Assembly: GCF_016593255.1 (NCBI RefSeq)
Contig: NZ_AP023212.1
Location: 1,706,501 to 1,770,500 of the forward strand
Direction of reading: 5' to 3'
Length of the DNA stretch: 64,000 nt
DNA from: Hydrogenimonas urashimensis
GTDB lineage: Bacteria > Campylobacterota > Campylobacteria > Campylobacterales > Hydrogenimonadaceae
Positions within the stretch are counted from its first letter, which is position 1; each line of letters starts with the position of its first letter. The position numbers and the translations under genes are program-made. Below the pieces are notes generated by a model, which did no database searches, was not told the origin of the DNA, and saw only the letters and a list, made by a program, of their open reading frames with translations. This document shows, in pieces, positions 1 to 64,000 of this stretch.

Positions 1-2
1 AG

Positions 3-2027
3 AAAGTTATCCATCTAGGCCTGTCGATCGCGGCCGCTTCAATGTTGTATGCCGAAGAGATGCAACTTGAGACGATCGAAGTGGAAGAGACGGGAACATC
101 CATCGTCGTCAAAGACGTGGCGGGAGAAGAGGTCCGTTCGGCGGACCTGGCGGATGCGCTCTACAGACTCGATCCCAATGTCCAGCTGGTGCGCCGAAGC
201 GGGATAGCCAACGACATCATCGTGCGGGGGATGCGCAAAGACAACATCAACGTCTTGATCGACGGCGGAAAACTCTACGGCGGCTGCCCCAACCGGATGG
301 ACCCGCCGATTTCCCACGTCCTTGCCAACAATGTGGACAATATCGTCATCAAGGAGGGGCCCTACGATGTGGAGCATTTCGGTACGCTGACCGGACTGGT
401 GGAGGTCAATACCCTCAAGCCCTCCCAAGAGAAACAGGGCGAAATCAACCTGAATGCCGGAAGCTGGGACTACTACAAACTGGGTGCACGATTCAGCGGC
501 GGCAACGAATGGCTGCGGATGATGGTCGGCGGATCGACCGAAAGCAGCGGGCAGTACAAAGACGGGGACGGCAATACGCTGGCGGACCAGGTGAAAAATT
601 TTGCGGCGGCTTCGAACAGTCCAAAGGTCAAAGGCGCTCAATATGCTCCGGAACATTACCATATGGATGCATACGAGAAGAAGACGGGGATGATCAAACT
701 TTTTGCGGATGTGGCGGACAACCAGGAGCTTAGGCTGAGCTACACCGTCAACCAGAGCGACGACGTGATGTACCCCAGCACGCCGATGGACGCCAAAGAG
801 GACAACTCCAATCTCTTCAACGCCGAATACATCGTCCGCAACCTCGGAGAGTGGTCGAAAAAACTTAAGCTGAAATTCTACAACTCCTGGGTCTACCATC
901 CGATGGGGAACTATTACAGACGATCGGCCGTCGCGAAAGGTATCATCGAAAACATAATGCATTCACGTATCTATGGCGGCGTCGTCAAGAACAGCATGGA
1001 CCTCTACGGGGGGACTCTGAAAATTGGTGTCGATGCGAGCCGCCGTACGTGGGATGGCGAGTATCGCTCATCGAAAGGTCTTCCTTTTGACGGCAAGGCG
1101 AGCATCGACAACTCGAAAACCAAGGATGTCGGAGTGTTCGCCAACTATACCAAAACGATCGGCGCTTTCGACCTCGACGCGGGTGTGCGCTACGACATGG
1201 CCCGTGTCGAATCCGATGTGCCCGAAACGGAGACCAACGATTACAACGCATTCGGAGGATATCTCTTCGGCACCTATCGTCTTGATGAACAGATGAGGTT
1301 ATTCGGAGGCGTAGGGACATCCATCCGTGTGCCGGATGGCAAAGAGCTCTATTTCCAGGACAAGGTGGGTGGCGCTTTACACGGCAATCCTGACCTGAAC
1401 GAGGTGCGCAATACGCAGGTGGATATCGGGATGGAAGCGGAGGCGTTCGAAAGCGCGACGGTGCGCATCAAAGGATTTTATTCAAAATTGAAGGATTTCA
1501 TATTCTACAACAACACCTATCCCATTGCTCCCGATGTCAAAGGAAGATACGAAAACCAGGATGCCACACTCTATGGGATATCGGTCGACGGCACATACGC
1601 TTTGAACGACGAAATCTATTTCGATGGCGGCATCGCCTGGCTGCGCGGAAAAAAAGATGATCCGCTGACCGGTCAGAGTGACAAAGATATGCCCAATATA
1701 GCGCCGCTGAAGGGAACGCTGGGCGCCAACTGGGATTTCGACGAAACAGCGACGGCACGCCTTGCGATGGTAGCGGCCGGCGGATGGAGAGATTACGACG
1801 GTGACAATGGCGAGCAGCGCCTCCCCGGGTATGCCGTCTTCAATTTCAAGCTGAAAAAAGATTTCCTCAATCGCTACGAAGTGACACTGGGCGTCGACAA
1901 TATTTTCGACAAAACCTACGCCATCACCAACACCTACGCCGACATGACCCTGGTCACCGGCGGCCAACCGATGCTTCTGAACGAACCGGGACGCTATATC
2001 TACGGCAATCTGACATGGCACTTTTGA
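3..2027 (+). CDS. TonB-dependent outer-membrane receptor, OprC/NosA copper-receptor type (5' end outside window)
   Basis: The frame is open to the left edge. Residues before the first in-window ATG (42) read as the end of a signal peptide with cleavage after SMLYA, so the true start lies upstream. The mature protein begins with a short TonB-box-like stretch (EEMQLETIEVEE), followed by a plug domain and a beta-barrel ending in an aromatic C-terminus (LTWHF), as expected for BamA-inserted porins. The plug contains GGCPNRMDPP, which resembles the GGCGNRMDPP-type motif I recall from OprC/NosA TonB-dependent copper receptors. The neighbour is the copper enzyme cbb3 oxidase, so copper acquisition for that oxidase is a reasonable inference. 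The substrate is not proven; iron or another metal chelate remains possible. Confidence 0.8.
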   Translation, partial: KVIHLGLSIAAASMLYAEEMQLETIEVEETGTSIVVKDVAGEEVRSADLADALYRLDPNVQLVRRSGIANDIIVRGMRKDNINVLIDGGKLYGGCPNRMDPPISHVLANNVDNIVIKEGPYDVEHFGTLTGLVEVNTLKPSQEKQGEINLNAGSWDYYKLGARFSGGNEWLRMMVGGSTESSGQYKDGDGNTLADQVKNFAAASNSPKVKGAQYAPEHYHMDAYEKKTGMIKLFADVADNQELRLSYTVNQSDDVMYPSTPMDAKEDNSNLFNAEYIVRNLGEWSKKLKLKFYNSWVYHPMGNYYRRSAVAKGIIENIMHSRIYGGVVKNSMDLYGGTLKIGVDASRRTWDGEYRSSKGLPFDGKASIDNSKTKDVGVFANYTKTIGAFDLDAGVRYDMARVESDVPETETNDYNAFGGYLFGTYRLDEQMRLFGGVGTSIRVPDGKELYFQDKVGGALHGNPDLNEVRNTQVDIGMEAEAFESATVRIKGFYSKLKDFIFYNNTYPIAPDVKGRYENQDATLYGISVDGTYALNDEIYFDGGIAWLRGKKDDPLTGQSDKDMPNIAPLKGTLGANWDFDETATARLAMVAAGGWRDYDGDNGEQRLPGYAVFNFKLKKDFLNRYEVTLGVDNIFDKTYAITNTYADMTLVTGGQPMLLNEPGRYIYGNLTWHF

Positions 2028-2070
2028 TTGCAATCGCCGGGGTTTTCTTACCCGGCGAAGATATTGCAAT
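2027..2070 (+). terminator. Hairpin after the receptor gene (weak terminator candidate)
   Basis: A perfect 7-bp stem CGCCGGG (2035-2041) / CCCGGCG (2051-2057) with a 9-nt loop begins just after the stop codon. It is flanked on both sides by the palindrome ATTGCAAT (2027-2034 and 2063-2070), which can extend the pairing. No T tract follows, so intrinsic termination is uncertain. Confidence 0.4.
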
Positions 2071-2135
2071 ATAAAATCCTCCTTAATAAAATAGTTAATT
2101 CCCGATCAACAGATTTTAAGCCTATATTCATAAAA

Positions 2136-2221
2136 ATGTCACTATGATGTCACTGTCATATTCTCTTGTATGGTGGAGACTTATGCAAAAACGGGTTTTT
2201 TGCATGGTTGACAGATGACAG
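2136..2221 (+). promoter_or_regulatory. ccoN leader with nested repeats (possible regulatory site)
   Basis: The gap before ccoN holds ATGTCACT twice at an 11-bp interval (2136 and 2147). It also holds a perfect 9-bp inverted repeat ATGCAAAAA / TTTTTGCAT (2183-2191 / 2197-2205), and a 7-bp inverted pair CTGTCAT (2153-2159) / ATGACAG (2215-2221) that encloses it. One-turn spacing of direct repeats is typical of response-regulator sites. The nested arms could also fold in RNA. No convincing -10 box was assigned. Regulatory function is inference. Confidence 0.35.
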
Positions 2222-2245
2222 GACAATAAATCAAAGGAGGTTTGC

Positions 2246-3709
2246 ATGCAAAATGCAGCGTTGGAATACGATTATTCCGTTGCGAAATGGTTTACCTATC
2301 TGGCCATTATCTTCGGTATCGTAGGTATGGTGATAGGTACGTATATCGCATTTGAGTTGGCGTATCCGGAGCTGAACAATCTGTTCGGACAGTATGGAAC
2401 GTTTAGCCGACTGCGACCGCTTCATACGAACGTCGTCGCGTTCGGTTTCACCCTGAGCGGTATCTGGGCGGCATTCTATTATATCGCGCAGAGGACTCTC
2501 AAGGTCTCTTTGAAAGAGAGCGGATTTGTCAGTGGACTCGCCAAATTGCACTTTTGGCTTTATCTCATTTTGGCAGCCCTGCTTGTCGTGACCGAACTGC
2601 TCGGTATCACCACATCCAAAGAGTATGCCGAAATGGAGTGGCCTCTGGATATTCTGACCGTCGTTGTCTGGGTCATTTTCGGAATGGCGATGTTCGGCCT
2701 TATCGGTATGCGCCGTGAAAAGACGCTCTATATTTCCATGTGGTATTTCATCGCGTTCTTCCTCGGTGTTGCGATGCTCTACCTTTTCAACAACATGGAA
2801 GTTCCGACCTACCTCGTTGCCGGCATGGGCAAATGGTATCACTCCGTCTCCATGTATGCCGGAACCAACGATGCGCTGGTACAGTGGTGGTACGGCCACA
2901 ACGCGGTTGCCTTCGTCTTTACCGTGCCGATTATCGCGATGATCTACTACTTCCTTCCCAAAGAGTCCGGTCAACCGGTCTTCTCTTACAAACTCTCTCT
3001 CCTTTCGTTCTGGGGATTGATGTTTGTCTACCTCTGGGCGGGCGGACACCACCTGATCTACTCCACCGTTCCTGACTGGATGCAGACGATGGGTTCAGTT
3101 TTCTCGGTCGTCCTGATCCTTCCTTCGTGGGGTTCTGCGATCAACATGCTGCTGACGATGAAAGGGGAATGGAACCAGCTCAAAGAGTCTCCGCTGATCA
3201 AATTCATGGTTCTGGCATCGACTTTCTATATGCTCTCTACACTCGAAGGTCCGATTCAGTCCATCAAATCCGTCAACGCGCTGGCACACTTTACCGACTG
3301 GATTCCGGGCCACGTTCACGACGGTACACTCGGATGGGTCGCCTTTATGGTCATTGCCGCTACGCTGCACATGGCACCCCGCTTCTATAAGCGTGAAATC
3401 TACAGCAAAAAGCTGATGGAGATGCAGTTCTGGATTCAGACAACCGGTATCGTGCTCTACTTCTCCAGTATGTGGATTGCAGGTATCACCCAGGGTATGA
3501 TGTGGCGTGCGGTCGATCAGTACGGCAACCTCGCCTATTCGTTCATCGATACGGTAACCGTTCTGCATCCGTATTACACAATTCGTGCGCTCGGTGGCGT
3601 TCTGTTTGTTATCGGCCTCTTTATGTGGGCCTACAACTTCGTCAAAACGATGTCCAATGCCAAAGTGCTCGAAAAAGAGCCCGCATTTGCATCGCCGATG
3701 GGCGCATAA
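2246..3709 (+). CDS. ccoN: cbb3-type cytochrome c oxidase subunit I
   Basis: The 487-residue integral membrane subunit carries haem b, the high-spin haem b3 and CuB, and reduces oxygen in the inner membrane. About twelve hydrophobic segments are visible. Histidine motifs expected for the haem-copper centre are present (RLRPLHTN near residue 56, WWYGHNAV near 217, GGHHLIYS near 270, and IPGHVHDGTLGW near 354). A strong AAAGGAGG ribosome-binding site precedes the ATG. It is the first gene of the ccoNOQP operon and is followed 11 bases later by ccoO. Length and order match Campylobacterota cbb3 operons. Confidence 0.98.
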   Translation: MQNAALEYDYSVAKWFTYLAIIFGIVGMVIGTYIAFELAYPELNNLFGQYGTFSRLRPLHTNVVAFGFTLSGIWAAFYYIAQRTLKVSLKESGFVSGLAKLHFWLYLILAALLVVTELLGITTSKEYAEMEWPLDILTVVVWVIFGMAMFGLIGMRREKTLYISMWYFIAFFLGVAMLYLFNNMEVPTYLVAGMGKWYHSVSMYAGTNDALVQWWYGHNAVAFVFTVPIIAMIYYFLPKESGQPVFSYKLSLLSFWGLMFVYLWAGGHHLIYSTVPDWMQTMGSVFSVVLILPSWGSAINMLLTMKGEWNQLKESPLIKFMVLASTFYMLSTLEGPIQSIKSVNALAHFTDWIPGHVHDGTLGWVAFMVIAATLHMAPRFYKREIYSKKLMEMQFWIQTTGIVLYFSSMWIAGITQGMMWRAVDQYGNLAYSFIDTVTVLHPYYTIRALGGVLFVIGLFMWAYNFVKTMSNAKVLEKEPAFASPMGA

Positions 3710-3720
3710 GGAGGTTCTGA

Positions 3721-4386
3721 ATGTTTCATTGGTTAGAAAAACAACCGTTTCTTTTCGCCGTAGGTGTCTTTCTTGTCATCGCGTTCGCGGGTCTGATCGA
3801 AATCGTACCCGATTTCGCCCAGGCGTCCCGTCCGATAGCCGGCAAACAGCCCTATACCGTTCTGCAGTTGGCAGGACGCCATGTCTATATCAAAGACAGC
3901 TGTAATGCGTGCCATTCACAGCTTATCCGTCCGTTCAAGTCCGAAACAGACCGCTACGGTCCCTACAGTCTGAGCGGTGAGTATGCCTATGACCGCCCGT
4001 TCCTCTGGGGTTCCAAGCGAACCGGTCCCGATCTCCATCGTGTCGGCGAATACCGAACGACCGATTGGCACGAAAACCATATGTGGGAACCGACTTCGGT
4101 CGTTCCGGGATCGATCATGCCGGCTTACAAACATATGTTTAAACAGAATGCCGATCTGGAGACAGCATACGCCGAAGCGGTGACTGTCAAAAAAGTTTTC
4201 AACGTTCCCTACGACAAAGAGGGCTTTACCAAGCTCGGAAGCTGGGAAGAGGCGAAAAAGGCCGCACTCGAAGAGGCCAAAGCAATCGCTGCCGACATGA
4301 AGAACCAGGATGTCAAAGACGCGGTCGCCCGTGGCGAAATTCCTGAAATCGTCGCATTGATCGCCTATTTGAACAGTCTGCATTAA
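3721..4386 (+). CDS. ccoO: cbb3-type cytochrome c oxidase subunit II (mono-haem c)
   Basis: The 221-residue membrane-anchored cytochrome c has one N-terminal transmembrane helix (residues about 10-28) and one haem c motif, CNACH at residues 61-65, followed by SQLIRPF. In the family it passes electrons from CcoP to CcoN on the periplasmic side. Its ATG follows an AAGGAGG site directly after the ccoN stop. The C-terminal half contains the usual GPDLHRVGEYR stretch. Confidence 0.97.
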   Translation: MFHWLEKQPFLFAVGVFLVIAFAGLIEIVPDFAQASRPIAGKQPYTVLQLAGRHVYIKDSCNACHSQLIRPFKSETDRYGPYSLSGEYAYDRPFLWGSKRTGPDLHRVGEYRTTDWHENHMWEPTSVVPGSIMPAYKHMFKQNADLETAYAEAVTVKKVFNVPYDKEGFTKLGSWEEAKKAALEEAKAIAADMKNQDVKDAVARGEIPEIVALIAYLNSLH

Positions 4387-4394
4387 GGTTTGAC

Positions 4395-4622
4395 GTGGAA
4401 AACATCAGAGAGTGGCAGGCATTCGGCTATTTCTTCTTTACGGTCTTTTTGACCGTGATTTTGTATGCCTATATCCTGCATCTCTACCGTGCCGAGAAAA
4501 AAGGCACACGAAATTACGAGAAGTACGGGAAACTGGCGCTGGATGACGAACTGGATTCCACGCCGATCGAACCGCATGAAGATAGAAAAGAAGAGACGAA
4601 AGAAAACAAGGAGCAGTCATGA
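4395..4622 (+). CDS. ccoQ: cbb3 oxidase small subunit CcoQ
   Basis: A 75-residue protein with a GTG start, one transmembrane helix (residues about 10-30) and a charged C-terminal tail rich in Lys and Glu. CcoQ proteins stabilise the cbb3 complex. Identification rests on size, topology and its place between ccoO and ccoP. Its stop overlaps the ccoP start as ATGA, suggesting translational coupling. The ribosome-binding site is weak (TAAGG). Confidence 0.9.
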   Translation: MENIREWQAFGYFFFTVFLTVILYAYILHLYRAEKKGTRNYEKYGKLALDDELDSTPIEPHEDRKEETKENKEQS

Positions 4623-5443
4623 ACAGCAACATTTTGCAGGACAACATTAACCAGCTCGCCCTGCTTGCTGCGGTCATCATCGTCGCCTTGACAGTCTATG
4701 TCGCTGGTAAATATATCAAGCAGATGAAGACTGAAAAGTCAGAAGGTGTACTCGCGGAAGAGAACTGGGACGGCATCGGTGAATACAAAAACGAGTTGCC
4801 CTCGGGTTGGGCCTATACATTTCTTGGAACGATGATATGGGCACTCTGGTACTGGACGGCGGGATACCCTGTCAATGCCTACTCACAGATCGGTGAGTAC
4901 AACGAAGAGGTGGCTGCCCATACGAAGCAGTTTGAGAGTAAATGGGCGAGTGCCGACAAAGATACGCTTCTTGCGATGGGCGAAGGGGTGTTTCTCGTCC
5001 AGTGCGCACCCTGTCACGGTATCGCCGGAGACGGCATGGGGGGCAAAGCGGCCGACCTGAGCGTATGGGGTTCGGCGGCAGGCGTTCTGGAAACGATCAA
5101 AAACGGATCGAAAGGCCTGGGCTACCCGATGGGCGAGATGCCGGCAGGACTCGTGAGCGGTGACGACGCCAAAGCGATTGCCGAATATGTAGCCAACGGC
5201 ATGAAGGGCGAGCAGCCCGCAGCCTTCGCAACGTGTGCCGGATGCCACGGGCCGGATGGAAAAGGGCAGGGCGGCATGGCTCCCGACTTGACAAAATACG
5301 GATCGCCCGCATTTGTCGCGGATGTTCTTGAACGCGGCAAAAAAGGGTTTATCGGTACGATGGTCAGCTTCAAGGGCCGTCTGACACCGATTCAGGAAAA
5401 AGCTGTCGGAACCTATATCCTCAGCCTTTCACAGGGTGAATAA
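4619..5443 (+). CDS. ccoP: cbb3-type cytochrome c oxidase subunit III (di-haem c)
   Basis: The 274-residue protein has two N-terminal hydrophobic segments (about 11-30 and 63-82) and two periplasmic cytochrome c domains with motifs CAPCH (residues 129-133) and CAGCH (206-210). It accepts electrons from soluble cytochromes or the bc1 complex and delivers them to CcoO. It overlaps ccoQ by four bases. The linker sequence WDGIGEYKNELPSGW is typical of CcoP N-termini. Confidence 0.97.
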   Translation: MNSNILQDNINQLALLAAVIIVALTVYVAGKYIKQMKTEKSEGVLAEENWDGIGEYKNELPSGWAYTFLGTMIWALWYWTAGYPVNAYSQIGEYNEEVAAHTKQFESKWASADKDTLLAMGEGVFLVQCAPCHGIAGDGMGGKAADLSVWGSAAGVLETIKNGSKGLGYPMGEMPAGLVSGDDAKAIAEYVANGMKGEQPAAFATCAGCHGPDGKGQGGMAPDLTKYGSPAFVADVLERGKKGFIGTMVSFKGRLTPIQEKAVGTYILSLSQGE

Positions 5444-5453
5444 GGAGTAATTC

Positions 5454-5714
5454 ATGGAAAAACAAGGAAGCGCTTTCGGAATTCACGGCATCACCGGTAT
5501 GCTGATCGCAACGGTCCTGCTGCTCGCGATTCTCGCAGGGCTGACGACCGCAGCTATTGCCACCCAGCAGGCGACTGCTCAGCAGTCCTACGAGATCAAA
5601 GATTCTTTGACGATTCAACGCATCGGACCGAATCTCGCCAACGAATCGCATGTCGTGGTGCATGGTTCACCGGTTGGCGGCGACACGAAACACAAATATC
5701 AGTTCGAGCAGTAG
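5454..5714 (+). CDS. DUF4006 family small membrane protein of the cbb3 operon
   Basis: An 86-residue protein with one strongly hydrophobic helix (residues about 13-36) preceded by FGIHGITGM, and a polar C-terminal tail. I recognise it as the DUF4006 family that follows ccoP in Campylobacterota. It has no motif for a cofactor. A role in cbb3 assembly or stability is inferred only from conserved position. The ribosome-binding site AAGGAG lies 7 bases before the ATG. Confidence 0.85.
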   Translation: MEKQGSAFGIHGITGMLIATVLLLAILAGLTTAAIATQQATAQQSYEIKDSLTIQRIGPNLANESHVVVHGSPVGGDTKHKYQFEQ

Positions 5715-5727
5715 GGTATAGAACGAA

Positions 5728-7179
5728 ATGACGGCAGAGATGGCGACAGCACCGAAAAAGAACCGGGCCAAAGAGTACCTGAAGGGGTGGGTACCGTACC
5801 GGTACAAGCGGTACTGGCTGTTTGGTATCGTGACGGTGATATCGCTGGTGCTGCCGTTTATACGGATCAACGGCAACCACTTCTTCCTGCTCAATTTCGA
5901 CCACAAGCAGCTGCATTTCCTGTTCGTGCGGTTCGATATGCAAGAGCTCTACCTGATGCCCTTTCTGCTGATGCTGCTCTTTCTGGGGATCTTCTTCATG
6001 ACGACCCTGGGCGGAAGAGTGTGGTGCGGCTGGGCCTGCCCGCAGACAATCTTTCGGGTCATCTACAGAGACCTGTTCGAGACCAAACTGCTGCATTTAA
6101 GAAAGCGGATCACGAACAAACAGCAAGAGCCCGACTTCTCCAAGGCCGAGAACAAAGCCAAAGAGGGGATCGCCATCGCCCTGTGGACCGTGCTGGCCCT
6201 CATCGCCGCCGCCGACTTCCTGTGGTACTTCGTGCCGCCGGAGGATTTCTTCCAGTATATCCAAAATCCCGGTGAGCACCCCGTGCTCATCGGCTTCTGG
6301 CTCGGCGTGACCCTCTTCCTCGTCGTCGATGTGGTGTGGCTCAAAGAGAACTTCTGCATCTACATCTGCCCCTACAGCCGCGTGCAGTCGGTCATGTACG
6401 ACGACGATACGGTCATGGCGATCTACGATGTCAGACGGGGCGGGCACATCTACGACCACGAAGGCCAGGACAGCAAAAAACTGATCCACAGCGTCAAAGA
6501 GCTCCACGAAAGAGAGCCCGAAGCCGAATGCACCGCCTGCGAAAGCTGCGTCAAAGTCTGCCCGACCCATATCGATATACGACAGGGAATGCAGTTGGAG
6601 TGCATCAACTGCCTCGAGTGCGTCGACGCCTGCACCAAAGTGATGGGGGCGCTGGGTAAAGAGAGCCTCGTGCGCTGGACCAGCCCCCGAGAGATCGAAA
6701 AGGGAGAGAAGACCCACTGGCTCAGGCCCCGTACCATCGCCTACGCCGTGGCCCTGACCATCGTTTTCGTGGCGCTGCTGGTCATGGGGACCAAAAAAGA
6801 GCATATGCTGCTCAACATCAACAAAACGGCCCAGCTCTACCGGTTCACCCACGACGGACGGATCGTCAACGATTACACCTTCCTGTTCCAAAACACCGAC
6901 AGCAAGGATCACAGCTACTACTTCAAAGTGGTGGACAACGATAAAATACGGATCGTCAAGCCGCGCAAGCCCTTCAAACTGCTGGCCGGCAAAAAGGCCA
7001 AGAAGATCGTCCAGCTCGAAGCGGTCGAGCCGCTGGCCAAAGACACGCGCAAAGACACCCCGGTGCCGATCACGATCAAAGCTTTCGCGGTCGACGACCC
7101 CGAAAAGATCGTTGTCGAACGGCATACCGTCTTCGTCTATCCCCGGTGGGATATCGCTCAGAAAAAATTGAAAAAGTAA
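5728..7179 (+). CDS. ccoG: Cytochrome c oxidase accessory protein CcoG (FixG/RdxA family)
   Basis: The 483-residue polyferredoxin-type membrane protein has several N-terminal transmembrane helices. It carries cysteine motifs WCGWACPQ (near residue 100) and CIYICPYSR (near 212), and a ferredoxin-like pair CxxCxxCxxxCP and CxxCxxCxxxC between about residues 268 and 303. An Ig-like C-terminal domain follows. CcoG is reported to reduce copper during cbb3 maturation. Its place after ccoNOQP supports that. There is no obvious strong ribosome-binding site before the ATG, so coupling to the upstream gene is likely. Confidence 0.95.
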   Translation: MTAEMATAPKKNRAKEYLKGWVPYRYKRYWLFGIVTVISLVLPFIRINGNHFFLLNFDHKQLHFLFVRFDMQELYLMPFLLMLLFLGIFFMTTLGGRVWCGWACPQTIFRVIYRDLFETKLLHLRKRITNKQQEPDFSKAENKAKEGIAIALWTVLALIAAADFLWYFVPPEDFFQYIQNPGEHPVLIGFWLGVTLFLVVDVVWLKENFCIYICPYSRVQSVMYDDDTVMAIYDVRRGGHIYDHEGQDSKKLIHSVKELHEREPEAECTACESCVKVCPTHIDIRQGMQLECINCLECVDACTKVMGALGKESLVRWTSPREIEKGEKTHWLRPRTIAYAVALTIVFVALLVMGTKKEHMLLNINKTAQLYRFTHDGRIVNDYTFLFQNTDSKDHSYYFKVVDNDKIRIVKPRKPFKLLAGKKAKKIVQLEAVEPLAKDTRKDTPVPITIKAFAVDDPEKIVVERHTVFVYPRWDIAQKKLKK

Positions 7180-7191
7180 AAGGAGGATCGC

Positions 7192-7293
7192 ATGATTCAG
7201 ATTATGGATAAAGTACTTGGATGGGGCATGGTGATTCTGGCAGCCTATACATTGTGGGCTGTTGTGACTGCAAACCATGCATATGTCGGTTGA
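7192..7293 (+). CDS. 33-residue single-helix membrane peptide after ccoG
   Basis: A very strong AGGAGG site (7181-7186) lies 5 bases before an ATG that opens a 33-codon frame ending TGA at 7293. The peptide is MIQIMDKVLGWGMVILAAYT followed by LWAVVTANHAYVG: one transmembrane helix with a short periplasmic or cytoplasmic tail. It is in the same direction as ccoG and 12 bases after it. Tiny single-helix subunits are known in haem-copper oxidases, so an accessory subunit of cbb3 is possible. I do not recognise a family. Confidence 0.7.
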   Translation: MIQIMDKVLGWGMVILAAYTLWAVVTANHAYVG

Positions 7294-7305
7294 TCATTGT
7301 ATCCG

Positions 7306-7929
7306 ATGATTGACCTTTTCAAAAGGGCTTCGCGCCCTTTTCTTCTTTTTTTGGCCCTTTTTTCCCCTTTAATTCTCTTTGCACAAACGTCATTCGTTCT
7401 TGCCAACGACGGGATCATGCCCCAAAAAGAGGTGGAAAAGATCGAGCAGATGGGCAGGGAACTTTATGACAAGACAAAAGTGCCTGTCTTTGTCGCGGCG
7501 GTTTCGGACCTTAACAGCAGCAAACCCTCGAAATTCATCGAGAGCGTAAAAAGAGACCATGGAACATACATCCTGCTCTATATCGCCATCAATCCCCCGG
7601 CTGTCAACATCTTCGCTTCCGAAGACGCGAAAAAGCTGATCGATATCGACCAGATACTCAGTCCGCTGCCGTGGCGCGGGACGATACGACCCGTGATGAG
7701 CCCCGCTTTCAGCAAAAGCGACAGTGTCAAGCAGGAGGTTGCCATCTTCAACGGCTATGCCGACATAGTCGATCAGGTTGCCGCAAGCAAAGGGGTAAAA
7801 CTTACGACAAGCGTAGGAAGCGAGAGTAAAACGAGTTTTCAAATTGTACGTGCCATATTTTATGCCATACTCGCATTCGTAATTGCGCAATTTATCGTAT
7901 CAAGGAAAAGAAGACGTGCAAAAGAGTAG
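7306..7929 (+). CDS. Membrane-anchored TPM-like periplasmic protein
   Basis: A 207-residue product counted from ATG 7306; a TTG at 7297 is an alternative start. It has an N-terminal signal peptide (about 1-32), a periplasmic alpha/beta region resembling TPM/YgcG domains (residues about 38-165), a C-terminal transmembrane helix (about 184-201) and a basic tail RKRRRAKE. TPM domains have been linked to membrane-protein quality control and photosystem repair. The role here is unknown. No clear ribosome-binding site is seen, and a terminator hairpin lies within its signal-peptide codons. It lies between ccoG and a fixH-like gene, so it may belong to oxidase biogenesis. Confidence 0.65.
   Translation: MIDLFKRASRPFLLFLALFSPLILFAQTSFVLANDGIMPQKEVEKIEQMGRELYDKTKVPVFVAAVSDLNSSKPSKFIESVKRDHGTYILLYIAINPPAVNIFASEDAKKLIDIDQILSPLPWRGTIRPVMSPAFSKSDSVKQEVAIFNGYADIVDQVAASKGVKLTTSVGSESKTSFQIVRAIFYAILAFVIAQFIVSRKRRRAKE
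7320..7352 (+). terminator. Intrinsic terminator of the cco operon, inside the next coding region
   Basis: AAAAGGGC (7321-7328) and GCCCTTTT (7334-7341) form a perfect 8-bp stem with a 5-nt loop. The T-rich run CTTCTTTTTTT follows. It lies 27 bases after the small membrane peptide and overlaps codons 6-16 of the TPM-like gene. Confidence 0.7.
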
Positions 7930-8413
7930 TCAAAACCAGATCAATTATTGGCCCTACGCCATCGTCGGCATGATTCTGACGGTTGTAGTCCTTGGTATAT
8001 GGACGATCAAGGTAGCCGTGAACAATCCGGTCCAGGAAGAGCGGACCTATATGATGAAGTATCAGGACGTGGATGCCAATATCAACGAAATACTGGCGAG
8101 GCAAAAGGCATTTGAGTCCAAATACCGCGTCGATCTTGGGATGAATCGTTTGCGGGTGGGAGAAAACCGTATCAAAGTCGCGGTTGCCGACAAAGCCGGA
8201 AATCCTCTCGTCGGAGCGAAAATTTTCGTCATCGTCACACGTCCCACCACATCGAAGGAGAATATCGAGCTCAAATCGTTCGCAGTCCGTGACGGGATAT
8301 ACGTCAGCGAGCCTTTCACCATCAAGCGTGGCGGACGCTGGAATATCGAGGTCAAAATAGAAATCGGCACAGATATCGGCTTTGAAACCTACAAAACATT
8401 CGTGAAAATCTGA
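7916..8413 (+). CDS. FixH-like membrane protein
   Basis: A 165-residue protein with one N-terminal transmembrane helix (about residues 12-32) and a periplasmic beta-sandwich-like domain (about 75-165). Topology and size match the FixH/CcoH-type proteins encoded with cbb3 oxidases and CcoG, which are needed for oxidase assembly. I chose GTG 7916 because AAGGAAAAG lies about 9 bases upstream; an upstream TTG (7883) has no such site. The start overlaps the TPM-like gene by 14 bases, suggesting coupled translation. Confidence 0.7.
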   Translation: MQKSSQNQINYWPYAIVGMILTVVVLGIWTIKVAVNNPVQEERTYMMKYQDVDANINEILARQKAFESKYRVDLGMNRLRVGENRIKVAVADKAGNPLVGAKIFVIVTRPTTSKENIELKSFAVRDGIYVSEPFTIKRGGRWNIEVKIEIGTDIGFETYKTFVKI

Positions 8414-8487
8414 CGGAAAAGCTTCCGTTCCGCAACGATGCTGCCCTCAGGCAGCCTGCCCGCTCCGCTTAGACGCTTCAGGGCAGC
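8413..8487 (+). terminator. Hairpins after the fixH-like gene
   Basis: ACGGAA (8413-8418) / TTCCGT (8423-8428) forms a short hairpin at the stop codon. GCTGCCCT (8440-8447) / AGGGCAGC (8480-8487) forms a longer-looped hairpin. GCTGCC can also pair locally with GGCAGC (8450-8455). Neither is followed by a good T tract, so termination strength is uncertain. Confidence 0.35.
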
Positions 8488-8531
8488 GGCCCATAAACTT
8501 ATAAAAGACTGAAATTAAGCATAAATTAATC

Positions 8532-8537
8532 TATAAT
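8532..8537 (+). promoter_or_regulatory. Sigma-70 -10 box of rplM-rpsI
   Basis: TATAAT lies in an AT-rich stretch 45 bases before the rplM ATG. Campylobacterota promoters often lack a conserved -35, and none is clear here. The leader of about 40 bases could carry an L13 autoregulatory site, which is inference. Confidence 0.7.
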
Positions 8538-8582
8538 AGCCTACAATCCCAACGTTCAAATCTTTTTAAAGGTCAAGCTGCC

Positions 8583-9014
8583 ATGAAAATGACGAAGATG
8601 GTAAACAGCGCTCAGGTCGAGCGTGACTGGATCGTACTCGATGCAGAAGGAAAAACTTTCGGACGACTGGTGACGGAAATCGCAACCTATCTCCGCGGAA
8701 AACACAAACCCTATTTTACTCCGCATGTCGACTGCGGCGATCATGTTGTGGTGATCAATGCATCGAAAGTGAAATTCACGGGGGGCAACAAACTCGAGGA
8801 TAAGCAGTATCACAGACACAGCGGATACTTCGGCAGTGTCAAAAGCGAAAAGCTCGGAGAACTTGTCGAGAAAAACCCTGAGAAACTTTTCAAACTTGCC
8901 ACGCGCGGCATGCTTCCCAAAACGAAACTTGGCCGACAGATGCTGAAAAAACTTCGCGTCTATGCAGGCAGCGAGCATCCGCACACAGCACAAGTCAAAG
9001 CAAAGGAAAACTAA
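8583..9014 (+). CDS. rplM: 50S ribosomal protein L13
   Basis: A 143-residue protein of normal length. Characteristic stretches include [21 protein letters not shown], the [22 protein letters not shown] block and the [23 protein letters not shown]-terminal block. It is the first gene of the conserved rplM-rpsI pair. A second ATG two codons downstream (MTKMV) is an alternative start. Confidence 0.98.
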
Positions 9015-9015
9015 G

Positions 9016-9405
9016 ATGGCAAACGTTTATGCAACCGGAAAACGAAAAACGTCCGTCGCGAAAGTATGGCTTAAACCAGGCACGGGCAAAATGACGATCA
9101 ACGGCATGGGCCTTGACGAGTGGCTTGGCGGACATGAGGCGATCAAACGCAAAGTGATGCAGCCTCTTCTTCTGACGAAACAGGAAGCCTCCGTCGACAT
9201 CGTGGCGCAGACGCTCGGCGGCGGATACTCCGCCCAGGCGGACGCCCTGAAACACGGAATTTCCAAAGCTCTTGTCGCCTTCGATGAGGAGTTTAGAAAA
9301 ATTCTCAAACCCCACGGACTTCTGACACGCGACAGCCGTGTTGTCGAGCGTAAGAAATATGGTAAACACAAAGCACGCCGAAGTCCCCAATTCTCCAAAC
9401 GTTAA
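9016..9405 (+). CDS. rpsI: 30S ribosomal protein S9
   Basis: A 129-residue protein beginning [19 protein letters not shown] and ending in the basic tail [16 protein letters not shown], which in S9 reaches the P-site tRNA anticodon. It starts one base after the rplM stop; the ribosome-binding site AAAGGAAAA lies in the end of rplM. Confidence 0.98.
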
Positions 9406-9412
9406 TATTTTT

Positions 9413-9428
9413 CCCGGGTTCTCCCGGG
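9413..9428 (+). other. CCCGGG/CCCGGG hairpin before the rhodanese gene
   Basis: Two CCCGGG copies (9413-9418 and 9423-9428) form a 6-bp hairpin with a TTCT loop. Its 3' arm abuts the GGAG ribosome-binding site of the next gene. No T tract follows, so it is more likely an RNA stability or translation element than a terminator. Confidence 0.4.
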
Positions 9429-9439
9429 GGAGCACCATT

Positions 9440-9847
9440 ATGAAAAAATTCTCCCTCCTGCTTCTTCTTTTCGGATCGTTTCTTTTCGCGGAAGTCCGTG
9501 ATCTTGATATCGCCTCTTTCGAAAAATTGAGAAGCAACGGGATTTCGGTCATCGATATCCGCACACCGAAAGAGTGGAAAACAACCGGCCTGATAGAAGG
9601 AAGTCATCCCATCATGTTTTTCGATGCCAAAGGGAAATACGATCTTCAGGCGTTTTTGGAAAAACTGAGGGGCCTTGGCATCGACAAGCAGAAGCCTTTT
9701 ATTCTTGTCTGCCGGTCAGCCAGCAGAACCCGGATGCTCGGCAACTACCTCTCCGACGAAATGGGGTATAGATATGTCTATCAACTTGCCGGTGGAATTT
9801 TGAACTGGAAACGGCACAATAAACCGCTCATACCCTTCATGCCCTGA
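9440..9847 (+). CDS. Periplasmic rhodanese-like protein
   Basis: A 135-residue protein with a signal peptide (MKKFSLLLLLFGSFLFA) and a single rhodanese domain. The VIDIRTPKEW motif precedes the active-site loop CRSASRTR (Cys at about residue 96), followed by LAGGILNW. Rhodaneses transfer sulfane sulfur or act in redox sulfur chemistry; a periplasmic place suits polysulfide or thiosulfate handling, but the substrate is unknown. The ATG is chosen because it opens the signal peptide and follows GGGGGAG. It overlaps the next gene by one base (TGATG). Confidence 0.85.
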   Translation: MKKFSLLLLLFGSFLFAEVRDLDIASFEKLRSNGISVIDIRTPKEWKTTGLIEGSHPIMFFDAKGKYDLQAFLEKLRGLGIDKQKPFILVCRSASRTRMLGNYLSDEMGYRYVYQLAGGILNWKRHNKPLIPFMP

Positions 9848-11346
9848 TGCGCCGCGCTCTCTTTTTTCTTCTGTCGCCTTTTTTGCTTTTTTCCTCGACC
9901 CTGCATCTTTCTCTTGGGGCCAATCCCAGCCGCATCAATCCGCTTCTGGCGACCGACAGTGCCAGCGGGGAGATCAGCGGCTGGATTTTCAACGGACTCG
10001 TCAAATTCGACAAAGAGGCGAAAATCGTGGGGGACCTGGCGGAGTCGTGGGAGTTTAAGACGCCGACGCGGCTCGTTTTCCATCTTCGGCATGGCGTGAC
10101 ATGGCACGACGGCAAGCCGTTTACGGCACACGATGTCGCATACACTTTCAAACTTACGCGTTCCGCCAAGCTCATCACCCCCTACACGAGCGATTTCCGC
10201 TTTGTCGAATCGGTGACGGCCCGTGACGACTATACGGTGGAAGTGGTCTACAAAGAGCCCTATTACAAGGCGCTTTCGATCTGGATGATGGGTATTCTGC
10301 CCAAACACCTGTGGGAGAAGGTGGAAGATCCGATGACGTCCGAACTCAACCGCCATCCTGTAGGAACCGGTCCCTACAGGCTCGAATCGCTGGAAAATTC
10401 CGGCGATGCCATACTGGTCGCCAATCGTGACTATTTCGAACACGCTCCCCGAATCGAATCGATCCATTACCATTTCATGCCCGATCCCACGACACAGTTT
10501 TTGATGCTCAAAGCGCGCAAACTCGATCTCGGATCCTTGACACCGTTGCAGATCAAGAAGCAGATCGACGCTTCTTTCAAAGAGTACTACCGCATCATCC
10601 GGCTGCCGGGCCGGGGGTACACCTATTTGGGTTTCAATCTGAAACTCGACAAGTTCAAAGATCCGAAAGTGCGCGAAGCGATCGACCTCGCCATCGACAA
10701 AGAAGAGTTGATCAAAATCCTCTTTTTCTCTTACGCAAAAGTGTGCCGCGGTCCCTTCATGCCGCATACGTTCGCCTATCCTGACCGTCTGCCGCCCACC
10801 TCATACGATCCCAAGCGGGCGAAGAGGCTTTTGAAGGATGCGGGCTACGATGACAAACACCCTCTTGAATTTACGATATCCACCAACGCCAACAATACTA
10901 CCCGGCTCTATGCGGCGCAGATTATCCAGTATCAGCTTGGAAAGGTGGGTATCAAAGTGAAAATACGCGCAATGGAGTGGCAGGCTTTTTTGAATACCGT
11001 CGTTACGCCGCGACGTTTCGAAGTGATACTGCTTGGCTGGAGCCTGGGGCTCATTCCCGATGCTTACGCCCTGTGGCACTCCGATTCTGACAAACTTGGC
11101 GGATTCAACCTCGTCGGGTTCAAAAATGCGGAAGTGGATCGGCTTATCGAGGAGGCGGAACGGACAACCGATATGGAGAAAGTCGGCCGTCTCTATCGAA
11201 AAATGTTCGTTGAAATCGCCCAAGAGAGGCCCTATATCTTTCTTTATATTCCCGATTCCCTGACGGTGGTGAATCGGCAGATCACCCCCATCGTTCCTTC
11301 CATTATCGGGATCATGCACAACCAGATCGACTGGATCAAGCCGTGA
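9847..11346 (+). CDS. Extracellular solute-binding protein family 5 (peptide/nickel type)
   Basis: A 499-residue protein with a signal peptide (about residues 1-25, no lipobox Cys) and a family-5 binding-protein fold. Typical family features are NPLLATDSASGEISGWIFNGLVKFD, a GDLAESWEF segment, HDGKPFTAHDVAYTF and RHPVGTGPYRLES. Family members bind oligopeptides, dipeptides or metal chelates for an ABC importer. No permease or ATPase gene adjoins it, so its transporter must be elsewhere or it acts alone. It overlaps the rhodanese gene by one base and the HAD gene by four. Confidence 0.88.
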   Translation: MRRALFFLLSPFLLFSSTLHLSLGANPSRINPLLATDSASGEISGWIFNGLVKFDKEAKIVGDLAESWEFKTPTRLVFHLRHGVTWHDGKPFTAHDVAYTFKLTRSAKLITPYTSDFRFVESVTARDDYTVEVVYKEPYYKALSIWMMGILPKHLWEKVEDPMTSELNRHPVGTGPYRLESLENSGDAILVANRDYFEHAPRIESIHYHFMPDPTTQFLMLKARKLDLGSLTPLQIKKQIDASFKEYYRIIRLPGRGYTYLGFNLKLDKFKDPKVREAIDLAIDKEELIKILFFSYAKVCRGPFMPHTFAYPDRLPPTSYDPKRAKRLLKDAGYDDKHPLEFTISTNANNTTRLYAAQIIQYQLGKVGIKVKIRAMEWQAFLNTVVTPRRFEVILLGWSLGLIPDAYALWHSDSDKLGGFNLVGFKNAEVDRLIEEAERTTDMEKVGRLYRKMFVEIAQERPYIFLYIPDSLTVVNRQITPIVPSIIGIMHNQIDWIKP

Positions 11347-11993
11347 AGTCTCCGGTGATTCTTTTCGACCTCGACGGTACGTTGATCGATTCCACGGAAG
11401 CGATACTGGAGAGTTTCGGCGAGGCGTTTGGGGCGCATGCTCTTCCTTGTCCGGAAGCGGCCGTGATCACGAAGATGATCGGTATGCCCCTTCGGGAGAT
11501 GTTTTTACGTCTTGGTGTCGACAACGAAAGGGCGGACGCCTTCGTGGCGGCCTACAAAGCGCACTACCGAAAGATCAGCCGTGAAAAGACAGTGCTTTTG
11601 CCCGGAGCGAAGGAGGCGGTCGAAACGGCGGCCGAATTCGCCCGTTTGGGGATCGTGACGACGAAAACTGGACGCTACTCCATCGATCTGCTGGAGCATC
11701 TGGAGCTGATGCATTTTTTCGAAACTCTTGTCGGAAGCGAAGATGTCCGTCGGCACAAACCGCATCCGGAACCGGTTTTCAAAGCGCTCGAGAGAATGGG
11801 CGTTTCCACCAAATCCGTCTGGTTGATCGGAGATACACCGATGGATGTGGAGGCCGCCTTGGCGGCGGGTGTGAATCCTTTCGCCGTGACGTGCGGATAC
11901 GGACAATGCGAGGCATTCGCAACGAGGTGTAGACATATCGCACCCGATGCCAAAACGGCCGTGGCGAACATCCGGTCAAAAAGCTTGCTTTAA
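11343..11993 (+). CDS. HAD-superfamily hydrolase, phosphoglycolate-phosphatase-like
   Basis: A 216-residue protein with HAD motif I DLDGT (residues 9-13), motif II TTK (about residue 102), a motif III Lys in RRHKPHP and motif IV GDTPMDVEAA. The helical cap is of the PGP/beta-phosphoglucomutase type. Gph or PpaX-like activity is likely but the substrate cannot be fixed. The GTG start overlaps the upstream stop as GTGA. Confidence 0.8.
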   Translation: MKSPVILFDLDGTLIDSTEAILESFGEAFGAHALPCPEAAVITKMIGMPLREMFLRLGVDNERADAFVAAYKAHYRKISREKTVLLPGAKEAVETAAEFARLGIVTTKTGRYSIDLLEHLELMHFFETLVGSEDVRRHKPHPEPVFKALERMGVSTKSVWLIGDTPMDVEAALAAGVNPFAVTCGYGQCEAFATRCRHIAPDAKTAVANIRSKSLL

Positions 11994-12089
11994 GAGCCCC
12001 TTGACTACAATAAGCATACCTTAGTAGTTCAATCAAAGCGCTGATCGAAACTATCGCTTGAGATTTGCGTTTTAAAAAGGGAGAAACTC

Positions 12090-12647
12090 ATGTTGGAAAT
12101 TCGCTGGCACTCTCGTGCAGGGCAGGGTGCGGTAACAGGCGCCAAAGGACTTGGCGATGTTGTCGCCCGAACCGGAAAATATGTGCAGGCTTTCGCCTTT
12201 TACGGATCAGCAAAACGCGGGGCGGCGATGACGGCATACAACCGTATCGACGATGAATATATATTCAACCATCAAAAATTCATGCATCCGGACTATGTAC
12301 TGGTCATCGACCCGGCGTTGACCTATACGGCCGATATCACCGCCAACGAAAAAGAGTCGACGAAATATATCATTACAACACACCTGAGCAAAGAGGAATT
12401 GATCGAAAGCCAGCCGAAGCTGAAAGGCCGAGACGTCCATGTGGTCGACTGCATGCAGATATCACTCGACACGATCGGCCGTGCAATTCCCAACACCCCG
12501 ATGCTGGGTGCATTGATGAAGGTTTCCGGCATGTTCGATCTGGACTACTTTCAGAATGCGATGAAGAGTGTATTGTCCAAGTTTCCGCAAAAGATCATCG
12601 ATGCCAACATGGCAGCGATCGAGCGTGCATACAATTCAGTGAAGTAA
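12090..12647 (+). CDS. porC: Pyruvate:ferredoxin oxidoreductase, gamma subunit
   Basis: A 185-residue subunit beginning MLEIRWHSRAGQGAVTGAKGL, the conserved start of the POR/OOR gamma domain. It is the first gene of porCDAB. The complex interconverts pyruvate and acetyl-CoA plus CO2 with ferredoxin or flavodoxin, and in reductive-TCA organisms it runs towards pyruvate synthesis. The ribosome-binding site AAGGGAGAA precedes the ATG. A 96-base gap upstream probably contains the operon promoter. Confidence 0.95.
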   Translation: MLEIRWHSRAGQGAVTGAKGLGDVVARTGKYVQAFAFYGSAKRGAAMTAYNRIDDEYIFNHQKFMHPDYVLVIDPALTYTADITANEKESTKYIITTHLSKEELIESQPKLKGRDVHVVDCMQISLDTIGRAIPNTPMLGALMKVSGMFDLDYFQNAMKSVLSKFPQKIIDANMAAIERAYNSVK

Positions 12648-12657
12648 GGGAGAAACG

Positions 12658-13044
12658 ATGAAATATCTTGGATGGGATGAACTGCTCCCGGGAGCGATTC
12701 TCTTCTCTTTTAAAGAGGATCTCGACAAAGACGCAAGCTATATTCTGCCGGAAGAGCGACCCTACGCGGAGACGAACTCGCATGAAGCGTATGTCGGCGA
12801 CTGGCGGGTCATGAAACCGGTCTACAACAGAGACCTGTGTATCGACTGCCAGTTCTGCTGGGTCTATTGCCCCGATGTGTCGATCATCTCCCGCGACAAG
12901 AAGATGATCGGCGTCGACTACGACCATTGCAAAGGGTGCGGCATCTGCGTCGAAGTGTGCCCGACCAATCCGAAATCGCTCTTGATGTTCGAAGAGCGCA
13001 TTCCCAACGAAGAAGCTCTGGCCAAATGGCCCGAGAAAGAATGA
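12658..13044 (+). CDS. porD: Pyruvate:ferredoxin oxidoreductase, delta (ferredoxin) subunit
   Basis: A 128-residue protein with two [4Fe-4S] motifs, CIDCQFCWVYC (about residues 60-70) and CKGCGICVEVC (about 91-101), each followed by P in the usual place or its variant. It passes electrons from the catalytic subunits to external ferredoxin or flavodoxin. It starts 10 bases after porC. Confidence 0.95.
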   Translation: MKYLGWDELLPGAILFSFKEDLDKDASYILPEERPYAETNSHEAYVGDWRVMKPVYNRDLCIDCQFCWVYCPDVSIISRDKKMIGVDYDHCKGCGICVEVCPTNPKSLLMFEERIPNEEALAKWPEKE

Positions 13045-13056
13045 CAGGAGAATTTG

Positions 13057-14280
13057 ATGGCTGAAAAAATGGAATTGAACGAAGTAGAGGTCTGGGACGG
13101 CAATATGGCGGCGAGCCAGGCGCTGCGCCAGGCACAGATTGACGTGGTCGCGGCGTATCCGATTACACCGTCGACCCCGGTGGTGCAGAATTACGGATCG
13201 TTTCTGGCAAACGGCTATATCGACGGCGAATTTGTCATGGTTGAAAGCGAACATGCCGCGATGAGTGGATGTGTCGGCGCGGCGGCCGCCGGCGGACGTG
13301 TCGCTACGGCGACAAGTTCCCAGGGATTCGCGCTGATGGCGGAGGTTCTCTATCAGGCAAGCGGTATGCGGCTTCCGATCGTCCTGGTTGTCGTCAACCG
13401 TGCCCTTGCGGCCCCCCTGAACGTCAATGGCGACCACTCCGACATGTACATGGGGCGCGACAGCGGATGGATTCAGCTCGATGCTTTCAATGCGCAGGAA
13501 GCGTACGATTTGACACTGATGGCTTTCAAAATCGGAGAAGATCCTGAAATCCGACTGCCGGTCATGTCGCATCAGGACGGCTTTATCACATCGCATACCG
13601 CCGAGAACGTTCGTCCGCTCAGCGACGACGAAGCCTACGAGTTTATTGGCGAATACCCGATGGTCAACGCCATGCTCGACCTTGCCAAGCCGGTTACCTA
13701 CGGTGTGCAAACGGAAGAGGACTGGCACTTCGAACACAAAGCGCGTCAGCATCACGACCTGATGACCAAAGTTTTCGGGAAGGTCGACGAGGTCTTTGAT
13801 GCTTTCGAAAAGAAAACCGGGCGCAAGTACAACATTGTCGAAAAATATGACATGGATGACGCGGAAGTAGCCATTGTGGCACTGGGCACCACCGTGGATA
13901 CAGCGAAATATGTCGCAGACAATCTTCGTAAAACGAAGGGCATCAAAGCGGGTGTGGTCGCTCCCCGCCTCTTCCGCCCCTGGCCGCATGAGCAGATGAT
14001 GGAGGCGCTTTCGGGCGTCAAGGCGGTCGCGTGCCTCGACCGCAGCAGTCCCAATGGGGCCTTTGGCATGCTGTTTAACGAAGTGAGTGCCACGATGTAC
14101 CAAAGCGACAATCATCCGGTCATCACCAACTATATCTACGGACTTGGCGGACGTGACTTTACCGTCGAGCATGCCGAAGAGATTTACAGCGAGTTGGTTG
14201 CCAACGCCGAGGCGGGCAAACCGACGACACCACTGCAGCAGTTCATCGGCCTTCGCGGTCCGAAACTGTCGTTTTATTGA
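13057..14280 (+). CDS. porA: Pyruvate:ferredoxin oxidoreductase, alpha subunit
   Basis: A 407-residue subunit with the alpha-subunit opening (WDGNMAASQALRQAQIDVVAAYPITPSTP), the EHAAMSGCVGAAAAGGR segment and a C-terminal domain II with RLFRPWPHE. I chose ATG 13057 over TTG 13054; CAGGAG lies upstream. Together with PorB it forms the thiamine-diphosphate active site. Confidence 0.96.
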   Translation: MAEKMELNEVEVWDGNMAASQALRQAQIDVVAAYPITPSTPVVQNYGSFLANGYIDGEFVMVESEHAAMSGCVGAAAAGGRVATATSSQGFALMAEVLYQASGMRLPIVLVVVNRALAAPLNVNGDHSDMYMGRDSGWIQLDAFNAQEAYDLTLMAFKIGEDPEIRLPVMSHQDGFITSHTAENVRPLSDDEAYEFIGEYPMVNAMLDLAKPVTYGVQTEEDWHFEHKARQHHDLMTKVFGKVDEVFDAFEKKTGRKYNIVEKYDMDDAEVAIVALGTTVDTAKYVADNLRKTKGIKAGVVAPRLFRPWPHEQMMEALSGVKAVACLDRSSPNGAFGMLFNEVSATMYQSDNHPVITNYIYGLGGRDFTVEHAEEIYSELVANAEAGKPTTPLQQFIGLRGPKLSFY

Positions 14281-14293
14281 TTAGGAGTGCACG

Positions 14294-15256
14294 ATGAGTG
14301 AAATCAAAAAAATAAAAAACCTCAAAGAGTTTTCTACCTCTGCGGACCGTTTCGAGGGTGCGAACCTGCTGTGCCCGGGATGTGCACACTCGATCATCGT
14401 CCGCGAAATTCTCAACGCGACCCACGATCCGTTGATTCTGGGTTCTGCGACCGGCTGTCTGGAAGTCTGTACAGCGGTCTACCCCTATACCTCGTGGGAC
14501 AACAGCTGGATTCATATCGGTTTTGAAAACGCTTCGACGGCGGTTGCCGGTGCGGAGGCGATGTACAAGGCGCGCAAGCGCAAAGGGAAACTGCCCGCAT
14601 CCTGCGAGGGCAAAACACCCAAATTCGTCGCATTCGGCGGTGACGGCGCGACTTATGATATCGGATTCCAGTGGATCTCTGGCTGTTTCGAACGCGGCCA
14701 CGACATGATGTATGTCTGTTTGGACAACGAAGTGTACGCCAATACAGGCGGACAGAGAAGCTCTTCCACACCGATTGGCGCGAGCACTGTTACCACTCCC
14801 GCTGGCCGTGTCAGCTACGGCGAAAAGATGATGAAAAAAGATATTGTCGGTATCATGGCGGCCCATGGCGCCCCCTATGTGGCACAGGTGGCTCCGAACA
14901 AATGGAAAGATATGGTCAAAAAGATCCAAAAAGGTTTCCAGACCGAAGGTCCGGTCTTCATCAACGCGATGAGCGCGTGTACGACCGAGTGGAAATTCGC
15001 GCCGGACGATACGATCGCCATTTCCGACCTGGCGACCGATTCTCTGGTGTTCCCGCTTTATGAAATCGAAAACGGCACCAAACTCACCATTACCTACCGA
15101 CCCAAAAACAAAGTACCGGTACGTGACTATCTGGGTGCTCAGGGACGTTTCAAACACCTCTTCAAGCCCCAGTACGAATATCTCATCGACGAATGGCAGA
15201 AGATGGTCGACGAGCGCTGGGAGTACCTCCAGCGCCGGGAAGAGGCGAGCGTCTAA
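14294..15256 (+). CDS. porB: Pyruvate:ferredoxin oxidoreductase, beta subunit (TPP-binding)
   Basis: A 320-residue subunit with the N-terminal cluster motif CPGCAHS, a further Cys pair in GSATGCLEVCTAVYPYTSW, and the thiamine-diphosphate motif GGDGATYDIGFQWISG ending in DNEVYANTGGQRSS. It is the last gene of porCDAB and is followed by a strong inverted repeat. Confidence 0.96.
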   Translation: MSEIKKIKNLKEFSTSADRFEGANLLCPGCAHSIIVREILNATHDPLILGSATGCLEVCTAVYPYTSWDNSWIHIGFENASTAVAGAEAMYKARKRKGKLPASCEGKTPKFVAFGGDGATYDIGFQWISGCFERGHDMMYVCLDNEVYANTGGQRSSSTPIGASTVTTPAGRVSYGEKMMKKDIVGIMAAHGAPYVAQVAPNKWKDMVKKIQKGFQTEGPVFINAMSACTTEWKFAPDDTIAISDLATDSLVFPLYEIENGTKLTITYRPKNKVPVRDYLGAQGRFKHLFKPQYEYLIDEWQKMVDERWEYLQRREEASV

Positions 15257-15279
15257 GCAAAAGCCCTTTGGGCTTTTGC
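15257..15279 (+). terminator. Hairpin terminating porCDAB
   Basis: GCAAAAGCCC (15257-15266) and GGGCTTTTGC (15270-15279) form a perfect 10-bp stem with a 3-nt loop directly after the porB stop. A T run within the 3' arm can act as the U tract; the sequence after it is A-rich. Confidence 0.7.
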
Positions 15280-15280
15280 G

Positions 15281-15404
15281 GTGAAAAACTAAAAACTAAA
15301 ATTTTTTCTTTCTATACAATACAATATCAATCATCAGATATACCATGCAATTATCACACGTCGGCAAATACCGAAATTTTAGTTTTTAGTTTTTAGTTCA
15401 AAAG
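15281..15404 (+). repeat. Heptad-repeat element A (inverted arms) before luxS
   Basis: The left arm has GTGAAAA then two ACTAAAA units (15281-15301). The right arm has three exact TTTTAGT units (15377-15397), the reverse complement of ACTAAAA. A core of about 75 bases lies between. The right arm runs into CAAAAGGA, which serves as the luxS ribosome-binding region. The same right-arm architecture recurs before hom. Confidence 0.8.
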
Positions 15405-15411
15405 GATTGCC

Positions 15412-15927
15412 ATGCCGCTGCTTGAAAGCTTTACCGTCGACCATACCATCATGCCCGCACCCGCCGTGCGCAAGGCCAAAACCATGAAGACGCCCTGCGG
15501 CGATACGATTACTGTTTTCGATCTGCGGTTTTGCAAACCCAACAAAGAGATGATGGGAGAAAAAGGGATCCATACGCTCGAACACCTATTCGCCGGATTC
15601 ATGCGCGAGCATCTCAACGGCGACGATGTGGAAGTGATCGACATTTCCCCGATGGGATGCAGAACGGGATTTTATATGAGCGTCATCGGGGCGCCGTCGG
15701 AAGAACGCGTTGCGAAGGCGTGGGAAGCTTCGATGAAAGATGTACTGAATGTCAAAAGCATGGAGGATATTCCGGAACTTAACATCTACCAGTGCGGCAG
15801 TTGCAAAATGCACTCGCTTGAGGAAGCCAAAGAGATCGCCGAAGGGGTGCTAAAAAGGGGCATCGGCATCATGCACAACGAAGATTTGAAGCTGGATCCC
15901 GAAAAACTCAAGGGCGCCAAATGTTGA
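15412..15927 (+). CDS. luxS: S-ribosylhomocysteine lyase (autoinducer-2 synthase)
   Basis: A 171-residue enzyme that cleaves S-ribosylhomocysteine to homocysteine and the AI-2 precursor DPD in the activated methyl cycle. The metal-binding HTLEH motif is at residues 54-58, the catalytic Cys lies in MGCRTGFYM (about residue 83) and the third metal ligand is in YQCGSC (about 128). The ATG lies 6 bases after AAAAGG from heptad element A. It overlaps the next gene by 7 bases. Confidence 0.97.
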
Positions 15928-16223
15928 TTCTTCTTCCGCTCGACTCCAAAGATTCCGACACGGCGAAGCTGGTCTTGATGGAGGAAGCGAAGGCGTGGGG
16001 GCTTATCACTTTCGACGCCGGAGAGATCCAACAAATCGATTTTTACGAAAGCCGCGAAGAGATTGATGAGTTCATCGATTATGCCATCGTGGCACGCCAG
16101 GGTGAGCCGATTTGGCCTTTCATGGAGGAGAACATTTTTGTTCTGGTCGCAAGAGAGGGTGCCGATATCGATGAGGTGATCGAAGGATTCAAGTTCAAAG
16201 AACTGCATGAAGCGACGTTTTGA
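15921..16223 (+). CDS. Small acidic conserved hypothetical protein
   Basis: A 100-residue acidic protein without signal peptide or membrane helix. Alternating strands and helices ([18 protein letters not shown], then a [12 protein letters not shown] strand) loosely resemble the NifX/NifB cofactor-carrier fold, but the similarity is too weak to assign. It overlaps luxS by 7 bases and is presumably co-transcribed with it. Confidence 0.7.
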
Positions 16224-16224
16224 C

Positions 16225-16266
16225 AGTGAAAAGTGAAAAACGTAAAGTGAAAAGTTTTGGAAAAAC
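16225..16266 (+). repeat. Heptad-repeat element B before the MnmC2-like gene
   Basis: Six consecutive 7-mers follow one register: AGTGAAA, AGTGAAA, AACGTAA, AGTGAAA, AGTTTTG, GAAAAAC. The array starts at the stop of the preceding gene and ends 18 bases before the ATG at 16284. Confidence 0.8.
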
Positions 16267-16283
16267 GTTCCGTTTCATTTGAA

Positions 16284-17057
16284 ATGAAACATTTGACGCT
16301 TGTCGAAACGCAGGACGGCACATTCACCGCCCGTTCCGACCTGTTTGACGAATGTTACCATTCCACCCGGGACGGGGCACTCAAAGAGTCGCTGAAAAAG
16401 CATGTGGAACCGGCTTTTTCGCTGATCGGTTCAAACAGAGACCGGATTACCGTTTTGGATATCTGTTTCGGGCTGGGGTACAACACTTTAAGTACCCTGT
16501 ACTATCTGAAAAAGAACGCACTTGCCAAAAAGCTTCGTATCGTATCGCCCGAATTCGACGAGGCGCTGGTGCGCTCTTTGTCCGACTTTCCTTATCCCGA
16601 AGCGCTGAAACCTTTCAAAGAAGCGATCGATTCGATTGCCAAAACCGGGAAATACGAAAATGGCGGGATTTCAATCGAAGTGATTTTCGGTGATGCACGG
16701 GAGTTTCTTCGGTCGACCGACGAAACCTTCGACATCGTCTACCAGGACGCCTTCAGCCCCAAAAAGAATCCGATGCTATGGACCAAAGAGTATTTTGCCG
16801 ACCTGACGGCGCATCTGGCGGAGGATGGCATCGTCACCACCTATTCGTCGGCGACACCGGTTCGGATGGGTATGGCCGAAAACGGTCTGCATCTTTATCT
16901 TCCGCCCTCTCGGGAAGTCAGAAGCGGTACCATCGCCTCGCTGCGTGACGATCTGCCTCTTGTGCCGATCGATATGAGGCCTAAAAAAGAGCGTAATCCT
17001 CTGGCCGCTCCACTTTGCGATAAAGATATAGTCGCATCAACATTAAATAATGCTTAA
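16284..17057 (+). CDS. tRNA 5-methylaminomethyl-2-thiouridine methyltransferase, MnmC2/MnmD type
   Basis: A 257-residue protein counted from ATG 16284; TTG 16257 would add nine residues read from the heptad repeat. Features of the MnmC methyltransferase domain are ECYHSTRDG near the N-terminus, the SAM-binding stretch LDICFGLGYNTL (about residues 61-72) and the catalytic DAFSPKKNPMLW motif (about 157). It methylates the wobble uridine precursor of certain tRNAs. Here it lacks the oxidase half found in bifunctional MnmC. mnmG, which acts earlier in the same wobble-uridine pathway, lies 4 kb downstream. A perfect 9-bp palindromic arm pair (16272-16290) covers the start codon. Confidence 0.78.
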   Translation: MKHLTLVETQDGTFTARSDLFDECYHSTRDGALKESLKKHVEPAFSLIGSNRDRITVLDICFGLGYNTLSTLYYLKKNALAKKLRIVSPEFDEALVRSLSDFPYPEALKPFKEAIDSIAKTGKYENGGISIEVIFGDAREFLRSTDETFDIVYQDAFSPKKNPMLWTKEYFADLTAHLAEDGIVTTYSSATPVRMGMAENGLHLYLPPSREVRSGTIASLRDDLPLVPIDMRPKKERNPLAAPLCDKDIVASTLNNA

Positions 17058-17064
17058 GTTATGG

Positions 17065-17070
17065 TATACT
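17065..17070 (+). promoter_or_regulatory. -10 box before the AMMECR1 gene
   Basis: TATACT lies 28 bases before the chosen ATG. The inverted repeat CTTAAA / TTTAAG (17072-17088) overlaps the expected transcript start. No -35 is evident. Confidence 0.5.
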
Positions 17071-17098
17071 TCTTAAAAATAATTTAAGAGGTATGCAG

Positions 17099-17668
17099 AT
17101 GAATGGTGAACTTCTTTTAAAAATCGCCCGACAATCGATCGCCTCCGCGTTCGGCCTGGCCCCGGAGGTGGACAAAGAAGCGCTGGTCGCCCGATATCCC
17201 GAGCTTGCCAGAGAGCAGGCCACTTTCGTGACGTTGACCATCAATGGAGGGTTGCGGGGCTGCATCGGCTCCATTGTCCCCCATCGGCGGCTCATCGACG
17301 ACCTGGTGGCCAATGCCCGTGCTGCCGCCTTCGAAGATCCCCGCTTTTCGCCTCTGAAGGCAGAAGAGTTTGAGAATGTGGATATCGAAGTTTCGCTGCT
17401 GAGTGTACCCCAGCCGCTGGAGTACACCGATATCGAAGATTTGCGACAAAAAATCCGTCCCGAAGTAGATGGCGTCATTTTGCAGTTGGATGGAAGGCAG
17501 GCGACTTTTTTACCTCAGGTGTGGGAAGATCTTAACGATTTCGATCTGTTCTTCGCGCATCTTTGCCTCAAAGCGGGCCTGCCGCAAAACTGCCTGGCCT
17601 ATCATCCGACCATCTTTACCTACCAGGTGGAGAAGTTCAAAGAGTGCGACAGCGCAGGATGCCGGTAG
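17099..17668 (+). CDS. AMMECR1 domain protein (AmmeMemoRadiSam system protein A type)
   Basis: A 189-residue AMMECR1 domain with the hallmark LRGCIGS (about residues 48-54) and RFSPLKAEEF. Its biochemical role is not established; in many bacteria it is encoded with MEMO and radical SAM partners, but neither is adjacent here. I prefer ATG 17099 because AAGAGG then lies 7 bases upstream; ATG 17093 would leave a one-base spacing. The stop codon merges with heptad element C. Confidence 0.85.
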   Translation: MNGELLLKIARQSIASAFGLAPEVDKEALVARYPELAREQATFVTLTINGGLRGCIGSIVPHRRLIDDLVANARAAAFEDPRFSPLKAEEFENVDIEVSLLSVPQPLEYTDIEDLRQKIRPEVDGVILQLDGRQATFLPQVWEDLNDFDLFFAHLCLKAGLPQNCLAYHPTIFTYQVEKFKECDSAGCR

Positions 17669-17695
17669 TCATTTGTCGTTGGTCATTTTTCATTG
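17668..17695 (+). repeat. Heptad-repeat element C after the AMMECR1 gene
   Basis: Four 7-mers in one register: GTCATTT, GTCGTTG, GTCATTT, TTCATTG. The array begins on the last base of the AMMECR1 stop codon and lies in the convergent gap before the minus-strand FlhX-like gene. Confidence 0.75.
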
Positions 17696-17773
17696 AGAGC
17701 AGTGCAAATTGATCAAAACACTTGACACATGGATACTGAATCGGTTTCGCTGAAACTGCTTACCGCTCACTTT

Positions 17774-18043
17774 TTATTTCGACATCTGCACCGACGCTTC
17801 GGCCCTCATCAGCCAGACAAAGACTTCCGCCACCGCCTGGAATAGCCGAGGGTCGATTTCGGTTCCGAGATTCTGTTTCAACAGAGCGTCGGCCAGCACT
17901 TCGTTTTGAAAAAGAGGGACGTCGAAGGTTTTGGCCTTTTCGATGATTTTGAGCGCGATCTCCCCTCGCCCAGCCGCAAGGAGTTTGGGGGCGTTGTCTT
18001 TCTCCATCGTATATTTGAGCGCGGCGGCCTTGGGGGTCAGCAC
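17774..18043 (-). CDS. FlhB C-terminal-domain-like protein (FlhX type)
   Basis: An 89-residue protein matching the cytoplasmic C-terminal part of the FlhB/YscU export-switch family (KAAALKY, DNAPKLLAAGRGEIALKIIEKA, GTEIDPRLFQAVAEVFVWL). It lacks the transmembrane domain and the NPTH autocleavage site. Such stand-alone FlhX proteins can partly replace the FlhB C-terminus in Campylobacter and Helicobacter relatives. I chose GTG 18043: AAAGG lies upstream and it overlaps the cupin stop as GTGCTGA. GTG 18073 is an alternative. No flagellar genes adjoin it. Confidence 0.72.
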   Translation of the reverse strand: MLTPKAAALKYTMEKDNAPKLLAAGRGEIALKIIEKAKTFDVPLFQNEVLADALLKQNLGTEIDPRLFQAVAEVFVWLMRAEASVQMSK

Positions 18044-18348
18044 AGCGGCGCCTTTGTATGGATCGCAAGCCACCGGGTGCCACAGGAGGTTTCCAGGACC
18101 TTGTGGGGTGTTTTGGCAGGTATGTGCAAAAAATCGCCCGATTTCAACGTGATATGCCTGCCGTCGATCCAGAGGGTCGCTTCTCCCTCAAGAAGCAGGA
18201 CCGCTTCGTCATTTGGCTGATGATAGAGAATGGGTTCAGGCTGGTCACTGCTGACGATGAGCTCTATCGTGACATCGTCGTTTTTCAGGAGTGTTTCGTA
18301 ACTCTCTCCGGTAGCCGGTACCGCTTTGTCAAACAGGTTTTTTACCAT
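18037..18348 (-). CDS. Small single-domain cupin protein
   Basis: A 103-residue protein with the cupin beta-barrel pattern: YHQPNDEAVLLLEGEATLWIDG (first motif, with His and Glu at ligand positions) and GDFLHIPAKTPHKV (second motif with His). A metal-dependent sensor or enzyme is possible, but no substrate can be named. The GAGGAG ribosome-binding site lies 7 bases before the ATG. It is in an operon with thpR upstream and the FlhX-like gene downstream. Confidence 0.8.
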   Translation of the reverse strand: MVKNLFDKAVPATGESYETLLKNDDVTIELIVSSDQPEPILYHQPNDEAVLLLEGEATLWIDGRHITLKSGDFLHIPAKTPHKVLETSCGTRWLAIHTKAPLC

Positions 18349-18349
18349 T

Positions 18350-18850
18350 TCAAAACTCCTCGATGGGGATATAGATAGGCCCGGAGGGTGTCAGGCGGCT
18401 TTCGATGAGATAGATCGGTGCCTCCACGAGACCCAGCGGTTCGCTCATCCATGGACGCTCCAGATGTTCGTATCCGTTGGAATGGAATTTTTTGATTCGG
18501 GCGAGAGTGATATGCGCTTTGAACTTTTCATCGGGCTCCTCTTGCAGCAGTTCGGCTATCTTCCGATGCAGTATCCCGGTTGTGACCGAAGAGGTTTTGA
18601 GATAGAAAACCTTCGGATGGGGCCTGCCGAACGTGCCGAACCCCTGGATGGAGAGGGGCAGCCGGGGCAGCCTCTTCAACGGCTGCAGCCGGTCGATGAT
18701 TGGGGCCGCGGAGGGCTGCTCTCCGAGAAAGAACCAGGTGAAGTGAAGATTTTTTTTCTCGACCCATTTGCCCTCGAAAAAGGGGTGCATGTCCCGTCGG
18801 ATCTCCTCGTAAAACTCGATATTCGCATAACTACCCAGAAACAGCCGCAT
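18350..18850 (-). CDS. thpR: RNA 2',3'-cyclic phosphodiesterase (2'-5' RNA ligase family)
   Basis: A 166-residue member of the LigT/2H phosphoesterase family with both catalytic motifs: HFTWFFLG (His at about residue 41) and HITLARI (His at about 115). Family enzymes open 2',3'-cyclic phosphates on RNA. The ATG follows AAGGAAAA, which itself abuts heptad element D. It is the first gene of a three-gene minus-strand cluster. Confidence 0.88.
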   Translation of the reverse strand: MRLFLGSYANIEFYEEIRRDMHPFFEGKWVEKKNLHFTWFFLGEQPSAAPIIDRLQPLKRLPRLPLSIQGFGTFGRPHPKVFYLKTSSVTTGILHRKIAELLQEEPDEKFKAHITLARIKKFHSNGYEHLERPWMSEPLGLVEAPIYLIESRLTPSGPIYIPIEEF

Positions 18851-18859
18851 GGTTTTTCC

Positions 18860-18894
18860 TTGGTCGTTGGTCGTTGGAACGGGGCTTTCGCCCC
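18860..18894 (-). repeat. Heptad-repeat element D plus GC hairpin before thpR
   Basis: Three 7-mers, TTGGTCG, TTGGTCG, TTGGAAC (18860-18880 on the plus strand), are followed by the hairpin GGGGC / GCCCC (18881-18885 / 18890-18894). Read on the minus strand, the heptads lie immediately upstream of the thpR ribosome-binding site. Confidence 0.7.
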
Positions 18895-18940
18895 TCTTTG
18901 TCGTTTGGGATGCGTTGATAATGATTTGCGTTCACTGCTC

Positions 18941-19558
18941 TCAATAGAGTGCCTCAAAACGTTCTATCCTCTCCCATCCGCTCTTTTTCGCCGCTTCCCG
19001 CTTCTCGAGGATGTTGGCGACATACCGGGCGAAGAGATCAGTTTCTATGTTGACACGGGTGCCGATACGGTAGGTGCCAAAAAGCGTCTCTTTGAGGGTA
19101 TGGGGAATGATGGTGAGCCGGAATCCCTCCTCGCTCACCCCGTTGACGGTAAGGCTGACCCCATCGACAGTGACCGATCCTTTCGGAATGATATATTGCA
19201 GATACTCCCGGGGAATGCGGATGAAAAAATCGGTCCCGTTGGTGCGTTTGTGGATGGCTGTGACAGTGCCGATCGTATCGATATGCCCCTGTACGATATG
19301 CCCTTCGAAACGCTCACCCATCTGCATGGCCGGTTCGATATGGACTTTGCCTTTGAGGTTTTCCATCGCGATCACCTCCCGCGTCTCGTCGGCTAGCTCG
19401 ACGACAAAACGTCCCTCCCTCACCTCGATGACCGTCAGACAGGCACCGTTGACAGCGATCGAATCGCCGATTTTCGGCCGGTATTTGGCCTTTAGGGTCA
19501 GACGATTGTTCTGGTAGGAGACGACTTCCGCCATCTCCCGGATAAGTCCCGTAAACAT
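18941..19558 (-). CDS. ribE: Riboflavin synthase alpha subunit
   Basis: A 205-residue enzyme that converts two 6,7-dimethyl-8-ribityllumazine molecules to riboflavin. It shows the two-fold barrel repeat of the family: MFTGLI at the start, SIAVNGACLTV, then RFEGHIVQGHIDTIG and VDGVSLTVNGV in the second half. The AGAGGAG site precedes the ATG. It lies 9 bases after the upstream minus-strand gene and may be co-transcribed with it. Confidence 0.95.
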   Translation of the reverse strand: MFTGLIREMAEVVSYQNNRLTLKAKYRPKIGDSIAVNGACLTVIEVREGRFVVELADETREVIAMENLKGKVHIEPAMQMGERFEGHIVQGHIDTIGTVTAIHKRTNGTDFFIRIPREYLQYIIPKGSVTVDGVSLTVNGVSEEGFRLTIIPHTLKETLFGTYRIGTRVNIETDLFARYVANILEKREAAKKSGWERIERFEALY

Positions 19559-19567
19559 CTTACTCCT

Positions 19568-21100
19568 CTAATCGATGTATTGTTTGAACTGCTCCAGCAG
19601 TTCCTGCTTGTGCACCGTCTTGGGAATGATGGCCGCCACGTTGAAACGTTTGGCCCGCACAAGAAGTTCCCGATTGATCCGTTTGGCGAAAAAGGCCGTC
19701 TCGATGTCGGGAACGATCTTTCTGGCATATCCGAAGACCGCTTCCGGGTCGATGGCGTGCATATCGGGATTGATGATGAGCACGTTGGGCTGCAGGTTTT
19801 TCAGCTCCGGCAGCACCTTTTCGGGGCGGGTACCCAGTGTCACTTTGATATCCCGGTCGATTTCTCCGAAGATGGTGCGCACAAGCGTCAGAAACTCCGT
19901 ATCGTCGTCGATACAGACAATTCTTTTTTTCGTCTGCTTCTCCAGATAGTGCAACAGCTCCATCAACTCCTGGTTCTGCTGGTTCAGTTTCGAAGCGTCG
20001 AGTGTTTTGAGATAGTATTTCAGGTAGGTGATGGCGCTGAATTCGTCGGTGATGCCAGCCTTGGTGAAAAAGTTCTGGATCGGTTTTGAGCGGTTCGCCT
20101 TTTTCCACATCATCGCATCGAATTTGTAGGCCAGCACATCCTGGATTTTTCGAAGCAGCGCATCGTGCGTCTCGACGAATTCGCCGAAAAGCTCTTTGAA
20201 TCGGTCGTAGTGCATCTTGTAGAAGTTGTCGAGCATTTCGCTATAGAGCCGGTTCTCTTCGGTCAGTTTCGCCACTTCGTGAATCGCGTCTACCATCGCC
20301 CGCTTGAGAATCTTTATTTCGTTGTAAAGGTAGATGTACTCTTCGCTCTGGGGAGCGAGATGTTTGAGCCGTTCGCTCTTCTCTTTGATCTCGACTTCCC
20401 GGCTTTTGGCACTTTCGTTGAGTTTGCCGATCTGGGTTCTGTTGAGTTCGAGTTTGGCACGGAGCTCCTTGTAACGGATCTGTTTGCTCAAAAAGACCTG
20501 TTCGTAGGCGTTCTGGACAAAGTCGGTTTTTTTCCTGAATTCCCGGTAGATGCCATAGGCTTCCTGAAGCTGCTGCTTGATTTCGGTAAGCTCGTAGTTC
20601 TCGAAACTGTGGTCGATTTCGATGAGGTTGTTGTAGGCGGTGGTGAGAAAACGGTTCATCCGAATGAAATCAAGACGCCGGTTCTCCCGAATCAGCTCCT
20701 GGTTGTCGGCAACTCTTTTTAGGATGTCGGAAAAATGCATCTGGATGGAGGCATCGACATCCATGCTCGATTCGAGTGCGTAGGGGTTCTTGGCCTTCGC
20801 CTCTTTTTCTTTCTCTTCGCTTCCGACCGCGTTTTTGAAAACCGCTTTTTTCCGCTGCGGTTTTTCACTCTTTGCGGTCCTCCCGGGCGCGGAGTTTTTT
20901 ATGGAGGGAGCTCCTGTCGGCAAGACATTGCAGGCGTTGATGCCCTCCGGTTCGAAGGAGACGATGGCGCCAACTTCCGGCATGGCATCATAATCGTTCC
21001 ACTCGTCGACCGAAAAGTTGTACTTTTTATGATCGGGGGTAATGATTTTCCCCAATCCCGTCTGATCGGAATAGACGACGATTTTTCCCTGCACACGCAC
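19568..21100 (-). CDS. Cold-shock-like domain, coiled-coil and response-regulator receiver fusion protein
   Basis: A 510-residue protein with three parts. Residues about 4-58 resemble a cold-shock/OB fold (GKIVVYSDQTGLGKIITPDH, NFSVDEW, GAIVSFEPEG). Residues about 110-390 are helical and coiled-coil rich. Residues about 395-508 form a CheY-like receiver (RIVCIDDDTEF with the acidic pocket, INPDMHAIDPE with the phosphorylatable Asp position, and PKTV with the conserved Lys). No output domain follows the receiver, so output may be through the OB fold or the coiled coil. No histidine kinase adjoins. It starts at GTG 21100; GTG 21094 is an alternative. Confidence 0.75.
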   Translation of the reverse strand: MRVQGKIVVYSDQTGLGKIITPDHKKYNFSVDEWNDYDAMPEVGAIVSFEPEGINACNVLPTGAPSIKNSAPGRTAKSEKPQRKKAVFKNAVGSEEKEKEAKAKNPYALESSMDVDASIQMHFSDILKRVADNQELIRENRRLDFIRMNRFLTTAYNNLIEIDHSFENYELTEIKQQLQEAYGIYREFRKKTDFVQNAYEQVFLSKQIRYKELRAKLELNRTQIGKLNESAKSREVEIKEKSERLKHLAPQSEEYIYLYNEIKILKRAMVDAIHEVAKLTEENRLYSEMLDNFYKMHYDRFKELFGEFVETHDALLRKIQDVLAYKFDAMMWKKANRSKPIQNFFTKAGITDEFSAITYLKYYLKTLDASKLNQQNQELMELLHYLEKQTKKRIVCIDDDTEFLTLVRTIFGEIDRDIKVTLGTRPEKVLPELKNLQPNVLIINPDMHAIDPEAVFGYARKIVPDIETAFFAKRINRELLVRAKRFNVAAIIPKTVHKQELLEQFKQYID

Positions 21101-21122
21101 CCTTTCTTTTAGATTGACAATA

Positions 21123-21155
21123 TCATAACTTTTTTAATCTCAAAAAGATATAATC
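21123..21155. promoter_or_regulatory. Divergent promoters between the receiver-fusion gene and mnmG
   Basis: TATAAT on the plus strand (21150-21155) serves mnmG, whose ATG is 57 bases downstream. TATGAT on the minus strand (plus positions 21123-21128) fits the receiver-fusion gene. The region is AT-rich with T runs upstream of each -10. Confidence 0.6.
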
Positions 21156-21211
21156 CGCGATTATATGGTATATATATCGGCAGAAAATCTTTTTACCAGG
21201 AATGAAAACGG

Positions 21212-23077
21212 ATGAAATACGATGTTATCGTCGTGGGCGGCGGGCATGCGGGCATCGAGGCGTCACTCGCCCCCGCGCGAATGGGAATGAAAACACTTAT
21301 GATCACGATTTTAGCCGAGCAGATCGGCGCGGCAAGCTGCAATCCCGCCATCGGGGGGCTGGCGAAGGGGCATCTGGTCAAGGAACTCGACGCGTTGGGT
21401 GGAGAGATGGGCCTTTTGACCGACAAGGCCGGAATCCAGTATCGCATACTCAACGAAACGAAAGGGCCGGCGGTTCGGGGAAGCCGGGCACAGATCGATA
21501 TGGACCGCTACCGCATCGAAGCCCGAACGGTCTGCCTGGGTACCCAAAACCTCGATATCCTGCAGGGTATGGTCGAGGAGCTGGTTGTGGAGAATGGCGA
21601 AGTGGCGGGTGTCAAAACGGAGCTGGGCGAGGTTTTTCATGCCAAAAAGGTGATCCTGACGACAGGAACCTTTCTCAACGGTGTCATCCATATCGGGGAG
21701 ACGACCCGTGAAGCGGGCAGAGCCGGCGAATTCGCTTCTACCGCACTGGCGGACAACCTGAAGGCGCTGGGATTTCGTGTAGGAAGGCTCAAAACCGGCA
21801 CATGCGCACGCATCGACGGCACGAGTATCGATTTTTCGAAGATGGAACCGCAGCCGGGGGACGAGCCGCCGAAGCCTTTCAGCTTCCGGACCGACCGAGC
21901 CGCGTTCAACCCGAAGCAGCTTCCCTGTTTCATTGCCTACACCAACGAGCAGACCCACCGCATCATCGAGGAGAATTTTCACAGGGCGCCTCTCTTTTCG
22001 GGCCAGATCGAGGGAGTGGGACCCCGCTACTGCCCCAGCATCGAGGACAAGATCAACCGTTTCCGCGACAAGGAGCGGCACCATATTTTCGTCGAGCCGC
22101 AGACGCTGGAGGCGACCGAGTATTACATCAACGGCATGAGCACGTCGCTTCCTACCGATGTGCAGCTGGCAATGATCCGCTCGGTCAAAGGGATGGAAAA
22201 CGCCAAAATCGTACGCTACGGCTACGCCATCGAGTACGATTATGTCGATCCCACCGAACTGAAACATACGCTGGAGACGAAAAAGATCGGGGGGCTTTAT
22301 CTGGCGGGGCAGATCAACGGCACCACAGGTTACGAAGAGGCGGCTGCCCAGGGATTGATGGCCGGCATCAATGCCGCGTTGGCGGTCCAAGGGAAAGAGC
22401 CTTTCATCCTGGGACGTGACGAAGCCTACATCGGTGTGTTGATCGACGATTTGGTGACGAAGGGGACCAAAGAGCCCTACCGCATGTTCACCAGCCGGGC
22501 GGAGTACCGGTTGATGCTTCGGGAGGACAATGCCGATCTGCGACTGATGAAATATGGCCACGCTTTCGGGTTGATCGACGAGTCTACCTATGCGAAGATG
22601 CTGCGAAAGAAGGAGATGATCGAGGAGGGAATCGGGCTGATGGAGAAGCGTTTCCTCACACCCAGCAGGGAGGGGTTGAGGATTCTCGAGGAGATCGGTG
22701 TGGAGAAGATCACCGACAAGACGCCCCTCAAACTGATCGTCGGCCGCGCCGATTTCACGATGGAGAAACTGGGAAAGCTGATTCCCGAAACGGCCGAATG
22801 GCCCGACGAGGTCAAAGAGCAGTTGATGATTCATGCCAAATACGACAAATATATCCAGAAGCAAAGGGATCAGATCGAAAAGATGCACGAGATGCTGGAG
22901 GTGAAAATTCCGGAAGATATGGATTTTTCGCGTATTTCGGGTCTGAGCAACGAGATCAAAGAGAAGCTGGCACAGTTTCGGCCGCCCACGCTCTTTGCGG
23001 CCAGCCAGATCAGCGGCGTCACGCCGGCCGCGATCGAAATCCTCTATGTCTATATCAAGATGATGCAACGGCGGTGA
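21212..23077 (+). CDS. mnmG: tRNA uridine-5-carboxymethylaminomethyl modification enzyme MnmG
   Basis: A 621-residue FAD enzyme that, with MnmE, modifies the wobble uridine of several tRNAs. It has the dinucleotide-binding [12 protein letters not shown] (about residues 7-18), [34 protein letters not shown], and the [24 protein letters not shown] block, plus an expected helical C-terminal domain. Length is normal for the family. Confidence 0.97.
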
Positions 23078-23082
23078 CGGTC

Positions 23083-23103
23083 TTGGCCCATGAGAGGGGC
23101 CAA
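23083..23103 (+). terminator. Hairpin after mnmG
   Basis: TTGGCCC (23083-23089) and GGGCCAA (23097-23103) form a perfect 7-bp stem with a 7-nt loop six bases after the mnmG stop. A run of six T occurs only 17 bases later, so termination is uncertain. Confidence 0.45.
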
Positions 23104-23159
23104 TCTATGGGATCGTGCACTTTTTTGACATGTCTGGAATTTTCGAAGGATAAAAAACA

Positions 23160-24035
23160 ATGAAGCTCTATTATTACATCAATACCGGCCACCGTGTCGG
23201 CCTCGACAGGCTGCGCCGCAGCGCCCCCGTAATCAGCGCACTCCGGCAGATCGGTGTCGATGTGACGATGCTGACCAACGATTTCCGTGCGGGAGAGTAT
23301 GCCAAGGAGCATTTGGGCATAGAGAAATATGTGAGTGTCGATGTGGTGCGCAACATCGCCAACATCGCCACACCCGAGGATACACTGGTCTTCGATTCGC
23401 AGGAGGAGAACCGTGCGATGTGGGATGCGATGGCCGCCTATTTCCGGGGTTTCGTGCGTGTCAGTGATGATCCGGAGGATTTCATCTCGGCCGGCGAGGG
23501 ATTGATTTCAAGCATGAAAAGCGGTGAGGGCATTCTTACGGTGGATATCGTCAATCCCCGCTATTTCGAATCGGGCGAATACGATGGCGGCACATGGTAT
23601 TTTTGGGGAGATGACGATTATGAGCGGCGCCTTCTTGCTCTCGCGGATGCCTTCTGCGGTCTCGACGTCTCTTTGCTGGAGGGGTACTACTTTTTCTTAC
23701 AGTATGGCGATGAGCTTGGGAACAAGTTCAAACGCGTCGAAGATTCGGAAAGATACGATGAAATCCTGATGCGGGCGGAATGTTTCCTCTCCTCCTCTCC
23801 CCAGAGCGTACTCGAGGCCATGGCCGCCGGGGCCCGTCCCGTTTATATCCAAAAACCCGGTATTGCCTTGGCATGGAAACGGAAAATGCAATCTGTGGGT
23901 GTACCCGTCGTCGAAGACTTCTCGGCAGAGGCGATAGCGCAAGCCATGGCCGAAACATTCGTTATCAATCGGAAAGTGCTACGAAAAGATGCAGCCCTCG
24001 AAGCCGCCCACTATATTAAAGATAAGCTCAGCTAA
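23160..24035 (+). CDS. GT-B-like conserved protein of unknown function
   Basis: A 291-residue soluble protein. The N-terminal half looks like a Rossmann-type unit (MKLYYYINTGHRVGLDRLRR, VDVTMLTND). The C-terminal segment SPQSVLEAMAAGARPVYIQK resembles the donor-binding region of GT-B glycosyltransferases and of PseG/MurG-like enzymes. The donor and acceptor are not predictable. It is separated from mnmG by a hairpin and from petA by a promoter, so it is probably a single-gene unit. Confidence 0.6.
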   Translation: MKLYYYINTGHRVGLDRLRRSAPVISALRQIGVDVTMLTNDFRAGEYAKEHLGIEKYVSVDVVRNIANIATPEDTLVFDSQEENRAMWDAMAAYFRGFVRVSDDPEDFISAGEGLISSMKSGEGILTVDIVNPRYFESGEYDGGTWYFWGDDDYERRLLALADAFCGLDVSLLEGYYFFLQYGDELGNKFKRVEDSERYDEILMRAECFLSSSPQSVLEAMAAGARPVYIQKPGIALAWKRKMQSVGVPVVEDFSAEAIAQAMAETFVINRKVLRKDAALEAAHYIKDKLS

Positions 24036-24041
24036 TTTTTA

Positions 24042-24070
24042 TTGAGAATTAACCTTTTGGCTCCTATAAT
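24042..24070 (+). promoter_or_regulatory. Promoter of petABC
   Basis: TTGAGA (24042-24047), a 17-base spacer and TATAAT (24065-24070) form a near-consensus sigma-70 promoter 35 bases before the petA ATG. Confidence 0.75.
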
Positions 24071-24104
24071 ATGTTGATTTAAAATCTCTATAAAAGGATC
24101 AGCT

Positions 24105-24629
24105 ATGGCAAATAACGGCCGACGCGACTTTATGGGTAAAGTCTTTGGCGGTTGGGCTGCCCTGGGCGGAATCGCCGCGCTCTATGCGGCGAAAAAAACC
24201 TGGGATCCCCTTCCGAGCGTTAAAGCGGCAGGCTTTACGAAAGTGGATCTTTCCGCTGCGGAACCCAATGTCCTCAACATCGAAAAATGGCGAGGCAAGC
24301 CCGTTTTCATTCTCAAAAAAACTCCGGAAATGGTTGCCAAGCAGACCGAAGAGGAGACGGCACGCGATGTCATTGTCGGGAAGGACCATTTCCTCGTCTG
24401 TATTGGCCTTTGTACACACCTTGGTTGTATTCCCGCCTACCGACCCGACAGACACGATTTCAAATGTGCGTGTCACGGGGGTGAATTCGATGCCAGCGGT
24501 ATCAACACAGCGCCGCCTCCTCCGAGTCCGATGGTAATTCCTCCTTTCAAAATCGATGGAACGACCATTGTTCTGGGAGAAGAAGGCCCTGAGTACAAAA
24601 AGATGAAAGAAGCCGGCGTTATCGCCTAA
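24105..24629 (+). CDS. petA: Ubiquinol/menaquinol-cytochrome c reductase Rieske iron-sulfur subunit
   Basis: A 174-residue protein. The N-terminus has RRDFMGKVFGGWAALGGIAAL, a twin-arginine-like signal and membrane anchor. The Rieske motifs are CTHLGC (about residues 102-107) and CACHGGEF (about 122-129), which bind the [2Fe-2S] cluster on the periplasmic side. It is the first gene of petABC, with ribosome-binding site AAAAGGA. Confidence 0.97.
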   Translation: MANNGRRDFMGKVFGGWAALGGIAALYAAKKTWDPLPSVKAAGFTKVDLSAAEPNVLNIEKWRGKPVFILKKTPEMVAKQTEEETARDVIVGKDHFLVCIGLCTHLGCIPAYRPDRHDFKCACHGGEFDASGINTAPPPPSPMVIPPFKIDGTTIVLGEEGPEYKKMKEAGVIA

Positions 24630-24641
24630 AGGAGCAGGTAA

Positions 24642-25856
24642 ATGGCACATTTTGAAAAAGCACACAGTCTGGAAGAGTGGCTCGACCAGCGCCTTGCGAT
24701 CAAGACGCTGCGCCGGGTTCTGGCAGAAGAGTACTGGATTCCGAAAAACATCAATTTCCTCTGGGCGATGGGCATGGTTCTCGCCGTTACATTCGGAATA
24801 TTGGTAATTTCCGGAATTTTCCTGTTGATGTATTATCAGCCGAATGTCAACACGGCGTTTGATAGCGTCAACTATACGATCATGAAAGAGGTGGAGTTCG
24901 GATGGCTTTGGCGCCATATGCACGCGGTGGCGGCATCGGTCGTCTTTTTGATTATCTACATCCACATGTTCACAGGCATCTATTACGGATCCTACAAAAA
25001 GGGGCGTGAACTGATTTGGCTTTCGGGTATGTTGCTGTTTGTCACCTTCTCCGCCGAGGCCTTCAGCGGTTACATGCTTCCGTGGGGCCAGATGAGCTAC
25101 TGGGCCGGTATGGTTATCACCAACCTCTTCAGCCTCGGATCTTTGGAACTCAACGGCCTGGTCGAGTGGATTCGCGGTGACTACGTTCCGGGACAGGCTT
25201 TCCTCGATCGATTCTTCATGCTGCATGTTTTCCTGCTTCCGCTGGTCATCATGGCGCTGATCGGCCTGCACTTCGGTACGCTGCGCATTCCGCACGTCAA
25301 CAATCAGGATGGCGAAGAGGTCGATTTTGACGAAGAGGCCAAAAAGTACCTGGCAGGCAAGACCAAAGAGGCGAAAGTGATCCGCTTCCAGCCCGACTTC
25401 CTCTCCAAAGATATGTTTGTCGTGTCGATCTTCCTGATCTTCTATTTCTATCTGGTTTTCTGGCACTTCGATTTTGCGATGGATCCGATCAACTTCGATC
25501 CGGCCGACGGTCTGAAGACCCCGCCGCACATCTATCCTGAGTGGTACTTCCTCTGGAGTTACGAAATCCTCCGGCCGTTCCCGAAAGACCCGGGTCTTGT
25601 CGCCTTCGGATTCGCGCAGGTGATCTTCTTCCTGCTGCCTTTCCTGGACAAGAGTCCGAACGTGGCGCCCGCCAATCGTCGTGGGCCCTTCAAGTATTGG
25701 TTCTGGATTCTGCTGGTCGATATGATCGTCCTGACAATGATGGGTAAATTGCCGCCGCAGGGCATTTACAGTACGATTGGTCTGGTTGCGGCTTGGGTAT
25801 TCATCATTTTGTGGATTGTGCTGCCAATCGTAACCAAAAAAGAAAAAGCAGTGTGA
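24642..25856 (+). CDS. petB: Cytochrome b subunit of the bc1 complex
   Basis: A 404-residue multi-helix protein. Haem-ligand regions include WRHMHAVAASVVF and HMFTGIYYGSY; the quinol-site PEWY motif appears as PHIYPEWYFLWSYEILRPF near residue 290. It oxidises menaquinol and passes electrons to the Rieske protein and across the membrane. The gene starts 12 bases after petA. Confidence 0.97.
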   Translation: MAHFEKAHSLEEWLDQRLAIKTLRRVLAEEYWIPKNINFLWAMGMVLAVTFGILVISGIFLLMYYQPNVNTAFDSVNYTIMKEVEFGWLWRHMHAVAASVVFLIIYIHMFTGIYYGSYKKGRELIWLSGMLLFVTFSAEAFSGYMLPWGQMSYWAGMVITNLFSLGSLELNGLVEWIRGDYVPGQAFLDRFFMLHVFLLPLVIMALIGLHFGTLRIPHVNNQDGEEVDFDEEAKKYLAGKTKEAKVIRFQPDFLSKDMFVVSIFLIFYFYLVFWHFDFAMDPINFDPADGLKTPPHIYPEWYFLWSYEILRPFPKDPGLVAFGFAQVIFFLLPFLDKSPNVAPANRRGPFKYWFWILLVDMIVLTMMGKLPPQGIYSTIGLVAAWVFIILWIVLPIVTKKEKAV

Positions 25857-25866
25857 GGAGGCTGAA

Positions 25867-26802
25867 ATGAAAGAATTGAAAATTTTAGCGGTAGTCGTAT
25901 TCTTTACACTGCTGACCTACTGGGGTATCGAACCGTATGCGCACTCCGTCATGCACAAGCATGTCGAGAGTGAAGGATTTGCCTACAACGATCTTAAACC
26001 GTTAACGAAAAAAGGTGATGCGGCCAAAGGTGCCGAAACCTTCATGAATGCCGGCTGTATCGGCTGCCACGGTGTCAAAGCCGCGGGAATGCCGGCCCCG
26101 ATGGATCCGAACGCCGCGGTAGCCAGTTTCGGTGTCAATCCGCCCGATCTGAGCAATGCCGGCGTCATCTTTGATGAAAAGTTCCTTGCCGATCTGATCG
26201 CCAGCCCCGAGCACGCACTGATGGTCGAGCATAAATTTTCAAAAGCCGGCCGAACCTTCCCGATGTCTGCATTCTTCGGACTGGGAGGAGACAAGGAGCA
26301 GGAGATTGCCGATATTGTCGCCTATCTGAAATCGATCGCGAAAAAGCCCGAAGAGATTACACCGAAAGAGACATTCGAAACGGCGTGCGGCCGATGTCAT
26401 GCGATGCATTACGACAAGTGGACTCAAATCGGCGAGCGTCCCAAATTTAAGCATAAGATCGACGAAATCAAGTTCGAAGAGAAAGTGGTCGATTATCAGG
26501 ATAAACTGACCAAATACCTGGGTAAACTTCCGCCGGATCTTTCGATGTATATCCGAAGCCGCGGTGAGCACTTCCTCAGCACCTTCATGGAAAATCCGCA
26601 AAACCTTCTTCCTGGTACGGCGATGCCGCGTGTCGGTGTAAGCAAAGAGAGTGCGGAAAAAGTTATCGAGTACATGGCGGATGTCGGAGACGCGAAACGT
26701 CACGAGCGTGACAGTGTCGGCGTCAAAACGATGATCTATCTGCTGATCTTCGCTGTTTTGGCATATCTGTGGAAACAGAGCATCTGGAGAGAACTCCACT
26801 AA
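25867..26802 (+). CDS. petC: Di-haem cytochrome c subunit of the bc1 complex
   Basis: A 311-residue protein with an N-terminal membrane or signal helix, two haem c motifs, CIGCHG (about residues 63-68) and CGRCHAMHYDKW (about 177-188), and a C-terminal transmembrane anchor (about 290-305). In Campylobacterota the c1 position is held by such a di-haem protein. It passes electrons to the cbb3 oxidase or to periplasmic cytochromes. Confidence 0.95.
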   Translation: MKELKILAVVVFFTLLTYWGIEPYAHSVMHKHVESEGFAYNDLKPLTKKGDAAKGAETFMNAGCIGCHGVKAAGMPAPMDPNAAVASFGVNPPDLSNAGVIFDEKFLADLIASPEHALMVEHKFSKAGRTFPMSAFFGLGGDKEQEIADIVAYLKSIAKKPEEITPKETFETACGRCHAMHYDKWTQIGERPKFKHKIDEIKFEEKVVDYQDKLTKYLGKLPPDLSMYIRSRGEHFLSTFMENPQNLLPGTAMPRVGVSKESAEKVIEYMADVGDAKRHERDSVGVKTMIYLLIFAVLAYLWKQSIWRELH

Positions 26803-26809
26803 TCACTTC

Positions 26810-26835
26810 TTCAGGGCACCTTTTGGGGCCCTGAA
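26810..26835 (+). terminator. Terminator of petABC
   Basis: TTCAGGGC (26810-26817) and GCCCTGAA (26828-26835) form an 8-bp stem whose inner ACC/GG bases can pair further around TTTT. The downstream sequence is T-rich within 40 bases, though not immediately. Confidence 0.6.
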
Positions 26836-26915
26836 ATCTTCATCGACCCGTTTATTTATCTTCTTTTTTCCTTTTTGATGTAAAATAAGAGCAAAAATCT
26901 CCGATTGGAAACAGA

Positions 26916-27881
26916 ATGCTCATAGACGGACATGGACGAACGGTCAATTATCTACGTATTTCGGTCACGGAGCGGTGCAATTTCCGCTGCCAGTACTGCA
27001 TGCCAGAAAAACCCTTTTCCTGGGTGCCACGGGAGAATCTGCTCAGTTTCGAGGAGCTTTTCAGTTTCGTCCGTGTTGCGATCGATGAAGGGATCGAAAA
27101 AATCCGGATCACCGGAGGCGAACCGCTGCTTCGGGAGGACCTCGACCGCTTCGTCTCGATGATTCACGACTACAAACCCGATATCGATCTGGCCCTGACG
27201 ACCAACGGCTATCTGCTGGCCGATGTGGCCGAGAGGCTCAAGGACGCGGGCCTTAGACGAATCAACGTCTCCATCGATTCGCTCAAACCCCATGTGGCTT
27301 ACCGGATCGCCCAGAAAGATGTGCTGCAGAAGGTGCTAAGAGGGGTCGAAAAATCGCTCGAGGCCGGATTGAAAGTGAAGGTCAACATGGTGCCTCTTAA
27401 AGGGATCAACGAAGATGAAATCGTTGACGTGATGGAGTACGCAAAAGCCCGGGGCATGACGATCCGCTATATCGAGTATATGGAAAATGTCCATGCCAAA
27501 GCCGGTCTCAAGGGTCTCAGCGGCAAAGAGATACTCTCGAAAGTAAAAGAGAGATACACGATTCACAAAGTGGGTCGCGAAGGGAGCAGTCCGGCCTTCA
27601 ACTACCTGACCGATGACGGCTACAAATTCGGTATCATCGACCCCCACAAACACGATTTCTGCGAAAGCTGCAATCGGATACGCCTGACGGCAGAGGGGTT
27701 TTTGATACCCTGCCTCTATTTCGACGAGGCGATGAGTATACGTGATGCCGTGAAAGCGGGAAATATTGATGAAGCCAACGAAATATTGAGGGAAGTGCTT
27801 CGGAACAAACCGGAGAAAAACCGATGGGACGAGGAAGAGGGCGAGGAGTCTTCCCGCGCCTTTTATGAAACGGGGGGGTGA
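26916..27881 (+). CDS. moaA: GTP 3',8-cyclase (molybdenum cofactor biosynthesis protein A)
   Basis: A 321-residue radical SAM enzyme for the first step of molybdopterin synthesis. The N-terminal cluster motif CNFRCQYC is at residues 21-28. The SAM-binding [13 protein letters not shown] follows, and a C-terminal cluster has [18 protein letters not shown] (about 250-267). A TAAAAT box (26881-26886) may be its -10. moeA in the same window and the molybdoenzyme at 56.7 kb are downstream users of the pathway. The extreme C-terminus lacks the GG dipeptide as the exact end of some homologues but ends YETGG, which fits the family's catalytic GG tail. Confidence 0.96.
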
Positions 27882-27887
27882 TTTTTC

Positions 27888-27942
27888 GTGAAACGGAAAA
27901 CAGGTCGTCGGTCGGGGGTCATTTGGCATGGGAAGAAGCCGG
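27888..27942 (+). repeat. Heptad-repeat element E between moaA and queE
   Basis: The A-type units GTGAAAC, GGAAAAC are followed by T-type units of the GGTCGTC, GGTCGGG, GGTCATT kind, all on a 7-base period. The two halves resemble inverted arms placed back to back with almost no core. The rest of the 128-base gap holds no gene I can support. Confidence 0.6.
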
Positions 27943-28009
27943 TGTTATGCCTTTTTTTCTTTTCATCTCTTTTTGAAAAACCCAATGCCCAACATCAAAG
28001 GGTTCTTTT

Positions 28010-28765
28010 TTGATCTATCTGGTCGAACACTTTTTCTCCATCCAGGGAGAAGGCCGATATGCCGGCGTGCCGTCCGTTTTTCTCCGTTTCGGGGGGTGCA
28101 ATCTTCGATGCCCCGGATACGGAAGCTATGAGGTGGACGGCAAAATCCTCTTTGGGTGCGATACGGTTCGGGCCGTGCATGAGAAGTATTTCGCGTCGGC
28201 ATGGCAGCAAATAGGCGAGGCCGAAAGCGTGATAGAGATTCTCGACAGATATGTGGAGGAGGCCGGTTATGTGCCCGATCTTGTTTTAACAGGCGGAGAG
28301 CCGATGCTCTATGCCGAAAATCCGATCTTTTATGAAATCGTCTCCCATGCCCTTGAAAAAGGGATGCGCGTAACCATGGAGACCAATGCGACATTGGCTC
28401 CGGACTTTGAAAAATTCCCGGCTTACAGGCGAATCGTTTTCGCGATGGCTGTCAAGCTTTCCGACAGCAAAGAACCCGAAAAGAGACGAATCGTACCCGA
28501 AGCGATCGATGCGCTCGCGAGAAACGGCCGTGAGTCGTTTTTCAAATTCACAATAAGCGCCCGGTTGGCGAATCGGGAAGGGATGGAGGAGATCGAGGCG
28601 ATAGCCGGCCGGTACGAGAACGAGATATTCTGCATGCCCCGGGGAGAGAATATCGCTCTGCTTCGCGAACATGCCGAAAAGGTGGCGCTTTTTTGCATGA
28701 AATACGGTTATCGGTATACCGACCGTCTTCACATTCGGCTCTGGAACACCGAAGAGAGACGCTGA
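28010..28765 (+). CDS. queE: 7-carboxy-7-deazaguanine synthase
   Basis: A 251-residue radical SAM enzyme of the queuosine and 7-deazaguanine pathway, converting carboxytetrahydropterin to CDG. The start IYLVEHFFSIQGEGRYAGVPSVF and the segment LTGGEPML fit QueE. The cluster cysteines are spaced unusually, C30-X3-C34-X15-C50 (GGCNLRCPGYG then GCDT). TTG 28010 is the chosen start, with AAAGGG 7 bases upstream. queD follows 10 bases later and supplies its substrate. Confidence 0.9.
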   Translation: MIYLVEHFFSIQGEGRYAGVPSVFLRFGGCNLRCPGYGSYEVDGKILFGCDTVRAVHEKYFASAWQQIGEAESVIEILDRYVEEAGYVPDLVLTGGEPMLYAENPIFYEIVSHALEKGMRVTMETNATLAPDFEKFPAYRRIVFAMAVKLSDSKEPEKRRIVPEAIDALARNGRESFFKFTISARLANREGMEEIEAIAGRYENEIFCMPRGENIALLREHAEKVALFCMKYGYRYTDRLHIRLWNTEERR

Positions 28766-28775
28766 CGGAGGAAAA

Positions 28776-29357
28776 ATGACAATACGCAAACTTTACAAAT
28801 TCGAAAACGCCCATATCGTGCGCGGATGTTCGACTCGCAGATGCAGCCGCAGCATCCACGGCCACTCCTACAAAGTGGAGATCTTTTTTACGGCATCGTC
28901 GCTTGACAGGGGCCAGATGATCTACGATTTCGGTCTGGCAAAAGGGATGATCGGGGATTTTGTCGATGCGTTCGACCATGCGATCACCTTGTGGAGCGAA
29001 GACGATCCGGCCTATATCGCCGACATGAAAAAGTGGAGCGAGCGGTGGGTGGAACTGCCGCTCAACCCTTCTGTCGAGCAGTTCGCCCGCATCTTCTTTC
29101 TCGTGGCCGACAGAATGCTAAAGCAGACGAAGATGGTCAACGGGGAGGGAGATGTCACGATCGAAAGCGTGATCGTGCACGAAACCGACACCGGTTATGC
29201 CCGAGCTGTCAGAGAGGATGTCTACGACTCCACAATGGGTCCCATTCCGCTCGATAGAATCAAATTCTCGGACAGGGTCAGAGAGGAGTGGTCCGATCCT
29301 GCGATGTACGAAAAACTTTTGGCAGGGAAAACATTCGTCAATCCCGACATTGTTTAA
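28776..29357 (+). CDS. queD: 6-carboxy-5,6,7,8-tetrahydropterin synthase
   Basis: A 193-residue QueD. Zinc ligands are the His in FENAHIV and the pair in HGHSY (residues about 13, 29 and 31). A Cys-rich stretch (CSTRRC) precedes the second motif, and FDHAITLW and SVIVHET follow. It is longer than the E. coli enzyme (about 120 residues), with an insertion and a C-terminal extension. The GGAGG site precedes the ATG. It forms a pathway pair with queE. Confidence 0.93.
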   Translation: MTIRKLYKFENAHIVRGCSTRRCSRSIHGHSYKVEIFFTASSLDRGQMIYDFGLAKGMIGDFVDAFDHAITLWSEDDPAYIADMKKWSERWVELPLNPSVEQFARIFFLVADRMLKQTKMVNGEGDVTIESVIVHETDTGYARAVREDVYDSTMGPIPLDRIKFSDRVREEWSDPAMYEKLLAGKTFVNPDIV

Positions 29358-29427
29358 CGAGATTTAACGTGAAGTCCTTTTTAAGGGAGGAAGGAATATG
29401 ATGTCAAAAATTTCCAAGGAGAGCAAC

Positions 29428-29991
29428 ATGAAAAAGAGAGCATTGGCTATTGCCGTGACCGCACTGGTTCTGATGAGCGGATGCGGTGAGAAGAAGAGCG
29501 AAACAAAGAGCCATGAGGCGGCACCGGTCGCAAAAAGCGAAACCACGACCGTAAAGCCCGAAAAAAAGGAAGAGTCCGCCAAACCGGAAAAGAAAGGGGC
29601 TGAAACTGCGGCCACACCGGCCGATGAAGCTGCCGCCGCAGCCAAAGAGAGCGCACAAAAAGAGGTCGCGAATGTAGCCGAGAGTGTAGCGCAGGGCGAG
29701 GCGGAAGCGAAAGAGAGCATCGAAAAAAAGGCCGAAGAGGTGAAGTCGCAAATCGACGTGGCGACACTTTTTACGAAATGCGCCGGATGCCACGGCATGA
29801 AGGGTGAAAAACATGCGCTCGGCAAGAGCAATATCATCGCGGGCCAGCCCAAAGAGGAGCTCGTCAAGAAGATCAAGGGGTATCAGGACGGCTCCTACGG
29901 CGGAGCCATGAAAGCGATGATGGCGGGACAGGTCAAAGGTTTGAACGCCGACCAGATCGACGCATTGGCCGACTACATCTCTAAGATGTAA
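29428..29991 (+). CDS. Lipoprotein cytochrome c with a long Ala/Glu/Lys linker
   Basis: A 187-residue protein from ATG 29428 (AAGGAGAG upstream). The lipobox LVLMSGC ends at about residue 19. A low-complexity Lys/Glu/Ala/Pro segment spans about 22-108. A small C-terminal class I cytochrome c domain follows with haem motif CAGCHG (about 115-120) and distal Met residues in AMMAGQVKGL. Such domains shuttle electrons in the periplasm; the linker would let a membrane-anchored haem domain reach partners. A second start pair (GGAGG, ATG 29398) lies 30 bases upstream in frame. Its end overlaps the convergent moeA by 11 bases. Confidence 0.85.
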   Translation: MKKRALAIAVTALVLMSGCGEKKSETKSHEAAPVAKSETTTVKPEKKEESAKPEKKGAETAATPADEAAAAAKESAQKEVANVAESVAQGEAEAKESIEKKAEEVKSQIDVATLFTKCAGCHGMKGEKHALGKSNIIAGQPKEELVKKIKGYQDGSYGGAMKAMMAGQVKGLNADQIDALADYISKM

Positions 29992-31195
29992 AAAGGTCGA
30001 CCGCTTCCGCGCCGGTCTGATTCCAGCGCAGCGGAACCATTTTGACAGGTTTTCCCTCCGAAATCCTGTCGACTTCGGGCAAGGTGACGATGAAACCGTC
30101 CGCTTCTTTGAGAGGCTTCACCATGCCCGGTCCCTGTCTCTGCAGTATCGTGAACTTTTTCCCATCATATTTTCCAAGAAGGAGAGTGTGCCTGCCCGGC
30201 TTTAGGCTGTAATCTTTTGCGTTGAATGCCGTGATGGGTGCCAGCCACGGGTGTTTCATCCCTCGCAGACGGTTGATGATCGAACGGGCAAAGAGTTCGA
30301 AATTGACCGCCGCCGCTGTCGGGTTGCCGGGAAGGTTGACGATCCATGTCTTCCCGATGCGTCCCACCGTCGTCGGTTTGCCCGGTTTGATGTCGACTTT
30401 GTGGAAAAGCTGTTCCATGCCGAGTTCGGCGAAAGCGTCCAGGGTGAAATCGGCATCTCCGACACTCACACCTCCGCTTGTGACGATGAGGTCCGAATCG
30501 AGCGCCGAGGCGATATGCGACTTGATCGAGGCCATCGTATCGGCGGTCGCACCGGTGAATTTGGCGTCACATCCCAGCTCCGTGGCACGGGCGATGAACA
30601 TCGGGGCGTTGGAGTTGTAGATCTGGTGCGGTTCGATTGTTTCGTAATGCATGCGCAGTTCGTGTCCGGTAGCGAAGACGGTGACACGGGGCTTCTGATA
30701 GATTCGAAGATGGGTGATGCCCTGACTTGCCAGGAGGCTGATCGTGTAGGCTGTAATGCTTTCGCCCGCCTCGACGATTCTCTCGCCTTTTGAGACATCC
30801 TCCCCCCGTTTTCTGATATTGGCTCCCCGTTTGATCGTATCGGGCAGGCGTATGCCTTCGGAGGTCTCTTCCGTATTCTCCACCGGTATGACGGCATCGG
30901 CGCCTTTGGGCATGACGGCTCCCGTCATGATTCGGATACCGTGTCCCTTGACGACGACCGCATCGCTACTGTCTCCCGCGAAAATAGTCGGCTGCGACTG
31001 AATCACAGCGCCGGCATCGGCCATCGTGACGGCGTATCCATCCATCGCGGAGTTGTCGAAACGGGGCAGATCGTATCCGGCGTGCAGGTGTTCGGCGCTG
31101 ATACGTCCGAGGGCCGATTCGATCGGGACGATTTCCGTTTTTGTAGGGGTGACATGTTCGTGAATACGGGCCAGCGCTTCGGTGATCGATACCAT
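29981..31195 (-). CDS. moeA: Molybdopterin molybdenumtransferase
   Basis: A 404-residue enzyme that inserts molybdenum into adenylylated molybdopterin. Conserved parts include PRFDNSAMDGYAV (about residues 44-56), IRIMTGAVMPKGADAVIPVE, TSGGVSVGDADFT and LPGNPTAA. A strong GAGGAGG site precedes the ATG. It is divergent from the membrane-protein gene at 31269 and convergent with the cytochrome gene. Confidence 0.96.
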   Translation of the reverse strand: MVSITEALARIHEHVTPTKTEIVPIESALGRISAEHLHAGYDLPRFDNSAMDGYAVTMADAGAVIQSQPTIFAGDSSDAVVVKGHGIRIMTGAVMPKGADAVIPVENTEETSEGIRLPDTIKRGANIRKRGEDVSKGERIVEAGESITAYTISLLASQGITHLRIYQKPRVTVFATGHELRMHYETIEPHQIYNSNAPMFIARATELGCDAKFTGATADTMASIKSHIASALDSDLIVTSGGVSVGDADFTLDAFAELGMEQLFHKVDIKPGKPTTVGRIGKTWIVNLPGNPTAAAVNFELFARSIINRLRGMKHPWLAPITAFNAKDYSLKPGRHTLLLGKYDGKKFTILQRQGPGMVKPLKEADGFIVTLPEVDRISEGKPVKMVPLRWNQTGAEAVDLFTS

Positions 31196-31268
31196 GGGAA
31201 TCCTCCTCTTCCTTTGCCGAGAGATCGGAAAAGGTCACTTTTCATGGGATTATAGTACAATCGCACTT

Positions 31269-31679
31269 ATGGAATCTATGGAACATACGATGCTGCAACT
31301 TCATATCTGGCCTGTCGTGGGCCTTGGGCTGCTGGTGCTGATGAACATCGCCGTCATCCGGATGCAGAAGGATGACAGGAGAGTGAAAAAATATCTGCGC
31401 ATCCAGGCGACGGCGTGGACGACGCTGATGAGCATGATCGTTTTTACCGGTGCCGCGATCATGGCGTATATGCATCTTGATTTTTCGGTGAAAATTGTTC
31501 TGATGATCGTTGCGGCTGTCGCGCTATCCTCACTCGAACTGCGCCGCCATTTTCTGGTGAAAGAGGCCAGGCCCGGCCATGAATGTTTTGATAAAGTGCG
31601 GGAAAAGGCATTGCGCTACTATCTTTTCCAGCTTCTTTGGATCGTGATGATCGGAGGTTTCGCCCCGCAATTGTCCTAA
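31269..31679 (+). CDS. Four-helix membrane protein of unknown function
   Basis: A 136-residue protein with about four transmembrane helices (near 12-28, 49-67, 72-88 and 113-130). No cofactor or catalytic motif is evident, and I do not recognise the family. ATGs at 31269, 31278 and 31290 are possible starts; none has a clear ribosome-binding site, and TATAGT (31251-31256) lies close upstream, so the leader may be very short. It is followed 9 bases later by rsmE. Confidence 0.65.
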   Translation: MESMEHTMLQLHIWPVVGLGLLVLMNIAVIRMQKDDRRVKKYLRIQATAWTTLMSMIVFTGAAIMAYMHLDFSVKIVLMIVAAVALSSLELRRHFLVKEARPGHECFDKVREKALRYYLFQLLWIVMIGGFAPQLS

Positions 31680-31688
31680 GGAGAGCCG

Positions 31689-32357
31689 ATGCAATTTCTC
31701 TACCACCCCGATGCGGGTCTGCCCGATATCACGATCGAGGGGGAGCCCTACCGTTATCTCTTCAAAGTACGCCGCCATAAAGAGAGCGAGCGTATCGCCC
31801 TGCGCAATCTTCAAAACGACTATCTCTACTTTTACCGTATCGACCAGGTGAGTCGGCGGGAAGCGGAACTGGTGCTTCTGGATAAAGAGGAGCGCGTCGT
31901 CATGCCCGAGAAATTTTTGCACATCGGTTGGTGTGTCGTCGATATCAAAACGATCGAAAAGACCCTCCCGATGCTCAACGAACTGGGTGTGGCGAAGATC
32001 TCCTTTGTCTACTGCGACCGGAGCCAGAAAAACTTCAAAATCGACCTGGAGCGACTGAAACGCATCCTGGTCAACTCTTCCCAGCAGTGCGGAAGGAGCC
32101 GGTTGATGGCGCTCGAAACGGTTGAATCCACCGAAAAGTACCTAGAAACCTACCCCCAAAGCGCGATACTCGATTTCGGCGGGGCCCCTTTTCCCTGCAA
32201 AACAGCCATCTCTTCCATTCTGATCGGCTGTGAAGGGGGATTCAGCGAGGCGGAGCGGAAAAATTTTGAAAATCGGACGATTTATGGAATAGATACCCCA
32301 TTGATTTTACGAAGTGAAAGTGCGGCAATCGGTGTAGCGTCGCGCCGGATACTGTAA
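31689..32357 (+). CDS. rsmE: 16S rRNA m3U1498 methyltransferase
   Basis: A 222-residue SPOUT methyltransferase. The N-terminal PUA-like domain contains YRYLFKVRRHKESERI. The C-terminal knot has VNSSQQCGRSRLM and ILIGCEGGFSEAERKNF, then LILRSESAAIGVASRRIL, all typical of RsmE. AAGGAGAG precedes the ATG. Confidence 0.93.
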   Translation: MQFLYHPDAGLPDITIEGEPYRYLFKVRRHKESERIALRNLQNDYLYFYRIDQVSRREAELVLLDKEERVVMPEKFLHIGWCVVDIKTIEKTLPMLNELGVAKISFVYCDRSQKNFKIDLERLKRILVNSSQQCGRSRLMALETVESTEKYLETYPQSAILDFGGAPFPCKTAISSILIGCEGGFSEAERKNFENRTIYGIDTPLILRSESAAIGVASRRIL

Positions 32358-32364
32358 GGAATGC

Positions 32365-35300
32365 ATGAAAAGTCTCTTTTTTTTGATTGTATCGGTTTTT
32401 TTGGTCCATCTCTCTCTTTTCGCCGCTGCGATTCCCGAAGCGGAATGGAGGATGGATGCCTGTGGCTGGGGCGGTTCAACCGGCGAGGTGAGGGACAGCA
32501 GCGGCAACGGGTACGACGGGACGGCCCACGCTGCGACGACCCGGGAGGCCAAACTGTGTCGCGGGGGCGATTTCAGCGCGGACGGGATAAAGGATTACGT
32601 GGCGTTGGATCATCGGGCGATGGACGGGTTGGATGATTTTTCGGTATCGGTGTGGATCAAAACGTCCCAAAGCGGGAATTTCGGCATCATATCGGGGGCC
32701 AACGATTCATACGATAACGAGATGCTGATGTGGTTCATGAAAGACGGGAAGACATTTTACCCATTTCTTCATGGGCATTACAAAGGAGTTTCGATTTCCG
32801 ATGTATCCGACGGCCAATGGCACCATCTGGTCTGGACACGTCACAGCACGACGAACTGCCTTTATGTCGACGGGTCGAAAGAGGGGTGCGTGGATATAGA
32901 CCACGGAGACGGCCCCATAAGAATCGATCCGGGTGGTCTCATCGTGGCCCAGGAGCAGGACAGTGTGGGAGGCCGTTTCGATGCCAAACAGGATTTCGAA
33001 GGGGTGATGGACGAACTGAAAATATTTTCGACCACGTTGAGCGACACTCAGATTCAAACGATCTATGAAAACGAAAAGAGTGGAAAGAATTATGAAGGAA
33101 GCGCAAGGGAGTGCCCCTGCCGTTTCGATCTCGCCGCGGAGTACAGGCTCGATGCCTGCCGATGGAGCGGAACCGGTGCCGATGTGATCGACGATTCCGG
33201 TCGGGGTTACGATCTTGTAGCGGAAAACGGTGCCTTTACGACGGAGGGAGAAGTGTGCCGAAGCGGCCATTTCAACGGCTCTGACGCCAAACTCAAAGGA
33301 GCGTGGCAATACGAGTTTCACAACGCCGTGACACTGACCGCCTGGATCAAAACCACGGGAGGGCATGGGCATTATGCACGAATCGTCGAATTTTCAAGCC
33401 ACGGTGGTAATTATAAATACGGCACGGCATTGGCGTACGATAAAAATGGAAAAGTTTTGAGGGGTTGGACAGCCAACGCCGACGGCGAACGATCGGAAGA
33501 GGTGGCATACGATATGGAAGCCAACGGATACCACGACGGCCGATGGCATCATGTCGCCTATGTTTACGACGGTACCCGTGCCACCCTCTATATAGACGGC
33601 AAGAACGTGAACGAGGTGTCGACGGATATCAAGAACATCGAGGATCCTACGACACTGGCCATCGGTGGCTACTATCCTGCCGATGGGTACAGTTTCAAAG
33701 GAGAGATAGACGAAGTCAAAATCTTCTCCAACGCTTTGAGTCCCAAGCAGATCGATATGGTCTATCGCAACGAATCTTCCGGGAAAAACTACAATGGTTC
33801 GAGGCGGGTATGCGGTTGTCTCATACCACGGGCCGCCTACCGGATGGACGAGTGCATGTGGGAGGGCGGTTCAACCGGCGAGGTGAGGGACAGCAGCGGC
33901 AACGGGTACGACGGGACGGCCCACGCTGCGACGACCCGGGAGGCCAAACTGTGTCGCGGGGGCGATTTCAGCGCGGACGGGATAAAGGATTACGTGGCGT
34001 TGGATCATCGGGCGATGGACGGGTTGGATGATTTTTCGGTATCGGTGTGGATCAAAACGTCCCAAAGCGGGAATTTCGGCATCATATCGGGGGCCAACGA
34101 TTCATACGATAACGAGATGCTGATGTGGTTCATGAAAGACGGGAAGACATTTTACCCATTTCTTCATGGGCATTACAAAGGAGTTTCGATTTCCGATGTA
34201 TCCGACGGCCAATGGCACCATCTGGTCTGGACACGTCACAGCACGACGAACTGCCTTTATGTCGACGGGTCGAAAGAGGGGTGCGTGGATATAGACCACG
34301 GAGACGGCCCCATAAGAATCGATCCGGGTGGTCTCATCGTGGCCCAGGAGCAGGACAGTGTGGGAGGCCGTTTCGATGCCAAACAGGATTTCGAAGGGGT
34401 GATGGACGAACTGAAGGTATACGATGCCGTGCTCGAGGGGAGGCAGATTGAAAAGATATACGAAAACGAGCGCAACCATTTCAATGTAGACGGAACCCAA
34501 CGTCTCTGTCTATGCTGTGTGGCAAAATCCTATCGCGGGGCGTTGGCACCGCTTCAGTTCGAAGGGGAGGAGGTGGTGCTTCACAACACACTGGAGGACC
34601 CGACATGGACCCATATCTCCTTCAAACAGCCCTTCCGAACCGTTCCCGTCGTTTTCATACTGCCAACGACAAGAGGCGATCACCCGGCTGCGACGCGCAT
34701 CAAAAATGTCACAACGGAGGGGTTCGACGCCATCATGGCGGAGCCACAGGGGGAAGACGGTCCCCACTACGATCAGCATGTGAATTATCTGGCCATTACA
34801 CCGGGAATTCACAAAGTGGGCAATACCATTTTCGAAGTCGGGAGCATCACGACGAAAAAACGGCAGCAGGCATCCCAGGGAACGACGGTAGTCGATGAAT
34901 GGGCAGAAGTTCCATCGATCTTTCAGGATTGTCAGCCGGCTGTCGTCGCCCAGATTCAGTCGCTTAGGAATGAAAAAGGTCTTGACCAAACAGGGCAAGA
35001 CGCCATTGTACGGTCCAAACCCTGGATAAGTGTGGCCGTCGAGACCAATACGACAGGAGTTCATGTAGCCCTCGAGCGCAGTGAAACCGATGAAGGAGCC
35101 ATCGACAGGGCCGAAACGATCGGCTATATGCTGGCGGAAGGAAATATACAGGACAGCTTTTCTGATGATCTGAATCATACGATCACTTTCGAGACATTGT
35201 TGGCGGATCGTTATTTCATCGGGTGGGAGGATGAATGCCGGATTATCGGCTTCAAAGGGCAGTATGCCAAAATCCCGTTGATCGCCGCGACGAAAAATTC

Positions 35301-37269
35301 CCGCTATGAAAAAGATGGGGGATGGCTGCGCCGTTGCGCATTGGACAGCAAGGGGATCGGTCTGCAGATCGACGAAGACGGTTCGGCCTATTCAAAAAGC
35401 GATTACGGATACAAAGCGCCGCCTCAGGACAGAGAACGGCATCACGCTCCCGAAAAAGCGGCGATTTTCGTTTTTTCCGGAAATTTCGTCATCAGGGAGA
35501 GTGAAAACCCCCACGGCTATTTCGATGCCTGGGACAGGGACCGTCCTTTCGGTGACAGGAATATCTCTACGAAAATCGCGGGCGGGGTCTTTCCCCTCAA
35601 AGTCGTTTCGTTGACGGAAGAGGGGAAGGATGTCCAGGATTTCAACGGCACTGTCTGTTTGCGCTTGGTAAGAAAAGATGACAGATTTCCACTGAGCGGA
35701 TGGCGCAGAGTACGCTTTTTGGAAGAGAATACAACGGTCGTGACGTTCGAAACGGCTCATGCGGCGAGAAATGCCGCGGTGCATATCGTCTGGAAACGGA
35801 ATGTGGATGCCGACTGTCCTCTGTCTGATGAGGACAATGCTACCGATTCGACGGATATTTTTGCCATACGGCCTGAAAAATTTCTCTTCATCGATCCGCA
35901 GGAAGAGGCGAACCTGACGGCGGAGCATTCCTATGACTATCCCGGAGGCGTGAAAGCGGTGGGGCAGAGTGGCCAGTCCGTGATAGACTACAATACCACC
36001 GTGGTGTTGAAGCCGGTCAAAACCATGAGAAATGGGGAGATTAACGATTCGTTGGCCGGAATCTTTACCCGATCACTCTCTGCCTTTACTAATGGAGAGG
36101 CGAATCTTTCGTTCTCCTACGACGATGTCGGAATCATTGTAATGGAACTCAACGACACCACCTGGGCTTCGGTGGATACGGACGATACCCCGGAAATCAA
36201 CCGGACGGTTTACGGGGAGCGCAAAGTCGTTTTCATTCCACACCGTTTCGAACTGCTTTTCCCCGCGCAGCTGAAAATGGAAGACAACGACACCGCGAAC
36301 GGTTTCACCTATCTCTCCGGCGATCTCGCCATGAGTGCCTGGCTTCGGGGATTGACTATCGACGTGAAAGCGTTGGGCGAGCAAGGCGGTTTGATGCGCA
36401 ATTTCTCCGATCCGATGGACCGGCTTTTCGCCGACCCTGTCGATATTACGCCCATTCTGCAACTTCCGGCCAGGCACTCGCCTGCCCGTACGCTCGGCGA
36501 GCCCCAGCCCCAAAGCGGTGTCGATCTCGGTTTTGAGTCGGGCAAAGCGGTTTTGAGCTATTCGGATATCGCTTTCAACTACGACCGTCATTACGATGTG
36601 CCTCTCGATCCCTTCCGGGTGCCAGGTAGCGAGGGGAACCTTTCGGTGACGCTTCAAGACGCCGCCTATCCGTCGGTAGCGGGCAGTCTGTTTTCCGCTT
36701 TTGACGGCGGGGCGACCTTCTATTACGGAAGGGTGCGCGCGGAGGATATCCGCACCACCGAATTGGGCGTGGCGCATCGTGTCGAACTGGAGGTGTACGA
36801 CGCCCACGCGTCTCCCTTTGTTGCCGGTTTCCGCCAAAATTCGCTCCACTGGTACCGAAACGGGAAACATCGCGGCGCGGAAAACGGCGGCATCAGGGAT
36901 GCCAACGCGACAGTCGATCTCTCCCTGGGGAGTGCGAGGGATGCAAATATCCTGATAGATATAGGCCGATACGACAGCGGAACGGTGACGGTGGAGATCA
37001 ATACGACCTCCCCGCTTTCACGAAAACGGATCATCCATCTTGATATCGACAGATGGCTGTGGTACGTGCCCAAAGGGTTTGGAAGGGCCTACGCCTACGA
37101 TGCCGGCAGTGACTGCACGCAGCATCCCTGTTTTACCTACACCCTCACGCGGACAGGTGCGGCCGGAGGGGTGCAAAGCGGCGAGATCAACGGTTCCGAT
37201 TTCGATACGGGAGCGCTGGATGCCAACGCCACGTACCGGCGCAGAGAGGGAGTGAAACTTTTCCGATGA
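32365..37269 (+). CDS. mshQ: MshQ-like secreted LamG-repeat protein of the MSHA pilus locus
   Basis: A 1634-residue exported protein (signal peptide about 1-22, ending SLFAAA). Three LamG/concanavalin-like domains lie at about 27-240, 255-475 and 487-715; the first and third are identical over 184 residues. A beta-rich region at about 725-930 (FRTVPVVFILPTTRGDHPAATRI) resembles the lectin-like part of MshQ proteins. The C-terminal third (about 1430-1634, with FYYGRVRAEDIR) resembles DUF6701. No membrane anchor is seen. It is the first gene of the pilus cluster, overlapping the next gene as ATGA. By analogy it may be a pilus-associated adhesin or tip protein; the ligand is unknown. Confidence 0.72.
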   Translation: MKSLFFLIVSVFLVHLSLFAAAIPEAEWRMDACGWGGSTGEVRDSSGNGYDGTAHAATTREAKLCRGGDFSADGIKDYVALDHRAMDGLDDFSVSVWIKTSQSGNFGIISGANDSYDNEMLMWFMKDGKTFYPFLHGHYKGVSISDVSDGQWHHLVWTRHSTTNCLYVDGSKEGCVDIDHGDGPIRIDPGGLIVAQEQDSVGGRFDAKQDFEGVMDELKIFSTTLSDTQIQTIYENEKSGKNYEGSARECPCRFDLAAEYRLDACRWSGTGADVIDDSGRGYDLVAENGAFTTEGEVCRSGHFNGSDAKLKGAWQYEFHNAVTLTAWIKTTGGHGHYARIVEFSSHGGNYKYGTALAYDKNGKVLRGWTANADGERSEEVAYDMEANGYHDGRWHHVAYVYDGTRATLYIDGKNVNEVSTDIKNIEDPTTLAIGGYYPADGYSFKGEIDEVKIFSNALSPKQIDMVYRNESSGKNYNGSRRVCGCLIPRAAYRMDECMWEGGSTGEVRDSSGNGYDGTAHAATTREAKLCRGGDFSADGIKDYVALDHRAMDGLDDFSVSVWIKTSQSGNFGIISGANDSYDNEMLMWFMKDGKTFYPFLHGHYKGVSISDVSDGQWHHLVWTRHSTTNCLYVDGSKEGCVDIDHGDGPIRIDPGGLIVAQEQDSVGGRFDAKQDFEGVMDELKVYDAVLEGRQIEKIYENERNHFNVDGTQRLCLCCVAKSYRGALAPLQFEGEEVVLHNTLEDPTWTHISFKQPFRTVPVVFILPTTRGDHPAATRIKNVTTEGFDAIMAEPQGEDGPHYDQHVNYLAITPGIHKVGNTIFEVGSITTKKRQQASQGTTVVDEWAEVPSIFQDCQPAVVAQIQSLRNEKGLDQTGQDAIVRSKPWISVAVETNTTGVHVALERSETDEGAIDRAETIGYMLAEGNIQDSFSDDLNHTITFETLLADRYFIGWEDECRIIGFKGQYAKIPLIAATKNSRYEKDGGWLRRCALDSKGIGLQIDEDGSAYSKSDYGYKAPPQDRERHHAPEKAAIFVFSGNFVIRESENPHGYFDAWDRDRPFGDRNISTKIAGGVFPLKVVSLTEEGKDVQDFNGTVCLRLVRKDDRFPLSGWRRVRFLEENTTVVTFETAHAARNAAVHIVWKRNVDADCPLSDEDNATDSTDIFAIRPEKFLFIDPQEEANLTAEHSYDYPGGVKAVGQSGQSVIDYNTTVVLKPVKTMRNGEINDSLAGIFTRSLSAFTNGEANLSFSYDDVGIIVMELNDTTWASVDTDDTPEINRTVYGERKVVFIPHRFELLFPAQLKMEDNDTANGFTYLSGDLAMSAWLRGLTIDVKALGEQGGLMRNFSDPMDRLFADPVDITPILQLPARHSPARTLGEPQPQSGVDLGFESGKAVLSYSDIAFNYDRHYDVPLDPFRVPGSEGNLSVTLQDAAYPSVAGSLFSAFDGGATFYYGRVRAEDIRTTELGVAHRVELEVYDAHASPFVAGFRQNSLHWYRNGKHRGAENGGIRDANATVDLSLGSARDANILIDIGRYDSGTVTVEINTTSPLSRKRIIHLDIDRWLWYVPKGFGRAYAYDAGSDCTQHPCFTYTLTRTGAAGGVQSGEINGSDFDTGALDANATYRRREGVKLFR
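32469..33020 (+). repeat. 552-bp direct repeat in mshQ-like gene, copy 1
   Basis: This stretch and 33864-34415 match base for base as far as I can compare them by eye, at a constant offset of 1395 bases (in frame). Flanking bases diverge at once on both sides. It encodes most of the first LamG domain. Confidence 0.93.
33864..34415 (+). repeat. 552-bp direct repeat in mshQ-like gene, copy 2
   Basis: Second copy of the repeat at 32469-33020, encoding the third LamG domain. The middle LamG domain between them is a diverged homologue and does not share the nucleotide identity. Confidence 0.93.
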
Positions 37270-37907
37270 GACGGGCACTGACGATGGTGGAGCTGATTTT
37301 CACGATGGTGATCATCGGACTTGTCTTCATGGTGATCCCGAAAATCATTTTCGTGACCAACAAGAGTCTCGAAACGAGTGTCAAAGAGGATGCGCTCTAC
37401 AACGCGATGGCGCTGATGGGCATTATCGTCCGTCTGCCATGGGACGAGGAGAATACGAAATATGACCAGATACTGACCCCTTCCGCGGGAAGAAACGACT
37501 ACCGCTGCGACAGTTCCACAGGATTCTACCGCGTCGGGGGATTCAGGGGATCGCGCAACTGTATCGACAACAGCGTGACCCCGATGAACGCCTCCATGAG
37601 CCTCGGCAGGGAAGACGCCCTCTTCAACGATCTCGATGACTACGACGGCTACACGATCGAGACGACCACCCCCTACGGTTCGAAATACCGGCTCGATGTG
37701 ACGGTGCGCTATCTTCAGGACCCGCCGGCCGGAAGAGACGTCGATCTCTCGACACTGACATCCGCCTCCGGATCGACCGACATCAAGGAGGTTAGAGTGA
37801 CGGTGTCGAACGCTGCGGCGAGGAAGAAAGCTCCTTTTTCGGCATCGCTGTACTATCATGCCGTCAATCTCGGGCAGATCCGCATCAACAAAAGGGCGTG
37901 GCGATGA
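37266..37907 (+). CDS. Type IV pseudopilin, minor (MSHA locus)
   Basis: A 213-residue prepilin-like protein. The short leader MRRA is followed by LTMVELIFTMVIIGLVF, with Glu at mature position 5 and Ala rather than Gly before the cleavage site. One hydrophobic helix is followed by a globular domain with two Cys (about 79 and 99). It probably corresponds to one of MshC/MshD/MshO. Its ATG overlaps the upstream TGA. Confidence 0.82.
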   Translation: MRRALTMVELIFTMVIIGLVFMVIPKIIFVTNKSLETSVKEDALYNAMALMGIIVRLPWDEENTKYDQILTPSAGRNDYRCDSSTGFYRVGGFRGSRNCIDNSVTPMNASMSLGREDALFNDLDDYDGYTIETTTPYGSKYRLDVTVRYLQDPPAGRDVDLSTLTSASGSTDIKEVRVTVSNAAARKKAPFSASLYYHAVNLGQIRINKRAWR

Positions 37908-38839
37908 GACGGGCTTTTACGCTGATCGAGATTATCATGGTGATCGTCATAACCGGTATTCTCGCCATCGGGACCTTCAAAGCGCTCAACGCCCTTTTTA
38001 TCCGCAGTGTCAAAGCGCGGGCCGTGACGGAACTCTCACTCAACACTCAGGCGGTGCTCGATCAGCTCAGTATGCTTCTGTATAACCGCATTCCCGCTTC
38101 GGTCATCGGTTACGATCCTTCGGACGGGAGCGTCCAGCCGCTGGGGAGCATACTTTCGGCCAAACCGGTTCTCGAATGGCTGGGGACCGCCGAAGAGGCT
38201 TTGACATTTCGAAAGTACAGCGGATTTATAGATATGAACAGAAGTTCATATGCCACCCGGACGCTTTTCTCGCCTGATAGCGACGGGTTTGCGCTCAACA
38301 GGAGTGAGCAGCTGAAATTCGGCCATTCGGAGGATATATACGGCAAGGACCTGATCCGCCTGGTCTTTGCCGGGACTTTCGACGAGGGGGATGTGGCCGC
38401 GGGCGATCCCGTCAACGCCTTTGCATGGCACGGGGGGAGAGCCGACGGAATCTTCGCGATCCGGATGCGGCAGAATGGCGAAATCGTACTGAGCGGTTCG
38501 CCTGCCTACATTTACGAAAAGTACTATCTCGCCGACAGCGCCTACGCCGTGGCACGGGCGAAGGAGATCGACAAGAACGCCGCCTGCATCAAAAATCTGC
38601 CGACGAAAGTGGCCGATGAAACGCTGCTGCTCTTTTACGACTACCGGCCGTGGAAGGGGGAGAGTTTCTGCGCCGATCCGAAAGGCGCACAGGCGGGCAA
38701 AGTGACCGTGCTGGCGGAGGATGTGTCGGGATTCCGCGCCGAGACGGTCAACCGCACGATCCGTCTTGGCATCGACATGTTGCGAGCCGTCCGTGGTGCC
38801 TCGCCGGTGCATATCTCCAAGCAGAAGGTGGTGTTTTGA
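37904..38839 (+). CDS. Type IV pseudopilin, MshO-like minor pilin
   Basis: A 311-residue prepilin with leader MRRA and mature start FTLIEIIMVIVITGILAIG (Glu5 present). The large size suits MshO-type or GspJ-type minor pilins. I chose ATG 37904 because the leader then has normal length and AAAGGG lies about 9 bases upstream; GTG 37898 is an alternative. It overlaps its neighbours by four bases upstream and one base downstream. Confidence 0.82.
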   Translation: MRRAFTLIEIIMVIVITGILAIGTFKALNALFIRSVKARAVTELSLNTQAVLDQLSMLLYNRIPASVIGYDPSDGSVQPLGSILSAKPVLEWLGTAEEALTFRKYSGFIDMNRSSYATRTLFSPDSDGFALNRSEQLKFGHSEDIYGKDLIRLVFAGTFDEGDVAAGDPVNAFAWHGGRADGIFAIRMRQNGEIVLSGSPAYIYEKYYLADSAYAVARAKEIDKNAACIKNLPTKVADETLLLFYDYRPWKGESFCADPKGAQAGKVTVLAEDVSGFRAETVNRTIRLGIDMLRAVRGASPVHISKQKVVF

Positions 38840-39390
38840 TGTTCAAAAAACGGGAAACGGACAACGGAAAACGACAATGCGGAAGTGTCGCCGGGCATTT
38901 ATGGCACCTTCGATTTTTGGTTTCTGCTGCCCGATTCCCGACTACCCGCCGTCCCGCTTTCGGCATATGGCAGGCTCTCATCATCATTCTGATCGTCAGC
39001 GGTCTGATGGTGGTAGCGATGCGCTACGCGAAGATCGGGGCGGTCCATACCGCAGACAGCTACACAAGGGAGCAGGCGGAACTCTTCTTGCAAAGCGCCG
39101 TGGAGATCGCGTTGCTGCAGATCGCCGGGCACAAGAGGAGTTCGGAGTGTCTCGACCGCGTGCATCTGGTCTCCCGGGACGGAAAATTCACGGCCGATAT
39201 CGCCATCACCCGGTACTATCTTCTTGCAGGAAGCGCCGATCTGTCCGTCTGCGGAACGCTCGGATACCCTGTCGAAACGGAAGAGTCGCACGGCATGGTG
39301 ATGATGGAAGCCGTGGTCCAGAGCGTCCCGGGGCACCCAAAGGTGATTCATCCGGTGCGGCTCGTCAGAAGGATGGTGCAGCGGCCATGA
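38839..39390 (+). CDS. MshP/PilX-like pseudopilin with repeat-expanded leader
   Basis: A 183-residue protein. The hydrophobic helix IWQALIIILIVSGLMVVAM begins after FG at residues 41-42 and lacks Glu5, as in MshP, PilX and GspK. The sequence before it is 42 residues long, much longer than usual, because heptad element F lies between the start codon and the normal leader. A TTG at 38917 would give a 16-residue leader but has no ribosome-binding site, whereas ATG 38839 follows AAGGTGG and the TGATG overlap. Whether the long leader is still processed is unknown. Confidence 0.75.
   Translation: MFKKRETDNGKRQCGSVAGHLWHLRFLVSAARFPTTRRPAFGIWQALIIILIVSGLMVVAMRYAKIGAVHTADSYTREQAELFLQSAVEIALLQIAGHKRSSECLDRVHLVSRDGKFTADIAITRYYLLAGSADLSVCGTLGYPVETEESHGMVMMEAVVQSVPGHPKVIHPVRLVRRMVQRP
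38847..38955 (+). repeat. Heptad-repeat element F, inside the MshP-like coding start
   Basis: The left arm has AAAACGG, GAAACGG, ACAACGG, AAAACGA, CAATGCG (38847-38881). The right arm has CCGATTC, CCGACTA, CCCGCCG (38931-38951). Its reverse complement matches the left arm at about 12 of 17 aligned bases. A core of about 45 bases lies between. The reading frame stays open through the element. Confidence 0.7.
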
Positions 39391-39857
39391 AAAACAGAGC
39401 CTTTACCCTGATCGAACTGATTTTCGTCCTGATTCTCGTAGGAATACTCGGGAGCACTGCTGCCGCACTGTTCCGTCCGGACCGGCTGCTGAACGACACC
39501 AAATTCATCCTCGCCAAAATCATGAAAACCCGGTACGAGGCGATCGGCTACGACCACAGAAACTTCGACGGATCGATGACGCATGCCCCAATCGGCTGCC
39601 TGAGGCTTCAAAAGGGTGCGCTCGAAGACAACCGCTCCATCGCGGGCAGCTACCGGATGAAAGAGAGTACGGCCATCACCTTCGGGGGCATCGGCGGGAA
39701 CACAATTTGCTTTGACTCCCTAGGACGGCCTCACGACGGGGACTTCAGTCTCGCTTCACTTCTCCATCGGCCGGTCGATATTAATGTAAGCAACGGAAAA
39801 AAAACCTATTCGATCATCGTCTATCCGGTGAGCGGATATGTTACAATGAAATATTAA
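39387..39857 (+). CDS. Type IV pseudopilin (GspH/MshC-like)
   Basis: A 156-residue prepilin with leader MKNRA and mature start [17 protein letters not shown] (Glu5 present), then a small globular domain with two Cys in a disulfide-like spacing (about 73 and 113). It overlaps the upstream gene as ATGA and ends the minor-pilin group, 18 bases before mshI. Confidence 0.85.
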   Translation: MKNRAFTLIELIFVLILVGILGSTAAALFRPDRLLNDTKFILAKIMKTRYEAIGYDHRNFDGSMTHAPIGCLRLQKGALEDNRSIAGSYRMKESTAITFGGIGGNTICFDSLGRPHDGDFSLASLLHRPVDINVSNGKKTYSIIVYPVSGYVTMKY

Positions 39858-39875
39858 AATGACGAATGGATACAG

Positions 39876-41360
39876 ATGTTGACAGAGGCTATTTTTATCT
39901 GTTCGGGCGAAGAGAAGGAGCTGCTGAAATTCGATGGTTCCGCTTTTGAGAAAGCGTCGCCCAAACAAGCGAAAAAGGGGTATTGCGGAAGTGTCGTACC
40001 CATCGACCTGATCCAGTCGCACACATTCAAAATCCCCCTGGGGACCGGTGAAGAGAGAGTCTCCACGATCGTGGAGATCACGATGTTCGAAGAGGGGGGT
40101 CTCGATCTGGAGACGGAATACGCGATCACCTACGTGAAGCATCCTCTCGATTACGAATCCTCCTGGCTGATCGAAGCCTTCGCCGTATCGCACGAACGGC
40201 TGCACGAATACTACGATGCCGCCGTCGAAACAACAGGACACATCGATCTGCTCGCCGTGCCCTATCTTGTCTACGAAGCGCTCTACGCCTACGACAAGGC
40301 CGACGCCGCGTCGGTGGAGCTTTTTCTCTATCTCGGGGAGGATGCCTCCTACGGGGTTCTTTGCAAAGAGGGGCGCTATATCGCCCATCGAAGACTCCCC
40401 TCCCTCGCATCGATCGCGCTCAAGGCCCAGGTGAGTGTGGAGGCGCTCAAAGAGAGCCTGCGCCAGCGGGGACTGGAGAAGGAGAAGTACGGACCGGACG
40501 AAACGCTTCTTGTCACCGTGATTCAGGACGCTTTCGCCAACATCGTCGAGCGGGTGGCCCAGACGGTCAATCACAAACGGGGGATTTTCGGTATCGGCAA
40601 GGTCGATACGATTCTCCTCGATTTCGAGCAGGAGACGATTCCGGGTCTTTGGGAGCTTTTCGACAGCTACGGTTTCGAGGAGAGCCGCAAAGGGGCATTG
40701 AGCTGCTGTGAAGCGCTGGAGGCGCCCCTGCAGCACCGGGGTGTCGAAGCGCTCTACCTTCTTGCCTCGGCCCAGGGAAAGCTCGAGGCGCCCAATCTGA
40801 CGATTTTTGAAAAACGTCCCGGTTTTTTGGGGAGTCATACGGGAAAATTCGTCATGGCCGCGGGTGTCGCGGCGTTGATGACGGCAGGCTGGGGATTGTT
40901 CGAGCAGATGGAGCTTGACGGACTGCGGACGAAACAGGACGCGCTGCAGGTACGTCTGTTGAGCGTGGAAGAGAAGAGCCGCTATTTCAGAAAGAAGCTG
41001 CTCGAAGAGCGTGCCCGGCGTGATAGGGTGGCGCAGAAGCTGAAAAAAGAGAAGCAGACGATAATGGCGATCGACGAGGCGGCCGATGCGATGATGCTGA
41101 TCAAAGCATCGAAAGCCAAACGCCAGAAGATGATGAAAGATGTCCTGGAGGCGATGCGTCGCTACAGACTCTCCGCGACGTCGATGGAGCAGAACGGTTC
41201 ACGGACGATGCGGGTTGATATCGTCACTAGCTACGCGAGGCGCGACAGAATCGCGAAATTCATGAAGGATCTGGTGGACCGGGGGTACGAAAGCGTCGGG
41301 ACCGACGCGATCAGACTCGACGAGGATGTCTATCAGAGCCGTGTGGAGATCGTACGATGA
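39876..41360 (+). CDS. mshI: MshI-like pilus assembly protein (PilM-PilN type)
   Basis: A 494-residue protein. The N-terminal part (about 1-320) has an actin-like PilM-type fold pattern. A single transmembrane helix lies at about 325-345 (FVMAAGVAALMTAGWGLF), followed by a coiled coil and a PilN-like periplasmic domain. In MSHA systems MshI combines PilM and PilN roles and links the motor to the periplasmic alignment complex. Its place before mshJKLMNEG fits. The start has only a weak ribosome-binding site. Confidence 0.8.
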   Translation: MLTEAIFICSGEEKELLKFDGSAFEKASPKQAKKGYCGSVVPIDLIQSHTFKIPLGTGEERVSTIVEITMFEEGGLDLETEYAITYVKHPLDYESSWLIEAFAVSHERLHEYYDAAVETTGHIDLLAVPYLVYEALYAYDKADAASVELFLYLGEDASYGVLCKEGRYIAHRRLPSLASIALKAQVSVEALKESLRQRGLEKEKYGPDETLLVTVIQDAFANIVERVAQTVNHKRGIFGIGKVDTILLDFEQETIPGLWELFDSYGFEESRKGALSCCEALEAPLQHRGVEALYLLASAQGKLEAPNLTIFEKRPGFLGSHTGKFVMAAGVAALMTAGWGLFEQMELDGLRTKQDALQVRLLSVEEKSRYFRKKLLEERARRDRVAQKLKKEKQTIMAIDEAADAMMLIKASKAKRQKMMKDVLEAMRRYRLSATSMEQNGSRTMRVDIVTSYARRDRIAKFMKDLVDRGYESVGTDAIRLDEDVYQSRVEIVR

Positions 41361-41977
41361 GGATGCTCCGGGAGACCGAAAGCCAGCTGGAAGCGTTCCC
41401 TCCGGCCAAAAGGATGGCCCTCACGGCCGGGACGGCACTGATGATCGTGGCGCTCGGATGGTACGGATGGATCGAACCATTAGGGGAGCAGATCGACGCG
41501 GCGCGGATGGAGTGCCGGCAGCTCGAGCAGAAGATCGCCGCGGTCGATCTGCGCCGAATCGAAAGAAAGCTGGAAGAGGTCAAAAAGAGGCGAATGGAAC
41601 TTGAAGAAAAAGTTCAGGAGACAGCGGCGGCGAAACGCTACCTTCAGAGTCGGGCGAAACGGCTCGATTTCATCTGGTTCGAGCAGAAGAGTTTCCTGGA
41701 GATGCTTGACCGGGTGCTCAAACGCTCGGTCGAACTCGGCCTGCGCATCGATCTGATCGAAAGCTCCGACGATAAAGGCGGGGTCTCGCCGATGATCGAA
41801 AGAAGAAAGCGTGTCCGTATCGACGGTGCGGGAGATTTTCCGGATATCGTGAGACTGATCCACTATATCGAAAGCTTCAATGCTCTTCTCAAAGTCGAAG
41901 GGGTGAAAATTGGGCTCGACAAGAAGAACGAGACCCTTTTCCATCTCGATCTAGTGAGTTACGGAGCGAAACTGTGA
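41357..41977 (+). CDS. mshJ: MshJ-like pilus assembly protein (PilO type)
   Basis: A 206-residue protein with a short cytoplasmic N-terminus, one transmembrane helix (about 23-39), a coiled coil (about 48-95) and a C-terminal ferredoxin-like domain as in PilO. It would pair with the PilN-like part of MshI in the inner-membrane platform. Its ATG overlaps the mshI stop. Confidence 0.8.
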   Translation: MRMLRETESQLEAFPPAKRMALTAGTALMIVALGWYGWIEPLGEQIDAARMECRQLEQKIAAVDLRRIERKLEEVKKRRMELEEKVQETAAAKRYLQSRAKRLDFIWFEQKSFLEMLDRVLKRSVELGLRIDLIESSDDKGGVSPMIERRKRVRIDGAGDFPDIVRLIHYIESFNALLKVEGVKIGLDKKNETLFHLDLVSYGAKL

Positions 41978-42384
41978 AATTTTTCGCCGCTCTTCTTTTC
42001 GCCTCGGCGCTCTCCCTTTGTGCCGCAAGCGGGATCGATGTCGGAACCATTGTGAAAAAGTTCGAGAAGGTGGGGGCTTGGCGCCTGCCTCCGACGCCCG
42101 ACTACGAAGTGTACGACCCTTTCAAACGTGCCGAACCGCTGATGAAAAAGAGTGGCCCAAGGGTGCCGCCGAAAGTGCGCAGGACAACGATCCGGGTAAC
42201 CGCCGTCATGAACGACAAGGCATTCGTCAACGGCCGATGGGTAGGAAAAGGAAGCCGTGTGGGTTCATACCGAATCATCGATGTCCGCGCCGACGGCATT
42301 GTGGTCAAAGAGGGGAACAAAAGGCTTTTGCTTCCTTTGAAACGTGAAAGAAAACTCTTGCAGATCAAGGATAAACAACCATGA
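41974..42384 (+). CDS. mshK: MshK-like periplasmic pilus protein
   Basis: A 136-residue exported protein (signal peptide about 1-19) with a DPFKRAEP segment and a GspC-homology-region-like core (VTAVMNDKAFVNGRWVGKGS, VGSYRIIDVRADGIVV), as in MshK and PilP. It is thought to connect the inner-membrane complex to the secretin. GTG start overlapping the upstream stop as GTGA. Confidence 0.78.
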   Translation: MKFFAALLFASALSLCAASGIDVGTIVKKFEKVGAWRLPPTPDYEVYDPFKRAEPLMKKSGPRVPPKVRRTTIRVTAVMNDKAFVNGRWVGKGSRVGSYRIIDVRADGIVVKEGNKRLLLPLKRERKLLQIKDKQP

Positions 42385-43934
42385 AACGGATCTTCGCCGC
42401 GCTGATGCTTTCGGCACTTGTGCTTTTCGGGTCGGTCGATTGTCAGAACAAACTCTTCTCGTTTTCCACCGGCGCGCAGAACGGCCCCATCACCATTTTC
42501 GACATCGTCCGGAATCTGGCGGACACCTGCGAATTCAGCGTCATGTTCTCCGACGAGGAGGCCAAAAGAGTCGTACGAACGCCTTTGGAAATGGTCCATA
42601 TCCATGACTATACACTCGACGAAATGTTCTCCTTTCTTTTCGACGAACACAATATGTTCTACCGTTACGACCCGCAACGGAGGATCCTCACCATCTCCTA
42701 CATCGAGACCAAGTCGTTCCATATCGACTACGTCAACCTGAGCGAACTCAAAACGGAGTCGATCAAGTCGATCACGGTGGGCGCTTCGAACAACAACGAC
42801 AACTACAACACCTACGGGGGGGGTGGCGGCTACGGCAACACCGGAAGCGGCGGGTACGGATCGGGGTACGGCAACGAAAACGGCGGCGACAATTCCGACT
42901 ACACCACGATCAAAACGGTGACGGAGTTCAAATTCTGGGACAATTTCAAGGAGCAGATCGACGCCATTTTGCAGAGGGACGAAGACAGCCACAGGGTCCG
43001 GAGCAAATCGCTGATCAACAAGGAGGCAGGTATCGTCACCGTCACGGGCACGAAGCGGCAGATCGAACGTGTGCAGGAGTATATCAATCATGTCACAGGA
43101 CGCCTCCACAAGCAGATCATGCTGGAAGCCAATCTGATCGAGCTGCGGTACGCCGACAAAAATACGACGGGAGTGGATTGGAGCCGGTTCGACCTGAAGC
43201 TCCGCGGACTGGCCCGCAAAGGGGATGCCTTCCTGCTTCCCGAGGGGTACAAGCTCGGGTACCAGTTTACGATGGACGGGCTTCTTAGTTTTCTGCAGCG
43301 CTACGGGGATGTCCACACGATCTCCAATCCCAAGGTGATGACCTTGAACAACCAGCCGGCGGTCATCAATGTGGGAGACCAGATCAACTACAAATACCAA
43401 ACCGGCGCCATTACGACGACCACTACCGGCAATCCTGTGGGCACCAACACCTATACGATCGGTTCGGTGTTCGTCGGTCTGACGCTCAATATCGTCCCGG
43501 AAGTGACGGACGACGGATTCATCATCCTCAAAATCAATCCTGTCGTCAGCGAACCGATTCGTCGGAACGAGGGACTTGACTACAACCCTCAGCCCGAAGA
43601 GGGGGACTTCCCGAGCAGTCCTCTCAATACGGACGAAGACTCCTCGGTGCGCCAGATGCCGCCGGATGTGAAAATCAAGCAGCTCACATCCATCGTCAAG
43701 GTCAAAAACGGCCACAAGGTCGTAATCGGCGGACTCATCAGCAAACGGGTGATCAACTCGAACACGAAGGTGCCGCTGCTTGGAGACATACCGCTGCTTG
43801 GCCGGGCTTTTCACCATACCGGCACCGAAATGCAGAAGGTGGAGCTGATCGTCATTATCACACCCCGTATCGTCGACGGCACGGAAGTGCCTTCCATTGA
43901 CGAGGCGCTTCAGATGGAGGGAGAAGAGAGATGA
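42381..43934 (+). CDS. mshL: MSHA-type pilus outer-membrane secretin
   Basis: A 517-residue secretin. A signal peptide (about 1-20) and an STN/N0-like domain (about 30-115) come first. Next is a Gly/Tyr/Asn-rich insert (about 135-172), then N1-like KH folds (VTGTKRQIERVQEYI) and the secretin core with SNPKVMTLNNQPAVINVG, VGLTLNIVPEV and KNGHKVVIGGLISKR ending in VELIVIITPRIV. It forms the outer-membrane pore for the pilus. It overlaps neighbours on both sides as ATGA. Confidence 0.9.
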   Translation: MKRIFAALMLSALVLFGSVDCQNKLFSFSTGAQNGPITIFDIVRNLADTCEFSVMFSDEEAKRVVRTPLEMVHIHDYTLDEMFSFLFDEHNMFYRYDPQRRILTISYIETKSFHIDYVNLSELKTESIKSITVGASNNNDNYNTYGGGGGYGNTGSGGYGSGYGNENGGDNSDYTTIKTVTEFKFWDNFKEQIDAILQRDEDSHRVRSKSLINKEAGIVTVTGTKRQIERVQEYINHVTGRLHKQIMLEANLIELRYADKNTTGVDWSRFDLKLRGLARKGDAFLLPEGYKLGYQFTMDGLLSFLQRYGDVHTISNPKVMTLNNQPAVINVGDQINYKYQTGAITTTTTGNPVGTNTYTIGSVFVGLTLNIVPEVTDDGFIILKINPVVSEPIRRNEGLDYNPQPEEGDFPSSPLNTDEDSSVRQMPPDVKIKQLTSIVKVKNGHKVVIGGLISKRVINSNTKVPLLGDIPLLGRAFHHTGTEMQKVELIVIITPRIVDGTEVPSIDEALQMEGEER

Positions 43935-44731
43935 ACGATTTTCAAAAAGCCTCCAGACTTTTTGAAGATCGCGTCGACCGGGACGACTATTTTGAAGCGG
44001 CCAGTTCCGAACTTTCGAAAATGACACTTCTGGGACTGATAAACGAGAGCGAAAGGAAACCGGTCTTTTTGCTGGGTGACCCCGGAGTGGGCAAGACGAA
44101 AATGCTCCATACGATCAAAAACGCTCTTTGGGAATCGGGCGATGATCGGATCGTGATTCATCTGAACGAGCCTTTTTCCGATCCTGTATCCTTTTTACGG
44201 CATCTTCTCAAGGCGAGCGGAGTCGACGAAAGGGGAGAGCCCGAAGAACTCAAAAAGCGGGCAGCGGACCATTTTCGGGAACATGAACATCTGATCATGA
44301 TCGACGAGGCGCAGCTGATGGACGAATCTTCTTTTGAGTTTCTGCGTATTCTGTCGGACACCAAAGCGTTTCGTCTGCTTCTTTCGATGCACAAGGAGGA
44401 GGGGGAGGCCATTCTTGAAAAACCCCACTTCAAATCCCGAAGCCACAGGGTGGTGGAGATCGGCAGGCTGGATGCGGTCGAGGTGGGTGAATATCTTACG
44501 ACCACTCTTCTTAAAGAGGGGCTGGGCGAGATCGCCACGATGATCGACAAAAAGAGCGCCAAACGCATTCACCGCTACAGTGCCGGCAATTTCAGGCATG
44601 TCAAACGGATGGCGCAGGTACTGTTCGAACTGATGGGCTATGCAAAGAGCAACGGAATGAAGCGGTATCGGACTCTCAACCGCTGCCTGCTCGACATGGC
44701 CGCGATCGATCTGGGGCTTATCGATGCATAA
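43931..44731 (+). CDS. mshM: MshM-like AAA ATPase (ExeA/GspA type)
   Basis: A 266-residue AAA protein with Walker A GDPGVGKT (about residues 47-54) and Walker B LIMIDEAQL (about 122-130), plus sensor and lid regions. ExeA-type ATPases help assemble secretins through the peptidoglycan. Here it is cytoplasmic, without the C-terminal membrane and peptidoglycan-binding part of ExeA, as in MshM. It overlaps mshN by 8 bases. Confidence 0.85.
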   Translation: MNDFQKASRLFEDRVDRDDYFEAASSELSKMTLLGLINESERKPVFLLGDPGVGKTKMLHTIKNALWESGDDRIVIHLNEPFSDPVSFLRHLLKASGVDERGEPEELKKRAADHFREHEHLIMIDEAQLMDESSFEFLRILSDTKAFRLLLSMHKEEGEAILEKPHFKSRSHRVVEIGRLDAVEVGEYLTTTLLKEGLGEIATMIDKKSAKRIHRYSAGNFRHVKRMAQVLFELMGYAKSNGMKRYRTLNRCLLDMAAIDLGLIDA

Positions 44732-45641
44732 CCGCTTCGAAACTCTCAGGGCCAAATGCGCAAGGCGTCGAAGAAAGAGCTGGTTGAAATGGAGCGGGGG
44801 CGTCGTGTTTTTGCTGCTTCTTGCGGGGGCAGGATGGCTCTATCTGTATAAATCGGGCGACACATTTTTGTCCGTCGGAAGGGATGCGATGCAAGAAAAA
44901 GAGGGTGCGGCGGTGCCGCATCCTTTCTTAAAACCTATGAAAAAAGCGGAGAAAACGGAACAAAAGAGGGTGAAAAGGGCGAAAGTGTCCAACCCGGAAC
45001 CCTCTCTTTGGCAACGAGAGGGCGAGGGTAGGCTGGTGAAAGGGGAGATGCGCACGCTGACCAAGGCGGAGAAAACCGCTTCCCCCTCTCCCCGGAATCT
45101 GCCGGCGGCAAAAAGCGCCCCTACCGCAGTCTCGGCCCCTGCCGTCTCCTCTGAAAAAAAAGCCGCTTTGAGCGAAAAACGGGCGGAGCCGGCCCATCGG
45201 CGGCATGTGAAAAAGGGTGCCGCGAAAAATCCTGCGGCAGCGGCGCCTTTGGAAAGCGCAACGACCAAACCGTTACTGCAGGTACGGGAAGTGCAGGACC
45301 TGGATGCGCTGATCCGCCAGCACGAAAAATTTCCGAAGTATGCCACGGCGTTGAAAATAGCGACGATCTACTACGCCGGAAACGACTTCGAAAATGCCGC
45401 GCTCTGGGCACGCAAAGCCAACCTGATAGACCGTGACGATGAAGAGGCGTGGATTCTTTATGCCAAATCGGAGTACGCCTTGGGGAACAGGGCTCGGGCG
45501 ATCAGGATACTGAGGCTCTATCTCGACTACAGGGATTCCATCAAAGCCAAATCCCTTCTGCTTTCGTGGCGCAAAGAGGAAAAGAGATCCGAAGAGTCGA
45601 AAAAGAGAGGTCCGCTGAACGGGGAGAAGAGAGAAAAATGA
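44724..45641 (+). CDS. mshN: MshN-like TPR protein
   Basis: A 305-residue protein with a basic N-terminus, one transmembrane helix (about 27-43) and a low-complexity Lys/Ala/Pro/Glu periplasmic linker (about 60-185). A C-terminal region contains about two TPR-like repeats (ATALKIATIYYAGNDFENAALWARKA, then DEEAWILYAKSEYALGNRARAI). Topology and position match MshN. It overlaps mshE by four bases. Confidence 0.75.
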   Translation: MHNRFETLRAKCARRRRKSWLKWSGGVVFLLLLAGAGWLYLYKSGDTFLSVGRDAMQEKEGAAVPHPFLKPMKKAEKTEQKRVKRAKVSNPEPSLWQREGEGRLVKGEMRTLTKAEKTASPSPRNLPAAKSAPTAVSAPAVSSEKKAALSEKRAEPAHRRHVKKGAAKNPAAAAPLESATTKPLLQVREVQDLDALIRQHEKFPKYATALKIATIYYAGNDFENAALWARKANLIDRDDEEAWILYAKSEYALGNRARAIRILRLYLDYRDSIKAKSLLLSWRKEEKRSEESKKRGPLNGEKREK

Positions 45642-47308
45642 TACGACAGAAGATCCGACTCGGTGACCTGCTGGTCGAAAAGGGGCTTGTAACGGAAAGC
45701 CAGTTGCAGCACGCGCTTGCGGTTCAAAAAACAAGCAATTTCACGAAAAGACTGGGAGAGATACTGGTCGATGAAGGATTCGTAACCGAGAGGGAGATTG
45801 CCGAGCAGCTGGCGGAGCAGCTGCATCTGGAATTCATCGATCTTTATGGCATCGAGCTCGATTTCAAACTGCTGGGGCGCTTTCCGATACAGGTACTCAA
45901 AAATGCCTGGGCGATTCCTTTTAAAGAGGATGAAGAGTATATCTATGTCGCGACGTCCGATCCGTTGAATTACGATGCGCTGGAGGTGCTCGAACGCTCC
46001 GTCGTGACCAAGCCTCTGAAACTCTATATGGCGATGAAGGGGGATATCCTCCATATCTTCCAGCGTCTGGAGATCATCCACAATACCAAGTCGATCGTGG
46101 AGGAGGTGAAACGGGAGATCAAGCATCACGGCATCAAAAACGAGAGCGAGGAGAGTGCGGTACTCAAGCTGATCCGTCTGATCATTCGCGATGCGACACT
46201 GCGCAATGCCAGCGATCTTCATATCGAGCCGGACGATCATGATGTCTCCATCCGCGCGCGGGTGGACGGGGTCCTTCACGAGACTTTCATCTTCGACCTG
46301 GAGGTCTATACGGCCCTTGCGTCACGCATCAAGATTCTGGGCAATCTCGACATTTCGGAACGCCGGCGTTCCCAGGATGGCCGTTTCATGCTGGTCATTG
46401 ACGGCAAAGAGTACGACTTCAGACTTTCGACGACGCCGACGCTGCATGGGGAGTCGATCGTCATGCGAATTCTGGACCAGCAGAAGGTCCTGCTCAAAAT
46501 GTCGGAACTCGGTTTTGAAGATGAAAACCTCAAGACGTTCCAGGATGTGATCCATCAGCCTTATGGTATCGTGCTGCTGACAGGTCCCACAGGAAGCGGC
46601 AAAACGACGACCCTCTACGCCGCGCTCAACGAGGTCAAGAGCATAGAGAACAAAGTGCTGACCATCGAAGACCCTGTGGAATACCAGCTGCCGCTTATCC
46701 AGCAGGTTCAGGTCAACGAGAAGATCGGATTCACTTTCGCCGAAGCGCTCAAATCGTTTCTTCGGCAGGATCCCGATATCATCATGGTCGGGGAGATTCG
46801 CGATATCGAGACCCTCAACGCGGCCGCCCAGGCGTCGCTGACGGGACATCTTGTCTTCTCCACGCTCCATACCAACGATGCGCCGAGTGCCATCAGCCGA
46901 ATGGTTCAGATGGGTCTGGAACCCTATCTGATCGCCGACGCCCTGATCGCCATCGTCGCTCAGCGGCTCGTGCGGAAAATATGCCCCTATTGCAAAACCG
47001 AAGTGAAACCGCATCGCGACCTTTTGCAGAAAGTGGAGAGATGGTTGCCGGAAAATCCCACGTTCTACAAAGGGACGGGGTGCCCGCAATGCGAAATGAC
47101 AGGCTATATGGGCCGGACGCTCATCGTCGAGATCCTTCGGGTCGACGAAGAGGTGGCCCAGAAGATATCGGAAGGTGCGACGAAACTCGAGATCGCCAGG
47201 ATCGCGCAGGAACGCGGGGTCTACCAGCCAATGATAGAAAACGGCATCGAGAAGGCGGCAAAGGGCGTTACGACGCTCGATGAGATTTTGAGGGTCACAC
47301 GGAGCTGA
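45638..47308 (+). CDS. mshE: MSHA pilus extension ATPase
   Basis: A 556-residue PilB/GspE-family hexameric ATPase. The N-terminal domain (about 1-150) contains LGDLLVEKGLVTESQLQHAL, of the type that binds cyclic di-GMP in MshE. Walker A GPTGSGKTTTLYAAL (about 313-327), the Asp box, Walker B DPDIIMVGEIRD and the tetracysteine CPYC / CPQC zinc site follow. ATG 45638 is chosen because it opens this N-domain and overlaps the upstream TGA. A longer in-frame extension upstream is not plausible. Confidence 0.92.
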   Translation: MIRQKIRLGDLLVEKGLVTESQLQHALAVQKTSNFTKRLGEILVDEGFVTEREIAEQLAEQLHLEFIDLYGIELDFKLLGRFPIQVLKNAWAIPFKEDEEYIYVATSDPLNYDALEVLERSVVTKPLKLYMAMKGDILHIFQRLEIIHNTKSIVEEVKREIKHHGIKNESEESAVLKLIRLIIRDATLRNASDLHIEPDDHDVSIRARVDGVLHETFIFDLEVYTALASRIKILGNLDISERRRSQDGRFMLVIDGKEYDFRLSTTPTLHGESIVMRILDQQKVLLKMSELGFEDENLKTFQDVIHQPYGIVLLTGPTGSGKTTTLYAALNEVKSIENKVLTIEDPVEYQLPLIQQVQVNEKIGFTFAEALKSFLRQDPDIIMVGEIRDIETLNAAAQASLTGHLVFSTLHTNDAPSAISRMVQMGLEPYLIADALIAIVAQRLVRKICPYCKTEVKPHRDLLQKVERWLPENPTFYKGTGCPQCEMTGYMGRTLIVEILRVDEEVAQKISEGATKLEIARIAQERGVYQPMIENGIEKAAKGVTTLDEILRVTRS

Positions 47309-47310
47309 GA

Positions 47311-48552
47311 ATGCGTTATTTCCGTATCGAGTACCGCCGGAGCCGACAAAAAGAGGCGATCGTTCTGGAGTCCGAATCGAAGATCGACGCGATTCGGCGG
47401 TTTCAGCAGATGACGCTGGGCGTCATGCTTTCGGTCAGGGAGGTCTCCAAGCCCCTTTCGCTGACGATCCGGCAGAAGATCGATGAGCTTCGTTCCCCCC
47501 TGCGGAACAAACGGGTGGTGCAGGAGCCCTATATCGCCTCGCTGCGCCAGATCCATGTCATGCTCGATGCCGGGATGCCGATCAACCAGTGTATCGAAGA
47601 GGCGGTCCGATCAACCGACAACGAGATGCTCCGGGCGATACTGACATCGATGCTGCGGGATATCGAAAGCGGTGTAAGCCTGAGCGACGCTGTCAAACCT
47701 TTCAAAAGGCAGCTCGGCAATCTCTCCCTTTCCATGTTCCATCTGGGCGAGCAGACCGGGACGCTTTCGGAATCGATCGCCAAGCTGGCCGACATACTGG
47801 AGCGGATTCTGCAGAACCGCCGGCAGCTCGTCAAGGCGACCCGCTACCCCCTCTTTACGATCACCGCCATGATGATCGCTTTCGTCGTCGTCATCGTGAT
47901 GGTGGTTCCGCAGTTTCAGGAGGTCTTTTCCGACAGTGGGGCGGAGCTTCCCTATCCAACACAGCTGCTGCTGTGGATCGAGCATGCGGTGACCCGCTAC
48001 GGTCCCTATATCCTGGGAGGAGCGGTACTGCTCGTGATGCTCTTCTCCCATATGTACAGAAAGTATCCCGCCGTGCGTCTGGAGGCTGACCGCTGGCTGC
48101 TGAAAGTCTATATCGTCGGAAAAGTCACCCACTACGCGATGATCGGGCGATTCATCTATATTTTCAACGTGCTGATGCATGCGGGAATCCCGATTACCGA
48201 TGCGCTCGACGCGGCGATCGGTGTCGTGGACAACGCCTATATGCGGCAGAGACTCGCGTCGATCCGGCGTGCCATCGAGGAGGGGCGTCCCCTCTTCAGC
48301 GGGTTCGAGGAGAGCGGCATGTTCGCCAACATGATCAACCAGATGGTCAAAGCGGGAGAACAGGGGGGTGCGCTGACGACGATGCTCGAGAAGGTCACCA
48401 AATACTATCAGGAGAAGTACCAATACCTCGTCGACAACGTCGCCTCGATGATCGAACCGATTCTCATTTCGGCGATCGCGGGGTTCGTTCTCCTGCTCGC
48501 TCTGGGAATCTTTCTTCCGATGTGGAGCATGGCCGAAGCGATGGGAATGTAG
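47311..48552 (+). CDS. mshG: MSHA pilus inner-membrane platform protein (PilC/GspF family)
   Basis: A 413-residue protein with two GspF domains and three transmembrane helices (about 188-210, 227-246 and 385-405). Typical segments are LGNLSLSMFHLGEQTGTLSESI and MFANMINQMVKAGEQGGAL. It is the membrane platform on which the motor acts. The gene starts two bases after mshE. Confidence 0.92.
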   Translation: MRYFRIEYRRSRQKEAIVLESESKIDAIRRFQQMTLGVMLSVREVSKPLSLTIRQKIDELRSPLRNKRVVQEPYIASLRQIHVMLDAGMPINQCIEEAVRSTDNEMLRAILTSMLRDIESGVSLSDAVKPFKRQLGNLSLSMFHLGEQTGTLSESIAKLADILERILQNRRQLVKATRYPLFTITAMMIAFVVVIVMVVPQFQEVFSDSGAELPYPTQLLLWIEHAVTRYGPYILGGAVLLVMLFSHMYRKYPAVRLEADRWLLKVYIVGKVTHYAMIGRFIYIFNVLMHAGIPITDALDAAIGVVDNAYMRQRLASIRRAIEEGRPLFSGFEESGMFANMINQMVKAGEQGGALTTMLEKVTKYYQEKYQYLVDNVASMIEPILISAIAGFVLLLALGIFLPMWSMAEAMGM

Positions 48553-48561
48553 GAGAGGAGC

Positions 48562-48657
48562 ATGGAGAGCGAAATCGGTACGATCACGATAGCGGTTATG
48601 AGTACGCTGATACTGGCGTTTGGATTTTGGGTGATCAAGAAGATCACGGAGATGTGA
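48562..48657 (+). CDS. 31-residue single-helix membrane peptide after mshG
   Basis: A strong AGGAGAGGAG site (48551-48560) precedes an ATG opening a 31-codon frame: MESEIGTITIAVMSTLILAF then GFWVIKKITEM. It has one transmembrane helix with a basic end. It sits where mshF lies in Vibrio but is far shorter. It ends 6 bases before the end of the convergent pilin gene. A platform-associated peptide is possible; I do not recognise a family. Confidence 0.65.
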   Translation: MESEIGTITIAVMSTLILAFGFWVIKKITEM

Positions 48658-48663
48658 GAAGGA

Positions 48664-49134
48664 TCAGTTGTCGATCAGGCGGAACTCCCCGGAGGCCGCA
48701 TTGTATTCCCAGTAGTCGTTGCCGTCCGGTTTGCCCGCCACATCGGGGTTTTTCGGTTTGACGCCATTGTTCGAGGCGGGCCCTCTGTAATGCCCCGCGC
48801 TGTCTCTGACCCATTTGATATTGTCGGCGTTTTTCAGAATACGGTTGAGAGGATGGGTGTCGTCGCTTCCCAGGACGAGGGGAAATCCGTTGCTCTGGTC
48901 GAACTGGGTGCTGTCCGAAGGATCGATATCTTTGCCGCATACGAAAGCTCCTTCGTTGATGATCCATTCGCCGTGGCAGGCGTCGATGGCGGTCTGCACG
49001 GACGCGGCGGTCGAGAGTTCGGAGGCGATCTTTGCGTTGTCGCGCATTCCGGTGAAGCGCGGCAGCGCCACGACGCTCAGTATGCCGATCAGGACGATGA
49101 CGAAAATCAGTTCGATCAGTGTGAAAGCGCGCAT
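48664..49134 (-). CDS. Type IV prepilin, MshA/MshB-like (third of three)
   Basis: A 156-residue prepilin with an extremely short leader (MRA), mature start [24 protein letters not shown] and Glu5. The C-terminal domain has a Cys pair (about 53 and 66) and ends WEYNAASGEFRLIDN. The leader lacks the usual Gly before the cleavage site, with Ala instead. It is last in a minus-strand group of three prepilins facing the mshG end. Confidence 0.88.
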   Translation of the reverse strand: MRAFTLIELIFVIVLIGILSVVALPRFTGMRDNAKIASELSTAASVQTAIDACHGEWIINEGAFVCGKDIDPSDSTQFDQSNGFPLVLGSDDTHPLNRILKNADNIKWVRDSAGHYRGPASNNGVKPKNPDVAGKPDGNDYWEYNAASGEFRLIDN

Positions 49135-49138
49135 GGTG

Positions 49139-49615
49139 CTACTGCAGCTCTATCGTAACCGTGTAGTGGCCGTCGAACGTGTTGTCAAACGGCGCGACGA
49201 GCCGTTTCATCTTCTGGTACTTGGGATTGTTCGCATTGTATTCCACATCGATCCGTGTGAAAAGCACCGGGGGATTTAGGCTGTGGTCGATGGTGATCGT
49301 GGCGTTGAGATCACCCTGCGGGCTGATATAGAGCCACGCGTCGGAGGAGGCGTTGTAGTTTCTGTCGATACGCCAGTAGGGAGAACCTTTGATTTCGTAG
49401 ATTTCGCTGATTCTGGCTTCCGTGCCGTTGAGATCCATCAGGTTGATGTAGGCGGGCGGGACGGAAGAGAGGGCATCCTGCACGATCTTGAAGACGCTGG
49501 TCACTTCCGCGTTCTGCTTCATGTGCTGCAGTTTCGGCAGGGCGACGCCTGCTAAAATTCCGATGACGATGATCACGAAGATCAGTTCGATGAGTGTAAA
49601 CCCGCGTTTCATCAT
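49139..49615 (-). CDS. Type IV prepilin, MshA/MshB-like (second of three)
   Basis: A 158-residue prepilin with leader MMKRG and mature start [24 protein letters not shown] (Glu5). It has no cysteines in the globular part, unlike its downstream neighbour. ATG 49615 is chosen (AGGA 6 bases upstream); ATG 49612 is equally possible. The two flanking prepilins share the first about 40 residues with it, as expected for tandem duplicates. Confidence 0.88.
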   Translation of the reverse strand: MMKRGFTLIELIFVIIVIGILAGVALPKLQHMKQNAEVTSVFKIVQDALSSVPPAYINLMDLNGTEARISEIYEIKGSPYWRIDRNYNASSDAWLYISPQGDLNATITIDHSLNPPVLFTRIDVEYNANNPKYQKMKRLVAPFDNTFDGHYTVTIELQ

Positions 49616-49648
49616 TGATAGTCCTTTGCGCTTTTAAAAAAGTGGCCC

Positions 49649-50119
49649 CTACTCCGTTGTCAAATCGATGGTTGTCGTGTTTCTCTCGTTACTGAATGTC
49701 AGGCCCAGTTTCTTGTTCAGGGCGTTTTGGTACACGTCTTTGTTGGCACCATTTATGTAGGTATAAATCTGAACCTGTCCATTGTTCATATATCTGAACT
49801 GCATATATTTGGAAGGATCGATGTAGTATCGGAAATAGTCTTCGTTGTATCGCCACCAACCTTTGCCGGTGTTGGGGTTGATCGGGGAGATTTTCATCAA
49901 CGTCTCCATGCTCACCTCTGCGGGTGTCATACCATTGAGTTCGGTCGCGTTCAGGTAGGCGGACGACCCGCTCGTCGAAAGTGCTGTATAGGCTTTGACC
50001 ATATTGGAGACTTCGGCATTCTGTTTGAGATGGGTGAATCTCGGAAGTGCGACGGCGGAGAGAATGCCGATCACCACGATGACGAAAATCAGTTCGATAA
50101 GGGTAAAACCTTTGCGCAT
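49649..50119 (-). CDS. Type IV prepilin, candidate major pilin (first of three)
   Basis: A 156-residue prepilin with leader MRKG and mature start [24 protein letters not shown]. It has no cysteines. It is first in the prepilin operon, has a strong AGGAG site 6 bases before the ATG and its own upstream promoter-like sequence, so it is my candidate for the major subunit. In-frame codons upstream to 50197 are not needed for a normal leader and are rejected. Confidence 0.88.
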
Positions 50120-50156
50120 CTGTAAACTCCTGTGCAGATTTCTTTTACAAGAAACC

Positions 50157-50183
50157 ATATCGGCCATTCGATCGAAGATGTTA
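50157..50183 (-). promoter_or_regulatory. Sigma-28-like promoter upstream of the pilin operon
   Basis: On the minus strand TAACATCT (plus 50176-50183) and GCCGATAT (plus 50157-50164) are separated by 11 bases. The -10 matches seven of eight positions of GCCGATAA and the CGATAT form used in Campylobacter; the -35 matches five of eight of TAAAGTTT. The predicted transcript starts about 30 bases before the pilin ATG. Confidence 0.45.
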
Positions 50184-50228
50184 AGAGGTTCATGCACTTT
50201 CGCCGATGTGGTGGACCAATGGAGCTAT

Positions 50229-50257
50229 TTGCAATTTTTTCATCTTTCGAGTATAAT
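50229..50257 (+). promoter_or_regulatory. Promoter of rpmE
   Basis: TTGCAA (50229-50234), a 17-base spacer and TATAAT (50252-50257) form a good sigma-70 promoter. The leader to the rpmE ATG is about 80 bases, long enough for an autoregulatory structure. CAGCGG (50279-50284) and CCGCTG (50303-50308) can pair within it. Confidence 0.7.
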
Positions 50258-50345
50258 TTCATCCCTCCCCCTATGTAGCAGCGGTCTCGTACATTGTCGA
50301 GCCGCTGTTGTATACGACGCCAAATCTATACATGAAGGAACCAAC

Positions 50346-50549
50346 ATGAAAAAAGGGATCCATCCCGAGTATATGGAATGCCATGTAAGCTGTGCCTGCG
50401 GCAACAGTTTTACGGTACTCTCCAACAAACCCGAAATGCGCGTGGACATCTGCAACGCGTGCCACCCGTTCTTCACAGGATCTGAGAAGATCGTCGACGC
50501 GACCGGTCGTGTCGAGAAGTTCAAAAACAAATACAAACTGGGAAAATAA
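50346..50549 (+). CDS. rpmE: 50S ribosomal protein L31
   Basis: A 67-residue L31 of the zinc-binding (C+) type, with CHVSCACG and [12 protein letters not shown] supplying the Cys ligands and the ending [17 protein letters not shown] precedes the ATG. ATGGCG / CGCCAT (50554-50559 / 50569-50574) forms a hairpin just after the stop. Confidence 0.97.
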
Positions 50550-50583
50550 CGAGATGGCGTAGCTTTTGCGCCATATCCTAAAA

Positions 50584-50661
50584 TCGGAAATCGTGAATCG
50601 CAAAACGGAAAGGGCGGAAAAGAATCTGCTTGCGATCTTCCGTTGCCGATTGACGATTTCG
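50584..50661 (+). repeat. Heptad-repeat element G (inverted arms) before rsmI
   Basis: The left arm has TCGGAAA, TCGTGAA, TCGCAAA, ACGGAAA (50584-50611). The right arm has GATCTTC, CGTTGCC, GATTGAC, GATTTCG (50634-50661). The reverse complement of the right arm closely matches the left arm, so the RNA can fold into a long hairpin. The core is about 22 bases. Confidence 0.8.
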
Positions 50662-50678
50662 GGCAGCGGCTTGCCGTT

Positions 50679-51506
50679 GTGCTGACTCTTCTTCCCACTC
50701 CCATCGGCAATATCGAAGACATCTCGCTTCGCGCGCTCCGTGTCCTGGAAGAGGCGGAGATTCTTCTTTGCGAAGATACCCGCGTCGCCAAAAGACTCCT
50801 GCATCTTCTATCCGAACGGTTCGGGCTCAAGCACCGGATCGAAAAGTTCATTTCGCTCCACAGCCACAACGAAAAAGAGAGGCTCGCCGCTCTCTCTCCC
50901 GACTTTTTCGACCGCCGTGTGGTCTATGTCAGCGATGCGGGCATGCCCTGTATCAGCGATCCCGGCGCGATGCTGGTGGCCTGGTGCCAGGAGCATGGAG
51001 TCGACTACACCGTTCTGCCGGGTCCCTCGGCTTTCGCGACGGCCTACGCGGCCAGCGGCTTTCCTTTTGCGCAATTTATCTTCTACGGGTTTCTCCCCCA
51101 CAAAGAGAAGGCGCGGGAGAGCGAGCTGACCCATTTGGTGAAAGCGCGCTATCCGGTCATTCTCTACGAGGCTCCGCACCGGATGGAAAAACTTCTGGAC
51201 GCGCTGGATGCCATGGTGCCTTCGCGTACGGTTTTTGTCGCCAAGGAGATTACCAAGAGACACGAGCGTTTTTTCAAGGGCAGACCGGCCGAACTGAAAA
51301 AGGCGATCACCGGCTCTTTGCTCAAAGGAGAGTGGGTCGTCATCCTCTCCCCGGATGAAGCCCGGCAGGAAGGGGCGGGCATCGACACCGCCGACATCGA
51401 GGCGATGGATATTCCGCCCAAACAGAAGGCGAAATTGCTGGCCAGGGCGACGGGACGGAGTGTAAGGGAGTGCTACGAAGAGATTGTCAGAAAGCGGGGG
51501 TCGTGA
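50679..51506 (+). CDS. rsmI: 16S rRNA 2'-O-ribose C1402 methyltransferase
   Basis: A 275-residue member of the SAM-dependent tetrapyrrole methylase family. It opens with LTLLPTPIGNIEDISLRAL and contains EDTRVAKRLL, VSDAGMPCISDPGA and PGPSAFATA, all RsmI hallmarks. GTG 50679 gives the normal N-terminus. TTG 50643 would start inside heptad element G. No clear ribosome-binding site precedes either, so the element seems to have displaced the original leader. Confidence 0.92.
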   Translation: MLTLLPTPIGNIEDISLRALRVLEEAEILLCEDTRVAKRLLHLLSERFGLKHRIEKFISLHSHNEKERLAALSPDFFDRRVVYVSDAGMPCISDPGAMLVAWCQEHGVDYTVLPGPSAFATAYAASGFPFAQFIFYGFLPHKEKARESELTHLVKARYPVILYEAPHRMEKLLDALDAMVPSRTVFVAKEITKRHERFFKGRPAELKKAITGSLLKGEWVVILSPDEARQEGAGIDTADIEAMDIPPKQKAKLLARATGRSVRECYEEIVRKRGS

Positions 51507-51560
51507 ATCCGAAAACGGGCTCTAACACCCCCCTAATATTATTTTCGATAAAATCTCTCC

Positions 51561-52244
51561 ATGATAGTCTACGGCAAACAGATTTGTAAATTTCTGATCG
51601 AACGTCATCCCGAACTGATCAACCGTTTTCTGCTGGCCAAAGAGATCGACAAAAAGGATTTCGGAAAAATTTCCGGAATCGGGAAGCCGATCGAACGCGT
51701 CGATGCCAAAAAGGCGCAGGCGCTGGCCAGAGGCGGCAACCACCAGGGGTGGCTGTGCGATATCAAACCCTATCGATACAGCGGGATCGCTCCTTTAAAG
51801 AAGATGGCGTTTCTCGTGGTGCTCGCCGGATTGACCGATGTGGGAAACATCGGAGCGATCATCCGCACCGCCTACGCCCTGGGTGCCGACGGGGTGGTGG
51901 CGGCCGGGGTCGGGCAGCTGCAGAGCGAAGCGGTGGTCCGGGCGAGCGCCGGTGCGATGTTCGACCTGCCGGTGGCGATCGCGCCCAATCTGCTCGACCT
52001 TCTCAACGAGTTGAAACAGTCGGGCTTCACGCTCTACGGAGCGGGCCTTGGCGGCCAATCCATCGAAACCGTCGAAGTGGCTCCCCGCCGCGTTCTCGTT
52101 CTCGGAAGCGAAGGGAGCGGCATACCGAAAAGGGCGTTGGAGAAGATGGACAAGATAGTGACGATCGAAATGGCCCGGCCATTCGATTCGTTGAATGTAA
52201 GTGCCGCTGCGGCGATACTGATCTACAGGATGGGACATGCTTGA
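51561..52244 (+). CDS. rlmB: 23S rRNA guanosine-2'-O-methyltransferase, RlmB/TrmH family
   Basis: A 227-residue SPOUT methyltransferase. The N-terminal substrate-binding part contains RGGNHQGWLCDI. The knot has the three TrmH motifs: LTDVGNIGAIIRTA, VLVLGSEGSGIPKR and DSLNVSAAAAILIYR. It modifies the 23S rRNA peptidyl-transferase loop in E. coli; the exact site here is inferred. It overlaps the next gene by 8 bases. Confidence 0.9.
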   Translation: MIVYGKQICKFLIERHPELINRFLLAKEIDKKDFGKISGIGKPIERVDAKKAQALARGGNHQGWLCDIKPYRYSGIAPLKKMAFLVVLAGLTDVGNIGAIIRTAYALGADGVVAAGVGQLQSEAVVRASAGAMFDLPVAIAPNLLDLLNELKQSGFTLYGAGLGGQSIETVEVAPRRVLVLGSEGSGIPKRALEKMDKIVTIEMARPFDSLNVSAAAAILIYRMGHA

Positions 52245-53097
52245 GACGATATTGGAAAAATACAGCATCGAAGTGGTCGTCAACCGAACGAAAATTTCGA
52301 GAAAAAATCTCGAAAAGCTGAGAGAGAAGAATTTCGAAGGATTGACACGGCCGCAGGCGTATGGGTTCGTGCGGATTCTTGAAAGAGAGTTCGGCGAAAA
52401 CTTCGACGATCTGAAAGCGGAGGTCGATGCATGGTTCAAAGACCTGCCTTCCAATCCCGAACCGATTTTCCTGAAAGAGGAGAAGATCGAGGAGGGCACA
52501 TCGAAAAAGTGGATTCTCCTTGGGCTCGTGATCGCCGTTTTGCTTCTGGGCGGATACGTTTTGAAAAAAGAGTTTCTCTCCCATCCCGACGAGAACCGGA
52601 CGGTTGAAAAAAAGAGCCTCCAAACACCCGCTGCGCCGGCATCCGCTGCCGATGTTCGGGCCCCCGTGCCGGTAGAGAAGAAGCAAGAGGCCGCGGCGGA
52701 AGCCTTCGTGCCGCCGGCGGAGGAAAACCCCGCGGCCACGGAACCTGCGGCGGCAGAAGAGAACGTGACGCAGGCAGCTGAGGAAACGGAGGAACAAGAA
52801 GCGTTCGTGCCGTTGGAAAATGTCGCCCTCACACCCGTGGTGAAACTCTGGTTCGGGACGATCGACCTCAAAACGAAAAAGAGAAGAGCCAAAGTGACGG
52901 CATCTCCCTACGAAATCGAATCGCGGGGGAAAAAACTGCTGGTGACGGGCCATGGACGGTTCGAGATCAGTGACGCGTTCGGCAATCTGTTCAAATTCAA
53001 CGATGCGAAAAAGCACTACTTTCTGATCGACGACGGCATGGTCAAAGAGATCTCCTCCGAGGAGTTCAGGCGTCTGAACGGAGGCAAAGGCTGGTGA
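52237..53097 (+). CDS. RodZ-like bitopic membrane protein
   Basis: A 286-residue protein with a small helical N-terminal domain (about 1-80; TRPQAYGFVRILEREFG resembles a helix-turn-helix). One transmembrane helix follows at about 90-108. A Pro/Ala/Glu-rich periplasmic linker spans about 120-190, and a C-terminal beta domain contains VKLWFGTIDLKTKKRR. This order matches RodZ, which links MreB to the wall machinery, but the homology is not certain. It is coupled to the next gene by a GTGA overlap. Confidence 0.6.
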   Translation: MLETILEKYSIEVVVNRTKISRKNLEKLREKNFEGLTRPQAYGFVRILEREFGENFDDLKAEVDAWFKDLPSNPEPIFLKEEKIEEGTSKKWILLGLVIAVLLLGGYVLKKEFLSHPDENRTVEKKSLQTPAAPASAADVRAPVPVEKKQEAAAEAFVPPAEENPAATEPAAAEENVTQAAEETEEQEAFVPLENVALTPVVKLWFGTIDLKTKKRRAKVTASPYEIESRGKKLLVTGHGRFEISDAFGNLFKFNDAKKHYFLIDDGMVKEISSEEFRRLNGGKGW

Positions 53098-53912
53098 AAA
53101 AGTTCTTTTTGATCGCACTGACGGCTCTGTGGCTTTTTGCCGATTCGGCAGTGGAGCGCGCGGCACTGCTTCTTGACGATGCGACTGTCCGCTCCCACAA
53201 ACGGCTCATCGCACTCCTTTTCGAGGACGATGGCCGCTTCCGGCACGGTTCGGGCTACGACATGGTGAAAATCGCGTCGGTTCTGAAAGAGAACGGCCTG
53301 CTTCATCTGAAGCTTCCGCGATTCGAAACCGTCGAACTCACTTTCGAAAGCGGGGCCGGGAATCCTCTTTTTTTCATGAAGGCGGTGGATGAGGTGCTTC
53401 GGAGTCTGGGCATGGCATCTTTTATGAGCCGCCATGCGCGTCTTGATGGCAACGGTTTTATCTGGCGCGTGGCTTTCAGGACCGATGCTGTTCCCGATCC
53501 GGTTCTGATGGCGAAACGGTTCGCGAAAAGAGGAGCGGAAGTGGTGGATATGCAGCGTCTTGAGGGCGGGCAGTGGCGCTATCGCATCGATATGAGCCGG
53601 GCCCGCATCGAGGCGGTCTTGGTACATGCGGGGGATATCAGGAAAATCGTCCGGCCTGTCCGCCCCGTCTGGGTCGATGTTTCGAAAATCAAAAATCTGA
53701 CGATCCAGGAACTTCCCGGCTCCCACTGGTATGCCGACGTGGTCGTTTATGATAAAATGCTGCGGATTTTATCGATAAAACAGAACGACACGAGAACCCG
53801 CTACGTGCGGCTGCGACTGCCGTCGGATGCGGCATACGTGAAGATAGGCGACCGATTCACGCTGGAGAATCTGCGCAGTGGCGTGAAACTGAGCGCCCGG
53901 GGTGAGAGATAG
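53094..53912 (+). CDS. Conserved periplasmic protein of unknown function
   Basis: A 272-residue protein with a GTG start and a signal peptide (MKKFFLIALTALWLFADS). The mature part is mixed alpha/beta with a C-terminal beta-rich segment (RYVRLRLPSDAAYVKIGDRF) that resembles flagella-assembly or SAF-type folds. I do not recognise a named family. Its pairing with the upstream membrane protein appears conserved in Campylobacter, as I recall, which suggests a joint envelope role. Confidence 0.7.
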   Translation: MKKFFLIALTALWLFADSAVERAALLLDDATVRSHKRLIALLFEDDGRFRHGSGYDMVKIASVLKENGLLHLKLPRFETVELTFESGAGNPLFFMKAVDEVLRSLGMASFMSRHARLDGNGFIWRVAFRTDAVPDPVLMAKRFAKRGAEVVDMQRLEGGQWRYRIDMSRARIEAVLVHAGDIRKIVRPVRPVWVDVSKIKNLTIQELPGSHWYADVVVYDKMLRILSIKQNDTRTRYVRLRLPSDAAYVKIGDRFTLENLRSGVKLSARGER

Positions 53913-53937
53913 GAGTCGAAAAAGGTAATGGAAAATC

Positions 53938-55155
53938 ATGTTTGACGAAATAGAGTTCGAAAAGCTCAAACGACTGCCGAAATATGTCTTTGCCGAAGTG
54001 AACGAGCTGAAGATGGCGGCGCGGCGCGCCGGCGAGGATGTGATCGATTTCAGCATGGGCAATCCCGACGGCCCCCCTTCGGAAAAGATTATCGAAAAAC
54101 TCATCGAATCGGCGAAGAAGCCGAAAACGCACGGCTATTCGGCGAGCAAAGGGATCTACAAGCTGCGGCTGGCCATCTGCAACTGGTACGAACGCCGCTA
54201 CGGGGTCGCGCTCGATCCCGAAACGGAAGCGGTGGCGACGATGGGAAGCAAAGAAGGATACGTCCATCTCGTCCAGGCGATCACCAATCCGGGGGATACG
54301 GCGGTGGTGCCCGATCCGACCTACCCGATCCACTCCTATGCCTTCATGCTGGCCGGGGGAGCGGTACGGAAGATGGAGCTGGTTTTCAACGAGCATTACG
54401 AAGTGGACGAGGATCTCTTTTTCATCAATCTCAAAAAAGCCCTGGTCGAATCGGTGCCGCGACCGAAATTCGTCGTGGTCAACTTTCCGCACAACCCGAC
54501 GACGGCGACGGTGATGCCGTCGTTTTACGAGCGGCTGGTGGATATGGCGAAACGGGAGCGGTTCTACATTATCAGCGACATCGCCTATGCCGATATCACC
54601 TTCGACGACTACGATACCCCGTCGATTCTGAGTGTGGAGGGTGCCAAAGATGTGGCGGTGGAGAGCTATACACTCTCCAAAAGCTACAATATGGCGGGAT
54701 GGCGAGTCGGCTTTGTCGTCGGCAATGCCAAAATGGTAGGGGCTTTGCAGAAGATCAAAAGCTGGCTCGACTACGGCATGTTCACCCCGGTTCAGGTGGC
54801 GGCGACCATCGCCATCAACGAACTCGGGGACGAAGTGCAGAATACGATCGAAAAGTATCGCAGACGGCGAGATGTGCTCTGTGACGCCTTCAACAAAGCG
54901 GGATGGCCCATCGAAAAACCGAGGGCCAGCATGTTCGTCTGGGCGAAAATCCCCAAAGAGGCACTGCATCTGGGCAGCCTGGAGTTTTCGAAGAAGCTGC
55001 TGACCGAAGCGAAAGTGGCGGTCAGCCCGGGCATCGGCTTCGGCGAATACGGCGATCAGTATGTCCGCATCGCTCTGATCGAAAACGAAAAACGCATCCG
55101 TCAGGCGGCACGCAACATCAAGCGATTTCTCAAAACGTTGAAGGAGGCCCGCTAG
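53938..55155 (+). CDS. alaC: Class I/II aminotransferase, AlaC type
   Basis: A 405-residue pyridoxal-phosphate enzyme. FSMGNPDGPP and THGYSASKGI near the N-terminus and the PLP-lysine motif SYTLSKSYNMAGWRVGF (Lys near residue 247) are close to E. coli AlaC (YfdZ), a glutamate-pyruvate aminotransferase. An LL-diaminopimelate or aspartate aminotransferase role is also possible given the neighbours hom and dapB. A five-codon frame (ATG 53928) overlaps the start and may affect initiation. Confidence 0.85.
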   Translation: MFDEIEFEKLKRLPKYVFAEVNELKMAARRAGEDVIDFSMGNPDGPPSEKIIEKLIESAKKPKTHGYSASKGIYKLRLAICNWYERRYGVALDPETEAVATMGSKEGYVHLVQAITNPGDTAVVPDPTYPIHSYAFMLAGGAVRKMELVFNEHYEVDEDLFFINLKKALVESVPRPKFVVVNFPHNPTTATVMPSFYERLVDMAKRERFYIISDIAYADITFDDYDTPSILSVEGAKDVAVESYTLSKSYNMAGWRVGFVVGNAKMVGALQKIKSWLDYGMFTPVQVAATIAINELGDEVQNTIEKYRRRRDVLCDAFNKAGWPIEKPRASMFVWAKIPKEALHLGSLEFSKKLLTEAKVAVSPGIGFGEYGDQYVRIALIENEKRIRQAARNIKRFLKTLKEAR

Positions 55156-55205
55156 AACGAACTTTTCGTTCAAACCGCACCGATGCGGCGGGTCCCGTTG
55201 CGTGT
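55155..55205 (+). terminator. Hairpins after the aminotransferase gene
   Basis: GAACGAA (55155-55161) / TTCGTTC (55165-55171) forms a 7-bp stem with a 3-nt loop at the stop codon. CCGCA / TGCGG a few bases later forms a second short stem. No T tract follows. Confidence 0.4.
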
Positions 55206-55337
55206 AAACCGAAAACCAAAAGTTAACAACTAAAAATTGTCAACCGCCGCACCGTTTCCTTACCGAATGGGAAAATTGTCTGCGTCAGAGGATGACCGGA
55301 ATTTTTAGTTGTCAACTTTCAGTTTTTAGTCAAAAGG
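55206..55337 (+). repeat. Heptad-repeat element H (inverted arms) before hom
   Basis: The left arm (55206-55245) has AAACCGA, AAACCAA, AAGTTAA, CAACTAA, AAATTGT. The right arm (55303-55337) has TTTTAGT, TGTCAAC, TTTCAGT, TTTTAGT, CAAAAGG. GTTAACAACTAAAA in the left arm is the inverse of TTTTAGTTGTCAAC in the right arm with one mismatch. The last unit supplies AAAAGG, the hom ribosome-binding site, as in element A before luxS. Confidence 0.82.
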
Positions 55338-55345
55338 CATTGAAA

Positions 55346-56608
55346 ATGGTACAAATAGGCATTATCGGAGTCGGCACGGTGGGTGCCAGTGTCGCGCAGA
55401 TTCTCGAAAACAACCGGGATATCATCTCGGCCCGGGCGGGAAAAGAGATCGTGGTCAAAAAGGGTGTGGTCAGAAATCTTTCACGCGCCAGGGATGTGAA
55501 CATTCCCCTCACGGACCGGGTCGAAGAGGTGCTGGAGGACCCTAAGATCGATATCGTCGTGGAACTGATGGGAGGGGTCGAAGAGCCCTACAGGGTGGTT
55601 CGAAAAGCTCTTGAGAACGGCAAGGCGGTGGTGACGGCCAACAAGGCGCTGCTGGCGTATCATCGTTACGAACTGCAGGAGGTGGCCCGCGACCTCCCTT
55701 TCGAATACGAAGCCAGCGTCGCCGGGGGCATCCCGATCATCAAAGCGCTTCGGGAGGGGCTCAGTGCCAACCATATCGAGTCGATCAAGGGCATCATCAA
55801 CGGCACGGCCAACTACATTCTGACCAAAATGATGACGGAAGGGGCCGATTTCGCTCCGACACTGAAAGAGGCCCAGGAACTAGGATACGCCGAGGCCGAC
55901 CCGACATTCGACATCGGCGGTTTCGATGCGGCGCACAAACTGCTGATTCTCGCGTCGATCGCCTACGGTATCGATGCGAAACCCGAAGATATTCTGATCG
56001 AGGGAATCGAGTCGGTCACACAGGAGGACATCGGATTCGCCAAGGAGTTCGGATATACCATCAAACTCCTGGGTATCGCCAAGAAGGTGGGCGAGTTCGT
56101 GGAGCTAAGGGTCCATCCCGCTCTCGTTCCCCAGCGGGAAATGATCGCCAAGGTCGAAGGTGTGATGAACGGTATCAGCGTCATAGGCGACAAAGTGGGC
56201 GAAACGATGTACTACGGTCCCGGTGCGGGCGGTGACGCCACGGCGAGCGCGGTCATCAGCGACATCATCGCCATCGCCCGCGGCGGCAAATCCTCCCCGA
56301 TGCTCGGGTTCAAACGGCCGCTGGAGAGCGGGTTGAAACTTCTTGCAAAAGAGGCTGTCGTCAGCAAGTACTACCTGCGCCTCGAGGTGGCCGACCGGCC
56401 GGGCGTACTCGCGAAGGTGAGCCAGGTGATGGGCGAGGAGAGAATATCCATCGAGACGATGCTTCAGCGACCCGGAAGCGGGGAATCGGCGTCCCTTCTT
56501 CTAGCGACGCATGCCTGCGAAGAGCGGGCGATGCAGGAGGCGCTCAAACGGCTTTTCGAGCTCGAAAGCGTCAAAGAGCGTCCCGTGATGATACGCATCG
56601 AAAACTGA
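55346..56608 (+). CDS. hom: Homoserine dehydrogenase
   Basis: A 420-residue enzyme reducing aspartate semialdehyde to homoserine for threonine and methionine synthesis. It has an N-terminal NAD(P) fold (GIIGVGTVGASVA, residues about 4-16), the catalytic-domain segment GGIPIIKALREGL and INGTANYILTKM, and a C-terminal ACT domain (about 340-420, RLEVADRPGVLAKVSQVMG) for feedback control. ATG 55346 is chosen because the family motif starts there and AAAAGG is 8 bases upstream. Frame codons before it come from element H. Confidence 0.96.
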   Translation: MVQIGIIGVGTVGASVAQILENNRDIISARAGKEIVVKKGVVRNLSRARDVNIPLTDRVEEVLEDPKIDIVVELMGGVEEPYRVVRKALENGKAVVTANKALLAYHRYELQEVARDLPFEYEASVAGGIPIIKALREGLSANHIESIKGIINGTANYILTKMMTEGADFAPTLKEAQELGYAEADPTFDIGGFDAAHKLLILASIAYGIDAKPEDILIEGIESVTQEDIGFAKEFGYTIKLLGIAKKVGEFVELRVHPALVPQREMIAKVEGVMNGISVIGDKVGETMYYGPGAGGDATASAVISDIIAIARGGKSSPMLGFKRPLESGLKLLAKEAVVSKYYLRLEVADRPGVLAKVSQVMGEERISIETMLQRPGSGESASLLLATHACEERAMQEALKRLFELESVKERPVMIRIEN

Positions 56609-56616
56609 CAAATAGG

Positions 56617-56658
56617 CTCAAAAAACGAAAACCAAAAAGCGAAAGTTCAGAAAAACGC
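56617..56658 (+). repeat. Heptad-repeat element I between hom and the molybdoenzyme gene
   Basis: Six 7-mers in one register: CTCAAAA, AACGAAA, ACCAAAA, AGCGAAA, GTTCAGA, AAAACGC. Only the A-type arm is present; no inverted arm is visible. Confidence 0.7.
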
Positions 56659-56670
56659 TCCATTTTTTAC

Positions 56671-56676
56671 TATAAT
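56671..56676 (+). promoter_or_regulatory. -10 box of the molybdoenzyme gene
   Basis: TATAAT preceded by a T run (56663-56668) lies 27 bases before the ATG at 56703. No -35 is evident. Element I lies directly upstream. Confidence 0.65.
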
Positions 56677-56702
56677 TGCCCTAACTCAAGAGCGGAGCCG
56701 GG

Positions 56703-58775
56703 ATGATGGATTATACGGAAATTGAAAGCGTCTGTACCTATTGCGGTGTCGGCTGCGATATTGTCGCCCAGGTTGATGGGAACAGGATAGAAAGAATCTA
56801 TGCCGAGAAAGATGGCTATGTCAGTCAGGGGAAGCTCTGCGTCAAAGGGAAGTACGGATTCGATTTCGTCCACGCGGGCGATCGACTAAAAGCCCCGCGT
56901 ATCTCCCGAAGATTCCTGGAAAAAAACCCTCACATCGAAGCGCGCGTGCGGAGCGCTTTGAAGAAGCTCGATGAGACCTGGTTCGAAACCGATCTTGAGA
57001 CCGCCGTGGAGGCGGCGGCCATGAAACTGACCGAAATACGGAAAGAGTACGGGGATGAAAGCTTCTGCGCCATCGGCGGGGCCCGCACCAGCTGCGAGAG
57101 CGCCTACCTGTTCCAGAAATTCTGCCGCGATTCGATGAACTCCCCCCACGTGGACAACTGTGCCCGGGTCTGCCACTCCCCCAGCCTCAAGGGGATGCGG
57201 GCCACGATCGGCGAGGGGGCGGCCACCAATCCCTACAACGATATCTACGAGAGCGAATTCATCCTGATCATCGGCTCCAACACCACCGAGGCGCATCCCA
57301 TCGTCGCCAACCGCATCATCGACGCCGCGCGGCTGCACGACAATGTGGCGGTGATCGACGTACGGGAGATCAAGATGATGAAATACGCCAAACACAGGGC
57401 GATCATCCCTCATGAAGCGAATCTGCTGGTTCTTAACATGATGGCGCGTGTCATCATCGAGGAGGAGCTCTACAACAGAAAGTTCGTCGAGACGCGGACG
57501 AGGGGTTTTGACGCCTTTCGGGAGGCGATCATGAACGATCCCTACGCCGATCCGCTCTTTTTCCGCTCCATCCCCGGATACGAACACCTCGCGACGAAGA
57601 TTCCCGTCATCGCCCGGGAGTACGCCCTGAAAAAATCGATGATCTTCTGGGGGTTGGGTGTCACCGAACACATCGACGGCAGTTACGCCGTCATGGCGAT
57701 CACCCACCTGGCGCTGCTGACAGGCAACATTGGCAAAACGGGCGCGGGTCTGATGCCGCTTCGGGGACAGAACAACGTCCAGGGGGCCTGTGACATGGGA
57801 TGCCTGCCCTACTACGCCCCCGATTACCAGCAGCCCGAAAAGGTGGGGCTGATGACTCCCCAGCTTGTCGACGCGATGCTGGAGGGAAAAATCAAGGCGC
57901 TGCTCAATATGGGCGAGGATATCGCCCACATCCACCCCAATCAGAACAAGATCGACCGGGCGCTGGGGGAACTCGATTTCATCATGGTGCAGGAGCTCTT
58001 CATGACCGAAATCGCCAAACGGGCCGACATCGTCGTCGGGGTCAAATCGGCCTACGAAAAAGAGGGCGTCTACGTCAACGCGATGCGGCGGCTCCATCTT
58101 TCGCAGCCGCTGGTCGAATCGGACCTTCCCGATGACTGGGAGGTCATAAAGATGCTCGACAACGCGATGGGAGGCGACTACGACTACAAAAGCAGCGAAG
58201 ATGTCTGGAACGAGGTGCGGGAGGTGGCGCACCGCCGTTTCAGCGGTGCCAGCTATCTGCGGTTGAGACGGCACCGCAAAAGGGGATTGCAGTGGCCTGT
58301 CTACATCGAAGATACGCCGGTGCTCCATCTGCTCGACTTCAGAACCGAGGACGGACTGGGACGGTACGTTTACCATCAGTACGAACCAAGAGGGATGGTC
58401 GAGGAGCTCGTCGAGTCGGGGGAGGTGAAAGAGGGTTTCTATCTGACGACGGGCCGGACGCTGCCACAGTACAACAATGCGGCCCAGAGCGGCCGCAGCG
58501 GGAAACTCAACGGCCGCTACGAAGAGGATATTTTGCTCGCATGCGAAGGGGATCGTGACCGTTTTCCGCAGACAGAGTACGTGGTGCTTCGAAGCCGTTA
58601 CGGAAAGAGCGCTCCGCTGCGGGTGAAATTCAGCGAAAAGATAGAGCCCGATACGCTTTTTGTCACGTTCCATCACGCCCGCTCCCGTATCAACTCCCTT
58701 TTTGGCGACGAGAGCGACGAGCTGATCCTCACAGCCGCCTTCAAATCGGTCAAGGTCGAGGTGCTTCCCGCATGA
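56703..58775 (+). CDS. Formate dehydrogenase-like molybdopterin oxidoreductase (cytoplasmic, Cys type)
   Basis: A 690-residue molybdo/tungsto-enzyme without signal peptide. One N-terminal [4Fe-4S] site uses C11, C14, C18 and C46. The active-site region VDNCARVCHSPS places Cys157 where FdhF has selenocysteine. TGNIGKTGAGLMPLRGQNNVQGACDMG and a C-terminal molybdopterin-dinucleotide domain (about 560-690) follow. Formate oxidation or CO2 reduction is likely by similarity, but no electron-transfer subunit gene adjoins, so the partner is unknown. It is coupled to yraN by ATGA. ATG 56706 is an alternative start. Confidence 0.82.
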   Translation: MMDYTEIESVCTYCGVGCDIVAQVDGNRIERIYAEKDGYVSQGKLCVKGKYGFDFVHAGDRLKAPRISRRFLEKNPHIEARVRSALKKLDETWFETDLETAVEAAAMKLTEIRKEYGDESFCAIGGARTSCESAYLFQKFCRDSMNSPHVDNCARVCHSPSLKGMRATIGEGAATNPYNDIYESEFILIIGSNTTEAHPIVANRIIDAARLHDNVAVIDVREIKMMKYAKHRAIIPHEANLLVLNMMARVIIEEELYNRKFVETRTRGFDAFREAIMNDPYADPLFFRSIPGYEHLATKIPVIAREYALKKSMIFWGLGVTEHIDGSYAVMAITHLALLTGNIGKTGAGLMPLRGQNNVQGACDMGCLPYYAPDYQQPEKVGLMTPQLVDAMLEGKIKALLNMGEDIAHIHPNQNKIDRALGELDFIMVQELFMTEIAKRADIVVGVKSAYEKEGVYVNAMRRLHLSQPLVESDLPDDWEVIKMLDNAMGGDYDYKSSEDVWNEVREVAHRRFSGASYLRLRRHRKRGLQWPVYIEDTPVLHLLDFRTEDGLGRYVYHQYEPRGMVEELVESGEVKEGFYLTTGRTLPQYNNAAQSGRSGKLNGRYEEDILLACEGDRDRFPQTEYVVLRSRYGKSAPLRVKFSEKIEPDTLFVTFHHARSRINSLFGDESDELILTAAFKSVKVEVLPA

Positions 58776-59098
58776 GCCGGGCGGTCGGAAACCGGGCCGA
58801 GACGATCGCTACCGAATTTCTGATGCGGCAGGGGTGCCGTATCGTCGACCGCAATGTCTATTCGCGGTTCGGGGAGATCGACATCGTGGCGGAAAAGGCC
58901 GGCGTACTCCGTTTCGTGGAAGTCAAGAGCGGCACGACCTTCGAGCCGATCTACAACATCACACCCGCCAAACTCGGCAGGCTGATACGCTCCATCGAAG
59001 CCTACCTCAAAAAAAACCGTCTCGACCTGCCCTTTCAGCTGGATGCGGTGATCGTCAGGGGCACGGCCTGCGAATGGGTGGAGAATATAACGATTTAA
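58772..59098 (+). CDS. yraN: YraN family (UPF0102) endonuclease-like protein
   Basis: A 108-residue protein of the UPF0102 family with a restriction-endonuclease-like core: GNRAETIATEFLMRQG, YSRFGEIDIVAE and RFVEVKSG (E-x-D and E-x-K type metal residues). A nuclease role in DNA processing is suspected from the fold; function is not established. It overlaps the upstream stop by four bases. Confidence 0.88.
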   Translation: MSRAVGNRAETIATEFLMRQGCRIVDRNVYSRFGEIDIVAEKAGVLRFVEVKSGTTFEPIYNITPAKLGRLIRSIEAYLKKNRLDLPFQLDAVIVRGTACEWVENITI

Positions 59099-59133
59099 TC
59101 TCCGATAACAAATTTTTTTAAAGATTTAACCGG

Positions 59134-59139
59134 TATAAT
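59134..59139 (+). promoter_or_regulatory. -10 box of trxA
   Basis: TATAAT lies 33 bases before the trxA ATG, preceded by an A/T-rich stretch with a run of seven T (59114-59120). Confidence 0.7.
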
Positions 59140-59171
59140 CAGTCCACAAACTTTCTCAAGGAGAACCTGAT

Positions 59172-59492
59172 ATGGGTAAATATATCGAGCTTAACAGCGG
59201 AAATTTCGACGAAACGGTGAAAGAGGGTGTGACACTGGTCGATTTCTGGGCACCCTGGTGCGGACCGTGCCGAATGATCGCACCGGTCATCGAAGAGCTG
59301 GCCGAAGAGTACGAAGGAAAAGCGAAAATCGCGAAAGTGAATACGGACGAAGAGCAGGATCTGGCGATCAAATTCGGTATCCGCTCTATTCCGAGCATCC
59401 TGTTTTTCAAGGATGGTCAGGTTGTCGATCAGATGGTCGGTGCCGCTTCCAAGCAGGCATTCGCCGAAAAACTCGACGCACTTCTGAAATAA
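59172..59492 (+). CDS. trxA: Thioredoxin 1
   Basis: A 106-residue thioredoxin with active site WCGPC (Cys30, Cys33), the preceding DFWAPW and the cis-Pro region IRSIPSILFF. It is the general cytoplasmic disulfide reductant. AAGGAGA precedes the ATG. trxB lies 470 bases downstream in the same direction. Confidence 0.97.
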   Translation: MGKYIELNSGNFDETVKEGVTLVDFWAPWCGPCRMIAPVIEELAEEYEGKAKIAKVNTDEEQDLAIKFGIRSIPSILFFKDGQVVDQMVGAASKQAFAEKLDALLK

Positions 59493-59505
59493 TTTCGCAC
59501 CGCAG

Positions 59506-59967
59506 ATGAAACGGGAGAGGAGAAGGTCCCTTTTCTCCTTCTCCTATGTCTTCGCCTCCTTTTTCGGGGCGGCGATGATCGCTCTCGCTTTCGGCTATTT
59601 CAACTACAAATACTCCCAATACAAATTTATCAATTTCAAAGAGACGATACTCTATACTAAATCCAAACTCTTCGAACCGAAAAAAGAACGCTATATCGTC
59701 GTGATTTACAGTTCGCACATGGGGGATATCGACAGGGCGCTGGCGCCTTTGAAAAGGAAGAACAGTGTATTGGCGATCGATCTCTATCAGCAGCGCAGAG
59801 AGAGTGAACCCGGTGTTGTCTACCTGACGGCGGGAACGAACACCCTGCTGAAAATCATCCACCGATTCCATATCCGGGAAGTACCGAGCTACTTCATGAT
59901 CGAAAAGCAGAACGAAAAGGGCCTTTACAAACAGGCAAGCAAGATTTATCTACTGGAGGTACAATGA
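59506..59967 (+). CDS. Membrane-anchored protein between trxA and trxB, unknown function
   Basis: A 153-residue protein with a basic N-terminus, one transmembrane helix (about 13-32) and a globular domain with strand-helix pattern ([20 protein letters not shown], then [13 protein letters not shown]). The final segment with a Pro after VREVP-type sequence resembles a thioredoxin fold, but no CxxC is present, so it cannot be a thiol oxidoreductase. It overlaps trxB by four bases. Confidence 0.7.
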
Positions 59968-60923
59968 TGTTGGATCTGGCGATAGTCGGCGGAGGGCCTG
60001 CGGGTCTTACCGCCGGTCTCTATGCGACCCGCGGTGGTCTCGAAAATGTCGTGATGTACGAAAAGGGGATGCCCGGCGGGGCGATCACCCAAAGCAGCGA
60101 GGTCGAAAACTACCCGGGCATCACCGAGGTGGTGACGGGAATGGAGCTAATGCAGGATTGGCCCAAACAGTGCATGCGTTTTGGTCTCAAGCACGAGATG
60201 GCCGAGGTCTCCCGTGTGAGCCGGCCCCAGGGACGCTGCTTCACCATCGAATTGAGCGACGGGACATCGGTGAGCGCCAAGAGCGTCATCGTCTGCACGG
60301 GAAGCACGCCCCGGCGCGCGGGTTTTAAGGGCGAGAACGAGTTTTTCGGCCGGGGAGTCAGTACCTGCGCCACCTGCGATGGCTTTTTCTACAGAGAAAA
60401 AGAGGTCGCCGTCATCGGCGGCGGGGATACCGCGCTGGAAGAGGCGCTCTACCTGGCCAACATATGCTCCAAAGTCTACCTGGTGCATCGGCGTGACGAG
60501 TTTCGTGCCGCCCCCTCGACCGTACGCCGCGTTCTTGAAAACGAAAAGATCGTTCCAATCCTCAAGGCCGTGCCCGAAGAGGTCTATGGTGACGCGATGG
60601 GTGTTCAGGGACTGAGAGTCAAAAAGAAAGAGAGCGGCGAAATCGTCGACATCCCCGTGCCGGGTGTTTTCGTGTTCGTCGGCAACGATGTCAACAATCA
60701 GGTGCTCAAACAGGCCGACGGCTCTTTTCTCTGCGACGTGAACGAATGGGGCGAAGTCGTGGTCGATCTGGCGATGAGAACGAGCGAAGAAGGGCTTTTC
60801 GCCGCGGGCGACGTGCGCATGATGGCCCCCAAGCAGGTGGTCTGCGCCGCGGGTGACGGAGCCAATGCGGCGATCGGCGCGATCGCCTATGTCGAATATC
60901 TACATCGGGAGAACTTATGCTAA
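59964..60923 (+). CDS. trxB: Thioredoxin reductase
   Basis: A 319-residue FAD/NADPH flavoprotein. It has an N-terminal [17 protein letters not shown], the redox pair CATC (about residues 134-137) followed by DGFF, the NADPH motif [12 protein letters not shown], and a C-terminal FAD segment FAAGDV. It re-reduces thioredoxin. It overlaps dapB by 7 bases. Confidence 0.95.
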
Positions 60924-61684
60924 GAGTCGGAGTTTACGGAGCGAACGGCCGAGTGGGGCAGCTCCTTGTAAAAAATCTTTCGGAAGATCCGCAAACCGAA
61001 GTCGCCGCCTTGTGCGAACGTGACCGTATCGATTTTCATGCGCCAGAGGGTTCGGTCGTGACCAACGACGCGAAGATCTTTCTTGACAGTTGCGATGCCG
61101 CCATCGATTTTACGGTGCCGGAAGCGACCGAAGCGCTTCTTAAAGCGGCGATCGAGCGCCCGCGTCCGCTGGTGATCGGTACAACGGGACTGAATGATGC
61201 GCAGCGGGCGCTGCTGGAAGAGGCGAGCGAAATCATGCCGGTCCTATACGCCACCAACATGTCCGCAGGCATCGCTTTGCTGAAAAAACTGGTGCAGATG
61301 ACGGCGGAAAAGCTTGGGGATTTCGACATCGAAATCGTCGAGCAGCATCACCGGTACAAGAAGGATGCGCCGAGCGGAACGGCTTTGACCCTTGCCGAAT
61401 ACGCTGCCAAAGGGCGGGGTCTCGATCTCGAGAATGTCCGTGTCAGCTGTCGGGACGGCATGACGGGTGAAAGAAAAAAAGAGGAGATCGGTGTCATGGC
61501 GATTCGCGGCGGCGACGTGGTGGGGCGCCATACGGTCGGATTCTACAACGATGGAGAGTTCATCGAGCTCAACCATACGGCCACGAGCCGGGAAACCTTC
61601 TCGAAAGGGGCGGTGCGTGCCTGCAAATGGCTGGTGAACCAGCCGGCAGGTCTTTACGATATCAGCGATTGTCTGGGACTTTGA
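60917..61684 (+). CDS. dapB: 4-hydroxy-tetrahydrodipicolinate reductase
   Basis: A 255-residue enzyme of lysine and diaminopimelate synthesis. It has an N-terminal NAD(P) fold ([13 protein letters not shown]), the IGTTGL loop, [11 protein letters not shown] and the catalytic [19 protein letters not shown] motif. Length and order of motifs are normal. Confidence 0.97.
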
Positions 61685-61685
61685 T

Positions 61686-63035
61686 ATGGAACGGTTTTTG
61701 AACGAAAAGTGTGCGGTTGTCGGGGTTTTCGACGTCAAGGGTGCGGCACAGATCGCCTTTTTCGGCCTTTTCGCCCTGCAGCACAGAGGTCAGGAGGCGG
61801 CGGGTATCTGCTCCAACAAGGATGGCAAATTCAAAATGATCAAAGACCGTGGACTCGTGACACGGGTTTTCACTGAAAAGAAGATCAAGAAACTCAAGGG
61901 CGACATGGCCATCGGCCACACCCGCTACTCCACGGCGGGAGACGACTCGATTCTGGATGCCCAGCCCGTTTTCGCCCGCTACGATCTGGGCGAGATTGCC
62001 ATCGTTCACAACGGCAATCTGACCAATGCCCAGGAGGTCCGTGACCAGCTCATCAAACGCGGCGCCATCTTCCAGACCTTCATGGATACGGAAAACATGA
62101 TCCACCTGGTCGCCAAAAGCGAGAAAGATCGGTTGATAGACCGCATCATCGACGCCCTGCACAAAATCGAAGGAGCCTACAGTTTCGTGATCCAGAGCCG
62201 AAGCAAAATGTACGCCATCCGCGATCGTTTCGGTTTCCGACCTCTCTCCATCGCAAGGCTCGGTGACGGGTACATGATCGCCAGCGAAACCTGTGCCTTC
62301 GACCTGGTCGGCGCGGAGTTCATCCGCGATGTGAAGCCTGGCGAGATGATCATTTTCGAAAAAGGGAAACCTCCGAAATCGATTCAGGTGTTCGAACCCA
62401 ATCCGCACAAATGTGTTTTCGAATATATCTATTTCGCGCGGCCTGACAGCATCGTTTTTGGCAAAAATGTCTATTCGCTTCGAAAAAGGATGGGCAACGA
62501 ACTGGCAAAGGAGCTTCCCGTCGAGGCCGACATGGTGGTACCGGTCCCCGACAGCGGCGTAGCGGCGGCACTGGGTTACTCCCAGCAAAGCGGTATCCCT
62601 TTCGAGCTCGGGATTATGAGAAATCACTATGTGGGCCGCACCTTCATCGAACCGACCCAGGAACTTCGCAACCTGAAAGTCAAGATGAAACTCAGCCCGA
62701 TTCGGGAGGTGATCGAGGGCAAGCGCCTTATCGTGATCGATGACTCCATCGTTCGGGGAACCACCAGCAAGCAGATCGTCTCGATGCTCAAGGAGGCGGG
62801 AGCCAAAGAGGTGCACATGCGCATCTCTTCTCCTCCGACGACGGGACCCTGCTATTACGGAGTCGATACCCCGGACAAAGACAAATTGATCAGTGCCCAG
62901 ATGAGTACCGAAGAGGTATGCGACTATATCGGCGCCGACTCCCTGGCATTCATCTCCATCAACGGCATGATGCGGGCGGTGGGTGATGATCAGAACTACT
63001 GCAAAGCCTGCTTCGACGGAAATTATATCGTCTAA
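61686..63035 (+). CDS. purF: Amidophosphoribosyltransferase
   Basis: A 449-residue enzyme for the first step of purine synthesis. A short propeptide (about 8 residues) precedes the nucleophile Cys9 (CAVVGVFD), then LQHRGQEAAG and GHTRYST of the glutamine domain. The PRPP motif VIDDSIVRGTTSKQIV lies at about residue 350. Further Cys residues in the C-terminal part (CYYGVDTP and YCKACFDG) fit the iron-sulfur type of PurF. It starts one base after dapB. Confidence 0.96.
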   Translation: MERFLNEKCAVVGVFDVKGAAQIAFFGLFALQHRGQEAAGICSNKDGKFKMIKDRGLVTRVFTEKKIKKLKGDMAIGHTRYSTAGDDSILDAQPVFARYDLGEIAIVHNGNLTNAQEVRDQLIKRGAIFQTFMDTENMIHLVAKSEKDRLIDRIIDALHKIEGAYSFVIQSRSKMYAIRDRFGFRPLSIARLGDGYMIASETCAFDLVGAEFIRDVKPGEMIIFEKGKPPKSIQVFEPNPHKCVFEYIYFARPDSIVFGKNVYSLRKRMGNELAKELPVEADMVVPVPDSGVAAALGYSQQSGIPFELGIMRNHYVGRTFIEPTQELRNLKVKMKLSPIREVIEGKRLIVIDDSIVRGTTSKQIVSMLKEAGAKEVHMRISSPPTTGPCYYGVDTPDKDKLISAQMSTEEVCDYIGADSLAFISINGMMRAVGDDQNYCKACFDGNYIV

Positions 63036-63074
63036 ATAGATGTCCGATATCAACCTGTTGAAAAAACGTCTGGA

Positions 63075-63080
63075 TATAAT
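63075..63080 (+). promoter_or_regulatory. -10 box of the radical SAM gene
   Basis: TATAAT lies 29 bases before the GTG chosen as start of the next gene and just after purF. AAAGGG (63098-63103) follows as ribosome-binding site. Confidence 0.6.
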
Positions 63081-63108
63081 CCGATCGACACAGCAACAAA
63101 GGGAGAGT

Positions 63109-64000
63109 GTGAAAAAAGTATTCACGATCGGACGCTATTTTCGCAGGAAATTCGGCGAAGATGTCTACAAAGTTCCCCTCAGCATCCAGGGATTTACCTG
63201 CCCCAATATCGACGGAACCGTCGCCAAAGGGGGATGCACATTCTGCCTGAACGAATCGTTCAGTCCCAATCTCGCCAAAGCCTCCCGAAAATTCTATCTG
63301 CACCCCGACTCCAAAGAAAACCCTTTGCTGGAAAAACAGCTCGAGCAGGTGCGCATTCAGTACCGTGCGACCAGTCAGAGATTGGCCGGCAAGTACGGTG
63401 TACGGAAATTTCTCGCCTATTTCCAGTCGTTCACCAACACATACGCCCCGATCGAAACGCTCAAAGCGCTCTATGAAGAGGCTCTACGCCAGCCCGGTTG
63501 CATCGGCCTTTCCATCGGCACCCGAAGCGACAGCGTGACGGAGGAGATTCTCGACTATCTCGCCGAACTCTCCCGCGATCACGAAATCTGGATCGAATAC
63601 GGCATCCAGTCGATCTACGACGAAACGCTCGAAGCGATCAACCGGGGACACGACAGCGCCAATGTCAGGGAGTGGATTAAAAAGAGCAAGGCACGGGGAC
63701 TGCGGGTATGCGGCCATGTCATTTTCGGTCTGCCGAACGAAACGGATGAGATGATGCTCGATACCGTCCGGGAATCGATCGCATGGGGCATCGACTCCAT
63801 CAAAATCCATCCCCTCTACGTCGTGAAAAATACCGCCCTGGCCATCGACTTTCTCAAAGAGCGCTTCACTCCCATCGACGAGGAGAGATACATCAGACTC
63901 CTGGTCGAATCGATCAAAATGCTGCCACCTCACATTTCCATCCAGCGCGTTACCGCCGGCATCGACGACGACACCCTCCTGGCTCCCGAATGGTGCCGCA
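63109..64000 (+). CDS. TIGR01212/YhcC-family radical SAM protein (3' end outside window)
   Basis: 297 residues are visible and the frame is open at the right edge. The family start VKKVFTIGRYFRRKFGEDVYKV is followed by the cluster region GFTCPNIDG and GGCTFC (CPNxDG-GGCxFC). Further family parts are YFQSFTNTYAP, GLSIGTRSD, IEYGIQSIYDETL and HVIFGLPNET. The reaction is not established; the family is related to Elp3-like and HemN-like radical SAM proteins. GTG 63109 is chosen because a -10 box and AAAGGG lie between the in-frame ATG 63040 and this codon; ATG 63040 would add 23 residues. Confidence 0.85.
   Translation, partial: MKKVFTIGRYFRRKFGEDVYKVPLSIQGFTCPNIDGTVAKGGCTFCLNESFSPNLAKASRKFYLHPDSKENPLLEKQLEQVRIQYRATSQRLAGKYGVRKFLAYFQSFTNTYAPIETLKALYEEALRQPGCIGLSIGTRSDSVTEEILDYLAELSRDHEIWIEYGIQSIYDETLEAINRGHDSANVREWIKKSKARGLRVCGHVIFGLPNETDEMMLDTVRESIAWGIDSIKIHPLYVVKNTALAIDFLKERFTPIDEERYIRLLVESIKMLPPHISIQRVTAGIDDDTLLAPEWCR

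Follow-up and report, generated by a model that had tools for sequence, protein, structure and literature searches.

In Hydrogenimonas urashimensis, an element of heptanucleotide repeats has quite probably inserted, or grown, directly after the ATG of an MshP-like prepilin gene, at its TGATG overlap with the preceding gene, where it would be tolerated within a discarded leader; the same is likely to have happened in other prepilin genes of Hydrogenimonas. We analyzed a stretch of 64,000 nucleotides (the window) of this 2.30 Mb, single-contig genome (G000), together with related genomes. Features of the window are collected in Table 1.

Table 1. Features at the start of the MshP-like gene and in its surroundings (window positions).
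Feature	Position	Strand	Details
MshO-like prepilin gene, upstream	37898-38839	+	N_methyl motif, Pfam PF07963 22.2 bits; stop overlaps mshP start
Shine-Dalgarno-like AGAAGGTGG	38823-38831	+	7 nt before the ATG; conserved in orthologues; left intact by the insertion
MshP-like putative prepilin gene	38839-39390	+	183 codons, open frame; orthologues in the genus
In-frame insertion, about 108 bp, directly after the ATG	38842-38949	+	site empty in sister species; ends ambiguous by a few bases
Left heptad array, about 4 units, AAAACGG / AAACGGG / AACGGAC type	38847-38873	+	AAACGGGAAACGGACAACGGAAAACGACAA; period 7 by Tandem Repeats Finder
Middle segment, 54 bases	38874-38927	+	between the two arms
Alternative in-frame start TTG	38917-38919	+	the sole one; weak; would give a 14-residue leader; no Shine-Dalgarno sequence in front
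Right arm, degenerate G-rich array, units of about 7-8 nt	38928-38956	-	CGGGACGG CGGGTAGT CGGGAAT CGGGCA; inverted relative to the left arm
Prepilin cleavage motif RRPA^F	38947-38961	+	predicted cut A40/F41, from the sequence and the orthologue alignment
Downstream prepilin gene	39387-39857	+	short leader MKNRA^FTLIE; Pfam PF07963 23.9 bits

The MshP-like gene is the third of four prepilin-type genes that follow one another head to tail with overlaps (37266-39857), and its ATG (38839-38841) overlaps the TGA of the upstream gene (38837-38839; junction TTTTGATG). Read from this ATG the product begins MFKKRETDNGKRQCGSVAGHLWHLRFLVSAARFPTTRRPA^FGIWQALIIILI, so that the leader, MFKKRETDNGKRQCGSVAGHLWHLRFLVSAARFPTTRRPA, is 40 residues long up to the predicted cleavage site; the earlier note had described an N-terminal region of 42 residues before the hydrophobic helix, which is essentially right. 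The leader ends in RRPA^FGIWQALIIILIVSG and leads into the helix FGIWQALIIILIVSGLMVVAM. The protein thus has the form of a class III signal peptide, a hydrophilic leader ending in Gly or Ala and then a hydrophobic helix of about 20 residues (RRPA^FGIWQALIIILIVSGLMVVAM), which is kept in the orthologues. The N_methyl and TIGR02532 profiles match the neighbouring genes but not this protein, in which Glu5 is absent (FGIWQ), and no Pfam or NCBIfam family scored above its cut-off. Motif and operon point to a prepilin, and the putative name MshP rests on position and motif. A secretin near the prepilin cluster (at 42381) has its best match in TIGR02519 MshL (222 bits, cut-off 250), and one gene for an A24 prepilin peptidase is present in each of G000, the sister species (G009) and another Hydrogenimonas (G008). 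At the head of the pilus operon (32365-37269) lies the gene for a 1634-residue protein with repeated domains, whose best NCBIfam match is to the TafC fimbrial protein (121 bits, cut-off 410).

To see how this leader compares with those of relatives, MshP orthologues were fetched from 60 of them and their 5' ends compared. The sister species (G009/L003), whose protein is 86% identical in the mature part, has an empty site, in which TTCTGATG is directly followed by CGGCGGGCGTTT (TTCTGATG|CGGCGGGCGTTTGGA) to give MRRA^FG. A tree built on three proteins of the operon groups G000 with its sister G009 (support 1.0), G004 branching next (0.956); G008 falls elsewhere, at a position that is not firm. 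Insertion-free orthologues with 6-residue leaders are also found in G001, G002, G006 and G014, and distant orthologues are likewise short. Most other MshP orthologues have leaders of 4-6 residues, and the short forms include M-RRAFG, MKA-RGAFG, MAA-RRGFG and MRS-RGGFG. Consistent with the earlier proposal that the ancestral start codon stood closely before RRPAFG, such short forms thus occur in the sister and most of the genus. An equally long leader without the repeat, which had been named as the observation that would speak against an insertion, was absent from all orthologues but one; the exception, G004, has an extension of 18-19 residues without heptads, which is itself a different, palindrome-ended insert. 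The 108-bp insertion is a multiple of three and free of stops, the Shine-Dalgarno sequence and ATG remain outside it, and the reading frame stays open despite the repeat, as had been claimed. Comparison of the filled and empty mshP sites revealed no evident target-site duplication, and the insertion contains no ORF of its own, so neither target duplication nor transposase marks it as a mobile element.

The description of the insertion as a heptad element is solid for its left arm and approximate for its right. The left array matches itself at period 7 in 16/21 positions, a score reached by 0/5000 mononucleotide shuffles and equalled by 0.18% of random segments of the same length from its own genome. 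Tandem Repeats Finder detected it independently, and G004, G008 and G009 have scattered arrays that share 88-96% identity with it. The right arm is weaker, with CGGG at spacings of 8, 8 and 7 and a best period-7 score of 14/21. A search of the host genome and 11 relatives for copies of the whole element recovered the left array alone, and the middle segment gave short partial matches and no full-length copy in these 12 genus genomes. Converging arms with other middles are found elsewhere in the host genome, for instance before luxS (15284-15405) and at L054 18697-18863. The arrays just before luxS have ACTAAAA units; at this intergenic position G004, G008 and G006 carry heptad arrays built of different units, and G014 and G002 carry no such array. 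The middles of elements at L045 (about 10010-10110), L054 (18697-18863) and L055 (15295-15370) share stem-loop-like motifs (GCTTCGC / GAGCGTAGCGACC), suggesting that some heptad elements may have an internal part in common.

Two further Hydrogenimonas species have inserts at the same codon of mshP. In G008 the ATG is followed by a different heptad insert of 63 bp with GGGAATC units (18/21). G004 has a third insert at this point (54-57 bp, in frame), which gave no signal when tested for period 7 (P 0.27) and which at its right end repeats the neighbouring codons almost perfectly in inverted orientation (ATCCCGAATGCGG/CCGCATTCGGGAT). A palindrome of about 25 nt spans the junction of the G004 insert (L004 1440-1530), which hints at template switching near it. 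The three inserts are unrelated in sequence, and three separate gains at the mshP start would be the simplest reading, although one old insertion may instead have been lost precisely in G009 and turned over completely elsewhere.

To determine how common such leaders are, we surveyed 141 prepilin-type genes from 10 Hydrogenimonas genomes, scoring the 170 nt before each mature start for period 7. The scores are bimodal, with 15 genes at 16-21 and the remainder at 13 or below. In 14 of the 15 high scorers the array lies within the open leader (in the 15th, from G010, it is upstream of the start), and all 14 leader arrays are in frame with the helix, where chance would give one in three. The start codon of the 14 array-bearing leaders overlaps the previous stop, the start being uncertain for GspI of G000 and GspH of G004. 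By family, leader arrays are found in 6/7 GspG, 3/7 GspH, 2/8 GspJ, 2/9 MshP and 1/6 GspI genes, with 0/7 for MshP2 and 0/97 for the remaining genes; a GspI leader array in G008, in a gene missed by the profile, is additional to the 1/6 count. Counted to the aligned motif, leaders with an array have 15-45 residues, and array-free leaders of these gene families mostly have 1-5. Five long leaders have no clear array (G000 GspG, 15 residues; G000 GspH, 25; G004 MshP, 18-19; G005 GspG, 12; G010 GspG, 12-13); unless they once held arrays that have since decayed, heptads do not account for all long leaders. The GspG arrays, in at least 7 species, could go back to one old event followed by turnover of the units, in which case there were fewer events than genes. 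The MshP-like insertion does not stand alone: the genus has at least 14 such cases, this one included. A match to the left array led to a type II secretion-like operon in G008 (L091), in which the GspH-, GspI- and GspJ-like leaders each contain converging in-frame arrays and the GspG-like leader contains one array. These four pseudopilin genes, all with leader heptad arrays, are consecutive (L091 292-2088).

Leader arrays are concentrated in prepilin genes. As a control we took 230 non-prepilin ORFs of at least 100 codons that start on an overlapping stop, from 864 kb of three genomes, and found an array within the first 180 nt of 3 (1-3 by how they are counted). One of these is an antisense ORF, another is rfaE-like and probably starts beyond its array, and the third encodes a haem-motif protein whose signal peptide is of the Sec type. 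Arrays were present in 8/48 prepilin genes of the same three genomes (Fisher P 4e-6 to 5e-5 against the controls, with kinship ignored). The array of the haem-motif (CxxCH) protein (L047, about 2046-2081, minus strand) seems to encode the positively charged n-region of its Sec-type signal peptide, and appears to represent a second kind of cleaved leader. At 22 GspG loci (69 kb) from species of the order outside Hydrogenimonas no arrays were found at the stricter cut-off of 17/21, and GspG leaders there are mostly of 4-7 residues (e.g. MKKA^F). A search of the phylum and of plasmids with an artificial heptad-leader prepilin peptide, using a query and limits too strict for the outcome to carry much weight, gave no match, and we found no open-access paper that describes heptad repeats in Hydrogenimonas or in the leaders of prepilins.

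Heptad arrays are dispersed through the sampled genomes above chance. In 464 kb of the host genome 13 arrays reach at least 16/21, where simulated sequence has 0-2; the samples of G008 and G002 have 14 and 8 per 200 kb. In the sampled host sequence they lie mostly between ORFs or at gene ends and are thus largely intergenic, the prepilin leaders being the exception. A very long array in G008 (L070 4597-4723), of more than 15 units of the GCCCAAT type, lies beside arrays with different units. As tandem 7-nt units above chance, the Hydrogenimonas arrays are a dispersed heptanucleotide repeat of the STRR or GGGNATC type. The short tandemly repeated repetitive (STRR) heptanucleotides of cyanobacteria also form degenerate arrays, including converging pairs; they belong to a different phylum, and the likeness is one of description. 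The GGGNATC repeats of Xanthomonas and Nostoc (Rehm et al. 2015, PMC4692102) are alike in their 7-nt unit, in their short arrays, often of 4 units, in being dispersed and mostly intergenic, and in occupying the same gene neighbourhoods with a sequence and length that vary between relatives; the GGGAATC unit of the G008 mshP insert is the very unit of this type. In contrast to the Hydrogenimonas arrays, which stand in frame in prepilin leaders and have far more diverse units within one genome, GGGNATC repeats were reported to be under-represented in coding regions (PMC4692102). The TAACTGA repeats of marine Beggiatoaceae (MacGregor 2015, PMC4679880) are likewise heptamer direct repeats near start codons, but they consist of a single motif with a forward stop codon, whereas the Hydrogenimonas units vary and would be translated. 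Polymerase slippage favoured at 7 nt has been suggested as the origin of heptad arrays (cited in PMC4692102 and PMC4679880).

Prepilin leaders are hydrophilic and cytoplasmic, of variable length and end in Gly or Ala, and the active site of the membrane peptidase faces the cytoplasm (PMC10191384). We propose that a short non-coding element of converging heptanucleotide arrays enters, or grows, directly after the ATG at a TGATG junction. An insert before the ATG would part the Shine-Dalgarno sequence from the start or damage the end of the upstream gene; because such inserts would be harmful, the tolerated outcome would be one after the ATG, a multiple of three in length and stop-free. In tight overlapping operons the codons after a TGATG start would be the sole site that spares the upstream stop, the spacing of Shine-Dalgarno sequence and ATG, and the mature protein. 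The extra codons would join the cytoplasmic class III leader, and the prepilin peptidase, recognising the [KR]-x-[GA]^F junction and the hydrophobic helix, would remove the whole leader, so that the mature subunit is unchanged. Selection on the frame would retain the in-frame arrays (14/14). Arrays would survive at TGATG junctions because prepilin leaders are variable and discarded, which would make these leaders places within genes where heptad arrays can land safely. It has been noted for the TAACTGA repeats that a protein might tolerate an insertion at its start (PMC4679880). The long leaders of type IVb and Streptococcus sanguinis pilins indicate that prepilin peptidases accept long leaders (PMC10191384), although these are stable family features, whereas in Hydrogenimonas the length is due to repeat insertions, which are not the same from one sister species to the next. 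We infer that the long MshP-like leader is translated and cleaved, and that it is selectively near-neutral.

Translation could instead begin at the TTG or another downstream codon, making the array an untranslated spacer before a leader of 14 residues. This in-frame TTG is present, and some pseudopilins of the genus seemingly use non-ATG starts. However, the conserved Shine-Dalgarno sequence still stands 7 nt from the original ATG with none before the TTG, and all 14 array leaders have kept their frame and stop-free sequence. In addition, the G008 mshP gene has no other in-frame start codon, so any expression of that gene must entail translation of its array. We consider a downstream start rather unlikely.

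The arrays might also be functional, with a start-proximal hairpin or G-quadruplex tuning pseudopilin translation, or with gain and loss of units switching the gene in a slow phase variation, which could occur because 7 is not a multiple of 3. Consistent with such a role, the right arm pairs with the left in the predicted RNA, G-rich heptamer arrays form G-quadruplexes in vitro, and simple repeats have been cited as enriched near N-termini (both PMC4692102); GspG leaders also keep their array in 6/7 surveyed species, the unit sequence changing. Yet the overall fold is no better than that of shuffles (z -1.3), the arrays are short (3-5 units) and imperfect, and the sister species has no array in MshP; moreover, if the loci switched, many would be expected in the off state, and 14/14 are in frame. 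A function of this kind is therefore improbable, and we also give little credence to the broader idea that leader arrays form a variable regulatory module for the pseudopilins of type II secretion and of pili, acting as a start-proximal hairpin or rare frame switch and maintained at the GspG leader across the genus as its unit sequence turns over.

The insertion into a discarded leader that we favor is also in keeping with how the rest of the protein evolves. Between G000 and G009 the mature part has a dN of 0.09, a dS of about 1.2 and a dN/dS of about 0.08, and is under purifying selection. That the insert marks a decaying gene is thus very unlikely: the window protein has somewhat more unique substitutions than that of the sister (11 versus 3 or 5 with two outgroups, 6 versus 5 with a third), but its frame is open over the full length and its motif intact. 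An ancestral long leader that the relatives have since lost is hardly credible, since although 3/9 species have extended leaders at mshP, their inserts are unrelated and the leader is short in the sister, four further Hydrogenimonas and all more distant orthologues inspected.

Heptanucleotide repeats occur widely; here, their entry into coding sequence recurs at one predictable place, the prepilin leader. The empty sites of sister species provide junction-resolved insertion events for studying how the arrays originate. Overall, pilin leader length, once a trait used in classification, can change through repeat insertion alone.
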